From the NCBI GenBank assembly GCA_024275115.1, contig JAJRZT010000082.1, positions 1 to 64,000 on the forward strand: 64,000 bases of DNA, read 5' to 3'. The notes under the pieces are model-generated. The model was not told the DNA's origin. It was given only the letters and a program-made list of their open reading frames with translations, and did no database searches. Positions within the stretch are counted from its first letter, which is position 1, and the number at the start of each line of letters is the position of its first letter. The position numbers and the translations under genes were made by a program. Source of the DNA: Gammaproteobacteria bacterium (GTDB lineage Bacteria > Pseudomonadota > Gammaproteobacteria > UBA6429 > Thiohalophilaceae). This document shows positions 1 through 64,000 of the stretch, piece by piece.

Positions 1-1
1 A

Positions 2-106
2 ACGATAGGGAATGCCAACGAGGAAGTGATTAGAGATTACGTTCGGGGTCAACTTACAGAATATGAGAAGAAGGAAGATAGGTCGAGACAGCTCGGTTTG
101 TTTTAA
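2..106 (+). CDS. C-terminal fragment of a probable IS200/IS605-like (Y1 HUH, TnpA/RAYT type) transposase; 5' end outside window
   Basis: Frame starting at base 2 reads TIGNANEEVIRDYVRGQLTEYEKKEDRSRQLGLF*. The 'vGn.neevIr.Yi..Q' pattern resembles IS200-type TnpA C-termini; it ends in a QLxLF-like motif. Short fragment, so family call is tentative. Confidence 0.5.
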   Translation, partial: TIGNANEEVIRDYVRGQLTEYEKKEDRSRQLGLF

Positions 107-135
107 AACTCGGCTCGCTTGCGGCCGAGTTTTTT
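105..135 (+). terminator. Rho-independent terminator overlapping the stop codon of the upstream fragment
   Basis: AAAACTCGGC(105-114) ... GCCGAGTTTT(124-133) 10-bp perfect stem followed by T-tract. Confidence 0.75.
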
Positions 136-272
136 ATCAAATTAACCTTGTATGTGCTACACAGCGGTTTGCAGATTTAAAGATTTGTATGGAAAGAGCG
201 GGTTTCAAGACGTGAAGTGGCGGCTTATTAACCGCTGGCTTTGTTGAGGTGATTCGGCGATACTATATATAA

Positions 273-640
273 GGAGTTGGCCAGGCAATCGCGGGTATTT
301 AGCTTAAGCTAAATACCGGAGGAAAGTCCGGGCTCCACAGGGCAGGGTGCCAGATAACGTCTGGGCGGCGCGAGCCGATGGAAAGTGCCACAGAAAATAT
401 ACCGCCTTTTCCTTTGGAAAAGGTAAGGGTGAAATGGTGCGGTAAGAGCGCACCGCGCTTATGGCAACATAAGTGGCAGGGAAAACCCCACCTGGAGCAA
501 GACCAAATAGAGAAACATTTCGCTTTTAAGCGGAAACATGCGGCCCGTATGGTTTCTGGGTAGGTTGCTTGAGTTGCACGGTAACGTGTAACCAGATGAA
601 TGATTGCTCACGACAGAACCCGGCTTATCGGCTAACTCCC
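273..640 (+). ncRNA. rnpB: RNase P RNA, bacterial class A
   Basis: Conserved motifs GGAGGAAAGTCCGGGCTCC, CAGGGCAGGGTGCCAGATAACGTCTGGGCGGCGCGAGCC, GGTAAGAGCGCACCGCG, and 3' ACAGAACCCGGCTTATCGGCTAACTCC pairing with 5' GGAGTTGGCC (P1). Confidence 0.95.
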
Positions 641-650
641 CCTCTTTTTT

Positions 651-674
651 CACCCCATTCAGGGGTGTTTTCTT
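651..674 (+). terminator. Rho-independent terminator downstream of rnpB
   Basis: CACCCC-attca-GGGGTG stem followed by TTTTCTT. Confidence 0.7.
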
Positions 675-862
675 AAAACTCCACTTTAACTGGCATTTGT
701 AATCTATTGATTATAATGAATATTTAATTTTTAAAAACAGTGCATTTTTTAACCGATAATGCTCATAAGTAACGCTAAGTCATTGTCATAAAAGAAACTT
801 TTACCTAAAATGTGGTCCGCATCACTTGATTTGTGGTGATTTGCTCTCTATAGTGTATAAAA

Positions 863-887
863 GTGGATCCAAGTGGGGCATTATGGA
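863..887 (+). promoter_or_regulatory. Candidate MraZ operator upstream of mraZ
   Basis: Three TGG boxes with exact 10-bp spacing (GTGG at 863, GTGG at 873, ATGG at 883), the arrangement known for MraZ-binding direct repeats in front of dcw clusters. Confidence 0.4.
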
Positions 888-923
888 TCACTTTAATAAA
901 AATAGTCACTTAGGAGCGGCAAA

Positions 924-1376
924 TTGTTTAGAGGTGTCAACACACTGAACCTGGATGCGAAAGGGCGCATGGCCATGCCCAGCAAATACCGGGAAAAACT
1001 GACTGCGCAGTGTAGCGGTCAGTTAGTGGTTACTCTCGACTTAAATGATCCCTGCTTACTCCTTTACCCACTTCCTGCATGGGAAGAAATCGAACGTCAG
1101 TTGGTACGTTTACCCAATATCAACCCGCAAACCCGCAAACTGCAACGCTTACTCATTGGCCACGCTTCGGAGTGTGAATTTGATAACAGCGGGCGCATTT
1201 TATTGCCGCCGTTACTGCGTGAACGCGTCAATCTGGAAAAACGAGTAACACTGATTGGGCAGGGCAAAAAATTCGAAATATGGGATGAACAGGTTTGGAA
1301 CGAGCAGCGTGATGGCTGGTTAACCGAAACCGACAGCGAAACCTTATCGGCTGATCTTGAGAATATATCACTATGA
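924..1376 (+). CDS. mraZ: Transcriptional regulator MraZ (TTG start)
   Basis: [23 protein letters not shown]; first gene of dcw cluster; SD-like AGGAG upstream. Confidence 0.95.
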
Positions 1377-2305
1377 ACGATGCGCTAACACATCAAACAG
1401 TCTTACTGAACGAAGCAGTACAAGGCTTGAATATCCGTGCGTCTGGGCGTTATGTGGATGGCACGTTTGGCCGTGGTGGCCACAGTCGTTTGATTTTGGA
1501 ACAGCTTAATGCCAGCGGGCAGTTACTTGCTTTTGATAAAGATCCGCAGGCCATTACTACAGCAGAAAAAGAATTTAGCAGTGATACACGATTCTCAATT
1601 TCGCAAACCTCGTTTGCCGAACTCGAAGCGGTGGTTACCCAATATGGTTGGGCAGGTGCTGTGGATGGTGTGTTACTGGATTTAGGCGTGTCATCACCAC
1701 AAATCGATGATGCAACACGTGGTTTTAGTTTTCAGAACGACGGCCCACTGGATATGCGTATGGATCCTGACCAAGGCGTAAGTGCAGCACAATGGTTAGC
1801 CGATGCCGACGAAAAAGACATCGCCAAAGTATTAAAAGAATACGGTGAAGAACGCTTTGCCAAACGCATTGCTCGCGCAATTATTAATGCCCGCGAAGAA
1901 ACGCCCATCCAAACAACCAAACAACTCGCATCCATTGTTGCGGCAGCCAATCCCAAATGGGAAAAAGGCAAAGATCCTTCGACACGCAGTTTTCAGGCGA
2001 TAAGAATTTTTATTAACAGTGAACTGGATGATTTGGCAGAGTGCCTGCAGCAGGCGGTTAATATTTTAAAGCCAGGTGGACGTTTGGTAGTGATTAGCTT
2101 TCATTCGCTCGAAGACAGAATTGTTAAACGCTTTATCCGTGATATGGAAAAGGGTGAGCAGTTACCCATTGATTTGCCGGTGATGCATGTGCAGGTCAAT
2201 TCAAAATTACGCCGTATTGGTAAGGCAATTAAAGCATCACCACAGGAAGTAAAATCAAATGCACGTTCACGCAGTGCCATTATGCGTATTGCAGAGAGAC
2301 TGTAA
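1373..2305 (+). CDS. rsmH: 16S rRNA (cytosine(1402)-N(4))-methyltransferase RsmH
   Basis: [13 protein letters not shown]...[16 protein letters not shown]...[19 protein letters not shown]; overlaps mraZ. Confidence 0.96.
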
Positions 2306-2308
2306 CGA

Positions 2309-2605
2309 ATGCTCACAATTTTAATCCGTTTTCTTGGTGATAAATTCAAACTGACTATTTTTGTGCTGGTAATGGCTTCTTTGGCTTCTGCTGTATCGGT
2401 TGTCTATAGCAAACACCAAAACAGATTATTATTTGTTGAGCTTGAAAGTTTAAATAAAGAACGTGACCAGATGAATGTTGAATGGGGTCAGTTACAACTG
2501 GAACAAAGTACCTGGGCAACAGATAGCCGAATAGAAAAAATCGCCACTGAAAAATTACATATGCGTAATGCAAACTATGAAAACACAGTGATTATTAAAT
2601 TATGA
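2309..2605 (+). CDS. ftsL: Cell division protein FtsL
   Basis: Small single-TM coiled-coil protein between rsmH and ftsI. Confidence 0.85.
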   Translation: MLTILIRFLGDKFKLTIFVLVMASLASAVSVVYSKHQNRLLFVELESLNKERDQMNVEWGQLQLEQSTWATDSRIEKIATEKLHMRNANYENTVIIKL

Positions 2606-4338
2606 GTGTAACAGTCCATACACCGGTTAAATTTTACCGCATATTTATTGTTGTGGTACTGATTGTTTTGAGTGTGTCAGCATTAATCTGGCGTGCTTTT
2701 GATTTACATATACTGGACCATGCATTCCTGCAAGGCCAGGGTGATGCACGTTATTTACGGGTTGTACCGGTTGCAACACACCGCGGCATGATTACCGATC
2801 GCAATGGTGAGCCGTTGGCGTTAAGTACACCGGTTGATTCTGTCTGGATTAACCCAAAAGAATTTTTAACTGAACAGGCGCAATGGCCAAAGCTGGCTAA
2901 AATTCTAAAAGTGAAAGTGTCTCGAATTACCAAGTTAGTAATGCAGCGTAAAACACGTGACTTTGTTTATTTGCAACGACATGTGACGCCTGAAATATCA
3001 CAACAAATTCTGGCGCTGGGGCTGGCGGGTGTTTCCTTGCAGCGTGAATACCGGCGTTACTACCCTGCAGGTGAAGTGGCTTCACATGTTATTGGTTTTA
3101 CCAATATCGATGATGCCGGGCAGGAAGGCCTTGAACTTGCCTATGATGACTGGTTGAAAGGTGAACCCGGTTTAAAACGGGTATTAAAAGACAGGCTGGG
3201 TCGTGTTGTAAAAGATGTTGAGCTAATTAAACAGGCGCGGCCAGGTAAAGATCTGGTTTTAAGCATTGACCGTCGTTTGCAATATTTAACCTACCGTGAA
3301 TTAAAAAAAGCAGTACTCAAACATAAAGCACGATCAGGTTCAGCGGTGATACTCGATGTAAAAACGGGTGAAGTTCTGGCAATGGTGAATCAGCCATCGT
3401 ATAACCCGAACAACCGAAAGAATTTTAAAAGTAAAAATTACAGAAACCGTGCTGTTACCGATATTTATGAACCCGGTTCAACCATTAAACCTTTTACGAT
3501 TGCCGCAGCACTTGAATCAGGCAAATATCGTCCTGCAACAAAAGTGGATACCAGTCCTGGTTTGTTTCGTGTCGGTTCAAACGTGATTCGCGACCATCGT
3601 AATTATGGTGTGCTTGATTTAGAACACATTATTCAAAAATCCAGCAATGTGGGCGCAAGTAAAATTGCGCTGTCGCTTCCTGCTGTATGGCTCACCGGAA
3701 TACATACCAAAGTTGGTTTTGGCATGAGCAGTCAGAGTGGTTTTCCGGGTGAAGTGTCAGGGTTAGTCAATGCTGTGTCTGATAAACAAATGATTGAACG
3801 TGCAACCTTATCTTATGGTTATGGCATATCAGTTACTTCATTACAGTTAGCACGTGCTTATGCAGTTATTGCCAATAAGGGTAAGCGTTTACCTGTTAAA
3901 TTTACCCGTGTTGATAATGATGTGACAGGGCAGGCTGTTTTAACACCAAATACATCAGGGCAGATTATTTCAATGATGGAATCCGTTGTTACTGATGAAG
4001 GCACAGGAAAGCTTGCCAGTATACCCGGTTACCGTGTTGCAGGTAAAACGGGCACCGTAAAAAAAATTACGTTGGGTGGTTACAGCGATAAAAAATACCT
4101 TTCAATTTTTGCCGGTTTAGTTCCGGCGAGTAACCCACGAATGGTTATGGTGGTTACCGTTGATGAACCTGGCGATGGTGTTTATTATGGTGGTGAAGTG
4201 GCTGCACCGGTATTTTCAAAAGTAATGGCGGGTGCATTAAGAATACGTGATATTGCACCTGACGCAATTAATACTGAAAATCGGTATGCCGCTGCTCAGC
4301 CTGGCGTTATTAAAACACCAATGGCTGGACGACAATGA
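2602..4338 (+). CDS. ftsI: Peptidoglycan D,D-transpeptidase FtsI (PBP3)
   Basis: PBP dimer and transpeptidase domains; EPGSTIKPF, SSN, KTGT motifs. Confidence 0.95.
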   Translation: MSVTVHTPVKFYRIFIVVVLIVLSVSALIWRAFDLHILDHAFLQGQGDARYLRVVPVATHRGMITDRNGEPLALSTPVDSVWINPKEFLTEQAQWPKLAKILKVKVSRITKLVMQRKTRDFVYLQRHVTPEISQQILALGLAGVSLQREYRRYYPAGEVASHVIGFTNIDDAGQEGLELAYDDWLKGEPGLKRVLKDRLGRVVKDVELIKQARPGKDLVLSIDRRLQYLTYRELKKAVLKHKARSGSAVILDVKTGEVLAMVNQPSYNPNNRKNFKSKNYRNRAVTDIYEPGSTIKPFTIAAALESGKYRPATKVDTSPGLFRVGSNVIRDHRNYGVLDLEHIIQKSSNVGASKIALSLPAVWLTGIHTKVGFGMSSQSGFPGEVSGLVNAVSDKQMIERATLSYGYGISVTSLQLARAYAVIANKGKRLPVKFTRVDNDVTGQAVLTPNTSGQIISMMESVVTDEGTGKLASIPGYRVAGKTGTVKKITLGGYSDKKYLSIFAGLVPASNPRMVMVVTVDEPGDGVYYGGEVAAPVFSKVMAGALRIRDIAPDAINTENRYAAAQPGVIKTPMAGRQ

Positions 4339-5849
4339 TGACCGTTAAACAACAATCAGTGGTTAAAACGCTCAGCGCATTGTTAGCTCATATTGTTCAC
4401 CTTCCAGCAGAATATGATGTTGCAGTCAACAACCTGCAACTGGATAGTCGACAGGTAAAACAAGGTGATGTATTTGTTGCTGTCGAGGGTGAAGCTGTAG
4501 ATGGTCTGGATTATGTCGATTCTGCCATCGAAGCTGGTGCCGCTGCTGTATTATGGGAAGCCAAAACAACAGCAGTTCCTTTTGCCTGGTCAGCTAATAA
4601 CCAGATGAAACGCGTACCTTTAATTGCGGTTGTGGACTTAAAGAAAAAGCTGGGTGAAATAGCCAGTTTATTTTATGGTAAGCCGTCAGCATCTTTGAAT
4701 ATCGTTGCAGTAACCGGTACTAATGGAAAGACTTCGTGTGTGAATTTTATTGCTCAGGCTTTAGCTGAAGAACAAAGCTGCGGCCTGGTGGGTACATTAG
4801 GTACGGGTGTTTATCCTGATGTTGTTGCCGGTTCGCACACAACCCCTGATGTTGTAACCATGCATAAAACACTGGCAGATTTTGTTGAACAGGACGTCAA
4901 ATTTGCAGCCATTGAAGTATCATCACATGCGCTGGCTCAAGGTCGGGTTGATCAAGTTCAGTTTGATGTGGCGATATTTACAAACCTGACGCAGGACCAT
5001 CTCGACTACCATGGAACAATGGATGCTTACCTGAAAGAAAAAACCAAACTCTTTCAGACCCCCAATTTAAAAAGCGCCATTATCAATGTAAATGATCACT
5101 ATGGCCTGGATATTATAAAATCTACCGTCGCTAAAAATATTATTACCTATGGTATTGATGCCAAGGTTAACAGCCCGGATATTTATGCTACAGACATTCA
5201 GTATTTCCCAGATAAAACAGACTTTACGTTAAATACAAAACAAGGTTCTGTTTTTATTACTTCATCTTTAGTGGCTGATTTTAATATTAGCAATATACTG
5301 GCAGTGAGTGCCTATTTAGAGTTGCAAGGATATTCACTGGATAAAATTGCAGAAAGAATCGCAACGATTGAACCTGTTTCCGGCAGAATGCAGAAAATAA
5401 TGGTATCGGGTTCCCCTCTGGTTATTGTTGACTACGCACATACCCCCGATGCATTGAAGCAAGTATTGCAAACATTATCCAAACAGTTCAAAGGTAACTT
5501 AACGTGTGTATTTGGTTGTGGTGGTGAGCGGGACAAGGGCAAGCGTTCGAAAATGGGTGAGGTTGCTGGTATTTATGCAGACACTATCGTGTTAACCAAT
5601 GATAACCCTCGAAATGAATCTGCAGAAGAAATCATCATGCAAATTAATCAAGGTATAAGTAATAAGACAAAAGTAATGGTTGAGTTGGATAGAAAGAAAG
5701 CCCTTGAATTGGCCATAAAAAAAACAAGCGCAAAAGGTTGTGTGCTTGTTGCTGGAAAAGGGCATGAAAATATTCAGATTATTGCGAATAAGAAATTTGA
5801 GTTTAATGATATGAATGTGGTTAAAGAAATTTTAAGTGTAAAACAATGA
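4335..5849 (+). CDS. murE: UDP-MurNAc-tripeptide ligase MurE
   Basis: Mur ligase ATP motif VTGTNGKTSC; DNPRNE motif (meso-DAP type); dcw position. Confidence 0.95.
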   Translation: MMTVKQQSVVKTLSALLAHIVHLPAEYDVAVNNLQLDSRQVKQGDVFVAVEGEAVDGLDYVDSAIEAGAAAVLWEAKTTAVPFAWSANNQMKRVPLIAVVDLKKKLGEIASLFYGKPSASLNIVAVTGTNGKTSCVNFIAQALAEEQSCGLVGTLGTGVYPDVVAGSHTTPDVVTMHKTLADFVEQDVKFAAIEVSSHALAQGRVDQVQFDVAIFTNLTQDHLDYHGTMDAYLKEKTKLFQTPNLKSAIINVNDHYGLDIIKSTVAKNIITYGIDAKVNSPDIYATDIQYFPDKTDFTLNTKQGSVFITSSLVADFNISNILAVSAYLELQGYSLDKIAERIATIEPVSGRMQKIMVSGSPLVIVDYAHTPDALKQVLQTLSKQFKGNLTCVFGCGGERDKGKRSKMGEVAGIYADTIVLTNDNPRNESAEEIIMQINQGISNKTKVMVELDRKKALELAIKKTSAKGCVLVAGKGHENIQIIANKKFEFNDMNVVKEILSVKQ

Positions 5850-7273
5850 GTTTAGCGGCTTTTAAATTAGAGTACCCAATAACAATGTTTACAATGACAC
5901 TAAAAGAAATACAGGAAATAACGGGTGCCGTATTACAGGGTGACGCTGAAGATCTTGCCTGTACAGTACATGGTGTGAATACCGATAGTCGCACAATTAA
6001 ACGTGGTGAATTATTTATTGCATTAAAAGGTGATAATTATGATGCGCATGAATTTATCTTATCGGCACATGACAGGGGTGCGGTTGCATATTTACTCGAC
6101 CACAAGATTGAACAGGTTAAGCCAGCCCTTATTGTTAAAGACACTAAAATTGCATTGGGACAAATAGCAAAAGCCTGGCGGAATAAGTTTGCTTATCCGG
6201 TGGTTGCGGTAACGGGTAGTAATGGCAAAACCACGGTAAAAGAAATGTTGTTTAGTATTTTGTCTCAGCAATCTAAAGCTTCAGGAAAAAAAGGTGTTCT
6301 GGCAACTAAAGGTAATTTTAATAATGATATAGGTGTACCTATTACCTTAAATAGAATGAAATCCTGTCATGACGGTGCAGTTATCGAAATGGGTGCGAAT
6401 CATCAGGGTGAAATTTCCTACCTGACTCAATTAGCGAGCCCTGATGTTGCCATTCTTACAAATGCAGCAGCCGCACATTTAGAAGGTTTTGGAAGCCTTG
6501 ACGGTGTAGCAAAAGCAAAAGGTGAAATTTTTGAGGGTTTAAATAATAGTGGTACAGCCATTATTAACTATGATGACGTGTATTGTGACTACTGGATAGA
6601 ACGTGCAGGCAAGAACAAAATTATTACTTTTGGAAAAAACAATAATGCTGATGTTTCATATGTTACACATAATGAGAATAATGTAATAACCGTTGTTATA
6701 AAGAATAAGCCACAGTTTGATTTGCAACCGCCACTATTAGGTCAACATAATATTATGAATGCACTGGCAGCCATTGCTGCTACCGTTGCGCTGGATGTTG
6801 ATTTCAGGATTATCAAAAAAGGTTTGGAGTCCATGCAGCCTGTTCCAGGTCGGCTAGTCAGTAAAAAAGGTGTGCATGACAGTGTTGTTATTGATGACAC
6901 CTATAATGCCAATCCAGCTTCTTTGGCTGCGGCTGTTGAGGTGATGTCTACCTTTAAAGGTACTCATCACGTTGTATTAGGTGATATGGGTGAGCTGGGT
7001 GCGGATGCCATTACTTTACATAAAGTGGCTGCGCAGACAATAAAACGGGGGAATGTTAAATACCTGTATACCATTGGTGAAACAAGTGAGGCTACTAGTG
7101 ATGAATTTGGCACTGGCGCACAGCACTTCTCTTCACACCAGGAATTGATTAACCAGTTAGTAAAAAATATCCAGCCACAAGATTGTGTGCTTGTAAAAGG
7201 TTCGCGTGCAATGCAAATGGAAAAAATTGTCGCTGCTATTTGCAGCGTGTCTCAGGAATCAGGTGGATATTAA
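5846..7273 (+). CDS. murF: UDP-MurNAc-tripeptide-D-Ala-D-Ala ligase MurF (start may be 5885)
   Basis: VTGSNGKTTVKEML, DDTYNANPASL motifs. Confidence 0.95.
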   Translation: MSLAAFKLEYPITMFTMTLKEIQEITGAVLQGDAEDLACTVHGVNTDSRTIKRGELFIALKGDNYDAHEFILSAHDRGAVAYLLDHKIEQVKPALIVKDTKIALGQIAKAWRNKFAYPVVAVTGSNGKTTVKEMLFSILSQQSKASGKKGVLATKGNFNNDIGVPITLNRMKSCHDGAVIEMGANHQGEISYLTQLASPDVAILTNAAAAHLEGFGSLDGVAKAKGEIFEGLNNSGTAIINYDDVYCDYWIERAGKNKIITFGKNNNADVSYVTHNENNVITVVIKNKPQFDLQPPLLGQHNIMNALAAIAATVALDVDFRIIKKGLESMQPVPGRLVSKKGVHDSVVIDDTYNANPASLAAAVEVMSTFKGTHHVVLGDMGELGADAITLHKVAAQTIKRGNVKYLYTIGETSEATSDEFGTGAQHFSSHQELINQLVKNIQPQDCVLVKGSRAMQMEKIVAAICSVSQESGGY

Positions 7274-8356
7274 ATGTTATATGCATTAGCTCAGTATCTA
7301 CAGGAATTTTATAGCGGCTTTAACGTTTTTAATTATTTAACAGTCCGTGGTATTTTAGGTGTGATCACCGCATTGCTTATTTCATTGCTTATTGGTCCGT
7401 CAATGATTAAAAGACTAAGCAAATATAATATTGGTCAGCCAATAAGAGATGACGGCCCCGAAACACATTTAATTAAAGCTGGCACCCCGACAATGGGGGG
7501 GGCTCTAATAATAGTAGCAATAGGTATTAGTACTTTACTCTGGTCTGATCTGGGTAATCGTTATGTCTGGATTGTGTTGTTGGTTACTTTTGCCTACGGC
7601 ATTATAGGTTGGATAGATGATTATAAAAAACTGGTAAAGCGTGACCCGAAAGGGCTAGCTTCCCGTTATAAATATTTGTGGCAGTCTGTTATTGCTTTGG
7701 TTGTGGCTGTTTATTTATTTAAAACGGCAAGCCCGGCTGAATTACAATTTATATTCCCTGTATTTAAAGATCTGACATTTCAACTGGGGTTTGTCTCTTT
7801 CGTTGCTATTACCTATTTCGTTATTGTTGGTTCCAGTAATGCAGTTAATTTAACCGATGGTTTAGATGGCCTGGCAATTTTACCAACCGTCATGATCGGC
7901 GGTGCATTAGGTTTAATTGCATATCTTACCGGGCATGCACAATTCGCAAGTTATTTATCCATTCCATATATTAATGGTGTTGGTGAACTTGTTATTTTTT
8001 GTGGCGCAATTGTGGGTGCAGGTTTAGGTTTTCTCTGGTTTAACACTTATCCAGCTCAGGTTTTTATGGGTGATGTGGGTGCTTTGGCACTGGGTGCGGC
8101 ATTAGGAATTATGGCGGTTTTAGTACGACAGGAACTTATACTATTTGTCATGGGTGGCATCTTCGTTGTGGAAACGGTTTCAGTCATCATACAGGTCGCC
8201 TATTTCAAGTTAACCGGTAAAAGAATTTTTCTTATGGCACCGCTGCACCATCATTATGAATTAAAAGGCTGGCCCGAACCACGGGTGATTGTTCGCTTCT
8301 GGATAATTACCGTTATTCTTGTTTTAGTTGGTTTGGTTATGTTGAAAGTACGATAA
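7274..8356 (+). CDS. mraY: Phospho-MurNAc-pentapeptide transferase MraY
   Basis: [41 protein letters not shown] motifs. Confidence 0.97.
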
Positions 8357-8358
8357 CA

Positions 8359-9771
8359 ATGTTGGCACGGAAAAATTTAATATTAGGTAATGGCAAGATT
8401 GAAATGAAAATTTCTAATTTAAAAGAACAGTGGCATGATAAATCTATCCTGATTGTTGGTGGTGGTTTAACGGGTTTGTCGTGCGCCCGTTTTTTGAGAG
8501 AAAATGGTTTTGACTTTGCTATTGTCGATAGTCGCAGCAGTGTAGTCAGCATAACGGATATTAAAAATAAATTTGAAATCATTTGTGGTGAATTCCAGGC
8601 GCATTACTTTGATGCGGCTGATATTTTAATTGTCAGCCCCGGTATTTCTATTCAGCATCCTTATATTCAACAGGCCATGCAACAGGGGAAACAGGTAATC
8701 GGTGATGTGGCTTTATTTTGCATGTTAACGGATACACCGATTATCGCTATTACGGGTTCCAATGGAAAAAGCACGGTAACAACGCTGGTGGGTAAGATTC
8801 TGAACAGTACAGGACTCGAAGCACGAGTGGGTGGCAATATCGGTGTACCGTGTCTGGATCTTTTAACCGGCACAGAACCAGATTGCTATGTACTGGAATT
8901 GTCTAGTTTTCAACTGGAAACAACGCCAGATTTAGGTGCCTATGTCAGTGTTATCCTGAATTTAAGTGAAGATCATATGGATCGTTATCCTTCATTTAAT
9001 GATTATTGCAACGCCAAGAAAAAGGTATTTAAAAATACTCGGAATATTGTTGTTAATATGGATGACCAGAAAATAGTTGATGTGGTAAAAGGCATTAATG
9101 TCAATAAAATCACGTTTGGTTCAGGAAGTGCGGCAGAATTAAATTTTTATATTGACAGTAAAGATGGACGTGAGTGGGTCTGGCATAACAGACAACCTTT
9201 AATAGATATTTCAGACATAAAAATTGCAGGGCAACATAATAAGTTAAATATTCTGGCGGTGTTAAGTTTATGCTCGGTCTTTGATATCGAACTGGGTAAA
9301 ACAGAAAAAATAATCAATCAGTTTACTGGCCTGGAACACCGTAGCCAGGTTGTTAGTAATAAAAAAGGTGTGCGCTGGGTAAACGACTCAAAGGCAACCA
9401 ATATTGGGGCAACAAGTGCCGCATTAAAGGGTTTTTCAGCTTACCCACTTTATTTGATATTGGGAGGGCAATCTAAAGGGCAGAATTTCTCCGAGCTGGT
9501 TCCTTCTTTAACTAAAAATATAAAGCAAATAGTTATTTATGGTGAGGATGCTGAATTAATATTTAATGCAATCACGCCGATTTCTGAGGTGTCTATTAAA
9601 AAAGCACAAACGTTGGAAGAATCAATAGACTTTATTGAGCCACTGGTTGTGAAGGGTGACGTTATTTTATTTTCCCCTGCCTGCGCAAGTTTCGATCAGT
9701 TTGATAATTACGTGCATCGTGGGCAGTCTTTTATTTCTATTGTGAAAGACAGAGTGGGGCATAGTAAGTAA
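8359..9771 (+). CDS. murD: UDP-MurNAc-L-alanine:D-glutamate ligase MurD
   Basis: ITGSNGKSTVTTL; WVNDSKATN motif; dcw position. Confidence 0.95.
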   Translation: MLARKNLILGNGKIEMKISNLKEQWHDKSILIVGGGLTGLSCARFLRENGFDFAIVDSRSSVVSITDIKNKFEIICGEFQAHYFDAADILIVSPGISIQHPYIQQAMQQGKQVIGDVALFCMLTDTPIIAITGSNGKSTVTTLVGKILNSTGLEARVGGNIGVPCLDLLTGTEPDCYVLELSSFQLETTPDLGAYVSVILNLSEDHMDRYPSFNDYCNAKKKVFKNTRNIVVNMDDQKIVDVVKGINVNKITFGSGSAAELNFYIDSKDGREWVWHNRQPLIDISDIKIAGQHNKLNILAVLSLCSVFDIELGKTEKIINQFTGLEHRSQVVSNKKGVRWVNDSKATNIGATSAALKGFSAYPLYLILGGQSKGQNFSELVPSLTKNIKQIVIYGEDAELIFNAITPISEVSIKKAQTLEESIDFIEPLVVKGDVILFSPACASFDQFDNYVHRGQSFISIVKDRVGHSK

Positions 9772-10970
9772 TGACATCACTACAGGCAGCCTATACATCA
9801 GCATCGACACGGGCATCTACTGCCAGGCAGTTTGTGGCATGTGATAGTCAGTTATTACTGGCTGTGTTAAGTTTGTCATTGCTTGGTCTTGTAATGGTGG
9901 GTTCTTCCTCTATATCGATTGCCGATGAGCTAACAGGTAATCCGTTGCACTACTTTTGGCGACAGCTTGTATATCTTTTAATTTCACTGGCTGCCTTGTT
10001 TGTTGCTTACAAAGTACCACTTAAATTCTGGAGTCAGAGTGGCCTGTTGTTGATCTTTTTCAGTTTATTATTGTTACTGCTAGTATTTATTCCTGGTGTA
10101 GGTAAACAGGTTAATGGCAGTACACGCTGGATTAATTTAGGTCTGTTCAGTATTCAGGTATCTGAGTTTGTGAAACTGTTTGTAATTATTTATATTGCGG
10201 GTTATTTAGTGCGTCACAATGATGTATTAAGAAAATATTCTTCCGGCTTCCTGAAACCACTGGGCTTACTCTCTATTATCGTTTTCCTTTTATTACTGCA
10301 GCCTGATTTTGGCGCGGCTGTTGTTTTATTAGCAACCACAATGGGTATGCTGTGGTTAGGTGGAGCAAAGCCTGGGCAATTTCTGTTGCTGGTTTTATCT
10401 CTGGTTGGCTTGTTGGGTTCATTGGCTGTTATATCCCCTTATCGTATGCAGCGTTTAACGACTTTTCTTGACCCCTGGGGCGACCCTTTTAATAGTGGTT
10501 TTCAGCTGACTCAGGCACTTATTGCTTTTGGCCGTGGTGAATGGCTGGGTGTGGGGCTGGGTGCTAGTGTGCAGAAATTATTTTATTTACCTGAAGCACA
10601 TACCGATTTTCTTTTTGCAGTCATGGCTGAAGAAATTGGTTTGCTGGGTGGCATAGTCGTTATTTTGCTATTTGCATTCATTGTTTTTCGTATTTTATAT
10701 ATTGGATTACGAGCAGAACGGCATGAACATCCATTTGGTGGCTACCTTGCTTATGGTATTGGTTTATGGATTGGCTTACAGGCCTTTATTAATATTGGTG
10801 TGAATATGGGTGTTTTACCGACTAAAGGTTTAACTCTCCCTTTTATGAGTTATGGCGGAAGTAGCCTGGTTGTTATGTGTATTGCAATTGGCCTTGTGTT
10901 ACGCGTTGACTATGAAACCCGGCAGTATGATCGCTATAGTCAACATACTCACCGCGAGGGTATGACATGA
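9771..10970 (+). CDS. ftsW: SEDS glycosyltransferase FtsW
   Basis: Multi-TM SEDS protein; PFMSYGGSSL motif. Confidence 0.95.
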   Translation: MTSLQAAYTSASTRASTARQFVACDSQLLLAVLSLSLLGLVMVGSSSISIADELTGNPLHYFWRQLVYLLISLAALFVAYKVPLKFWSQSGLLLIFFSLLLLLLVFIPGVGKQVNGSTRWINLGLFSIQVSEFVKLFVIIYIAGYLVRHNDVLRKYSSGFLKPLGLLSIIVFLLLLQPDFGAAVVLLATTMGMLWLGGAKPGQFLLLVLSLVGLLGSLAVISPYRMQRLTTFLDPWGDPFNSGFQLTQALIAFGRGEWLGVGLGASVQKLFYLPEAHTDFLFAVMAEEIGLLGGIVVILLFAFIVFRILYIGLRAERHEHPFGGYLAYGIGLWIGLQAFINIGVNMGVLPTKGLTLPFMSYGGSSLVVMCIAIGLVLRVDYETRQYDRYSQHTHREGMT

Positions 10971-12073
10971 TGCATGTTTTAATAGCAACAGGTGGCACCG
11001 GTGGACATGTTTATCCTGCTCTTGCTGTTGCTGAAGAATTAATAAGTCGTGGCGTCAAGGTTTCCTGGATGGGTACCCGCAAAGGGATGGAAGAGAAAAT
11101 AGTTTCTGTGACGTCAATCCCACTTTATTTTATTTCGGTTACGGGCTTGCGTGGTAAAGGTTTACCTGGTTGGTTGTTAGCGCCGTTTAAATTATCGGTA
11201 GCCATTGTACAGGCATTATATATTTGTATTAAATACAAACCCAATGTGGTTCTGGGTATGGGCGGCTTTGTTTCAGGCCCTGGTGGTATTGCTTCCTGGA
11301 TATTACGTAAGCCCCTTGTTATTCATGAGCAAAATACCATTGCGGGTATGACCAATAAAATGCTGGCAAATTTTGCCACGCATGTTGCACAGGCATTTCC
11401 TGATACGTTTAAAAGCAGTGTGCAGGCTATTCATGTTGGTAACCCTGTACGTAAAGAGATTGAAGCTATTGTTCCACCGGCTGAACGTTTTGCTGCACAC
11501 ACGGATAAAAAAATACATGTGCTTGTTCTGGGAGGCAGTTTGGGTGCGTTAGCCTTAAATAAAGCCTTACCGACCGTATTTAATGCGGTTGAAAAAACAT
11601 GCGCATTAAGTGTGGTGCACCAAACCGGTTTACGGCATTTACAAGCAACAAAAGAAATTTATAGCCAAACGTCGATTGATGCAGTCGTTGTAGATTATAT
11701 AAGCGATATGCCTGAACGTTATAACTGGGCCGATATTGTTATTTGTCGTTCAGGTGCGTTGACCGTGTCTGAATTATCTGCGGTGGGCGTAGCATCAGTA
11801 TTAATACCTTATCCGTATGCAGTTGATGATCATCAGTATTACAACGCAAAGTATCTAGCCGATTCTAATGCTGCTATTATTGTTCGCCAGCCTGAAATTG
11901 AGTTGGTAGCCTTTATCCAAACATTGGAAGACTTGCTGTGCAAGGGACGAAGTAAATTATTACAAATGGCAGAAAATGCCTGTTTGTTGGCAATGCCAGA
12001 TGCAGCGAATAAGGTTGCTGACCTTTGTTGCAATTTAATGGCAATGCCTGCAAAGGAGTCAGCGCATGGCTGA
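10967..12073 (+). CDS. murG: UDP-GlcNAc transferase MurG
   Basis: [30 protein letters not shown]. Confidence 0.96.
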
Positions 12074-13523
12074 GCGCATGAATAATTTGGCAGAGCGTGA
12101 AGGTCGTCTGGGAATGGGGCGTATTCGCCGGATCCATTTTGTAGGAATTGGTGGTATCGGTATGAGTGGCATTGCTGAAGTATTACTGAATTTGGGTTAT
12201 GAAATATCCGGTTCGGATATACAACAAAATGCAGTGACTAAACGGTTACAGGCGCAGGGCGCAACGATTGTAGTCGGGCATGCTGCTGAAAATATTAAAG
12301 GCTGTGACGTTGTTGTTACTTCAAGTGCGGTCAATGAGACGAACCCAGAAGTAATTGCGGCTAATGAAACCCGGGTGCCGGTTGTACCGCGTGCAGAGAT
12401 GTTAGCCGAGTTAATGCGTTTTAGATACGGCATTGCAGTTGCAGGTACACATGGCAAAACAACAACAACCAGTTTAATAGCAACGGTTTTGGCAGAAGGT
12501 AAACTGGACCCAACTTTTGTTATTGGTGGTAAATTAAATAGTGCAGGTTCCAATGCGCGTTTGGGTGACAGCCATTACCTTGTTGCTGAAGCCGATGAGA
12601 GTGATGCATCGTTTATGCATTTACAACCAATGATGGCAATCGTAACTAACATTGATGCTGATCATATGGAAACCTATGATGGTGATTTTGAAGTGCTGCA
12701 GCAAACATTTCTGGAATTTTTACACCATTTACCTTTTTATGGTTTGGCGATTGTTTGCCTGGATGATCCTGTTGTTAAAAATTTACTAACAAAAATTACC
12801 CGGCCGGTTTTAACTTATGGTATTCACAGTGAAGCTGATATTCGTGCGGTTAACATTAAACAGAATGAAAACAGAACGGCTTTTTCTGTAACAGCCAAAG
12901 ACAGCGATAAAATACTGGATATTACTTTGAATATGCCAGGTGAACATAATGTTTTAAATACGCTTGCGGCCATTGCGGTTGCACGTGAGCTGGGGGTTGA
13001 TGATAAAGATATTAAATCCGCCTTTGAAAAATTTGCAGGAATAGGGCGGCGTTTCCAGATTAACGGCAAGATAAAAACAACCAGGGGTGCTGTTCTGCAT
13101 ATTGATGATTATGGGCATCACCCCAGTGAAGTGGCCGTAACACTTGAAGCAATACGCAAAGGCTGGCCGGATAACCGGCTGGTTGTTGTTTTTCAACCGC
13201 ATCGTTATACCCGTACCCGTGACTTGTTTGAAGATTTTGCAAAAGTTTTATCAAGTGCTGATGTTTTAATTTTGCTTGAAGTGTATGCCGCAGGTGAAGC
13301 AGCCATTCCAGGTGCTGATGGTCGTTCGCTTGCACGTGCGATTAGAACACGTGGGCAAGTTGATCCTGTTTTTGTTGAAGATATAAGTGAGTTAGCAACT
13401 TCTGTAAATAATGTTGTGAATGATGGTGATGTATTAGTAACACTTGGTGCCGGCAATGTTGGGCTAGCGGCAGCAAAACTGGAAGCAGAATTACTTAGTT
13501 TAGTGGCAATGAACAATACTTAA
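12066..13523 (+). CDS. murC: UDP-MurNAc:L-alanine ligase MurC
   Basis: [39 protein letters not shown]. Confidence 0.96.
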
Positions 13524-13551
13524 CTATTTAGATAATTACGATAATTAATAA

Positions 13552-14484
13552 ATGATGCAAACAATGAATATAAACAACCAACAAAAATTACGTGGTGATG
13601 TTTTACGTAATGAGCCAATGGCGAAGCACACGTCATGGCGTGTAGGTGGTGTTGCATCTATTTTTTATAAGCCGGTTGATCTGGACGACCTGAGTATATT
13701 TTTAAGTCAACAAAGTGAAGATACACAAATCATTTTTGTGGGGCTTGGCAGTAATTTGCTTGTGCGTGATGCAGGCCTGGATGCTGCTGTTATTTGTGCT
13801 AGTGGTGTACTCAATAAAATTGAAGAAAGAGATGATTGTTGTATTTATGCTGAAATAGGTGTTCCAAGTCCGAAACTTGCAAAAGTATCAGCGAAGCAAG
13901 GTTTGAGTGGTGCAGAATTTTTATGCGGCATTCCAGGCACAGTGGGTGGCGCATTAGCCATGAATGCTGGAGCAATGGGTGGCGAGATCTGGCCAGTTGT
14001 TAAAAATGTAACAACGATTGATCAGCATGGGCAAATGTATGTACGTACTGTTTCTGATTTTGATATTGCTTATCGTTCGGTTAAAGAAAAAGCCGATTCT
14101 GATTTTAAAATTGGAATAAATGAATGGTTTGTTGGCGTGACCTTGCAGTTACAAAAAGGTGTGCGTGAACAGAGTGAACAAAAAATAAAATCACACCTGG
14201 CTCGGCGGGGTGCAACACAACCTACACAGCAACCGAATGCAGGGTCGGTATTCAGAAATCCTGTGGGCGATTATGCTGCGCGCTTAATTGAATCGGTGGG
14301 GCTTAAAGGTTATTGCATTGGTGGAGCTTGTGTTTCAGAAAAACACGCTAATTTTATTATTAATACCGGCACAGCAACAGCCAATGATATAGAAAATTTA
14401 ATTAATTATGTTCATCAAATAGTTAAAAATGAATTTAAGATTAATTTAATTCGTGAAGTGCGAATAATAGGCAATAAAACGTGA
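13552..14484 (+). CDS. murB: UDP-MurNAc dehydrogenase MurB (start may be slightly downstream)
   Basis: KHTSWRVGG, GLGSNLLVRD, GIPGTVGGALAMNAGAMGGE, PNAGSVFRNP. Confidence 0.95.
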   Translation: MMQTMNINNQQKLRGDVLRNEPMAKHTSWRVGGVASIFYKPVDLDDLSIFLSQQSEDTQIIFVGLGSNLLVRDAGLDAAVICASGVLNKIEERDDCCIYAEIGVPSPKLAKVSAKQGLSGAEFLCGIPGTVGGALAMNAGAMGGEIWPVVKNVTTIDQHGQMYVRTVSDFDIAYRSVKEKADSDFKIGINEWFVGVTLQLQKGVREQSEQKIKSHLARRGATQPTQQPNAGSVFRNPVGDYAARLIESVGLKGYCIGGACVSEKHANFIINTGTATANDIENLINYVHQIVKNEFKINLIREVRIIGNKT

Positions 14485-15467
14485 ATAACACTGTTAATAA
14501 GGCAATGATTAAAAATCTTGGTCGGGTTGCGGTGTTAATGGGTGGCTGGTCGGCTGAACGCCCCGTTTCATTGCAAAGCGGCCAGGCGGTGCTGGATGCT
14601 TTATTACAGCAGGGCGTGGATGCTTTTGCGATTGATGTCAAAAAAGAAACGGTTCTGCAAGATCTATTAAAAGAAAATATCGATCGTGTTTTTATCGCCC
14701 TGCATGGTAAAGGCGGTGAAGACGGTGTTATACAGTCCATACTTGAAGTGCTGGCACTGCCGTATACCGGAAGTGGTGTTGCTGCATCCGCACTCGCTAT
14801 GGATAAGTTACGGACTAAACAAATTTTAGAAGGTGCGGGTTTGCCTACCCCTGCGTTTGTTGTAATGGATGATGATACGGACTGTGAGGCCGTGGTGGCA
14901 TCACTGGGTTCCCCTTTGATTGTTAAACCAACATTAGAAGGTTCAAGTTTAGGCATGGCACAGGTTGAATCCAGTACTGAATTAAAAGCAGCTTATGACG
15001 CGGCTAAAGATTTCGCTGGGGATGTGCTTGTAGAGCAATGGGTAACGGGTGCGGAATATACGATTGCAATACTGGAGCATCAGGCTTTACCTGTGATTCA
15101 ACTTAAAACACCGCATAAATTTTATGATTACAGCGCGAAGTACCAATCGAATGATACTGAATATTTATGCCCGTGCGGTTTGTCTGCCGACGATGAAGGT
15201 CATATGCAACGTCTGGCTTTGTCTGCCTTTAATACAGTCGGAGCATCAGGCTGGGGGCGAGTGGATGTGATGTGTGATGCTGATAATAAACCCTGGATTA
15301 TTGAAATAAATACCATACCCGGTATGACCAGCCATAGTCTGGTGCCGATGGCTGCAAAAGAGTCCGGTCTTGATTTTGATGCGCTTGTGTTGGCAATAAT
15401 GGGGCAAACACTTAAAGCGTCAAATAGCAACCTGGCGAACAAGGCCAATGGAACGAAGCATGTTTAA
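14481..15467 (+). CDS. ddl: D-alanine-D-alanine ligase
   Basis: VLMGGWSAERPVSL; ALHGKGGEDG; EINTIPGMTSHSLVP. Confidence 0.96.
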   Translation: MNNTVNKAMIKNLGRVAVLMGGWSAERPVSLQSGQAVLDALLQQGVDAFAIDVKKETVLQDLLKENIDRVFIALHGKGGEDGVIQSILEVLALPYTGSGVAASALAMDKLRTKQILEGAGLPTPAFVVMDDDTDCEAVVASLGSPLIVKPTLEGSSLGMAQVESSTELKAAYDAAKDFAGDVLVEQWVTGAEYTIAILEHQALPVIQLKTPHKFYDYSAKYQSNDTEYLCPCGLSADDEGHMQRLALSAFNTVGASGWGRVDVMCDADNKPWIIEINTIPGMTSHSLVPMAAKESGLDFDALVLAIMGQTLKASNSNLANKANGTKHV

Positions 15468-16296
15468 GAAAAATAAACAAGCCATGCGTTTGTCAGAACA
15501 AGGAGTGTCTGCTGGGTTTGTTCGTGGTTTTAAAGTTATATTCGTATTGTTAATTACCGTGTCTGCATTGGTCTGGAGTGCAATAAAAATAACAGATCCG
15601 CAAACATTGCCTATTACAAAAGTGCGCGCATTAGGTGATTTTAGTTTTGTAACCGAAGAGATGTTACATAAAGCATTAAGCAACGGTGTTGGTCAGCAAC
15701 AAGGTGTTAAATCAGAAATTGATATTCTTGAGAATAAAGGCTTCTTTAATATTGATGTTGACGCGATTAAACAAAGAGTAGAGACCATGCCCTGGGTAAA
15801 ACAAGCTTCTGTGCAACGAGTTTGGCCGGATACGTTAATAATTGAAGTTGTTGAACACAAAGCAGTGGCTTACTGGGGTAATAATGGGCTGGTGAGTGAG
15901 TTTGGGAAAGTTTTTTATCCCAATAAAAAAACCTACCCGAAAGCATTGCCCCGATTTGTTGCAACTGAAGGTTTGGTTGAAAATTGTTTACGTTATTTTA
16001 ACGATGCAACTGAAATGTTTGCAGCGATTAATTTAAAAGTTATGAAAGTTAAATTTAGCCCAAGGCAAGCCCTAACATTAACATTGGGTAATGATGTTGA
16101 GCTTAATTTAGGTCGGCAAAATAAGTTGTACCGGTTGCAACGATTTACTCAGGTTTATTCAGCCTTAAGTGAACGAATGACGCTTATTGAGCGTATTGAT
16201 ATGCGTTACACCAACGGGTTTAGTGTTAAATGGAAGCAACGCCAGGCAAAGGGCAAGCTTTATAATGAAGTAACGAGTGGCAGGGAAAATGTCTAA
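15448..16296 (+). CDS. ftsQ: Cell division protein FtsQ (ATG at 15460 is the likelier start)
   Basis: N-terminal TM plus POTRA-like region (MPWVKQASVQRVWPDTLIIEVVEHKAVAYWG). Confidence 0.92.
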   Translation: MERSMFKKNKQAMRLSEQGVSAGFVRGFKVIFVLLITVSALVWSAIKITDPQTLPITKVRALGDFSFVTEEMLHKALSNGVGQQQGVKSEIDILENKGFFNIDVDAIKQRVETMPWVKQASVQRVWPDTLIIEVVEHKAVAYWGNNGLVSEFGKVFYPNKKTYPKALPRFVATEGLVENCLRYFNDATEMFAAINLKVMKVKFSPRQALTLTLGNDVELNLGRQNKLYRLQRFTQVYSALSERMTLIERIDMRYTNGFSVKWKQRQAKGKLYNEVTSGRENV

Positions 16297-17524
16297 GAAA
16301 TTAGAAAAGAATTTAATCGTCGGCCTGGATATTGGAACGTCCAAAGTGGTTGCGATTGTGGGTGAGATAACACCTGAAGATGAAATTGAAATTATTGGTA
16401 TTGGCTCTCATCCATCGCGTGGTCTAAAGAAAGGGGTGGTTATCAATATTGAATCAACAGTGCAGTCGATTCAACGTGCGATTGAAGAGGCTGAGTTAAT
16501 GGCCGGTTGTCAGATCCATTCTGTGTATGCAGGGATTGCGGGCAGTCATATTCGTAGTTTGAACTCACATGGCATTGTTGCAATTCGAGATAAAGAAGTT
16601 TCAAACCCGGACGTTGAACGGGTGATTGATGCAGCGCGTGCTGTTGCTATTCCGGCGGATCAGAAAATACTTCATATCCTGCCGCAAGAATTTATTATTG
16701 ATAATCAGGAAAGTATTCGTGAACCGATTGGCATGTCGGGTGTGCGCTTAGAAGCAAAAGTACACATGGTGACCGGTGCGGTCAGTGCGGCACAAAATAT
16801 TATTAAGTGTGTTAGACGCTGTGGTTTAGAAGTGGACGATATTATCTTAGAACAACTTGCCTCCAGTCATGCAGTGTTAACCGATGATGAAAAAGAACTC
16901 GGTGTTTGCTTAGTTGATATTGGTGGTGGCACAACCGATATTGCTGTGTTTACCGAAGGTGCTATTCGCCATACTGCAGTCATCCCGATTGCCGGTGATC
17001 AAGTAACCAATGACATTGCTGTTGCTTTGCGTACACCAACACAACATGCCGAAGAAATTAAATTGAAGTATGCCTGTGCATTAACTCAGTTAGCCAGTAT
17101 CGAAGAAACAATCGAAGTGCCTAGTGTGGGTGACCGCCCAGCGCGCCGTTTAGCAAGACAAACATTAGCTGAAGTGGTTGAGCCTCGTTATGAAGAGTTA
17201 TTTACTTTAATACAGGCGGAATTACGTCGTAGTGGTTTTGAAGACTTATGTGCAGCCGGTGTTGTGTTAACCGGTGGTAGCTCAAAAATGGAAGGGGCAG
17301 TTGAGCTTGCCGAAGAAATATTTCATATGCCGGTGCGTTTAGGGCACCCGCAATATGTCACCGGTTTAGTGGATGTGGTACGTACGCCGATTCATTCAAC
17401 CGGTGTGGGTTTATTACTGTTTGGTTATCAGAATCGCGCTGTGCGTGAATCTGAAGCACGAATGGGCAATGGTTTGAAAAGCGTTTTACAGCGCATGAAA
17501 AGTTGGTTTCAGGGGAATTTTTAA
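16277..17524 (+). CDS. ftsA: Cell division protein FtsA (ATG at 16289 likely start)
   Basis: [32 protein letters not shown]-terminal amphipathic tail. Confidence 0.96.
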
Positions 17525-17562
17525 ATTTTACAAAACACTGTAAAGCAGTGAGGAGGTCTAAG

Positions 17563-18708
17563 ATGTTTGAACTAATGGATACATACAGCCAGAGTGCAGT
17601 TATTAAAGTCATCGGTGTTGGTGGTGGTGGCGGTAATGCTGTTGAGCATATGGTGAATAAAGATTTGGAGGGGGTTGAATTTATTTGTGCCAATACTGAC
17701 GCACAAGCAATTAAAAACTCTTCTGCTCGCACCGTTTTGCAATTGGGTGGCAACATCACTAAAGGCCTGGGTGCCGGTGCTAATCCAGATATTGGTCGTC
17801 AGGCTGCACTGGAAGATCGCGAACGCATTGCTGAAGTGATAGAAGGCTCAGACATGATCTTTATTACCGCCGGCATGGGTGGTGGTACAGGTACAGGTGG
17901 TGCGCCGGTCGTTGCACAGGTTGCACGTGAAATGGGCATTCTAACCGTTGCCATTGTAACCCGACCTTTTCCGTTTGAAGGTAAAAAACGTATGGATATT
18001 GCGAGTAATGGTATCGACGAACTTAAAGGTTATGTGGACTCATTGATTACCATTCCTAATGAGAAGTTGCTGAGTGTACTAGGCAAAAATATGAGTTTAC
18101 TCGATGCCTTTAAAGCCGCGAATGATGTTTTACTCGGTGCTGTGCAGGGGATTGCAGAGCTTATTACCCGTCCAGGTTTAATCAACGTCGATTTTGCGGA
18201 TGTTCGAACGGTGATGTCTGAAATGGGTATGGCCATGATGGGTTCCGGTCGTGCAAGTGGCGAAGGCCGTGCGCGTGAAGCGGCGGAGTCTGCCATCGCA
18301 AGCCCCTTGTTAGAAGATGTTAATTTATCGGGTGCGCGCGGTATTCTGGTGAATGTGACGGCTGGTATGGATTTATCGATTGGTGAATTTGAAGAAGTGG
18401 GTAATACGGTTAAAGAATTTGCTTCTGAAAATGCCACCGTTGTTGTGGGTACGGTGATTGACCCTGATATGAGTGGGGAACTGCGTGTGACGGTTGTTGC
18501 AACTGGCTTAGGTAATGAAGTGCAATCGGTGGCTGATGTGCCGACCCTGGTGGTGGACAAAACACTCAATGGTGAAGTGGATTATGCGCAGCTTGACCGG
18601 CCTACTATCAAACGTCGTCAGGAAACAACCACTGATCCACGTGCCGGTGCGGATGCAAATCTGGAATACCTCGACATTCCGGCATTTTTACGCCGTCAGG
18701 CTGACTGA
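17563..18708 (+). CDS. ftsZ: Cell division protein FtsZ
   Basis: [10 protein letters not shown] tubulin signature; C-terminal [14 protein letters not shown]; strong SD AGGAGG upstream of ATG 17563 (ORF track extends to 17503). Confidence 0.98.
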
Positions 18709-18981
18709 ATTGGGAGTAAGCGCACAGAAATAAGGCGAAAAGGCTATAAAATGAGCTAATTACTGTCGAAATCTGAACTATTGGCGGGTTATTGACACTA
18801 AGTCCTTCAAGTTTCTGGATTTTTAGACGCTAATAGTTTGCAAGTTGCTGTAACACTGCTTTTTGTATTACTATTAACCGCTTGTATCCATTATAAGCAA
18901 CGAGCCTGCGTATATACTGCAGATACTGGGGCTGGTCTTATTTTTGCATATATTTAACTGTTCTTTCGAGGAAAATGCTAA

Positions 18982-19893
18982 GTGATTTATCAACGTACCC
19001 TTAAAAATATTATTCGTGCCACGGGTGTTGGCTTACATACAGGTGAAAAGGTTTATTTAACTTTACGACCTGCTGCTGTTGATACAGGCATTATTTTTAG
19101 ACGCGTTGACCTCGATGAACCGGTTGAAATTCCGGCTACCCCTGAAAATGTGGGCGATACCACACTATCCACCACGCTTATTAAAGATGGTGTACGTATT
19201 TCGACCGTTGAGCATTTACTTTCAGCTATGGCCGGTTTAGGCATTGATAATGCCTATATTGACTTAAATGCGGCCGAAGTACCGATTATGGATGGCAGTG
19301 CCGGCCCGTTTGTGTTTTTAATTCAGTCAGCGGGTATTGAAGAGCAAAAAGCACCGAAACGTTTTATTCGTATTAAGCGTAAGATTCGTCTTGAAGACGG
19401 CGATAAATGGGTTCAATTTGAGCCATTTGATGGTTTTAAAGTGGCTTTTAGTATTGATTTTGACCATCCCGCCTTTAATCAAGGCAAGCAACAGGCCGAA
19501 ATCGACTTTTCGACTACCTCTTTCGTAAAGGAAGTGAGTCGTGCACGTACTTTTGGCTTTATGAATCAAATCGAAACCTTGCGCTCAAAGAATCTGGCAC
19601 TCGGTGGCACGCTGGATAATGCCATTGTAATGGATGATTATCGGGTATTAAATGAAGATGGACTGCGTTATGCCGATGAATTTGTTAAGCACAAAATTCT
19701 TGACTCGATTGGTGATTTATATTTACTTGGGCATAGCCTGATTGGTGCTTTTTCCGGCCATAAGTCAGGACATGAACTGAACAACAAACTACTCTGTGCA
19801 TTGCTTGCAGAAGAAGATGCCTGGGAACAGGTGAGCTTTGTTGATCCTCAGGAAGCCCCTATTTCCTTTATAAAGCCGGTTTCAGCGATCTAA
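18982..19893 (+). CDS. lpxC: UDP-3-O-acyl-GlcNAc deacetylase LpxC (GTG start)
   Basis: QRTLKN...[51 protein letters not shown]. Confidence 0.97.
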
Positions 19894-19898
19894 ATCTC

Positions 19899-20056
19899 AG
19901 GAACTGTTGATTTTTTCATCTATTGTCTGATTTTGGCTAAGTCCGTCCTGCCTTATTTCTTGCTATCATATGGAGTGTATTGATACATAAAAATATTGTG
20001 TCAGCACTAAAATTTTCTCAAACTCAGCCGAATACCTGAAATAATCACCATCCCCT
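19899..20056. repeat. Degenerate copy of a ~159-bp palindromic MITE-like element (copy 1)
   Basis: GGAACTGTTGATTTTTTCATCTATTGTCTGATTTTGGCTAA...TGGAGTGTATTGATACATAAAAA...CACTAAAATTTTCTCAAA aligns along its length with 46911-47069. Confidence 0.8.
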
Positions 20057-20146
20057 GATTTTTCCCCCTTGATTTCACTATAAAGTGTAGGTAATATCTT
20101 ACACTTGCATAAACTATATTAGAAAAAATTAATATAAAACAACATG

Positions 20147-20593
20147 TTATTTAGCTTTTGCCGCCAATTTTAGCAGAGCATTTTTAATAGCCTTGTTTTC
20201 AATTGAGTTTGCCGTGTCTTTAAGGCACTGTGCTGTTTTATTTGAAATCGGCTTAGGCTTTAAAGTTTGGCGTTGTGTTTGTATATGCCACTTTGGGTTT
20301 ACCTTTATTTCGATATTTTTTATGGGAATAAAATATTGTGACTGGTGCTTCAGTTTGGTGAGTAAATCAGGGATACAATAGCGCAATCGTGCTGACCAGG
20401 TAGGTGAATCAACAACAATCACAAGCGTTTGTTGGTCGATTTTAGCCAGATGACAGTGATGCGGCAAGGGCAGTGGTAATAAGTCCAGCAGTTTATTATT
20501 TAAAAATTCAAGTTTTCGGGCTTGTGTGATAAGGCTCGCAACTTTAGAATTTTTACGTCGAAGTAACTTGTTAATTTGTTTTGGTAATTTCAT
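20147..20593 (-). CDS. dciA: DciA-type (DUF721) protein, putative replicative helicase loader
   Basis: DUF721-like sequence LDLLPLPLPHHCHLAKIDQQTLVIVVDSPTWSARLRYCIPDLLTKLK; typical location between lpxC and secA. Confidence 0.75.
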   Translation of the reverse strand: MKLPKQINKLLRRKNSKVASLITQARKLEFLNNKLLDLLPLPLPHHCHLAKIDQQTLVIVVDSPTWSARLRYCIPDLLTKLKHQSQYFIPIKNIEIKVNPKWHIQTQRQTLKPKPISNKTAQCLKDTANSIENKAIKNALLKLAAKAK

Positions 20594-20719
20594 ACTTATT
20601 AATAGCTTGCGATTCGAACTTAATTGTACGTCTTACTTTACAGTATGAAAGTACATGCTAATATTTATAAAGATTTAGCGGGATTAACCGCTAACAATAA
20701 TATATGTTTTTAAGGTTGT

Positions 20720-21664
20720 TTGTATATGAATATAGTATTACTAAGAAGAAAACAAGGCTGTTCCGGACTTTATGTTATGGATGCCAAAAGGCTCGTTGCT
20801 GTGGTTGTGGCCTGTTTTTTAATCCTGCCTGTTGGTTTAATGTATGCCGGTTACCAGTTTGGCATAAGCGATATGCGTACAAACCCGGATGATCTGAATG
20901 TAGCCTACCAAACCGAGATTGATTTTCAACGTTTAAAAATTGATGAAGCAACACAAGATGCACGTGAAAATATGGATGCATTGGCATTACGTTTGGGCAA
21001 ATTACAAGCGCATGTTATTCGGCTGGATGCATTGGGTTCACGACTAACAACCATGGCGAAGCTTGACCGTGGTGAGTTTGATTTTTCACAACCACCCGCA
21101 CAAGGTGGGCCGGTTAGTGGATTAGACAAAAATGGTAAGTCTATGGAAATACACGACTTTTTGGGTGCTTTGGGTGACTTGTCGAAGCAACTGGACAACC
21201 GTAGCCAACAACTTAATGTACTTGAAACAATGATGATGACGAACAATCTGCAAGCGGAAGTTGAGCCGGCCGGTCGTCCAATTACGCGTGGTTGGCTGTC
21301 GTCGTACTTTGGTCTTCGGACTGATCCATTCACCGGTCGTCGAGTGCACCATTCTGGTATTGATTTTGCGGGCAAGCTGGGTGCAGACATTGTGGCGGTG
21401 GCTTCAGGTGTGGTGACCTTTGCAGGGCGTCGTTCAGGTTATGGTAATCTGGTCGAGGTTAATCATGGCAAGGGCTATTCAACCCGCTATGGGCATGCAC
21501 TTTCAATCGATGTGAAAGTGGGTGACACGATTAAGAAAGGCCAGGTTGTGGCTAAAATGGGTACAACGGGTCGCTCAACTGGGCCACATGTTCATTTTGA
21601 AGTGCTCAACAATGGCCGTGCAGTGAACCCTAAACGCTATATTTTTCGTGCCAGTGCTAAATAA
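20720..21664 (+). CDS. M23 family metallopeptidase (LytM domain), membrane anchored
   Basis: N-terminal TM, coiled coil, HHSGIDFAGKLGADIVAVASGVV...GYGNLVEVNHGKGYSTRYGH...GPHVHFEVLNNGRAVNP. Confidence 0.93.
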   Translation: MYMNIVLLRRKQGCSGLYVMDAKRLVAVVVACFLILPVGLMYAGYQFGISDMRTNPDDLNVAYQTEIDFQRLKIDEATQDARENMDALALRLGKLQAHVIRLDALGSRLTTMAKLDRGEFDFSQPPAQGGPVSGLDKNGKSMEIHDFLGALGDLSKQLDNRSQQLNVLETMMMTNNLQAEVEPAGRPITRGWLSSYFGLRTDPFTGRRVHHSGIDFAGKLGADIVAVASGVVTFAGRRSGYGNLVEVNHGKGYSTRYGHALSIDVKVGDTIKKGQVVAKMGTTGRSTGPHVHFEVLNNGRAVNPKRYIFRASAK

Positions 21665-21779
21665 ATTAGCTAAATAAGCTTGTAGAGGCAGCGGCCAGGC
21701 TACGAGTCTTAGAACGATTCTAAATTTATTAGACAAAACGCAGCGAGCAGGCTGATTAAATGCTGCAAACCTTTTCTTT

Positions 21780-23012
21780 GTGATTTCTGTAAAATTCATA
21801 TATTACTCCCGGCAAACAGGTATTTTGCTGGTGGGGTTGTTGTTTCTGCTGCTTACATCCGCTTGTGCGAATATAAAAACCAACCTGTCTGGATCGGATT
21901 TATCCCCATCAAAAGCCACTGAGGTCAGTGTCGAGCAGCCTGCTGTTTTGCGGACTGCCGCTGATACGACTTTAAATATTATGGCTGTGGGTGATGTGAT
22001 GCTGGGAACCGACTATCCGGATTATCGTTTACCGCCTGATGATGGCAAAACTTTGCTCGCCGATGTCAGTGACATTCTATCCCAGGCAGACATCACTTTT
22101 GGCAATTTAGAAGGCACATTTGGGACGGGGGGCGTGGCTGAAAAAGCCTGCCCGGATGTTAGACGTTGCTATGTGTTTCGAATGCCTCCCCATTATGCTC
22201 GGCATTTGAAGGTAGCCGGATTTGATGTGATGAGCCTGGCTAATAACCATGCAAGGGACTTTGGTGATAGTGGACGCTTACTGACAATGCAAACACTGGA
22301 TAACGTGGGCATTAAACATTCTGGTGTAGAGGGCGATATTGCTCAATGGGAATTAAAAGGCTTAAAAATAGTCTTGATAGCCTTTGCACCCTTTCTCGGT
22401 GCCCATGACTTTCTGGATTTAGACTATGTGCGCAAAACGATTCGGGGCTTAGCGCAAGCGAATGACATCGTAATCGTTTCTTTTCATGCCGGAGCTGAGG
22501 GGGATGCTTATACCCGTGTACCTTTTGAGACAGAGTATTTTCATGGCGAAAACAGGGGTGATGTGGTGCTGTTTGCCCGCACGGCGATTGAGGCGGGGGC
22601 TGACGTTTTGCTCGGTCATGGTCCGCATGTTCCCCGCGCGATTGAGCTTTATCAGCAACGGATTATTGCCTATAGTCTGGGAAACTTCTGTACCACTCTA
22701 GGAATTAAGGTGACGGGTAAAAATGGCCTGGCGCCTATTTTATCCATCAATATTGACCAGCAAGGCCGGTTCAAGTCCGGAAGAATTATTTCAGCTAGAC
22801 AACAGCGGCCTGCGGGGCCTTTAATGGACAAAAAACATCGGGCTGCACGTTTGATAAAACAGCTTACGCAGCAGGATTTCCCTGATACACGGCTTGAAAT
22901 TGATGTGACTGGCAATATTACAGTTAAAGCACAGGCAGAAGCTAACGACTTGACTAAACACCATAATATAGAAACCAAATCAGACAAAAGCAGTCTATAT
23001 AGCGTAAAATAG
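21780..23012 (+). CDS. CapA (PgsA)-family metallophosphatase-like lipoprotein
   Basis: Lipobox LLTSAC; NIMAVGDVMLGTD; FGNLEGTF; SLANNHARDFG; SFHAGAEG; LLGHGPHVPRAIELY motifs. Confidence 0.88.
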   Translation: MISVKFIYYSRQTGILLVGLLFLLLTSACANIKTNLSGSDLSPSKATEVSVEQPAVLRTAADTTLNIMAVGDVMLGTDYPDYRLPPDDGKTLLADVSDILSQADITFGNLEGTFGTGGVAEKACPDVRRCYVFRMPPHYARHLKVAGFDVMSLANNHARDFGDSGRLLTMQTLDNVGIKHSGVEGDIAQWELKGLKIVLIAFAPFLGAHDFLDLDYVRKTIRGLAQANDIVIVSFHAGAEGDAYTRVPFETEYFHGENRGDVVLFARTAIEAGADVLLGHGPHVPRAIELYQQRIIAYSLGNFCTTLGIKVTGKNGLAPILSINIDQQGRFKSGRIISARQQRPAGPLMDKKHRAARLIKQLTQQDFPDTRLEIDVTGNITVKAQAEANDLTKHHNIETKSDKSSLYSVK

Positions 23013-23162
23013 CCAGTTATATTAAGGTGGTTTTTTGTAGGTGTGAATTTAGCGGGTGGCCTAGTTAGAGGCATGAAAAACAATGCTTCAATACAAAGTG
23101 TGTTGGCTGTTTAAATCAAATAGTTTAGAAAAGAATTAATCCAGAATAAATAGGAATTTTTA

Positions 23163-25862
23163 ATGTTTGGTAAAGTTGTAAAGAAAGTATTCGGTAGTCG
23201 TAATGAACGTTATATAAAAAAACTACAGAAAATTGTGGATAAAATAAATGCGTTAGAGCCTCAAATACAGGCACTGTCGGATGAAGATATAAAACAGCAA
23301 ACTGAAAAATTTCGTCAGCGTCTTGAAAATAACGAGACTCTCGAAGACATCTTACCTGAAGTATTTGCCACTGCGCGAGAAGCCAGCCAACGTGCGTTGG
23401 GTATGCGTCATTTTGATGTGCAGTTGGTTGGTGGCATGGTGTTGCATGAAGGTAAAATTTCAGAAATGCGTACGGGTGAGGGTAAAACCTTAATGGCCAC
23501 CTTACCCGTATATTTAAATGCAATTGCCGGTAAGGGCGTGCATGTGGTGACTGTGAATGACTACCTGGCCAAGCGTGATGCAGAATGGATGGGTAAGCTT
23601 TATAATTTTCTTGGCTTATCTGTCGGGGTTGTTGTTGCAGAGCAAGATCCTGATGAAAAGCGTGAAGCCTATGCTGCTGACATTACTTATGGCACCAATA
23701 ACGAATACGGTTTTGACTATCTGCGCGATAATATGGCGTTTGAAATATCTGACAAATTCCAGCGTGGACAAAATTTTGCTGTTGTTGATGAGGTGGATTC
23801 AATTTTAATCGATGAAGCACGTACGCCACTGATTATTTCAGGGCCAGCCGAAGATAGTTCCGAACTTTATTTTAAAATTAACCAGCTCGTTCCTAAACTT
23901 GTCAAGCAGGAAGAAGAGGATGGTCCCGGTGACTATACGATTGAAGAAAAGAATAAACAAATTCATTTAACTGAAGAAGGGCATCAGCATGTAGAAGACA
24001 TGCTGACCGAAGCCGGTTTACTGGCGGAAAATGAAAGTTTATATAATCCATCCAATATTGGCTTAGTACATCATGTGAATTCAGCATTGCGTGCACATGT
24101 TATATTTCAGAAAGATGTGGATTATATCGTATCGAATAATGAAATAGTGATTGTTGATGAGTTTACCGGACGAACCATGCAGGGTCGACGCTGGTCAGAT
24201 GGATTACACCAGGCAATAGAAGCAAAAGAGGGTGTACATATTCAACAGGAAAACCAGACGGTTGCCTCAATCACCTTCCAGAATTATTTTCGACTTTATG
24301 ACACTTTATCCGGCATGACCGGAACCGCCGACACTGAAGCGTATGAGTTTCAGCAAATATATGGCCTGGAAGTGGTGGTTGTGCCAACCCATCGCGATAT
24401 GATCCGTATCGATCAGGTGGATCAGATTTTTCTGACACAAGATGAAAAATTCGCAGCCATTGTTGAAGATATCAAAGACTGTCAGGAAAGAGGGCAACCC
24501 GTATTGGTCGGTACTGCTTCGATTGAAGTGTCTGAATTTTTACACGGTGTTCTTAAAAAAGAAAAAGTAAAGCACGCAGTTTTAAACGCAAAACAACATG
24601 CCCGTGAAGCGGATATTGTTGCAGAAGCCGGTTTACCGGCTGCAGTAACGATTGCCACAAACATGGCGGGTCGTGGTACTGATATTGTATTGGGCGGTAA
24701 TCTTGATATTGAAATTGAAAAATTAAAGAAACCAGATGATATAAAAATAGAGAAATTAAAACAGGACTGGGAAAAGCGCCATCAAAAAGTGCTGGATATG
24801 GGCGGTTTACGCATTATTGGTACTGAACGTCATGAGTCGCGACGTATTGATAATCAGTTACGTGGACGTGCCGGGCGACAGGGTGACCCTGGCACCACAC
24901 GATTTTATTTGTCATTAGAAGATAACCTGATGCGTATTTTTGCTTCAGAAAAAATGGCGTCAATTATGCAGCGGCTTGGTATGGAAAAAAATGAAGCCAT
25001 TGAACACCCCTGGGTGAGCAAGGCCATTGAAAATGCTCAACGAAAAGTGGAAGGGCATAACTTTGATGCACGTAAAAATTTGTTAGAATACGATGATGTT
25101 GCTAATGACCAACGTAAGGAAATTTATCGAAAGCGTAATGAATTAATGGAAGCTGATGATATATCTGAAGAAATAAAAGATATGCAGTATGAAGTGGTTA
25201 GTTCGGTTATTGGTACTTATGTTCCACCACAAAGCCTGGAAGAACAATGGAATATTGCAGGTTTGGAAACAGCAATGAACGATGATTTTGGCCTTAAGCT
25301 GAGTATTAAAAGCTGGTTGGAAGAGGACGACAGCCTGCACGAGGAAAGCTTACGAGAAAAAATATTTCAGGAAGTGGAGCAGGCTTATGCACTAAAAGAA
25401 AAAGAATCCGGCTCTGAGGTTATCCGCCATATTGAAAAAGCAGTGATGTTACAGGTTCTGGACCAACATTGGAGAGAACATCTGGCAACAATGGATCAAC
25501 TCAGGCAGGGGATCCACTTACGTAGTTATGCACAGAAAAACCCAAAGCAGGAATACAAACGCGAAGCGTTTCAGCTTTTTATTGAGCTACTTGATAAGAT
25601 GAAGCGTGAAGTTGTGACTATATTAAGCCGTGTACAAGTACGCAGTGAAGAAGAAGTGGCAGCATTGGAAGAACAACGCAGGCGCGCGGCGGATGGAGAT
25701 ATGGAATATCAGCATGATGAAGCATCGGCAATGGGCGAAAATGTTGCCGCAGACGAAGAACATACTCCCTTTGTACGTGACGGGCGAAAAGTCGGGCGTA
25801 ATGAGCCTTGTCCCTGTGGTTCAGGTAAAAAATACAAACAATGCCATGGTCGATTAAGCTAA
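23163..25862 (+). CDS. secA: Preprotein translocase ATPase SecA
   Basis: [33 protein letters not shown]-terminal zinc motif [16 protein letters not shown]. Confidence 0.98.
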
Positions 25863-25876
25863 AGTAGTAATACGGA

Positions 25877-27082
25877 ATGAATATACTGGATGATATTAAT
25901 CATTTGTTGCCTGTTGCAGGTATTAATATAGCAACAGCAGCCGCAAATATTAGCTATGCAGATCGTACTGATCTGACTTTAATAGAAATTGCAGTGGGTT
26001 CAACAACGTCAGCCGTGTTTACGCAAAATGCATTTTGTGCGGCACCTGTCACGGTTGCAAAACAGCATTTAAAACAAACGGCACCGCGCTATTTATTAGT
26101 GAATGCAGGCAATGCAAATGCAGGCACAGGGCAAGCGGGTATTGATGCTGCTATCGCTTGCTGTGAATCCATTGCTTCGGAGCTTGATTGTGATGTTAAT
26201 CAGGTACTGCCTTTTTCAACCGGTGTCATTGGTGAGAATTTACCGGTTGATAAAATCAAAAAAGTGATTCCTGATTTAAAAATTGATTTAAATCCGCATC
26301 ACTGGATGGCGGCAGCGAACGCAATCATGACAACCGATACCGTACCTAAAGGGGTATCGTGTCAGGTTAATATTGCAAATCAGGTTGTAACGATTACTGG
26401 AATTGCAAAAGGTGTGGGTATGTTACGGCCGAATATGGCAACCATGCTGGCTTATATCACAACCGATGCCAAAATTGAACAGAGTATACTGGATAACTGT
26501 TTAACAAAAGCCGTGGCGCAATCATTGAATAGAATTACTGTTGATGGTGATACTTCAACCAATGATGCCTGTGTACTCGTCGCAACCGGGCAAAGCAAAG
26601 TTACCATATCGGAATTAAATTTAAGTGAATTTCAGCAAGCACTTGATAAGGTATTTGAAACATTAGCCAAAGCACTGGTTAGAGATGCTGAAGGTGCGAC
26701 TAAACTCATTACGATTAATGTGAGTGAAGCACAAAATACAAGCGAATCTGATCGGGTTGCCTATACAGTTGCACATTCGCCATTGGTTAAAACGGCGTTT
26801 TTTGCTAGCGACCCGAATTGGGGGCGTATTCTGGCTGCTGTAGGCCGTGCTGGTGTTAAAGATCTGAATATCGATAAACTAAAAATTTTTATCGGTGATG
26901 TTTGCATTGTTGAGAACGGAGGCCGTTCAGCATCGTACAGTGAAGAGCTTGGGCAGAAGGTTATGAATGAATCTGAGATCACCATTCATATTCAGCTTGG
27001 CCGTGGTCAGGCCAGTTCAACAATCTGGACATGTGACTTTTCTTATGACTATGTCAAGATTAATGCTGAATACCGCTCATAA
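25877..27082 (+). CDS. argJ: Glutamate N-acetyltransferase / amino-acid acetyltransferase ArgJ
   Basis: NAGNANAGTGQAG; GIAKGVGMLRPNMATMLAYITTD autoprocessing region; SDPNWGRILAAVGRAG. Confidence 0.96.
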   Translation: MNILDDINHLLPVAGINIATAAANISYADRTDLTLIEIAVGSTTSAVFTQNAFCAAPVTVAKQHLKQTAPRYLLVNAGNANAGTGQAGIDAAIACCESIASELDCDVNQVLPFSTGVIGENLPVDKIKKVIPDLKIDLNPHHWMAAANAIMTTDTVPKGVSCQVNIANQVVTITGIAKGVGMLRPNMATMLAYITTDAKIEQSILDNCLTKAVAQSLNRITVDGDTSTNDACVLVATGQSKVTISELNLSEFQQALDKVFETLAKALVRDAEGATKLITINVSEAQNTSESDRVAYTVAHSPLVKTAFFASDPNWGRILAAVGRAGVKDLNIDKLKIFIGDVCIVENGGRSASYSEELGQKVMNESEITIHIQLGRGQASSTIWTCDFSYDYVKINAEYRS

Positions 27083-27104
27083 AATCTAAGCCTTTTTTAT
27101 TAGT

Positions 27105-28052
27105 GTGAAACAGAAAATACATGTTGCTGTTGGTCTGATTAAGAATAACGATAATCAATATCTTATTTCAAAACGGCATGCTCATTTACACCAGGGAGGG
27201 TTATGGGAATTTACTGGTGGAAAAATTGAAGCGAATGAAACGGCGTATGCTGCATTGTGCCGGGAGCTTTATGAAGAACTCAATCTTACTGTTAAGCAGG
27301 CTAGCCCCTTTGTTCGTATTTCTTATGCGTACCCGGATAAACATGTTTGTTTAGACGTATGGCTTGTTGATGATTTTACAGGTGATTTGCAAAGCTCGTC
27401 CGCTCAGGCTATTCAGTGGGTGTCGCCTGCTGAACTTCCTGGTTATTCCTTTCCCGCTGCAAACAAAGCAATTTTAAACTGTATTACACTCCCTGAATGT
27501 TATGCCATTACTGGACGATTTGATGATAAAGAAGATTATATTCAACACTTTAAACATTGCTTAAATAAGGGCGTTAAGCTTGTTCAGCTTCGAACTTTAA
27601 CATCTGATTTGGATGTATTGATTGATTTAGCCAATATTTCCGGATCTTTGTGTAAAAAAGAAAAGGCAAAGTTAATTGTTAATGCGGATGTAGATTTTTT
27701 AGAAAAATGTGATGTCGATGGTATTCATTTAAATAGCCAACGTTTATTTCAATATACCGCCCGTCCTGTTTTCCCCGATAAAATTCTTGCCGCATCGGTG
27801 CATAATATAAATGAATTACAGCAAGCAATAAAAATTGAATCTGACTTTGTTGTAGTGTCGCCAGTATTAAAAACAACAAGCCATCCAGATGCTATCCCTA
27901 TTGGCTGGAATGGGCTTGAAGAAATAATAAGCCAGTCAAGTATCCCTGTTTTTGCATTAGGTGGGATGAAACAAGACATGTTATTGAAGGCGAAAAAAAG
28001 TGGAGCATTTGGTATTGCTGCAATCAGTGAATTATGGAATCACCTGAAATGA
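27105..28052 (+). CDS. Nudix (MutT) - thiamine-phosphate-synthase-like (ThiE/TenI) fusion protein (GTG start)
   Basis: N-term Nudix box GGKIEANETAYAALCRELYEEL; C-term ThiE/TenI-like barrel (VQLRTLTSDLDVLIDLANI, GIHLNS, ASVHNINELQQA, FALGGM). Confidence 0.9.
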   Translation: MKQKIHVAVGLIKNNDNQYLISKRHAHLHQGGLWEFTGGKIEANETAYAALCRELYEELNLTVKQASPFVRISYAYPDKHVCLDVWLVDDFTGDLQSSSAQAIQWVSPAELPGYSFPAANKAILNCITLPECYAITGRFDDKEDYIQHFKHCLNKGVKLVQLRTLTSDLDVLIDLANISGSLCKKEKAKLIVNADVDFLEKCDVDGIHLNSQRLFQYTARPVFPDKILAASVHNINELQQAIKIESDFVVVSPVLKTTSHPDAIPIGWNGLEEIISQSSIPVFALGGMKQDMLLKAKKSGAFGIAAISELWNHLK

Positions 28053-28531
28053 GACTTGTTGTACAGTCTGCTGTTGTCGCTTTTTTTGTTATTGCGATTA
28101 TTGTTCTGGTTAGATTATATTTACCCTTTTCAGATAATATTAAGGGAGTGGGTGTTGCTATCCCTTTAACGGCAGTTGGTAAATGTAATTTACTTCAGTC
28201 TAGCTGTATATTCACTGCAGGAAATGAAGGAATAGAAATAAAGTTCTCAGGTGATGTTCGTACGATGCAGCCTTTTAAGTTATTAGCTAAACTTAATAAT
28301 TTTGATGAGAGGATAACCGAGGTGGTTGCTGACTTCTCCATGCAATCGATGAAGATGGGGTTTAATTACTTTCGATTAGCTCAGAATAAGAGTGCCGATG
28401 TTACTGGATATTGGCAAACTTCTATTTTATTACCTGTCTGCGTTAGTAAGCAAACAGACTGGCTAATGCACTTTGTAGTCAAAACAGAAAATAGGACATA
28501 TAAGGTGGCCATTCCGTTAACGATTAAATAA
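28034..28531 (+). CDS. Uncharacterised single-TM membrane-anchored protein
   Basis: ORF with N-terminal TM (VVAFFVIAIIVLVRLYL), overlaps preceding gene by 19 bp; no family recognised. Confidence 0.7.
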   Translation: MESPEMRLVVQSAVVAFFVIAIIVLVRLYLPFSDNIKGVGVAIPLTAVGKCNLLQSSCIFTAGNEGIEIKFSGDVRTMQPFKLLAKLNNFDERITEVVADFSMQSMKMGFNYFRLAQNKSADVTGYWQTSILLPVCVSKQTDWLMHFVVKTENRTYKVAIPLTIK

Positions 28532-28539
28532 AAAGCGAT

Positions 28540-28731
28540 TCAGGAAAAATCGTCGGTCGTGTTAAGCCCGTTTTCGCTAAAGGTGGGGGCACCCTTAATT
28601 CGATGGTTTTCGCTGGCCCATTCACCAAGGTCAATGAGCTTACAGCGTTCACAACAAAAGGGACGCCACTTTTCTTTAGCTGACCAGATAAGTTCTTTTT
28701 GGCAGGTAGGGCATTTAATCATTTTATTCAT
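28540..28731 (-). CDS. yacG: DNA gyrase inhibitor YacG (zinc-binding)
   Basis: [35 protein letters not shown]. Confidence 0.95.
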
Positions 28732-28733
28732 TA

Positions 28734-29501
28734 TTATAAACTACAACAGTTAAGTTCAAAATCTACATTGTCATTTGTTTGCATGGGTCTACCGGTATCA
28801 CGGGGTTCCAGAAATCGTATTGTAAAACGGTGTTTGCCACCGCTTAGTTCTGCAAAATAGGGGAGCTTATTGCTAATGGATACTCTGATTAGTTTTGTTT
28901 CGCTATTAGTATCAAGTGATTGCTGGTAAAAACCACTTTCAGCCTGTAATTGTGTCGGGTTTGCACTTTCTCTCAGGATGCCAAGAATAAGCACAATAGG
29001 CTTGTTCACAATTTTGAGTTGTTCATACCAGTTTTCTATTTTTTCTATACGTGATTCGGCTGCCTGTTGTAACCAGAAATGGTAGGCCGGCATATCAAAT
29101 CGGCAACTACCGCCTATTACGCTACTGCGCTGTAATAAGGCGGTGATAAGCTCGTTATTCCGCAATTGGTGGCCTAATTGCCCATCGGTGTGGTGTAAGC
29201 TTGCGATTGAATCCGTCAGTTGATCCAGAACGGTCGTGAGTTGTTCTGAATCAACACCCGGTGTGTCTTGCAGTGCAGCCAAAGCGCTATGTAAAAATTC
29301 CAGTTCTTTTAATAGCTCGTTTTTAAAGTCACTTCGTGCAAGCAATTCTAGAATATCAATCAGTGATGAAAGTGTCGCACGACTGTCCCAGGTAGAGTAG
29401 CCTCTGAGTGTATAGGAAGCCTGGCTAAATAAATGCTCCAGTCGCATAAACGTGCGTATGCGCTCATTTAGTGGTAATTCATAAGTAACTAATTCATCCA
29501 T
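28734..29501 (-). CDS. zapD: Cell division protein ZapD
   Basis: [19 protein letters not shown]; yacG-zapD-coaE order. Confidence 0.93.
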
Positions 29502-29581
29502 AGCGGGTAATTATATAAAAAAACACCCGAAAAAAATATGCAGTATTGAAGTAATTTGCATAATTTTACGGATTATATTTT

Positions 29582-29797
29582 TTAGCTAACCTGAACTCGG
29601 GATAAGAGAAACGAGTCATTAAAATCCACCACCACAAGGACAGGAAGCCGGGATTATCCAGTAAAGACCGTCTGCCGCAAGGACGCGGCAGTCGAGTCGC
29701 CATGGATGGCATGTTTTGCGTGTCTTTATTGGATAATCCCGGCTTCCTGTCCGGTGAATAACCTCTGAATGTCTTATCCCGAGTTCAGGTTAGCTAA
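29582..29797. repeat. Nested inverted-repeat element (MITE-like / multi-stem hairpin)
   Basis: Outer arms 29582-29607 and 29772-29797 are 26/26 inverted matches; inner arms 29638-29668 and 29722-29752 are 30/31; core stem CTGCCGC (29672-29678)/GCGGCAG (29685-29691). Confidence 0.9.
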
Positions 29798-30394
29798 TTT
29801 TAGATAAAAAGCGTGTAAATTTCGGACTTGCTGTTTTAATTGCTCGAGATCATTATTGTTCTGAATAATATCATCGGCATGTTTTAAGCGATAATCCTGT
29901 GAGCTTTGTAGTTTAATAATACGCTCTACATCCTCTGCTGGAACTTGATCTCGTTGAGTCGTTCTCTTTATTTGTGTGTCAATATCACAATCAACAAGCA
30001 GAATACGATCAAGTGCATAGTCTGATTTTGTTTCAAAAAGTAACGGGATAACGATGATACAATATTGGGTATTCAGTTGTGCTAATTCGCTATTTACCTG
30101 TAGCTGAATTTCTGGATGGATAATGTCTTCGAGCTGTTGTTTCAAATTCAGATCATTAAATATAATATTACGCAGTACTTTACGATTAATGGATGCATCT
30201 TTGTTTAATATTTCTTTTCCGAATATTTTAATGATTTTTTTATAAGCGGGTTTGCCCACTTCAACAATCTGGCGGGCGATAATATCGGTGTCGATAATCG
30301 CGACTTTGTTTTCATTATTATCGAGTTGAGAAAAAAGATCACTAACGGTCGTTTTGCCGCTACCAATCCCCCCTGTTAAACCTATTTTTAGCAT
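29774..30394 (-). CDS. coaE: Dephospho-CoA kinase CoaE; C-terminus lies in the inverted repeat
   Basis: IGLTGGIGSGKTTVSDLF; last codons LANLNSG* fall in the outer repeat arm. Confidence 0.95.
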   Translation of the reverse strand: MLKIGLTGGIGSGKTTVSDLFSQLDNNENKVAIIDTDIIARQIVEVGKPAYKKIIKIFGKEILNKDASINRKVLRNIIFNDLNLKQQLEDIIHPEIQLQVNSELAQLNTQYCIIVIPLLFETKSDYALDRILLVDCDIDTQIKRTTQRDQVPAEDVERIIKLQSSQDYRLKHADDIIQNNNDLEQLKQQVRNLHAFYLKLANLNSG

Positions 30395-30417
30395 TATATT
30401 TATTTTTAATACAAGTC

Positions 30418-31311
30418 TTAATTTAAACCAGCATACTGCATATAGGCTGAATTAATCGTCTCGCCCCACAACATAAAAATCCAGCCGGCAATGGCAAGGT
30501 AAGGTCCGAAGGGAATTTTTTTGCTGAGGGACTGGTTCTTAAAGAGGATTAGAGTAATGCCGATAACGGCGCCGGCAATGGATGATAGTATAATAATAAC
30601 GCCCAGTGACTGCCAGCCAAACCAGGCTCCGAACAAGGCCAGTAGTTTGAAGTCGCCATAGCCCATGCCTTCTTTTTTTGTGATCAGTTTAAAAAGCTGG
30701 TACACCGTCCATAAACTTAAGTACCCGGCTATAGCGCCGATGACGGCGCTGTTAACATCAGTGTATAAATTAAAAACATTCAGCAGCAAGCCGAGCCAGA
30801 TAAAGGGCAGTATTAAATTATCAGGGAGATACTGGTGGTCAAAATCAATACCACTGAGAGCAATTAAATTCCATGTCAGTGCTAAAGCAAAAAATGCCTG
30901 CCAGCTTAAGCCATAATGTAAAACAACCGCTAATGTTAGCAGGCTGGTGAGCAATTCAATAAAGGGATAGCGCGGTGATATCTTTATTTTACACTCGCTG
31001 CAGAGGCCCTTAAGAAAGAGGTAACTTAGAACGGGAATATTTTCTAAAAGGGTGATTCTATGGTTACAGTTGGGACAACTGGATGCCGGTACGGCTAAAT
31101 TATAGTTGCTGGCGGGTGCGGTTTGTTTGTAATTAAAAGTTTTGTCCTGTTCGGACAAAAAGCCAACACAATCCTGAGACCATTCACGCATAAGCATTTT
31201 AGGTAACCGGTGTATTACTACATTTAGGAAGCTGCCAAAAATTAAGCCAATAGTAGTAGCTAATATAGCCACAAGCACGGGTGCCTGATTTAGCGTTTCA
31301 ATCACATCCAT
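30418..31311 (-). CDS. pilD: Type IV prepilin peptidase / N-methyltransferase PilD
   Basis: CPNC...CSEC zinc motif; GIDFDHQYLPD; GYGDFKLLALFGAWFG catalytic region. Confidence 0.95.
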   Translation of the reverse strand: MDVIETLNQAPVLVAILATTIGLIFGSFLNVVIHRLPKMLMREWSQDCVGFLSEQDKTFNYKQTAPASNYNLAVPASSCPNCNHRITLLENIPVLSYLFLKGLCSECKIKISPRYPFIELLTSLLTLAVVLHYGLSWQAFFALALTWNLIALSGIDFDHQYLPDNLILPFIWLGLLLNVFNLYTDVNSAVIGAIAGYLSLWTVYQLFKLITKKEGMGYGDFKLLALFGAWFGWQSLGVIIILSSIAGAVIGITLILFKNQSLSKKIPFGPYLAIAGWIFMLWGETINSAYMQYAGLN

Positions 31312-31325
31312 TTTAGGTTGAGTTT

Positions 31326-32552
31326 TTATCCACCAACAATCTTACCCATCTGGAAGATAGGCATATACATTGCGATAACCAGGCCACCAATAAGTACACC
31401 CAAAATGGCCATAATAAGCGGTTCAAGTAAACTGCTCATGCTGTCTACTGCATTATCCACTTCTTCTTCATAAAAGTCGGCCACTTTACTCAGCATAGTG
31501 TCAACGGAGCCAGCTTCTTCACCAATAGCGGCCATTTGCACAACCATGTTAGGAAACAAACCGGACTGGTTCATGGCAACATTTAGTTGTGTACCGGTTG
31601 CCACTTCATCTTTCATAATAAGCACAGCGTCTTTAAAGACAACATTACCGACAGCCCCTGCAACAGATACCATGGCTTCAACCAGAGGAACACCAGCAGC
31701 AAACATGGTTGCCAGGGTGCGTGAGAAGCGTGCAATCGCTGCTTTTTCGAGGATATTACCAATAATAGGCATTTTTAGCATGGTGCGATCGAGTATGTGG
31801 TTAAATTTGGGGGAGCGTTTTTTTGCTTCTACCATGCCATATATGGCCAGGCCAATACCACCAAATACAGCCCACCACCACACCTGGAAGAACTGCGAAA
31901 GATTGATAACAAAGCGGGTAATAGCCGGGAGATCGGCACCAAACCCCATGAATAATTGTTCGAACATTGGAATTACAAAAATCATCAAGATGGCAGTAAT
32001 AATAAAAGACACGCCAATAACAGCGGCTGGATAAAACAGTGCTTTTTTAATTTTGCCTTTAATGGATTCAGTTTTTTCTTTATAGGTCGCTATTTTATCG
32101 AGGATGGTATCGAGGATACCGGCGTGCTCGCCGGCTTGCACGAGGTTACAAAAAAGTTCATCAAAGTGGTAGGGGTGTTTTGCAAGGGCATCGGATAAAT
32201 TACTGCCGCCTTCAATATCGGCTTTAATTGCCAGCAGCAGATCCTGCATGGCCTTGTTTTCGTGGCCACGGCCGATGATTTCAAAACCCTGCACGAGGGG
32301 CACACCGGCATCCATCATGGTGGCTAATTGGCGACTAAAAATTGCAATGTCTTTTGCTTTGACCCGACCTCGGCCTCCACCAAACAAGGGCTTTGCTTTC
32401 TTTTTAATTTTGCTGGGATTAATTCCCTGGCGACGTAAAGTGGCTTTGACTAAAGAAATATTTGCACCACGGGATTCTCCTTTGACTTTTTTACCTTTAT
32501 TATCTTTGCCTTCCCAGATAAAGACATCTTGTTTTTTTGTTTTAGTCGCCAT
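31326..32552 (-). CDS. pilC: Type IV pilus inner membrane platform protein PilC
   Basis: T2SF-type membrane protein; adjacent pilB and pilD. Confidence 0.95.
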   Translation of the reverse strand: MATKTKKQDVFIWEGKDNKGKKVKGESRGANISLVKATLRRQGINPSKIKKKAKPLFGGGRGRVKAKDIAIFSRQLATMMDAGVPLVQGFEIIGRGHENKAMQDLLLAIKADIEGGSNLSDALAKHPYHFDELFCNLVQAGEHAGILDTILDKIATYKEKTESIKGKIKKALFYPAAVIGVSFIITAILMIFVIPMFEQLFMGFGADLPAITRFVINLSQFFQVWWWAVFGGIGLAIYGMVEAKKRSPKFNHILDRTMLKMPIIGNILEKAAIARFSRTLATMFAAGVPLVEAMVSVAGAVGNVVFKDAVLIMKDEVATGTQLNVAMNQSGLFPNMVVQMAAIGEEAGSVDTMLSKVADFYEEEVDNAVDSMSSLLEPLIMAILGVLIGGLVIAMYMPIFQMGKIVGG

Positions 32553-32611
32553 GTGCGTTTTCCTTATGTACCACTGTGCTATTATTTTATTATAAGTTTA
32601 TAACTTCGAGA

Positions 32612-34327
32612 TTATTCTTTTGTAACACGATTAATTTCATCGAGGCTGGTCATACCCGCTTTTATCTTTTTAAGACCGGATTGTCGTAAATCAGGAACCC
32701 CTTCTTTTTGTGCCTGCTTACCTAGCACCAGTGCATTACCGCCTTCCATGATAATACGACCCATTTCTTCTGAAACAGGCATAACCTGATAAATACCGAC
32801 GCGGCCTTTATAGCCTTCCGTGCACTGGTCACAGCCTTTTGGCCCATAAATAGTAATGCCCTGTTTTATTTCTTCGTTACTAAAACCTTCTTCAAGCAGT
32901 GCCTCTTTGGGGATATCCAGTGTTTTTTTACAATGTGTGCATAAGCGACGGCATAAACGTTGTGCCACAATTAAATGAATCGAAGAGGCAATATTGTAGC
33001 CGGGCACGCCCATGTTAACTAATCGTGTGAGTGTTTGAGGTGCATCATTGGTGTGTAAGGTTGATAATACCAGGTGACCCGTTTGAGCAGCCTTGATGGC
33101 AATTTCTGCAGTTTCCAGATCGCGAATTTCACCCACCAGAATAATATCCGGATCCTGACGAAGGAATGCACGCAATGCACTTGAAAAGTTCAACCCGACT
33201 TTATTATTGACATTAACCTGATTAATCCCCGGCATGTTGATTTCCACCGGATCTTCAGCGGTTGAAATGTTAACTCCCGGCTGGTTAAGAATGTTGACCC
33301 CTGTGTACAGGGAAACGGTTTTGCCTGAACCGGTAGGGCCGGTGACCAGGATCATGCCATAGGGCTTGGATAGGGCATCAAGGTAAAGCTTTTTCTGTTC
33401 ATCTTCGAAGCCTAAAGCTTCAACGCCCATCTTGGCACTGTTTGGGTCAAGTATCCGTAATACAATTTTTTCGCCAAAAAGCGTCGGGCAGGTGTTAACA
33501 CGGAAATCGATAGAACGGTTTTTAGACAGGTTCAGTTTAATTCGGCCATCCTGTGGAACACGTCGTTCGGAAATATCCAGACGTGACATCACTTTTAAAC
33601 GTGCAGATAATTTATTTGACATTCCTATTGGCGGGGTTGCCACTTCATTGAGTATGCCATCCATGCGAAAGCGTACTCGGTAATTTTTTTCATAAGGTTC
33701 AAAATGGATGTCCGAAGCGCCTTTGTTAATCGCATCGAGTAATACTTTATTAACAAAGCGTACCACGGGTGCATCATCAATATCGGAATCGGTGGCATCA
33801 TCTGCGTTGGCATCCTCTTCGTCAACGTAGTCAAGGTCGTCATAATCCCCATCGTTCAGCTCAGACAAGGAAGTGTCGTTATCTTCCATTGACTTGTTAA
33901 TAACACGTTGAAGTTTATCCTCTTCAACCAGGATGGCTTCGGTTGACATCCCAACATGGAACTTAACTTCGTCAATGGCCTGCAATAATGTTGGGTCGGA
34001 AACAGCGATAAATAAACGGTTTCCACGTTTAAACAATGGCAGGGTGTTATGTTTACGAACCAGGCTCTCTCTTACGAGCTTAATGACATCCGCTTCAATG
34101 TCGACGGCATCAAGGTTAACAACCGGAACACCAAACTCTGCAGAGGCCGCTTCAGCAATTTTAGAACTGTTGGCCAGTTTTTGCTGCACAATATAGGAAA
34201 CGAAGGGGATTTTGCTTTTTATAGCTGCCGCTTGCGCATTAATGGCGCTGCTTTCTTCAATAATACCATCTTGCACTAGTTTGCGTGCAAGACCACCCAG
34301 TTGTATTTTTGCATTTGGAGTTGCCAT
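32612..34327 (-). CDS. pilB: Type IV pilus assembly ATPase PilB
   Basis: [15 protein letters not shown] Walker [40 protein letters not shown] zinc motifs. Confidence 0.95.
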   Translation of the reverse strand: MATPNAKIQLGGLARKLVQDGIIEESSAINAQAAAIKSKIPFVSYIVQQKLANSSKIAEAASAEFGVPVVNLDAVDIEADVIKLVRESLVRKHNTLPLFKRGNRLFIAVSDPTLLQAIDEVKFHVGMSTEAILVEEDKLQRVINKSMEDNDTSLSELNDGDYDDLDYVDEEDANADDATDSDIDDAPVVRFVNKVLLDAINKGASDIHFEPYEKNYRVRFRMDGILNEVATPPIGMSNKLSARLKVMSRLDISERRVPQDGRIKLNLSKNRSIDFRVNTCPTLFGEKIVLRILDPNSAKMGVEALGFEDEQKKLYLDALSKPYGMILVTGPTGSGKTVSLYTGVNILNQPGVNISTAEDPVEINMPGINQVNVNNKVGLNFSSALRAFLRQDPDIILVGEIRDLETAEIAIKAAQTGHLVLSTLHTNDAPQTLTRLVNMGVPGYNIASSIHLIVAQRLCRRLCTHCKKTLDIPKEALLEEGFSNEEIKQGITIYGPKGCDQCTEGYKGRVGIYQVMPVSEEMGRIIMEGGNALVLGKQAQKEGVPDLRQSGLKKIKAGMTSLDEINRVTKE

Positions 34328-34380
34328 TTATTGATTTAACCCAGATTTATACGTATTTATCATTGTTAAAAATGTTTTAT

Positions 34381-34887
34381 TTAGTCAGCCGCTGTATTTA
34401 AACCGGCCACTTCAGGAATACCCACCAGGCTCCCACCTGGAGTGGGGGTAACGGTAATAGCATAACTGACCGCCAGTGCGCCAGCCGCTTGGTCGGGTGT
34501 TTCGACGGTAAAGTCACAGTGGACATGAGCAAGGTAATCTGCACCATCAATGCCCGCTACCCCGCCGTGTTCACGGTAAGTGGAACGAAAATGACCACCG
34601 CTTCGTGCTTCTATCGCGGTGTAATTGGCGCCAACGCTAGTGACGGGTCCATCTGGATCCGGGAAAAAGCGATTATTTTCCAGAAAAAACTGTTTTTGCG
34701 CCAGTTTAATGGCGGTGACCTCATTGGCGCATTCGCTGAGGCGAGCAGAGGTGATATAGCCATTATAAGCAGGAATCGCGATTGCAGCGAGAATACCGAT
34801 AATAGCCACGACTATCATCAATTCGATAAGTGTAAACCCGCTTACTCTGTTTAGATTCAGGCTGCTAGTTGTGTCTGGTTGAGTCAT
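34381..34887 (-). CDS. pilA: Type IV major-pilin-like protein (PilA family)
   Basis: Class III signal SG^[28 protein letters not shown]; next to pilBCD. Confidence 0.88.
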
Positions 34888-35015
34888 TTTAATTTTCGAT
34901 TCCTGCTAAAATTATTCAAAACACCTTTAATATAACTAGCTTAGCACAGCAAATAGGCTAATACAGTTTCGGTGTCTCAAAATGTGAGTCGGCGCAATTT
35001 AATTACTTTATATAA

Positions 35016-35046
35016 AACAACAAGTTATAAATAACTGTTGTTTTTT
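35016..35046 (+). terminator. Terminator-like hairpin in the pilA-gspC intergenic region
   Basis: AACAAC-a-AGTTAT-aa-ATAACT-GTTGTT followed by TTTT; AT-rich stem with one bulge. Confidence 0.45.
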
Positions 35047-35340
35047 GTTGGTTGCCTTTTCGCCATCGTTTTGATGACTGAGTCACCTACATCATCCTTC
35101 AGATGAAATAGACTTCATTTATGTTTTCGACCATTTATATAAAAAATTAAGCAATTATTTCTTACATCTCGAAACATTTTTAACTATACTCTATAACTAA
35201 TTGATATTTTGATGAATTAGGGGTAAAAAGTAAAGTTAAAACAATTTGTTTTTTTACACTTTATGGATATTGCTTCACTTTGCCGGTTTGGTCAATAAGT
35301 GAGCAGTGGATACGGAGTTGAATATGGACGCCAATAACCG

Positions 35341-36258
35341 ATGACAGCTTACGAGACAAGTTTAAACCAGCGGTTTACTCAATTTTTGGGTAAGCTGGAT
35401 CCGGTTGCCATTTTGCAGGCAGGCTGGGTTTCACATGTGCCTTTTTGGCTGAGTGTACTTTTTATCGTATTACTGACGAAATCGGCAGCAGGTTTGACCT
35501 GGTTGATATTGATGCCGGCTACAGAATATAAAGTGATTGCCAGCCCGGTTGTTCCTGCCAGCCAGTCACAGTCTATTGCACGGCTCAGTTCAGTTGCGCA
35601 GTTGCATTTGTTTGGTGTGGCACAAGGGAAGTCAACTGCCAGCTCGGTTAATATTACTAAAACCAGGCTGCAACTGGTGTTAAAAGGTGTTTTTGCATCA
35701 ACCAATCCTTTAAAAGCGTTTGCTATTATATCTGAAAGTGCGGCAGATAAAGGTCGTACCTTCAGGGTTGGCGAACGTTTACCCAGTGGTGCTGTTTTGC
35801 ATGAAGTGCGGCCTACTGAAGTTATTTTGAACCGTAATGGCCGTCTGGAGTCTCTGGCATTACCACAAAAGAGACTGGACAATATTCCTCTTGCGTCTTC
35901 GAGCTCATCCACTCGTCGCAGTGTGCGCACGATGCCAGTAACGAGCAGGTTAAAGAAAATTAGGCAAACCTTTATCAAGTCACCACAGGCCTTTATGGAA
36001 AGTGCACGTCTTGAACCGGTTGTGAACAAAGCAGACGGCTCAACCGAAGGTTTTACCTTTAATCATAATGATCCCATGGTGATGCGGAGTTTAGGTTTAC
36101 TGCCAACCGATGTCATAACGGCAATCAATGGTATTTCTATTGGTTCTAATATGAGCGCGGCTTATGACCAGTTAGTGAATTCGTTAAAGAATGGAACACC
36201 CTTAAGCATTGATTTTAAGCGTAAGGGTATCCCTCAGACCGTTAATGTGCAGATGTAG
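35341..36258 (+). CDS. gspC: Type II secretion system protein GspC
   Basis: N-terminal TM, HR region, C-terminal PDZ-like LGLLPTDVITAINGISIGS; first gene of gsp operon. Confidence 0.9.
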   Translation: MTAYETSLNQRFTQFLGKLDPVAILQAGWVSHVPFWLSVLFIVLLTKSAAGLTWLILMPATEYKVIASPVVPASQSQSIARLSSVAQLHLFGVAQGKSTASSVNITKTRLQLVLKGVFASTNPLKAFAIISESAADKGRTFRVGERLPSGAVLHEVRPTEVILNRNGRLESLALPQKRLDNIPLASSSSSTRRSVRTMPVTSRLKKIRQTFIKSPQAFMESARLEPVVNKADGSTEGFTFNHNDPMVMRSLGLLPTDVITAINGISIGSNMSAAYDQLVNSLKNGTPLSIDFKRKGIPQTVNVQM

Positions 36259-36307
36259 TGATGGAACATATTAAACTGGATAAATTAACTATTAATACGA
36301 AAGAAGT

Positions 36308-38455
36308 ATGAGTGTGGTGTTTAAAAAATTATTAAAAATATTGGCAGTTGTGGCATTACTGGTTGCCGTACAAGGTCAGGCTGTTTCAGCTCCCAGTCTT
36401 AATGAGCAAAATGTGGTTACTGATGATACGGCAAACCAGACATACACATTAAATTTTGTTGATGCCGACATCAACGCCCTGATTAATGCGGTTTCGCGTA
36501 TTACCGGCATTAATTTTATTATTGACCCGCGGGTAAAAGGCAAGGTTACAATTATTTCAAATAAAGAAATGCCGAGTGAAGATGTTTACCAGGTTTTTCT
36601 TTCTGTTTTAAAAGTACATGGCTTTGCCGCTGTTGTGGGCCCTAATGTTACAAAGATTGTGCCTGAAGTGAATGCAAAGCAGGATGCCATCCCCTTTATG
36701 AATAAGCGCATTTATAATGGTAGTGATGCCTTTGTAACGCGTGTTATTGAAGTACGCTATATTGATGCGGCGCAACTGGTGCCTATTTTGCGGCCGCTGG
36801 TTCCGCAGCGCGGTCATCTGGCAGCTTACCCTGCGTCGAATGTACTGGTTATTTCTGACAGTGCGGCCAATATTGCTCGCCTGGAAAAAATTATCAGACG
36901 TATTGATCAGGTAACCGGCACTGAAGTTGAAGTGATTCCATTAGAACACGCGAGCGCAACCGAAGTTGTCAGGGTGATGCAGCAACTGGCGAGTTTAAAC
37001 CCAAAGCAAAAACAGACTATTAATGTTATTGCAGATGCTCGCACTAACAGCGTTTTATTAGGTGGGCCAAGATCGTCACGTGTTCGTACGCGGGCACTGA
37101 TATCACATTTAGATACTCCCCTGGAGTTCAGTGGTAATACCCATGTTATTTATTTACGCAATGCGGTTGCCAAAGATATGGTGCCGGTATTAACGGGCAT
37201 CAGTAAAAGTATTCTTACTGCCGGTAAAGGTAAAAAGACGGCTGCAAGCACGGCTAGTGGCATTGTTATAGAAGCGCATGAGAGTACTAATTCGCTGGTT
37301 ATTTCTGCACCTGCCAATATTGTGCGTTCATTGAAAACAGTGATTCAACGGCTGGACATTCGCCGGGCGCAAGTGCTGGTCGAGGCTGTTATTGCTGAGG
37401 TGTCTGAAGAGTCAACCCGAGAACTGGGTGTGCAGTGGGCTGGCGGTGGAGCCAATTCCACCCGTCCGGTTGGCTTAATTAATTTCGATAATGGTTATAG
37501 CGCAGCTAACTTATTATTAGACACGCCGCCAGTTGCGTCGGGTTTAAGTTTAGGGGTGGGCGATTTTATTGGCACCAGTCGTATCGGTGCATTGATTAGA
37601 GCTTTATCAGCCGATGTCGGCACCAATATTTTATCAACCCCCAGCCTGGTTACCATTGACAATAAAGAAGCAGAAATAGTCGTCGGACAGAACGTGCCAT
37701 TTATTACCGGTGCGTTCACCAGCCCCGGGGGAGGGGGAGGGAACCCAACGAATCCATTTACGACAATCCAGCGTCAGGATGTGGGTTTAACATTAAAAAT
37801 TAAACCACAAATCAATGAAGGTAACGCCATTAAACTGGACGTTGAACAAGAGGTTTCAAGCTTGAGCCCAAGCACGGTCGGTGCCGACCTTATAACTAAC
37901 AAGCGTTCTATTAAAACAACGGTCATGGTTGAAGATGGTGGTATTGTTGTTTTAGGTGGTTTAATCGAAGAAACGCTTCGTGAAGATGAACAGCGTGTGC
38001 CGGTATTAGGCGAGATACCTATTCTGGGTTTATTGTTTCGGTATAATAAAACAACCAAGGTTAAAACGAATTTAATGGTCTTTATCCATCCTCAAATAAT
38101 GAAAGATGATGCGATGTTAAGAAGCTTAACCAATGAGAAATATAATTTTATTCGAGCTAAACAACTTGCGATACGTGAGCGAGGCGTTAAGTTAATGGCA
38201 GACGATCAATCACCGTTATTGCCGGAGTTTAAGGAATTTTTAACGCTACCGGCGGCTTATGATGAATCGACAGAAGCGGGCACTCAGATCCTGATGCCGC
38301 CGGTTATTGAAGATGCTGTCACCACTGCATCCGAAAATGCAATTCGACTCCCCCCTTCCGTTATGGCTAAAAACAGGAAAGTGCCACTGGTGGCTAAAGA
38401 AAAGGCGGAACTAGCCGAAGTGGTGCCACCGACGCTTGATGAGTTTTCAGAGTAG
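36308..38455 (+). CDS. gspD: Type II secretion system secretin GspD
   Basis: N-domain repeats plus secretin core ([35 protein letters not shown]). Confidence 0.96.
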
Positions 38456-38469
38456 TTGAGGCCAATACC

Positions 38470-39978
38470 TTGAACGATCTTGCCACGACAGAACGCAGCG
38501 CAGGCACCCGGGCTTTACTGTCTTTTGCGTTTGCCAAGCGGCACGGCGTACTCGTTACCGCCTTATACGATGAACATGTTGAAGTAACACATACCCCCAA
38601 TGTGAATACTCAAATCTTGCTTGAACTCCGGCGTCACTATGGTGTGCCGTTGGAAATCAAGACGGTGGAAACAGATGAGTTCGACCGTTTACTACAAGCA
38701 AGTTATGAATTGCATTCTGATGAAACCATGGAAATGATGGAAGGGATTGGCGATGAAATGGATCTCGAAAGCCTCGCTGATGCACTACCGTTAATCGAAG
38801 ATTTACTGGAAACCGAAGATGATGCACCGATTATTCGTTTAATTAACGCCTTACTCACGCAGGCCGTTAAACAAAATGCGTCGGATATTCATATTGAACC
38901 CTTTGAAAATAGATTGCTGGTTCGCATGCGAGTGGACGGTGTGATGCGTGAAGTATTACAACCGCAACGGGTGTTAGCCCCGTTGATTACTTCCCGAATT
39001 AAAGTCATGGCAAAACTGGATATTGCCGAAAAACGTTTACCACAGGATGGTCGAATATCATTGCGTGTCGCAGGTCGAGCGGTTGATGTGCGGGTTTCCA
39101 CGCTACCATCAGGGCATGGTGAGCGGGTAGTACTGCGTTTACTAGATAAACAGGCTGGGCGACTTGATTTATTTCAGTTAGGTATGGCCGTTGAAACAAC
39201 GGTTAGCATTGACCGCTTAATTCGCCGACCACACGGTATTATTTTAGTTACCGGGCCAACTGGCTCAGGTAAAACAACCACACTTTACGCTGCGCTAGAA
39301 CGCTTAAATGATGCCACTCGAAATATTATGACAGTGGAAGATCCCATTGAATATTATATCGATGGTATCGGCCAGACTCAGGTTAATATTAAAGTGGAGC
39401 TAACTTTTGCGCGCGGGCTGCGGGCTATTTTACGTCAGGATCCCGATGTGGTGATGGTGGGTGAAATACGCGATCTGGAAACAGTGCAAATTGCGGTTCA
39501 GGCAAGTTTAACCGGTCACCTGGTTTTTTCGACGCTGCATACCAATACCGCTATTGGTGCGATTACCCGCTTAAGGGATATGGGTGTTGAACCGTTCTTG
39601 CTGTCGTCCAGTTTAGTGGGTGTGCTTGCACAACGCCTGGTTCGCACCTTGTGCGAATCCTGTAAACAACCGAAAACAGCGGATGTGGCTGAGTGTTTAG
39701 CTTTAGGCGTTGCGCCGGAACAACCGCCCATTATTTATGAGCCACTGGGTTGTGATGCGTGCAGTAATTCAGGGTACAAAGGCCGTTTAGGTATTTACGA
39801 ACTGATTGAGATAGATGATACATTAAGAACCATGATCCATGATGGCTCAGGTGAACAGGAAATTGAAAAACATGTAAGAAGCGTTTCTGCAAGTATTCGC
39901 AAAGACGGTATTCGGCGTGTTTTATCCGGTGAAACAGCACTCGAAGAAATTACGCGTGTTGCGTTTGAGGAAGTGTAA
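38470..39978 (+). CDS. gspE: Type II secretion system ATPase GspE (TTG start)
   Basis: [53 protein letters not shown]...[12 protein letters not shown]. Confidence 0.96.
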
Positions 39979-39983
39979 GCGAG

Positions 39984-41198
39984 ATGGCCGCCTTTGAATA
40001 TGTTGCACTTGATACCGATGGGCGCAAGAAAAAAGGCATACTGGAAGGGGATTCTGCCCGTCATGTTCGCCAGCAGTTACGTGAACAAGGCCTGTTAGCC
40101 ACTTCTGTTGAAGAGGCGGCACAACGTGAATCAGCACAATCTGCAGGTTTTGGAGCTCAGCGCAGTATCAGCGCAGCAGATTTATCATTAATAACACGGC
40201 AGCTAGCCACTTTAACAAAGTCGGGTTTGCCATTAGATGAAGCCACAGCAACGGTAGCCCGACAAACTGAAAAACCACGTTTGCAACGTTTAATCTTAGG
40301 CATTCGGGCAAAAATTCTTGAAGGCCATTCGCTTGCTGATGGTATGGCGCAATTCCCACATGTATTTAATAACTTATATCGTTCGACAGTTGCGGCCGGT
40401 GAACAAACAGGGCATCTTGACATTGTTCTGGAGCGGCTGGCTGATTACACTGAAAGCAAGCAACGCTTACAAAGCAAGATTAAGATGGCATTACTTTACC
40501 CTGCTGTTTTAATTTTTATGGCCGTTACGATTGTGTCTTTTTTGCTGGTGTATGTTGTACCTGAAGTCGTCAAGGTATTTGAAGATTCAGGGCAAACATT
40601 ACCACTCATTACCCGTTTGATGATTACTGCCAGCGATTTTCTGGTTGATTATTACTGGCTTATTATTCTGCTGGTTGCAGCCGGTATTTCTATGCTCAGT
40701 ATGTTATATAAGCAACCAGCGGGAAAAGAGAAGATACATAAAGTCTGGTTAAAGCTGCCGTTGGTGGGGCGTCTGGTACGTGGGTCGAACACGGCTCGTT
40801 TTACACGCACCCTGAGTATACTGGTTGCCAGTGGTGTGCCACTTTTAGAAGCACTTAAAATATCAGGGCAAGTGGTTGAAAACTTACCCATGCGTCATGC
40901 CATCATTGAAGCCGGTCTGCGAGTAAGAGAAGGTAGCAATTTAGCCAAGTCACTGGATGTCAGTGGTTATTTCCCACCGATTGTCGTGAACCTGATTGCA
41001 AGTGGTGAGGTCAGTGGTAATCTGGGGGAAATGTTAGAGCGTTCATCTGTTAATCAGGAGCAGGAACTGGAAACGCTGATAACAACTTTAATGGGTTTAT
41101 TAGAACCCCTATTGCTGCTAGTGATGGGTGCGGTGGTATTAATGATTGTACTGGCAATATTGTTACCCATCTTTAATTTAAACCAGCTTATACAATAA
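39984..41198 (+). CDS. gspF: Type II secretion system platform protein GspF
   Basis: T2SF domains; position after gspE. Confidence 0.95.
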   Translation: MAAFEYVALDTDGRKKKGILEGDSARHVRQQLREQGLLATSVEEAAQRESAQSAGFGAQRSISAADLSLITRQLATLTKSGLPLDEATATVARQTEKPRLQRLILGIRAKILEGHSLADGMAQFPHVFNNLYRSTVAAGEQTGHLDIVLERLADYTESKQRLQSKIKMALLYPAVLIFMAVTIVSFLLVYVVPEVVKVFEDSGQTLPLITRLMITASDFLVDYYWLIILLVAAGISMLSMLYKQPAGKEKIHKVWLKLPLVGRLVRGSNTARFTRTLSILVASGVPLLEALKISGQVVENLPMRHAIIEAGLRVREGSNLAKSLDVSGYFPPIVVNLIASGEVSGNLGEMLERSSVNQEQELETLITTLMGLLEPLLLLVMGAVVLMIVLAILLPIFNLNQLIQ

Positions 41199-41232
41199 CT
41201 ACAACTAAAAAATTTATTGTGAAGGAATTAAA

Positions 41233-41694
41233 ATGGAAAAAAATATGATATATAAAAATCCCTGTAATAGCCCTTTTAGCAAAAAGGTACAGCACGGATT
41301 TACTTTGATCGAGGTTATGATTGTTGTTGTTATTCTTGGTATTTTAGGTGCAGTGGTTTTGCCTAATATTATGGATGAACCCGGCAAAGCACGTATTATT
41401 AAAGCAAAACAGGATATTGCCCAGCTTGAATCGGCTTTAGATCGTTATAAACTGGATAACTTTACCTACCCAACAACCGATCAGGGGCTGGAAGCACTGG
41501 TAAAAAAACCATCGGGTGCACCGGAACCAAAAAATTACAAAACATCGGGCTATATAAAAAAATTAAAAACAGACCCATGGGGTAATCCTTATTTATATTT
41601 AAGCCCCGGTGTACGTGGGCAGGTTGATATTTATTCCTACGGCCCTGACCAGCAACAAAGTGAAGATGATATAGGTAACTGGAATAATGACTAG
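41233..41694 (+). CDS. gspG: Type II secretion major pseudopilin GspG
   Basis: HG^FTLIEVMIVVVILGILGAVVLP; DPWGNPYLYLSPG. Confidence 0.95.
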   Translation: MEKNMIYKNPCNSPFSKKVQHGFTLIEVMIVVVILGILGAVVLPNIMDEPGKARIIKAKQDIAQLESALDRYKLDNFTYPTTDQGLEALVKKPSGAPEPKNYKTSGYIKKLKTDPWGNPYLYLSPGVRGQVDIYSYGPDQQQSEDDIGNWNND

Positions 41695-41725
41695 GTTTGT
41701 TTGCAGATAAAAATGGAAAACAACA

Positions 41726-42268
41726 ATGTACAGAAGGAGACACATCTTTATTAATAGGCAAAGGGCTAAAATCGTACATGGCTTCACCCTGATTGAGCTT
41801 ATGGTGGTGATTGCGATTATAGGGATTATGCTGGGTTTAGGTATGTTTGCCTTTGGTGATGGTGGTTTGTCTGACAAGCTTGAAGATGAATCACAGCGCT
41901 TGTATGGTTTGATAAAACTGGCGCAGGAAGAGTCCATTATCCAGTCAAAAGAACTGGCTTTGGAATTAGACCGTGATGGTTATGTCTTTAAACAGCTATA
42001 CGATGGTCAATGGGTTGCTATTACTTCTGACAAAATTTTTAGAAAGCGCAGTTTAACCGCGGGCATTGAATTGAGCCTTGAAGTTGAAAATGTAAAATTA
42101 GCACTCACCCGCAATGAGGATAAGGATGAAGCTATTCGAATATACATTTTATCCAGCGGTGAGTTAACCCCCTTTGATATAACGCTAAAGATAACAGAGT
42201 TACAACAAATTTTTAAAATAACAGGTCAGGCCAATGGTCAGCTGATTTTAGAAAAACAGGATATATAA
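41726..42268 (+). CDS. gspH: Type II secretion pseudopilin GspH
   Basis: HG^FTLIELMVVIAIIGIMLGLG; position. Confidence 0.9.
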   Translation: MYRRRHIFINRQRAKIVHGFTLIELMVVIAIIGIMLGLGMFAFGDGGLSDKLEDESQRLYGLIKLAQEESIIQSKELALELDRDGYVFKQLYDGQWVAITSDKIFRKRSLTAGIELSLEVENVKLALTRNEDKDEAIRIYILSSGELTPFDITLKITELQQIFKITGQANGQLILEKQDI

Positions 42269-42271
42269 ATA

Positions 42272-42694
42272 ATGTTTAAGTCACTCCTGAACAACAATAA
42301 TTATTTATGCGTGTACAGACAAAGCAAAGGCTTTACCCTATTAGAAGTGCTGGTGGCTTTGGTGTTTGTTGCGGTTGTTTTAACGGGGCTGGTCAAAGGC
42401 GTTGCTGAGAATGTTAATAATGCCAATGAATTACGGGATAAAACCTTTGCGCAATGGGTGGCCGTTAACAAGATAAATGAGTGGCGTTTGCAAAATCTGT
42501 TCCCGGCGATTAGCCGCACAACCGGGCAGCAAATGATGGGAGACCAGGAATGGTACTGGGCTTCACAGGTGATAAAAACAGAAGATAAAAATATTCGTCG
42601 GGTTGAGTTGAGCGTTTATAAAGATGAAGAAACCAGAGACAGAAAATTACAACCTGTCATGCGTCTGACTTCTTTTTTAAGTAAAGCGATATGA
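42272..42694 (+). CDS. gspI: Type II secretion pseudopilin GspI
   Basis: KG^FTLLEVLVALVFVAVVL; position. Confidence 0.9.
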   Translation: MFKSLLNNNNYLCVYRQSKGFTLLEVLVALVFVAVVLTGLVKGVAENVNNANELRDKTFAQWVAVNKINEWRLQNLFPAISRTTGQQMMGDQEWYWASQVIKTEDKNIRRVELSVYKDEETRDRKLQPVMRLTSFLSKAI

Positions 42695-43332
42695 CCGGTA
42701 ATGAATCAACTACACAGTCCGGCTTTACTTTGTTAGAGCTACTGGTGGCATTAAGTATTTTTGCCGTGATGTCGGTGATGGTATTTGGTGGTTTACGGGA
42801 AGTTGTGAATGTTAGAGCAGCAACCGACAAGCACACTTCCCGACTAACCGAGTTGCAGTTAGCCTTTATGAATTTTAGCCGTGATACCCGGCAATTAGTT
42901 AATCGAACTGTCCGTGGTGAGTATGGTGACCGTTTAAGTGTCTTACAGTCGACTGATATCGGCAAGTATCGACTTGAACTAATACGAGGTGGGCACCCAA
43001 ACCCGGCAGGATTGAATCGGAGCTCATTACAGCGTATTGCTTATGGTGTAGAAGATAATAAATTATATCGTTATCGCTGGAATGTACTGGATCGTGCCGA
43101 AGACAGCCTGCCAGTGAGAACTTTAATGTTAACGGATATAAATGGTTTTAATCTCAGGTTTTTAGGGCGTGTTGAACAGCCTGGAGAACTTCAAAATAAT
43201 CAGTGGCTAACAGCATGGCCGCCCCAAACTGATGGTGAGGGCGTTGATGTTTTTCCGCAAGCCATTGAAGTGACATTTGAGCTGGATGACTGGGGGCGAT
43301 TTACCCGACTGTTTATATTTCCCGATGTCTGA
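42691..43332 (+). CDS. gspJ: Type II secretion pseudopilin GspJ
   Basis: SG^FTLLELLVALSIFAVMSVMVFGGL; position. Confidence 0.9.
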   Translation: MTGNESTTQSGFTLLELLVALSIFAVMSVMVFGGLREVVNVRAATDKHTSRLTELQLAFMNFSRDTRQLVNRTVRGEYGDRLSVLQSTDIGKYRLELIRGGHPNPAGLNRSSLQRIAYGVEDNKLYRYRWNVLDRAEDSLPVRTLMLTDINGFNLRFLGRVEQPGELQNNQWLTAWPPQTDGEGVDVFPQAIEVTFELDDWGRFTRLFIFPDV

Positions 43333-43361
43333 TATGAAAATATAAATGAAATAAAAAAATT

Positions 43362-44306
43362 ATGCTACAACAACGTAAATTACTTATCAATCAACAAACG
43401 GGTATCGCATTAATTATGGTGCTAATTGTTATTGGTATCATTGGCATTATGGCTGCGAACATTTTGTCAAAGCAGCAATTAAGCACGCGCAGGACAGAGA
43501 ATCTGCGCAACAGTGAACAGGCCTATATGTATTTATTAGGTGCAGAAGACTGGGCTAAAAATATACTTGCTCAGGACTTTAAAGATAATAAAACAGATTC
43601 CTTTGACGACGACTGGGCATTTGAGCTGCCCCCCATTCCGGTTGAAGGCGGAACAATACAGGGTAAGCTTAAGGATTTGCAGGCACGCTTTAATATAAAT
43701 AATTTTTTAAAGGCAGGCAACCCGGACAAGGACAGTATTTCGCTCTTTAAAAACTTATTAAATGAGAATAACATTGATACAGAAGTAACCGATGCGATTA
43801 TTGACTGGCTGGATGCGGATCTGGATTCAACCGTTCCTGCCGGCGCAGAGGATGGTGAATATTTAAATTTAGATGTGCCTTATCGCGCAGCAAATCGACT
43901 AATGGTAAGTGCGTCAGAGCTGGTTATGGTTAAAGGATTTAATTATAAAAGTTATAAAAAGATTGCACCGTATATTGTTGCTTTGCCTGTTTTTACACCA
44001 TTAAATGTAAATACCGCAGGTGCCATGCAAATAAGCATGTTGTCAAACCAGATCAGTTTAACAGATGCAAAAGATATTATAAAAGAACGTAGTAAGTCCG
44101 GTTATAAATCAGTTGATGAGTTTATAAAACAGGATGCGCTAAAAGGCAAAAAAATAACAAAAAGTCTACTTTCGGTAAACAGTGACTATTTTTTACTTCA
44201 GGCTCGTTCTATTATCGGAAATGTACGCTCAGAATTATATAGTGTTCTATATCGTGATAAAAATGGTAAAATGAAAGTATTATTACGTACCCAACGGAGA
44301 ATATAA
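43362..44306 (+). CDS. gspK: Type II secretion minor pseudopilin GspK
   Basis: TG^IALIMVLIVIGIIGIMAANIL lacking Glu+5, as typical of GspK; long C-terminal domain. Confidence 0.92.
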   Translation: MLQQRKLLINQQTGIALIMVLIVIGIIGIMAANILSKQQLSTRRTENLRNSEQAYMYLLGAEDWAKNILAQDFKDNKTDSFDDDWAFELPPIPVEGGTIQGKLKDLQARFNINNFLKAGNPDKDSISLFKNLLNENNIDTEVTDAIIDWLDADLDSTVPAGAEDGEYLNLDVPYRAANRLMVSASELVMVKGFNYKSYKKIAPYIVALPVFTPLNVNTAGAMQISMLSNQISLTDAKDIIKERSKSGYKSVDEFIKQDALKGKKITKSLLSVNSDYFLLQARSIIGNVRSELYSVLYRDKNGKMKVLLRTQRRI

Positions 44307-45578
44307 ATGGCACGCGAGCTGTTTATTTTTTTAGATTCTACCCGGCAAAACAATGCCCGACTGGATAACGAACTGGAACCTGGCTCGGCACATGGCCGCT
44401 GGGTATTGTGTAATAATGGCAAGCCTCTCGGCACCTTAATAAAGGGACCGCTCTCTTCTGCCGCTAAAGCTGCACGTGATGCGCGGGTTATTGTTATTGT
44501 ACCCGGAGAAGACGTTGTTGTTGCTGAAGTCAGTTTACCTGGCCAGAATAAACAACGCTTATTGGCAGCACTTCCATTCGCTTTAGAAGAACAACTGATT
44601 GATGATGTCAGTGATTTGCACTTTGTGCTTGGACCACGCTACGGTAATAACCAATATGTGGTTGCGGTTGTTAACCGCGAATGCATGCAGCGTTGGAGTG
44701 ACATTTGTGATGAGCTTGGTTTACGTGTTGATGTGATGCTGCCAGACACGCTGGCATTGTCAACCAGCATTGGTACCTGGACCATATTGCTGGAAGATAC
44801 CCGTTCGGTTGTTCGCACCGGTGTACACGCAGGCTTTGCTGTTGATCACAGCAATCTAAATCAATTGTTAAGCACCACAATAAGCGATGCCGAAGGTGTG
44901 ACACCTGAACGAATCAATATTATTGACTGTCGTGATATTAATGTTAATACAAATGACTTTAGTCTTGATTCCGGTATTGAGTTGCATGTTAATAATTTTG
45001 AAAACGATAGCCTAATCTGGCTGGCGGAGCATTTTGATTATGAAGCACCGGTTAATTTGCTTTTTGGAGAATTTAGCCGAAAAGAAAAGGTTAAAGGTCA
45101 TCTGCGAAAATGGTACCCTGCTGCTATGTTGTTAGCGGCGGTTTTATTTTTAAACGTGACAACAACGGTTGTTAACTATGTTTCATTAAGTAATGAAAGC
45201 CAGAAGTTAACAGCCGAAATGGAACAGCTGTACAAAAGAACCTTTCCTCAGGCTAAACGTATTGTTAATGCCCCAGCTCAAATGCAGCAGAAACTTAATG
45301 CGCTCCAAAGCCGCACAGGCAATAGTCAGTCAAGTTTATCTGCAATGTTGACTCAGATTGCGCCCATTTTGCGCTCAACGCCGGGGTTAATAATAAAATC
45401 GTTACGTTACCAGAATGGCCGTATCGATATTGAATCAGATTTAAGAAATTTTGCGGCCTTAAATCAGTTAGAAAAAGCGTTGTCTGAGCGAGCTGGGATG
45501 AAAGTTGAGATTAAGTCGGCATCACAAAATAAAGATAAAGTTGTCAGCCGCCTGGAAATCAGGAGGCCGGGTTCATGA
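44307..45578 (+). CDS. gspL: Type II secretion system protein GspL
   Basis: Cytoplasmic actin-like region (LLAALPFALEEQLIDDVSDLHFVLG) plus TM; position. Confidence 0.9.
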   Translation: MARELFIFLDSTRQNNARLDNELEPGSAHGRWVLCNNGKPLGTLIKGPLSSAAKAARDARVIVIVPGEDVVVAEVSLPGQNKQRLLAALPFALEEQLIDDVSDLHFVLGPRYGNNQYVVAVVNRECMQRWSDICDELGLRVDVMLPDTLALSTSIGTWTILLEDTRSVVRTGVHAGFAVDHSNLNQLLSTTISDAEGVTPERINIIDCRDINVNTNDFSLDSGIELHVNNFENDSLIWLAEHFDYEAPVNLLFGEFSRKEKVKGHLRKWYPAAMLLAAVLFLNVTTTVVNYVSLSNESQKLTAEMEQLYKRTFPQAKRIVNAPAQMQQKLNALQSRTGNSQSSLSAMLTQIAPILRSTPGLIIKSLRYQNGRIDIESDLRNFAALNQLEKALSERAGMKVEIKSASQNKDKVVSRLEIRRPGS

Positions 45579-46063
45579 AAGTAATTAAAGAGTATCTTAA
45601 CGGCCTTGAGTCGCGCGAGCGTAACCTGGTTATAGTTGCTGCTGTTTTGGTGGCACTGGTTATACCGTATCAGTTTGCCTGGAAACCTTTTTCTGCAAGC
45701 CTGGACAACATGAATATACGAGTGAAATCTCAAAGAAATCAATTTTCGACAATGCAGGTTCAAGCAACCGAAATTAGAAAGCTTCGGGGAAGTGGAGCAA
45801 TGGTTGCGCAACCTGGCAAGCAGTTCCTGAACAATCTGATTAATACCGCAGCAAAAAAAAATGGCCTGGCAAATGCGCTTAATATAAAAGCAGACAGTGA
45901 AAATAATTTACGTGTATCGATGGATAATGTGCCTTTTGATAATGTTATAAACTGGCTGGATCAATTAATAACAAAAAGTGGCGTTATTGTGAATAAATTA
46001 ACAGTTGACAGGATGCCAACGGTTGGCCGAGTGAATATAACTGTTTATATGGAAGCGCCATGA
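45575..46063 (+). CDS. gspM: Type II secretion system protein GspM
   Basis: Small TM protein ending VGRVNITVYMEAP; position. Confidence 0.88.
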   Translation: MKVIKEYLNGLESRERNLVIVAAVLVALVIPYQFAWKPFSASLDNMNIRVKSQRNQFSTMQVQATEIRKLRGSGAMVAQPGKQFLNNLINTAAKKNGLANALNIKADSENNLRVSMDNVPFDNVINWLDQLITKSGVIVNKLTVDRMPTVGRVNITVYMEAP

Positions 46064-46905
46064 TTGGTTTAAAATCAAAAGCATCGCGTAGCAGTAAGCG
46101 ACGTAAGCGTAAACTAAAGCTAAAGCGTCGATATATACGTTATACGGTATTCGCGGTTATTTCATATCTGGTATTTTTAGTTGTAACTTTACCTGCAAGT
46201 GTTGGTTTTTCATTTATTAAGAATAATCCACAGTTAAACAGGCAACTTCAGTTTAGCTCTGTCACGGGAACGGTTTGGTCGGGTAGTGCCAGTGCTGTGC
46301 ATATCTCAGGAATAAATATTGGCCAACTGGACTGGAACTTGAAGTTGTTTCCTTTATTATTGGGTGAACTCAGTGTTTATTTAAAGATCAACAACCCACA
46401 GGCTTCTGCCAGCATGCTGTCCGGCTCAGGAACCATTGCTATTTCAGTTTTTGGGGATATTAGTGTTAATAACTTCACTGCTGCATTCCCGGTCGGTTTA
46501 CTCGCACCTCTAATGTATGGTTTGCCTGCGCGGTTTGGTGGTGATGTAAATATGCATATCGACTCTTTATCGCTTGTAAAAGGAAATAGCATTAACCTGA
46601 AATCGCGCATTGTTGTATCTAAAGCGCGGCTGGTTTCTCCGCAACGCATTGAGTATGGCGATATTCTAATTCAGGCTTCACCGCAACTTTCCGGTAGTCA
46701 GCTTGTGTTAACCGATCAGGGTGGCCCGTTGATACTTGACGGTAATGTTAAAATAAAAGGTAATGGTCTTTATTCAGTAAATCTTGGCTTAGGTGCGAGA
46801 AACAGTGCTTCCAAAGATTTACAAAATGGTTTGCGTTTTCTTGGGCAGCGCGATGCAACCGGCAAGTACCGTTATAAATCTAAAGGCAAGTTAACAAACT
46901 GGTAA
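46060..46905 (+). CDS. gspN: Type II secretion system protein GspN
   Basis: Single TM, TGTVWSGSA, position at end of gsp operon. Confidence 0.85.
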   Translation: MIGLKSKASRSSKRRKRKLKLKRRYIRYTVFAVISYLVFLVVTLPASVGFSFIKNNPQLNRQLQFSSVTGTVWSGSASAVHISGINIGQLDWNLKLFPLLLGELSVYLKINNPQASASMLSGSGTIAISVFGDISVNNFTAAFPVGLLAPLMYGLPARFGGDVNMHIDSLSLVKGNSINLKSRIVVSKARLVSPQRIEYGDILIQASPQLSGSQLVLTDQGGPLILDGNVKIKGNGLYSVNLGLGARNSASKDLQNGLRFLGQRDATGKYRYKSKGKLTNW

Positions 46906-46910
46906 GTATA

Positions 46911-47069
46911 GGGGCTGTTGATCTTTCATCTATTGTTTGATTTTGGCTAATTTTATCCCTGCCGGTGTTATTTTCCACTATCAATGGAGTGCATTGATAC
47001 GTAAAAAATGCCTTGCCAGGACTAAAATTATCTCAAAATCAACCTAACATCTGAATGATCAACAGCCCC
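46911..47069. repeat. MITE-like palindromic element (copy 2) with 13-bp perfect terminal inverted repeats
   Basis: GGGGCTGTTGATC (46911-46923) and GATCAACAGCCCC (47057-47069); arms remain complementary inward to a central CTATCAATG-gagtg-CATTGATAC loop. Confidence 0.88.
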
Positions 47070-47079
47070 TGGGCTGTTG

Positions 47080-48432
47080 TTACTCGATACCAAGTTTTTT
47101 AATTCGATAACGCAGTGCTCTGAAGGTAATCCCTAGTACTTTTGCGGCTGCTGTTTTATTGTATTTTGTTTGTTCCAGCGCTTTTATAATTGCTTTCTTT
47201 TCTGTGTTAAGTAATGCAGGGTCAAGGCTTAAGTTAATCAGGCTTATATCTTGCTGGCTTGAATTTTTTAGGGGTGAGCTCTCCGGAAGCTGCAAATCAT
47301 CGACTGAAATTGTATTACCTTCAAAGAGAGTCATTGCGCGTTCAAGAATATTTTCCAGTTCACGTACATTTCCAGGAAAGGAATAAGCCTGTAACGACTT
47401 TATTGCGGTGTTGGATAATTTAACAACATCGGTTTGCCATTCTTTGGCAATCTTTCGCAGAATATGTTGTGCAAGTAAGGGGATGTCATCAGTATGGTCT
47501 CGCAGTGAAGGTACTTTTAATTCAATCACATTAATTCGGTAAAACAAATCCTGGCGAAACTCACCTGCTTCGACCAGTTGCTGCAGGTTTTTATGTGTTG
47601 CACTTAAAATGCGGACATTAACCGGTATTTCAGCTTGATGCCCAATGGGGCGAATGGCTTTTTCCTGTATAGCACGCAATAGTTTAACTTGCATGGCTAA
47701 GGGTAAGTCAGCAACTTCATCTAAAAAAAGTGTACCGCCGTCGGCGGCCTGAAATAGCCCGGTTTTATCGTTGGTGGCACCGGTAAAGCTGCCTTTTTTA
47801 TGGCCAAAAAATTCGCTTTCAACCAGCTCAGTTGGGATGGCGCCACAGTTTACCGGTACAAAGGACTGGGTTTTTCGTGGTCCATTGTCATGAATAAGTC
47901 TTGCGGCCAGTTCTTTACCTGAACCGGATTCACCACTCACATAAACCGGAGCCTGGCTTCGTGCCAGTTTAATAATAGTTTTGCGGGTAGTTTCAATAAT
48001 GGCAGATTTTCCCAACAGCGCCTGCTCTGAGTGAATGACTTTGTCTGATGTTTTATTTTTAAGTTCAAGCGCACTTGAAACCAGATTACGCAGTATTTTT
48101 AAATCAACGGGTTTGGATATAAAATCAAAAGCGCCGGCTTTAAGTGCCTCGATAGCTGATTCCATATTACCGTGCGCGGTAATCATGGCAACAGGCAGTT
48201 CAGGATAGTTTTCAGAGATATGACGAACAAGATCAATGCCATTGCCATCTGGCAGTTTCATATCGCTTAAGCATAGATCAAAATCAGATTCAGCAAGATA
48301 GGCTTTTGCCTGAGTAATATCTTCTGCGGTTTGCGTATCAATGTCCATGCGAGACAAAGTAATATCCAGTAATTCACGAATATCGGGTTCATCATCAATA
48401 ATAAGAGCTTTAAAGCTTGTTTTTTTATTCAT
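47080..48432 (-). CDS. pilR: Sigma-54-dependent response regulator, PilR/NtrC type
   Basis: Receiver domain; AAA+ GESGSGKELAARLIH, ESEFFGHKKGSFTGA; C-term Fis-type HTH. Assigned by neighbourhood. Confidence 0.85.
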   Translation of the reverse strand: MNKKTSFKALIIDDEPDIRELLDITLSRMDIDTQTAEDITQAKAYLAESDFDLCLSDMKLPDGNGIDLVRHISENYPELPVAMITAHGNMESAIEALKAGAFDFISKPVDLKILRNLVSSALELKNKTSDKVIHSEQALLGKSAIIETTRKTIIKLARSQAPVYVSGESGSGKELAARLIHDNGPRKTQSFVPVNCGAIPTELVESEFFGHKKGSFTGATNDKTGLFQAADGGTLFLDEVADLPLAMQVKLLRAIQEKAIRPIGHQAEIPVNVRILSATHKNLQQLVEAGEFRQDLFYRINVIELKVPSLRDHTDDIPLLAQHILRKIAKEWQTDVVKLSNTAIKSLQAYSFPGNVRELENILERAMTLFEGNTISVDDLQLPESSPLKNSSQQDISLINLSLDPALLNTEKKAIIKALEQTKYNKTAAAKVLGITFRALRYRIKKLGIE

Positions 48433-50129
48433 TAACTTATACTACGTCGGGGATCCTGAAAGGTTATTCTAAAACAACTGCCGCCAGTTGCAACAGGAAT
48501 ATAATTCATTCGCGCCTGATTGCATTCAGTCAGTTCTCTTGAAATATAAAGTCCTAAACCACTGCCAGTGGGTTCTGTTGTAAAAAAGGGTTCAAAAATA
48601 TGTTGGGCAGTTTCTGCTGTCATGCCACTGCCATGATCAATAATATCAAGAAAGGGACGGTTAAACTCGGGGGTAATACCACCACGCAGTTCTATTTTTG
48701 GATTGTTTAAATGTTCTTTACTGTGGCGTAAACCGTTTTCACACAGGTTTGTTAATATTTGTTCTAAATGGGAAATATCAAAACGAATTTTTACCTCGGC
48801 AGGTTTTATATCGATAGAAATTTCATCTTTATTTTTCTCATTGGCATGGAGATGTTGTATTTTCTTGTCAAAATGCTGGCTGGCAATAAAACCATTTACA
48901 AATGTCTGTAAGAATTTTTTCAGCTCAAAGACTTCTGGCCGTGAATGATCGCGCCGACCGAGTTGCATAATATTTTCAATGATGGTGTTCATCCGAGCGG
49001 ACTGTTCAAAAATAATTTGCGTTAGCCGTTTGTCATGTTTGTCCAGATTTGCCGATTCTTCTAATAGTTGGCCAGCATGACTGATAGCCCCCAATGGGTT
49101 TCTTATTTCATGTGCAATACTCGCGGTTAGTCGCCCCAGTGCAGCGAGTTGCAGGTGCTGTGCCTGTTGTGCCATTACCGATGTATCTTCCAAAAAAATG
49201 AGTATGCCTGATTTATTATCCTGTGTGATTTTAGCAAAACGAGGCATGACATTGGCATGCAGTGGTGTTGGGCGAATAACCTGTGGTGTGAACTCAGAGT
49301 TTTTTCGCCATTGCTCCACTTGCTGCACAAGCTCTGGAACAATAATCGAAAGATTAGGCAGCCTGCTTGTTGATGGCATGCCGAGCATATGCCATGCGGA
49401 CTCGTTAATCAGCCGCATATCATTGTCGTTATCGATTACAAGAATGCCGGTTTGCATTCGCTGAATAATATGTTCAGTAAGTTGAGCCATATTGGCCAGA
49501 TCAACGCCGCGTTTAACGGCGAGTGCTTCACTTTCTTTTATGCGAATCGACAGCTTGTGTGAAATAATGGCAGCACTAAAAAAGATAACACCCAGAATAC
49601 CTGCATAGGTATAGCCCGACGTGGGTTCGCTCTGGATATAATGACTAAAGAGCTGGTGCCCAAGTAAGGTAATGGTGGCCAGTGCTGCAAAGTAAAGCGC
49701 TGAGCGAAAGGGTACGATCATACTATTACCGGCAACAGTAATAAGAAGCAGAGTACCTAAGCCTGTTTGGATACCCCCACTGGCATGCATTAATAGTAAA
49801 ATGGCAATGCAGTCGACCAGCACGCTGCTGTGAATTTGTATTAGCTGGTTGGGTTTTTTTAATTGAATCATCATCCAGAAGAGGCAGGCAACCACAAGAT
49901 AATAAAGGCTTGTTTGAGTAAACAGGGCCTCATTAACACTGCCGAGTGGATGAAATGTAATTTCGGTAATGGCTAAAAAAAGAAAAAAAGCAGAAAGGGC
50001 GGTACGGTAAATATTTAAATAGGTGAGTGGTTTCCACGCATCAATGTGCTGATCGTTTCCCTGTGCATTGAGTGTGGGCGGGTTAAGAGTAAAAGTATTT
50101 TTTGTTGCCATAGCCTGTATATTAAGCAA
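48432..50129 (-). CDS. pilS: Sensor histidine kinase, PilS-like (start may be 50111)
   Basis: Multi-TM N-term, PAS, SIAHEIRNPLGAISHAGQLL H-box, GSGLGLYISRELTE ATPase box. Confidence 0.85.
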   Translation of the reverse strand: MLNIQAMATKNTFTLNPPTLNAQGNDQHIDAWKPLTYLNIYRTALSAFFLFLAITEITFHPLGSVNEALFTQTSLYYLVVACLFWMMIQLKKPNQLIQIHSSVLVDCIAILLLMHASGGIQTGLGTLLLITVAGNSMIVPFRSALYFAALATITLLGHQLFSHYIQSEPTSGYTYAGILGVIFFSAAIISHKLSIRIKESEALAVKRGVDLANMAQLTEHIIQRMQTGILVIDNDNDMRLINESAWHMLGMPSTSRLPNLSIIVPELVQQVEQWRKNSEFTPQVIRPTPLHANVMPRFAKITQDNKSGILIFLEDTSVMAQQAQHLQLAALGRLTASIAHEIRNPLGAISHAGQLLEESANLDKHDKRLTQIIFEQSARMNTIIENIMQLGRRDHSRPEVFELKKFLQTFVNGFIASQHFDKKIQHLHANEKNKDEISIDIKPAEVKIRFDISHLEQILTNLCENGLRHSKEHLNNPKIELRGGITPEFNRPFLDIIDHGSGMTAETAQHIFEPFFTTEPTGSGLGLYISRELTECNQARMNYIPVATGGSCFRITFQDPRRSIS

Positions 50130-50135
50130 GATACT

Positions 50136-50258
50136 GTTTTAATCTAAAGTCCTCGCCCGCTTGCGGCGGGTACAAAACCGTTAGGGTTTCCAAAGGGGAG
50201 AAGCTGAGCTCTCCTCTTTGGTCGGCAGCGGGGTATATACCCCGTTGACGATATATAA
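50136..50258. repeat. Dispersed palindrome-rich intergenic repeat, long form (copy A)
   Basis: TTTAATCTAAAGTCCTCGCCCGCTTGCGGCGGGTACAAAACCGTT...GACGATATATAA shared with 56238-56294; contains an extra 64 bp (50183-50246). Confidence 0.85.
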
Positions 50259-50272
50259 TTGATTTTGCCACT

Positions 50273-50494
50273 TTATTTTTTATGTGCTTCACAACAAAAA
50301 AATTGCTTGCCCAGTTTGAGTGCTTCCTGTTCAGGTATATGGACACCGCAGGTTGAACACTGCACCATATTTTCTATATCCGGTTTATTTTTTTGTTGTT
50401 TATGGGTACTGGCTTTTTTGGCTAGCCAGTTCTGGTACATACGGTAGGCTAGCCAGATGATGGCGACAATAATGAGTAAGCGGATCAGGTTCAT
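50273..50494 (-). CDS. PP0621-family small membrane protein with CxxC zinc-like motif
   Basis: N-term TM; MVQCSTCGVHIPEQEALKLGKQFFCCEAHKK; next to pilS. Confidence 0.85.
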   Translation of the reverse strand: MNLIRLLIIVAIIWLAYRMYQNWLAKKASTHKQQKNKPDIENMVQCSTCGVHIPEQEALKLGKQFFCCEAHKK

Positions 50495-50598
50495 AGTATT
50501 TACATTATAATAATTTGTTTATTAATCATAGCCTTATATGGTGTGTAAGGCCAGTGAGTTGGTTAATTAATGGCTGTTTTAATTAAAGAGAGGGGCTT

Positions 50599-51486
50599 CT
50601 AATCATTGTAAAGGGTGAGTATGGGCTGCCTTTTGTGCTGTGTTTTGGTGTAAATTGTGATAATACGGGAGCTAATCTCCGCACTCAGTGGCTTGCCTTC
50701 GAGAAAGTCGTCTATTTGTGTATAGCTGAGCCCAAGTACATCTTCATCGGCTTTTCCGGGGGCTAAACATTCTAAATCGGCTGTCGGGGTTTTATCAATA
50801 AGGGTTTGTGGTGCACCTAGAGTTGATGCAATTTGTCTGATCTGGCGTTTATTTAGGCCAAACAAGGGAGCTAAATCACAGGCGCCATCACCGTATTTGG
50901 TAAAAAAGCCGGTAATATTTTCTGCTGAGTGGTCAGTTCCCACGACTAAACCACCGACCAGCCCGGCAACTTTGTACTGGGCTATCATTCGTACCCGTGC
51001 TTTGACATTACCCTTGGCAAAGTCAATGTGGAAGGCATTGTCGGATAGAATATTTTGCTCTTCAAGTGCGCGCAGAGTTTCGTCATGGATGCTGTCGGTG
51101 CCGGTTTTAATATTAATACAAATATTTTTAGTGGCCTGAATAAATTGCAGTGAACGTTGAGCGTCATCTTCGTCAGCCTGAATATTATAAGGCAGGCGCA
51201 CGGCAATAAAAGTATAGTGCGGCTCTTGTTGCTGTTCCTGATTTAACGCATTAACCGCAAGTTGTACAAGCCGACCACAGACGCATGAATCAATACCCCC
51301 GCTAATCCCCAGAACAAGATGCTTGAGCCCTGCATTTTTGAGCGTTTGCTTTATAAAATCGATGCGTCGCTGTATCTCAAAGTCAGGATCAATGCTGGGC
51401 AGAACCTTCATTTCTGCTCGAATTACTTCTTCTGTCATTGCTTTTGTGCCCATTGTGCTTCCTGATAATAATGGTGGAGAAGGCAT
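50599..51486 (-). CDS. nadE: NH3-dependent NAD+ synthetase NadE (true start probably downstream of 51486)
   Basis: [52 protein letters not shown]; no glutaminase domain. Confidence 0.94.
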
Positions 51487-51677
51487 TTTGCCAAAATCTT
51501 TGCAAAGTTGCGAGATACAATTGAAATTTGCTGAAAACGATTTTTTGTTTGAGCTTCGTTTGGTTTAGCTGGGATAAGGGGCTTATTTAGCGATGGTAAT
51601 TCGAATAAAATGCAGTTAATCTCAGTTTACTTAATTTTGTGCAAAATAATACAGGGTTAGTCTAAAATAGTGTGTAA

Positions 51678-52070
<393 letters not shown>

Positions 52071-52109
52071 GTTACAGTAGCCTGGTTGCCGATTAGCCTG
52101 GCTTATCTT

Positions 52110-52913
52110 TTAATTTTTCATCACATCTAACGTGGCTGGGTGATTGGGGTGGTTGAGCTGCAACACCCGTAAAGCATCTTTTTCCAGGTTTTTCAGGCCT
52201 AATTTTCGGTAGCCCAGCACCATGACTGCCAATGCATCGGGGATTGCTTTTGTTTTAGGGTAGTTCTGGATAACGTACTTTGCGCGGTTAACAGCGGCTA
52301 AAAACGCATTTCGATTCATATAGTATTTTGCGACAAATACTTCATAGCGTGCCAGGTTGTCACGTAAAAGCTTCATACGTTTTATTGCATCATTGCGATA
52401 CTGGGTTTTTGGGTAGCGTTTTAGCAGTTCAGCAAAATACTGGAAAGCCTGACGTGCTGCTTTTGGGTCACGCTCAGCTTCATCCTGATTGAATAATTTA
52501 CTAAAGAATGAGCTGTTCACATCAAAAGCGGCCAGGCCTTTTAAATAGTAGAGATAGTCCACGTTAGGGTGGTTGGGGTGAAGTTTGATAAAGCGATCAG
52601 CCGACAAAATAGCCGTTTCAGGCTCGTTGTCTTTATAATAAGCATAAGCAATTTCAAGTTGTGCACGTTCTGCGTATTTACCGTAAGGATAGCGTGACTC
52701 GATTTGCTCGTAGAGTTTAATCGCATCTTCGTAGTTTGTATCATTCAGGTGGTTTTTAGCTTCTTTGTACAGTTCGGCGGCGCTAATATCTTCAGGCAGA
52801 TCTTCTGCAGTCATCCCGGCGCAGCCATGTAAAAGAACCAGACTCACAGAGACTAAAATAATATTAGATAAAAAACGTTTCCAGCTTGATAGATTCATAC
52901 TTGATAGATTCAT
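52110..52913 (-). CDS. bamD: Outer membrane assembly lipoprotein BamD
   Basis: Lipobox LLHGC; TPR ESRYPYGKYAERAQLEIAYAYYK; N-terminal duplication MNLSSMNLSS. Confidence 0.93.
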   Translation of the reverse strand: MNLSSMNLSSWKRFLSNIILVSVSLVLLHGCAGMTAEDLPEDISAAELYKEAKNHLNDTNYEDAIKLYEQIESRYPYGKYAERAQLEIAYAYYKDNEPETAILSADRFIKLHPNHPNVDYLYYLKGLAAFDVNSSFFSKLFNQDEAERDPKAARQAFQYFAELLKRYPKTQYRNDAIKRMKLLRDNLARYEVFVAKYYMNRNAFLAAVNRAKYVIQNYPKTKAIPDALAVMVLGYRKLGLKNLEKDALRVLQLNHPNHPATLDVMKN

Positions 52914-52914
52914 A
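52885..52914. repeat. 15-bp tandem duplication (2 units) covering the bamD start codon
   Basis: CTTGATAGATTCATA at 52885-52899 and 52900-52914, identical. Confidence 0.95.
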
Positions 52915-53029
52915 ATGGCTTATTGCTTTATTTAGGTAATAGCGAAGGATGCAGTATACTCTGATGAGTCAGCAGATTAAATGCCTGACTTTGTAACATT
53001 GACCTAAAAATAACAAAGATCCCTTAAAA

Positions 53030-53104
53030 CCGATGCCAGTAGAACCGATGCCAGTAGAACCGATGCCAGTAGAACCGATGCCAGTAGAACCGATGCCAGT
53101 AGAA
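53030..53104. repeat. 15-bp tandem repeat (5 identical units) at the 5' end of rluD
   Basis: CCGATGCCAGTAGAA x5; each unit has an in-frame ATG and encodes MPVEP. Confidence 0.97.
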
Positions 53105-54052
53105 CCGCAAATATTAAAAGCCATTGTGCCGCAATCACTCACAGGAAAGCGCCTCGACCAGGTCTTAAGCCAGTTATTTAACCAGTATTCCCGTGCCCGG
53201 CTAAAACAGTGGATTCAAGCCGGTCGCGTCAGCGTTGAACAGCAGCAGCGAAAGCCAAAAGACAAGGTGTATGCGGGTGAAAATATTATTGTTAAAGTTG
53301 AAGCCGAAGTTGAAGTGGTCTGGCAGGCGGAGGACATCCCGCTGAATATTATCTTCGAAGATGATGAAATTCTGGTGCTTAACAAGCCCGTTGGTATGGT
53401 GGTGCACCCTGCACCGGGGCATTCTGCTGGAACACTCTGTAATGCCTTATTGCATCATGTGCCTAATGCTGAAAACCTGCCACGCGCGGGCGTGGTGCAT
53501 CGCCTGGATAAAGACACATCGGGAATAACCGTGGTGGCTAAAACCCTAAGTGCACATTGTTATCTGGTTGAGCAATTGCAGGCAAGAGAAATTGCCCGGG
53601 AATATATAGCACTGGTGCAAGGGGAAATGACCGCCGGGGGGACGGTCGATGCGGCGATTGGACGGCATAAAGTCGACCGCAAGCGCATGGCGGTGCGTGG
53701 TGATTTAGACAGCGGTGCAAAACATGCGGTCACCCATTACCGAATTCGACAGCGTTACCATGCCCATACCTTATTAGATGTAAAACTGGAAACCGGCCGG
53801 ACTCACCAAATTCGGGTGCATATGGCACATATTCATTACCCCATTGTGGGTGACCCTGTTTACGGTGGGCGGGTGCGCATCCCAAAGCAGTCGAGTGATA
53901 GCGTACGCGAAGCACTTCAGCAATTTAAACGCCAGGCGTTACATGCGTATCAACTCACACTGTCACACCCGGCTACAAAAGAGCAAATGCAATGGCAGGC
54001 ACCGCTAGCGGATGATATTCAGCAATTATTAACCAAACTCGAAGCCTTATGA
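53033..54052 (+). CDS. rluD: 23S rRNA pseudouridine synthase RluD
   Basis: S4-like N-term; GVVHRLDKDTSGITVVAKT; GRTHQIRVHMAHIHYPIVGDPVYGG. Confidence 0.95.
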   Translation: MPVEPMPVEPMPVEPMPVEPMPVEPQILKAIVPQSLTGKRLDQVLSQLFNQYSRARLKQWIQAGRVSVEQQQRKPKDKVYAGENIIVKVEAEVEVVWQAEDIPLNIIFEDDEILVLNKPVGMVVHPAPGHSAGTLCNALLHHVPNAENLPRAGVVHRLDKDTSGITVVAKTLSAHCYLVEQLQAREIAREYIALVQGEMTAGGTVDAAIGRHKVDRKRMAVRGDLDSGAKHAVTHYRIRQRYHAHTLLDVKLETGRTHQIRVHMAHIHYPIVGDPVYGGRVRIPKQSSDSVREALQQFKRQALHAYQLTLSHPATKEQMQWQAPLADDIQQLLTKLEAL

Positions 54053-54825
54053 GCTTAGGGAATAATTTGCCACAGGTCATAACACCGAGCTGGGCTGTTT
54101 CAGAAAAAGTTCAAGCACTCAGCACCACGCGCAAAGGGGGCGTTAGCCAGCCGCCCTACGACAATTTTAATCTGGCCACCCATGTCAATGATAATCCGGC
54201 AGACGTGAAACAAAACAGACGCCGCTTAAAACAGCACTGTTTGTTACCCAATGAACCTGGCTGGCTGCAACAAATCCACAGTAATAAAGTGGTTCGCTTA
54301 ACCGCACAAAATTTTCAGCAAACTTTTACCGCTGATGCAAGCTATACAACCGACCAAAACATTGTTTGCAGTGTAATGACCGCCGATTGTGTACCGGTCT
54401 TATTTTGTAATAAACAGGCAACCTGGGCCGCTGCGGCACATGCTGGCTGGAAAGGCATCGCCAATGGTATTCTAAAAAAAGTAGTACAAATTTATACCAG
54501 TAAAATAGCGGGTGATTTAGCTGATATACACGTCTGGATAGGCCCGGCTATCAGCGGCAAAGTTTATGAAGTTGGGCAAGAGGTAAAAGATGCATTGATG
54601 CAACAAGATACGGTTCTGGAAAAAGCCTTTACAATGCAAGATGCAACGCATTATTTATTAAATTCATCTTATGCTGCGCAGTTACAATTAATAAAGCAGG
54701 GTATAACCGCTGCTCAAATCTCAACTGAAGACTTTTGTACCTATCAGGACAGTGAGCGTTTTTACTCTTATCGCCGGGACGGCAGCAATACAGGTCGAAT
54801 GGCGAGTATGGTATGGCTAAGTTGA
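54049..54825 (+). CDS. pgeF: Polyphenol oxidase / peptidoglycan editing factor PgeF (YfiH family)
   Basis: STTRKGGVSQPPYDNFNLATHVNDNP; TADCVPVLF; AAAHAGWKG; downstream of rluD. Confidence 0.93.
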   Translation: MSLGNNLPQVITPSWAVSEKVQALSTTRKGGVSQPPYDNFNLATHVNDNPADVKQNRRRLKQHCLLPNEPGWLQQIHSNKVVRLTAQNFQQTFTADASYTTDQNIVCSVMTADCVPVLFCNKQATWAAAAHAGWKGIANGILKKVVQIYTSKIAGDLADIHVWIGPAISGKVYEVGQEVKDALMQQDTVLEKAFTMQDATHYLLNSSYAAQLQLIKQGITAAQISTEDFCTYQDSERFYSYRRDGSNTGRMASMVWLS

Positions 54826-54880
54826 TAATGTTTTTGCTAATTAAAAATAACAAGTATTTAGATAAAATAATAAAGGATAG

Positions 54881-56242
54881 ATGATGGTCGAGTCTTTAGA
54901 TAAAAATAAAAAACCAGATCCAGTTTCATTTACGGAAGCTTTTATTTATTGGCTAAAGCTTGGTTTTATCAGCTTTGGTGGTCCGGCAGGGCAAATTAGT
55001 ATGATGCATCAGGAACTGGTTGAAAAGCGTCGCTGGATTTCCGAGCACCGCTTTTTACATGCACTTAACTATACGATGGTATTACCCGGGCCGGAAGCAC
55101 AACAGTTAGCCACCTATATTGGCTGGTTAATGCACGGTGTCTGGGGCGGGATTATTGCCGGTGTTTTGTTTGTTTTACCCTCGTTATTTATTCTTTCCGG
55201 GCTCACCTGGGTTTATCTTAGCTTTGGTGACTTGCCTGCGGTTGCCGGTATTTTGTATGGGATTAAACCGGCTGTTACTGCGATTGTGGTTTTCGCGGCT
55301 TACCGGATCGGTTCACGTGCTTTAAACAACAATGTTTTACGGGCAATGGCGGCTCTGGCCTTTGTGGCGATCTTTGTTTTTGATATTCCTTTTCCTTATA
55401 TATTAATTGGTGCCGGTATTATTGGTTATTTAGGTTCACGTTTCGCACCTGAAAAATTTGTTGCTGGTGGCCATCATGGTGAATCAGGTAAATCCTATGG
55501 TTTAGCGATTATTGATGACGATACACCCGTGCCGGAACATGCACGTTTTAAATGGAGCAAGTTTATAAGCTATTTAGCCATTGGTTTATTTATTGGTTTG
55601 GGCGCGATGGCATTGCTTTTTAATGCCTACGGCTGGGATGGTACATTAACCCAAATGGGCTGGTTTTTTACCAAAGCCGCACTGGTTACTTTTGGTGGTG
55701 CCTACGCGGTATTGCCTTATGTATATCAAGGTGGTGTTGAACAGTATGGGTGGTTAACCGGAACACAAATGATTGATGGCCTTGCGCTGGGTGAAACCAC
55801 ACCGGGGCCACTGATTATGGTGGTGGCTTTTGTTGGTTATGTGGGTGGCTGGACAAAAGAAGTTTTTGGCCCGGATATGCTTGTGCTGGCGGGCATTGCC
55901 GGTGCCAGTGTAGCGACGCTGTTTACTTTTTTGCCCTCGTTTCTTTTTATACTGCTGGGTGGGCCAGCAGTTGAAGCAACCCGGCATGATGTTGGTTTTA
56001 CTGCACCGTTAACCGGAATAACAGCCGCAGTGGTCGGCGTTATTTTAAATCTGGCAATGTTCTTTGCCTACCATGTGCTTTGGCCGCAAGGGTTTGCAGC
56101 AGGTATTGGTGCCGGGTTTGAATGGTTTGCAGCATTGATAGGCTTAGCTGCTTTTATCGCTTTGTTTCGATACAAAATGGGTATTGTAACGGTGATAGCG
56201 ATCAGTGCGGTTATTGGTTTAGGATATTCATTTATTGTTTAA
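54881..56242 (+). CDS. chrA: Chromate efflux transporter, CHR family (two-domain)
   Basis: FWLKLGFISFGGPAGQISMMHQELV.. and second half TKAALVTFGGAYAVLPYVYQGGVEQYGWLTGTQMIDGLALGETTPGPLIMV. Confidence 0.9.
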   Translation: MMVESLDKNKKPDPVSFTEAFIYWLKLGFISFGGPAGQISMMHQELVEKRRWISEHRFLHALNYTMVLPGPEAQQLATYIGWLMHGVWGGIIAGVLFVLPSLFILSGLTWVYLSFGDLPAVAGILYGIKPAVTAIVVFAAYRIGSRALNNNVLRAMAALAFVAIFVFDIPFPYILIGAGIIGYLGSRFAPEKFVAGGHHGESGKSYGLAIIDDDTPVPEHARFKWSKFISYLAIGLFIGLGAMALLFNAYGWDGTLTQMGWFFTKAALVTFGGAYAVLPYVYQGGVEQYGWLTGTQMIDGLALGETTPGPLIMVVAFVGYVGGWTKEVFGPDMLVLAGIAGASVATLFTFLPSFLFILLGGPAVEATRHDVGFTAPLTGITAAVVGVILNLAMFFAYHVLWPQGFAAGIGAGFEWFAALIGLAAFIALFRYKMGIVTVIAISAVIGLGYSFIV

Positions 56243-56294
56243 TCTAAATTCCTCGTCCGCTTGCGGCGGGCACAAAACCGTTGACGATATATAA
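56238..56294. repeat. Dispersed palindrome-rich intergenic repeat, short form (copy B)
   Basis: TTTAATCTAAATTCCTCGTCCGCTTGCGGCGGGCACAAAACCGTTGACGATATATAA; lacks the 64 bp present in copy A. Confidence 0.85.
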
Positions 56295-56388
56295 CGGGTT
56301 ACTACTATCTTGAAAAAGCACAGAAGTTTGGAGTATTTCATTAATTGCCGACTATAATTATTGAAGTACTTTATTCTTTTATTACTGG

Positions 56389-59247
56389 GTGTGTATGGAT
56401 ATTCCGGTCAGGCGGCAATCATTAGAAGCATTATTGGAAAGCTCGGCCTATGCCGGTGTGAATATGGCTTACCTTGAAGCCCTGTATGAAACATATTTAA
56501 TCACTCCCAATGCAGTCAGTACTGAATGGCGTATCATTTTTGATGATTTGCCTGCTGCTAATGCAAGTGTGAATACCGATGGGCATGAACAACCCCACTC
56601 AGCAATAAAACAGGCTTTTCGCCAGCAAGCTGCTCACTCCTTACCGAACAGCAAACAACCACGCGTATCCAGTGAGCATAATGCTCGGCAGGTTCGGGTC
56701 TTGCAGATGATTAATGCTTACCGTTTTACAGGCCACCTGTCTGCCAGTGTCAATCCTTTAAGTAAAAATAAGCCGACACTCGCGAAAGAATTAACGCTGC
56801 AGCATCATGGTTTATCCGAAAATGATCTGGACACCCTATTTAACACCGGTTCACTGGTTGGCCCGGACACGGCCAGTTTGCGGGAAATTGTTACGATTGT
56901 ACGCGCAACTTATTGCGGTTGTATCGGTACAGAGTATATGCATATTACGAACGTAAAAGAAAAACGCTGGGTTCAGAATTTTATTGAAAGCCGACAGGGC
57001 TTGCCTTCATTTACAACTGAAATAAAACAGGCGTTACTGCAGCAAATTATTGCCGCAGAAGGTCTGGAACAATACTTACATACAAAGTACATAGGGCAAA
57101 AGCGTTTTTCACTGGAAGGGGGTGAAAGCCTGATCCCGTTGTTAAAAGGGATTATTCAGCGCGGTGGGGGTAAACACAACATTAAGGAAATGGCGATTGG
57201 GATGGCGCATCGGGGGCGTTTAAATGTGCTGGTTAACATTATGGGCAAGACCCCCGCAGAACTGTTTTCTGAATTCGAGGGTAATCATAAAAAGCCACAA
57301 GGCACTGGCGATGTGAAGTACCATATGGGTTTTTCATCTGATTTCAGGACAAACAACGGGCCTGTTCATGTTTCGCTGGCTTTTAATCCCTCCCATCTTG
57401 AAATTGTTGCACCGGTGGTAGAAGGTTCAGTGCGTGCCCGACAGGACAGAAGGGGAGATAAAGACGGAACCAAAGTAATGCCAATACTGATCCATGGTGA
57501 TGCCGCCTTTGCTGGGCAGGGCGTGGTGATGGAAACCTTCAATATGTCACAGTCGCGGGGTTATTCAACCAAGGGCACGATACATATCGTGATTAATAAC
57601 CAGATTGGTTTTACTACCAGCAATCAGGAAGATGCACGCTCAACATTGTACTGCACGGATGTTGCTAAAATGGTGAATGCACCGATTTTCCATGTGAATG
57701 GTGATGACCCGGAAGCCGTATTACTGGTTGCTCAAATGGCGCTGGATTACCGGATGAAATTTTTCAAAGACGTGGTTATTGATATGGTGTGTTATCGACG
57801 CCATGGTCACAGTGAAGCGGATGAGCCTATGGTCACGCAGCCTGTCATGTACAAGTTGATAAAAGATTTACCGACCACAAAAACAGTTTACAGCCATAAG
57901 CTCATCAAGCAAGGTGTTGTGACAGAGGAAAATATTCAACAACGGTTACAGGCTTACCGTAAAACGCTGGATGCAGGGCATTCAGTGGTTGAAGAATTTA
58001 TGCCGGCGGAAGAAGCGCGTTACCCACATGTTGCTGACTGGAGTTCTTATCTAAAAAAAGAGTTTAATGGTGATGTTGTTACCCGTGTTAAGGCTGACAA
58101 GTTACAGGCTTTGTACCAGCAGTTAGCCAAATTACCGGATAATTTCATATTGCATCGAGGGGTTGAGAAAATCATGGCAGCACGTGCGCAAATGGCAGCA
58201 GGAAAGCAGGCCATTGATTGGGGTTTTGCCGAAACGATGGCTTATGCAACACTGTTAACAGATGGCTACTCGGTTCGCTTGTCTGGGCAGGACAGTGGTC
58301 GTGGTACTTTTTTTCATCGACATTGTGTGCTGCACAATCAAATAGATGGCGACACTTATGTACCCTTGCGTCATATTAAAAATACCAAAACCAGCTTCCT
58401 GGTGATTAACTCGCTATTGTCAGAGGAAGCAGTACTGGCCTTTGAATATGGTTATACCACTACCGACCCATTAACCTTAACCATATGGGAAGCGCAGTTT
58501 GGTGACTTTGCCAATAATGCACAGGTTGTGATTGATCAGTTTATTAGCGCGGGCGAGCAAAAATGGAATCGCATGAGTGGCCTGGTGATGTTTTTGCCGC
58601 ATGGTTTTGAAGGCCAGGGAGCCGAACATTCATCGGCTCGTCTGGAGCGTTATTTACAATTATGCGCACAGCATAATATTCAGGTAGTGATGCCCACAAC
58701 CGCAGCACAAATATTTCATCTATTACGGCGACAAATGCACATGCCTTATCGGCGTCCCTTGATTGTGATGTCACCTAAAAGCCTGTTGCGTCATCCGCTT
58801 GCCAGTAGTGATATTGCTGAGTTGTCTGAGGGTGAATTTAAAATGATCATTCCTGAAATCGATCAACTTGACGATAAAAATGTTAAGCGTGTGGTGTTTT
58901 GTGGTGGCAAAGTCTTTGTGGATTTAATTGAACGTCGCCGTCAGCAAAAAATAAAAGATGTTGCGATTATACGTATCGAACAGCTGTACCCTTTCCCTGA
59001 CAAACAGGCTCGCCAGCAGGTAGAACGCTACTGCAACGCCGCTACTTATATATGGTGTCAGGAAGAGCCTATGAACCAGGGCGCCTGGTATGCCAGTCAA
59101 CATCATATTCGAGCGGTGATTGGCAGTGAACATTCACTTGATTATGCCGGGCGACCCCCGTTGGCAGCCCCTGCGGCTGGTTACCTTGCACTACATAAGG
59201 CACAGCAACAACGGCTGGTTGAAGATGCACTCGGGATTAAAAAATAA
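56389..59247 (+). CDS. sucA: 2-oxoglutarate dehydrogenase E1 component
   Basis: [65 protein letters not shown]-like [13 protein letters not shown]. Confidence 0.97.
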
Positions 59248-59261
59248 AAAGGGCTTATCTT

Positions 59262-60461
59262 ATGAGCATAGAAATAAAAGTACCGGTCTTTCCAGAATCT
59301 GTTGCCGACGGCTTATTAACTAGCTGGCATAAAAAACCCGGCGACAGTATTACACAGGATGAAGTGATTGCCGATATTGAAACCGATAAAGTGGTATTTG
59401 AAGTGCCGAGTTTAGCCAATGGCATCGTTGAAAAGATTCTGGTTGAAGAAGGTGCAACCGTTGTTGGTGGTCAGGTCATTGCAACTATCAATGAACAAGC
59501 TATTGTTGCAAGCAAAATAACCGAACCGACTGCAAGTGAAAAAACTAGCGCAGAAAATAAAACAGAAGTAGAGAGTGACACGCCATTTGTAACACCGTCA
59601 GCCAATAAGCTGATTAAAGAAAATAATCTTAATGTTGCCGGTATAACAGCAAGTGGCAAAGGTGGCCGTGTTTTAAAAGAAGATGTGCTTACCTTTATGC
59701 AACAGGACAAGCCGGTCGAAACAATAGTGGCAGCTAATAATGTTGTATTACCCGATGGCCCGCGCCCACAAAAACGAGTGCCCATGACACGCTTACGAGC
59801 ACGCATTGCCGAACGTTTATTACAGGCACAACAAACCGCCGCCATTCTAACCACCTTTAATGAAGTCAATATGCAACCAGTTATTGACTTGCGAAAAAAG
59901 TATCGTGATGATTTTGAGAAGAAACATGGGGTGCGGCTGGGGTTTATGTCTTTCTTTGTTAAAGCGGTGGTGGAAGCCTTAAAACAATTTCCGTCAGTGA
60001 ATGCTTCGGTTGAAGATAATGATGTTATCTATCATGGTTTTTTTGATATTGGGATTGCCGTGGGCTCACCACGCGGTTTAGTTGTACCAATTTTACGTGA
60101 CGCTGAACAAATGAGCATGCCGGAGATAGAGCAAAATATAAATAACCTCGGTGAGCTGGCTAAAACAGGCAAGTTAAGTATCGAGCAAATTACTGGTGGT
60201 ACATTCAGTATTACCAATGGTGGTGTGTTTGGTTCGATGTTATCAACCCCCATTCTTAATCCGCCACAGAGTGCCATTTTGGGCATGCATAAAATTGAGC
60301 CGCGGCCGATTGCAGAAAATGGTCAGGTGGTTATTCGCCCGATGATGTATGTGGCTCTGTCATATGACCACCGGATTATAGATGGTCGTGAAGCCGTGCA
60401 GTTTTTAGTTATGGTGAAAGACTTACTTGAATATCCGGGGCGTATGCTACTGGATATATAA
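59262..60461 (+). CDS. sucB: 2-oxoglutarate dehydrogenase E2 (dihydrolipoyl succinyltransferase)
   Basis: Lipoyl domain [11 protein letters not shown]; catalytic [17 protein letters not shown]. Confidence 0.97.
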
Positions 60462-60484
60462 TGTGATGCAGGAATAAAATTAAA

Positions 60485-61939
60485 ATGAAACACTACGATG
60501 TAATAGTAATAGGTGGCGGCCCGGCAGGTTATGTTGCGGCTATTCGTTGCGCGCAGCAGGGTTTAAAAACGGCCTGTATAGATAGTGGTGTGAATGACAA
60601 GGGTGAGGCTTCACCTGGCGGTACTTGTTTAAACGTGGGTTGTATTCCATCAAAGGCCTTGCTGGAATCATCCGGCTTGTTTGAGCGTTGCCAGCATGAC
60701 ACCGCTGTGCATGGTATTAAAATTTCAAAAGTTACGTTGGATCTTGCAATATTAATGCAACGTAAACAACAAGTCGTAAATGACCTCACTAGTGGTGTTA
60801 ATGCACTTATCAAGATAAATGGAATTGACCTTTATACCGGCTTAGGAAAATTATTAGCTGAAAATAAAGTTGAAGTAACATTAACCCATAAAAATACAAA
60901 AACCAGGAACGCTACAAAAGAAGAGATCACAGCAACTGATATTATTCTTGCGCCCGGCTCGGTGCCTAGAGCCATTGATAATATTCCTTATACAGACGAT
61001 AAAATTGTCGATTCAACGGCAGCATTGTCTTTTGATAAAGTGCCAAAACGACTCGCTATTATTGGTGCGGGCATTATTGGTCTGGAACTTGGCAGTGTCT
61101 GGCGACGTTTGGGAGCCGAGGTCACTTTATTTGAAGCGAGCAAAGATTTTTTACCGGCAGTCGATCAAGCGATTGCAAAACAGGCTTGTAAAATTTTCAC
61201 CCAGCAAGGCCTGACATTTTCTTTTGCCTGTCAGATAAAAAGCACGGAGATTAAAAACAACAAAGTCATTATCAACTACACACAAGCCGATAAAGAAAAC
61301 TCGGAAACATTCGACAAGGTTTTTGTTGCCGTTGGCCGCAGCCCGAACACAAAAAATGTATTTGATCCCGCAAGTAGATTAATTTGCGATGAGTACGGTT
61401 TTATAAAAGTGGACGAGCAATGCCGAACTAATCTAGCGCATGTTTACGCGATTGGTGATGCCGTACGTGGCCCGATGCTGGCACACAAGGGCGAAGAAGA
61501 AGGTGCGATGGTGGCAGACTTAATTGCCGGGCATTTTGCGCGGGTAAATTATGAAACCATTCCATTTGTTGTTTATACCGAACCGGAAATTGCCTGGTGC
61601 GGTAAAACAGAGCAGCAACTTAAATCAGATAATATCGACTACAAAATAGGCACCTTCTCTTTTGCCAGCAACGGACGAGCCCGCGCAATGGGTCAGACAC
61701 AGGGTTTGATTAAAACACTGGCTGATGCCAAAACTGATCGTATTCTGGGCGTGCATATGTTTGGATCGCATGCCTCAGAATTAATCAGCCAGGCCGTGGT
61801 AGCAATGGAATTTAACAGCAGCAGTGAAGATCTGGCCATGACCATGTTTGCCCACCCATCTCTATCTGAGGTCTTTCATGAGTCCGCAATGGATGTATTA
61901 GACCGCGCTATTCATAAAGCCAAAGCTAAAAAAATTTAG
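60485..61939 (+). CDS. lpdA: Dihydrolipoyl dehydrogenase (E3)
   Basis: GGTCLNVGCIPSKALLESS; GGGPAGYVAAIRCAQ; C-term HAHPSLSEV-like FAHPSLSEVFHES. Confidence 0.97.
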   Translation: MKHYDVIVIGGGPAGYVAAIRCAQQGLKTACIDSGVNDKGEASPGGTCLNVGCIPSKALLESSGLFERCQHDTAVHGIKISKVTLDLAILMQRKQQVVNDLTSGVNALIKINGIDLYTGLGKLLAENKVEVTLTHKNTKTRNATKEEITATDIILAPGSVPRAIDNIPYTDDKIVDSTAALSFDKVPKRLAIIGAGIIGLELGSVWRRLGAEVTLFEASKDFLPAVDQAIAKQACKIFTQQGLTFSFACQIKSTEIKNNKVIINYTQADKENSETFDKVFVAVGRSPNTKNVFDPASRLICDEYGFIKVDEQCRTNLAHVYAIGDAVRGPMLAHKGEEEGAMVADLIAGHFARVNYETIPFVVYTEPEIAWCGKTEQQLKSDNIDYKIGTFSFASNGRARAMGQTQGLIKTLADAKTDRILGVHMFGSHASELISQAVVAMEFNSSSEDLAMTMFAHPSLSEVFHESAMDVLDRAIHKAKAKKI

Positions 61940-62004
61940 CGCATAAAGCATTCATACGAAAAATCCGTTAAGATAGCCCCGTTAAGATCAGCGTGGTTTT
62001 TTAC

Positions 62005-62083
62005 GTAGCCCGGATGAAATGAAATGCAATCCGGGGAAAGGGTGCGCAATTTCCCGGATTTCGCTTTGCTGCATCCGGGCTAC
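62005..62083. repeat. REP-like palindromic repeat
   Basis: GTAGCCCGGATG (62005-62016) / CATCCGGGCTAC (62072-62083) with inner AATCCGGGGAAA / TTTCCCGGATT arms. Confidence 0.85.
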
Positions 62084-62128
62084 ACGGATGTATTACATGA
62101 ATAGATAAAGACAGGACTTTTATAGCGT

Positions 62129-62908
62129 ATGAGTTTATTGCTCTGGATTATTATTTTCAGCCTTCTTGGTGGCATCATCAGCGTGATTGCGGCCTCTACT
62201 TTTTTGCTGTTACCGAATAAAACCCGTACTCAGCTTATCCCGCATTTGGTCAGTTTTGCGATTGGTGCTTTATTAGGCGCGGCTTTTCTGGCGTTAATTC
62301 CACATAGCCTTTCAGGCACCTACAAAATTGACGTACACCATTTCGGGATGACGATTCTACTTGGTTTGCTGGCTTTTTTTGTTATGGAAAAGCTGGTGAT
62401 ATGGCGCCATTGTCATCATGACCATTGTGATGCACACCCGGAACATCTCGACCACTCTGATAAAGCAGCGGGTACACTCATCCTTATTGGCGACGGTATC
62501 CATAATTTTATCGATGGTGTGCTAATCGCTGCAGCTTTTATGACCGATATTCACTTAGGCATTGTCACCAGTGTTGCGGTGGCTGCGCACGAAATTCCGC
62601 AGGAAGTGGGTGATTTTGCTATTTTATTAAACAGTGGTTTCTCCCGAGCTAAGGCCTTGCTGTTTAATGTGCTCGCCAGCTTAACCACGGTGGTGGGTGC
62701 TCTATTAGCTTATTTCAGCCTTTCTAACCTCGAAGCGTATTTACCGTATGTGCTGGTGGTTGCGGCGGCCAGTTTTATTTATATAGCCGTTGCTGACTTG
62801 ATTCCAGGGCTGCACAAGCGTACCCAGCTTTCAGCCGGGCTTCAGCAAATGCTATTGATCGGAGCCGGTGTCACTACTATCTATTTTGCCCATTCTCAGT
62901 TGCATTAG
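62129..62908 (+). CDS. ZIP-family divalent metal transporter
   Basis: His-rich loop WRHCHHDHCDAHPEHLDH; GDGIHNFIDGVLIAAAF; AAHEIPQEVGDFAILLNSGF. Confidence 0.93.
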   Translation: MSLLLWIIIFSLLGGIISVIAASTFLLLPNKTRTQLIPHLVSFAIGALLGAAFLALIPHSLSGTYKIDVHHFGMTILLGLLAFFVMEKLVIWRHCHHDHCDAHPEHLDHSDKAAGTLILIGDGIHNFIDGVLIAAAFMTDIHLGIVTSVAVAAHEIPQEVGDFAILLNSGFSRAKALLFNVLASLTTVVGALLAYFSLSNLEAYLPYVLVVAAASFIYIAVADLIPGLHKRTQLSAGLQQMLLIGAGVTTIYFAHSQLH

Positions 62909-63019
62909 CCGATACTATTTTTTTATTCATAGCAACTGTTTACCTAAAAAACTAAACTAATTTCTATTCTGGCCGACATAAAGGTTTGAAAAACCAACAA
63001 ATTGTCACAGGAGTGGAAT

Positions 63020-64000
63020 ATGGAGTGGTTAGAACATTGGGGCTGGATAGCGGTTCTTAGCTTCATCACAATCATTATTATTTGGCTTGCTGTGATGTAT
63101 GTGCAAGATATTACCCAAACCCAACACACGGTGTTACGTAATTTCCCTGTTCTCGGGCGAATGCGCTATCGGTTTGAGAAACTAGGCGAATATTTTCGCC
63201 AATACTTCTTTTCGCATGACCGCCAGGAAATGCCTTTTAATCGGGCAACCCGTGCATGGGTGTACCGCACGGCAAAAGGCTTAGGGGGCTTACTGGGGTT
63301 TGGTTCTACCAATGACCTGCGTGAACCGGGTTCCATTATTTTTGTTTCTGCGGCCTATGCCTTATTAGAAGAAGAATACACTCCGACCCCCAGCCTTGTT
63401 ATTGGCGAGCAATGCGATAAACCGTTTGAAGCCAAATCTTTATTTAATATATCCGGCATGAGCTATGGCGCTATATCTGCAGCGGCGGTACGCGCCTTGT
63501 CGAAAGGGGCGGGTAAATGTGGTATCTGGATGAACACTGGAGAAGGCGGATTATCGCCGTATCACCTGGAAGGCAACTGTGATGTTATTTTTCAGGTGGG
63601 CACAGCCAAGTATGGCGTACGTGACAGTGACGGCAATTTAAGCGATGCGCACTTGCGTGAAGTAAGTGAGCATGTCAAAGCGTTTGAAATAAAAATGTCA
63701 CAAGGTGCCAAGCCTGGCCGTGGAGGTGTTTTGCCGGGTAATAAAGTTACAAAAGAAATTTCAGGAATTCGTGGTATCCCTGTTGGCAAAGTCTCCAGCA
63801 GCCCTAATCGGCACAAAGAAATAAAGTCTCCGGATGATTTGCTTAATATGATTAACCGTATTCGTGAAGTAACCGGGCGGCCAGTGGGTTATAAAGCCGT
63901 GATTGGTTCAGAAGAGTCGGTTCGTGATTTATGTGAAGCCATACACCGACGTGGCCGAGATTTTGCGCCGGACTTTATCACGGTTGATGGTGGCGATGGT
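63020..64000 (+). CDS. FMN-binding glutamate synthase-family protein, 3' truncated by window edge
   Basis: ATG at 63020 after GGAGTGG; reads MEWLEHWGWIAVLSFITIIIIWLAVMYVQDITQTQHTVLRNFPVLGRMRYRFEKLGEYFRQYFF...NISGMSYGAISAAAVRALSKGAGKCGIWMNTGEGGLSPYHLEGNCDVIFQVGTAKYGVRD; GltB FMN-domain motifs. Absent from the ORF track because it has no stop in the window. Confidence 0.92.
   Translation, partial: MEWLEHWGWIAVLSFITIIIIWLAVMYVQDITQTQHTVLRNFPVLGRMRYRFEKLGEYFRQYFFSHDRQEMPFNRATRAWVYRTAKGLGGLLGFGSTNDLREPGSIIFVSAAYALLEEEYTPTPSLVIGEQCDKPFEAKSLFNISGMSYGAISAAAVRALSKGAGKCGIWMNTGEGGLSPYHLEGNCDVIFQVGTAKYGVRDSDGNLSDAHLREVSEHVKAFEIKMSQGAKPGRGGVLPGNKVTKEISGIRGIPVGKVSSSPNRHKEIKSPDDLLNMINRIREVTGRPVGYKAVIGSEESVRDLCEAIHRRGRDFAPDFITVDGGDG

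Follow-up and report, generated by a model that had tools for sequence, protein, structure and literature searches.

Two divergently transcribed genes, bamD and rluD, each begin with a 15-bp tandem repeat that spans the start codon and supplies an additional ATG with every unit. The question that this arrangement raises is whether the facing repeats form a matched pair, in which copy number could tune translation initiation as was suggested in a first-pass annotation of the DNA, or whether they are the products of ordinary mutation. We analysed the locus within a window of 64,000 nucleotides, the whole stretch of DNA under study; the features of the locus are listed in Table 1.

Table 1. Positions of genes, repeats and candidate elements at the bamD-rluD locus (window coordinates).
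Feature	Position	Strand	Basis and remarks
bamD, outer membrane assembly lipoprotein	52110-52913	-	TIGR03302, PF13525
15-bp x2.0 duplication	52885-52914	-	Spans bamD start, encodes MNLSS x2; sequence and TRF
Palindromic AGTATACT, candidate -10 element on both strands	52953-52960		GTATAC recurrence; invariant in genus alignment
15-bp tandem array with 5.33 perfect copies of CCGATGCCAGTAGAA	53028-53107	+	Spans rluD start, encodes MPVEP x5; sequence and TRF
rluD, 23S rRNA pseudouridine(1911/1915/1917) synthase	53033-54052	+	NF008385, PF01479, PF00849
Fifth in-frame rluD ATG	53093-53095	+	Putative assignment by comparison with relatives' N-termini

Repeats at the bamD and rluD starts

The names originally given to the two genes were upheld by profile searches, in which BamD scored 276 bits against TIGR03302 (cut-off 81) and RluD scored 414 bits against NF008385 (cut-off 351), with the S4 domain of RluD falling at residues 40-83. 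The rluD ORF starts MPVEPMPVEPMPVEPMPVEPMPVEPQILK and is open through every unit, its translation reading MPVEP five times and then QILKAIVPQSL. Likewise, the bamD ORF starts MNLSSMNLSSWKRF and is open through both units, with MNLSS read twice and followed by WKRFLSN. Every unit in either array carries an in-frame ATG, and the units within each array are 100% identical according to TRF, which gave these two arrays the highest tandem-repeat scores in the window (160 for rluD and 60 for bamD, the next being 46). The five units at the rluD start and the two-unit bamD duplication that includes its ATG were therefore as first described; the location given for the rluD array was also right, although its limits (53030-53104) fell 2-3 bases short on each side.

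A five-unit array such as that of rluD is far beyond chance, and since its units are identical the expansion is recent. It can be seen that the fifth rluD ATG is the one closest to the conserved core of the protein, and the tail that would result from its use, MPVEPQILKA, is similar in length to those of relatives.

The repeats in related genomes

We compared the window genome (G000, a 2.5-Mb draft) with three congeners, G001, G002 and G003. The closest of these, G003, aligned with the window at 81.8% DNA identity over the bamD-to-rluD stretch. Its bamD reads MNLSSMNLSN, such that the duplication is present but 3 of the 15 bases differ between the copies, and its rluD, reading MPIELPQEQQILEA, has a single ATG and lacks the repeat. 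A single start was found at both genes in G001 and G002. Copy number thus differs between lineages, being two for bamD in G000 and G003 and one in G001 and G002, and five for rluD in G000 and one in all three congeners. When 40 genomes of the family were searched (a search at the level of the order gave the identical set), the bamD doublet was matched only in G000 and G003; a double rluD unit, with up to 3 mismatches allowed, was matched only in G000, the 39 others being without a match. In addition, no comparable repeat was seen at the bamD or rluD starts of about 70 other loci. Because it is common by descent with G003, the exact two-unit bamD array is not a chance occurrence.

The most parsimonious order of events would place the bamD duplication in the ancestor of G000 and G003, and the rluD expansion subsequently in the G000 lineage only. 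As the bamD event would precede the G003 split and the rluD event follow it, these are two events of different age and not a paired device. The congener comparison accordingly agrees with the earlier description of two independent, frame-preserving duplications that span start codons and add ATGs, but the idea of a matched pair finds no support, both on the ages of the arrays and because a 15-bp period also occurs in an unrelated array in flhF on the same contig. This shows that 15 bp is not special to the bamD-rluD locus, and we conclude that the equal period of the two arrays is a coincidence.

The flhF array (TIGR03499) comprises 7.7 copies of a 15-bp unit encoding KESQH in a linker (C74:192380-192494, outside the window). 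Its orthologue in G003 was matched over query segments 1-76 and 100-481, which leave out the repeated stretch. A further array on this contig, also outside the window, has a 16-bp unit and spans a start codon out of frame (C74:68609-68645); the corresponding site in G003 is single-copy. The gene that bears it (C74:68000-68620) encodes 206 amino acids and has no NCBIfam match, and the repeat puts two seven-codon upstream ORFs, MPNKDYA-stop and MPDKDYA-stop, ahead of it. The stop codon of each small ORF lies just past the next ATG, a layout that might permit coupled re-initiation.

Since the flhF and 16-bp expansions are absent from G003, fresh tandem expansion is a feature of the G000 genome. 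Exact (or nearly exact two-unit) tandem repeats with a period of at least 12 bp, counted in samples of the two genomes, numbered 7 in 395 kb of G000 versus 3 in 560 kb of G003. Three of the seven span a start codon, where 0.4 would be expected from uniform placement (P about 0.005), and gene starts may be favoured for repeats; when the bamD and rluD arrays, which are post hoc, are set aside the figure is one of five. Start-adjacent duplications were also present in loci fetched for other reasons, for example L031 and L077, in which the starts are mechanical ORF starts. A mild excess at starts would be explained by relaxed selection at termini.

Initiation at the repeated ATGs and the region between the genes

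A potential function for the repeats is that the number of rluD units sets the number of ATGs that capture ribosomes, so that a change in copy number adjusts the dosage of RluD and also of BamD. That the units of both genes are in frame and each contain an ATG is compatible with this proposal. We found no obvious Shine-Dalgarno sequence at any ATG of rluD or bamD on the basis of pairing with the 16S tail (the row for G003 being left out of the pairing table): pairing was -1.6 kcal/mol for the four internal rluD ATGs and -0.7 and -1.4 kcal/mol for the two bamD ATGs, against a median of -3.9 kcal/mol for first-ATG ORFs on the contig. The first rluD ATG, at -4.1 kcal/mol, lies near the median, and was rejected as a Shine-Dalgarno candidate with no AGGAGG-like motif visible upstream. 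Initiation that is independent of a Shine-Dalgarno sequence depends on a local lack of mRNA structure, which selects the start (PMC3121790), and several AUGs could therefore compete. With the transcript start assumed, predicted openness was similar around the first four rluD ATGs (0.59-0.72), being highest at the first (0.72) and lowest at the fifth (0.49). This hints, weakly, that initiation at the first ATG might be favoured and the N-terminal extension translated.

Taken as a whole, the openness and pairing figures do not demonstrate tuning. The suggestion that copy number tunes initiation also meets with the constancy of bamD, which has two copies in both carrier species, with the lack of Shine-Dalgarno sequences at the internal ATGs, with the different ages of the arrays and the absence of such repeats at bamD or rluD in any other relative, and with the existence of similar arrays, as in flhF, where there is no start codon. 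We therefore consider it unlikely that the repeats act as an expression tuner. Still less probable, and in our view very doubtful, is the broader proposal that in-frame start-codon arrays constitute a heritable translation rheostat, adjustable by slippage, in core genes poor in Shine-Dalgarno sequences, with populations holding rluD alleles of one to five or more ATGs.

Both repeats are situated on the gene side of the palindrome AGTATACT, a sequence identical to its reverse complement, in which TATACT could serve as a -10 element on either strand. Of 72 gaps between divergent bamD and rluD genes, some of them from close relatives so that the counts are not independent, 32 contain GTATAC, compared with 2.9 expected from mononucleotide shuffles. 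An alignment of the four congeners of the genus contains the invariant blocks GCAGTATACTC and, further towards rluD, GATTAAATGCCTG. The latter (52974-52986) provides, on the bamD strand, a TTTAAT located 17 nt before TATACT that is a weak -35 candidate. The recurrence of AGTATACT in many gammaproteobacteria suggests that it may be part of a widely kept, shared bidirectional promoter. A scan for the sigma-70 consensus at strict thresholds found no promoter, and an Rfam scan of 51500-54500 found no RNA element (best E 0.77). A symmetrical -10 arrangement is described for bidirectional promoters in a passage of PMC12825309 that cites Warman et al. 2021; the candidate AGTATACT element would resemble that arrangement in being readable both ways.

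Origin of the repeats and comparison with known systems

We consider it highly probable that the repeats are two independent, slippage-type tandem duplications that arose by ordinary mutation and lengthen dispensable tails, and that they are not a control device. Either replication slippage or recombination between short direct repeats could have produced them at the 5' ends of the two genes. A 15-bp unit is frame-neutral, and each extra unit would lengthen by five residues a dispensable N-terminal tail, which for bamD would be the n-region of the lipoprotein signal and for rluD the variable stretch before the S4 domain. The bamD sequence would have been duplicated once, before the split from G003, and have stayed at two copies, with decay by point mutation in G003; rluD would have gone from a single copy to five later, in the G000 lineage. 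The additional ATGs are most probably by-products, with translation probably proceeding mainly from one of them and with little effect on dosage. The N-terminal segment of rluD that precedes the S4 domain is short and varies widely across about 90 loci, indicating that the tail is unconstrained and that five-residue additions should be cheap.

An alternative explanation is that the arrays are an assembly artefact, by false expansion or as a chimera of variants. The draft state of G000 (115 contigs, 82.68% complete) might allow for this, but the rluD unit pair is confined in that genome to the rluD start, and the bamD duplication is found also in a separately assembled congener. Moreover, typical short reads are longer than the 80-bp array, the length of which should be resolvable with reads of that kind, and we regard an artefact as highly improbable. 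There is an equally slim chance that the repeated peptides are functional, for instance by giving RluD a tail for binding or by extending the n-region of the BamD signal, since although all units preserve both the frame and the encoded residues, the MPVEP repeat is in no relative and the DNA identity of the five rluD units gives no sign of selection rather than recency.

If the repeats are ordinary duplications, as we favour, the locus is a clean case, dated in relative terms, of minisatellites within coding sequence at the beginnings of genes, and it cautions that annotated start sites are ambiguous at such repeats. Were they instead tuners, they would represent frame-neutral adjustment, through copy number, of the translation of ribosome-modification and outer-membrane-assembly genes. 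A search of the open-access literature for precedents of in-frame repeats spanning a start codon returned none, a weak negative given that scope.

Among known systems, the start-proximal tetranucleotide tracts of the Haemophilus lic genes are phase-variable, with a unit length not divisible by 3, so that the frame is switched. The bamD and rluD repeats are similar to these in that a tandem array occupies the 5' end of the gene and more than one start is possible; however, their 15-bp unit keeps the frame and no frame-based on/off switching is possible. A phase-variable contingency locus was rejected on this ground, and because the arrays lie outside the candidate -10 element and span the start codons. 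The closest likeness is to in-frame coding minisatellites, or VNTRs, which are built of perfect head-to-tail units with a length that is a multiple of 3 and have lineage-specific copy number in poorly constrained protein segments. Minisatellite units are about 10-60 bp, and here we found 15-bp units repeated 5.33 and 2.0 times head to tail at 100% identity, both ORFs open through all of them, and copy number that differs between the lineages G000 to G003, with one genome of the species. The bamD and rluD arrays differ from such minisatellites in that they span the start codon, each unit adding an ATG.
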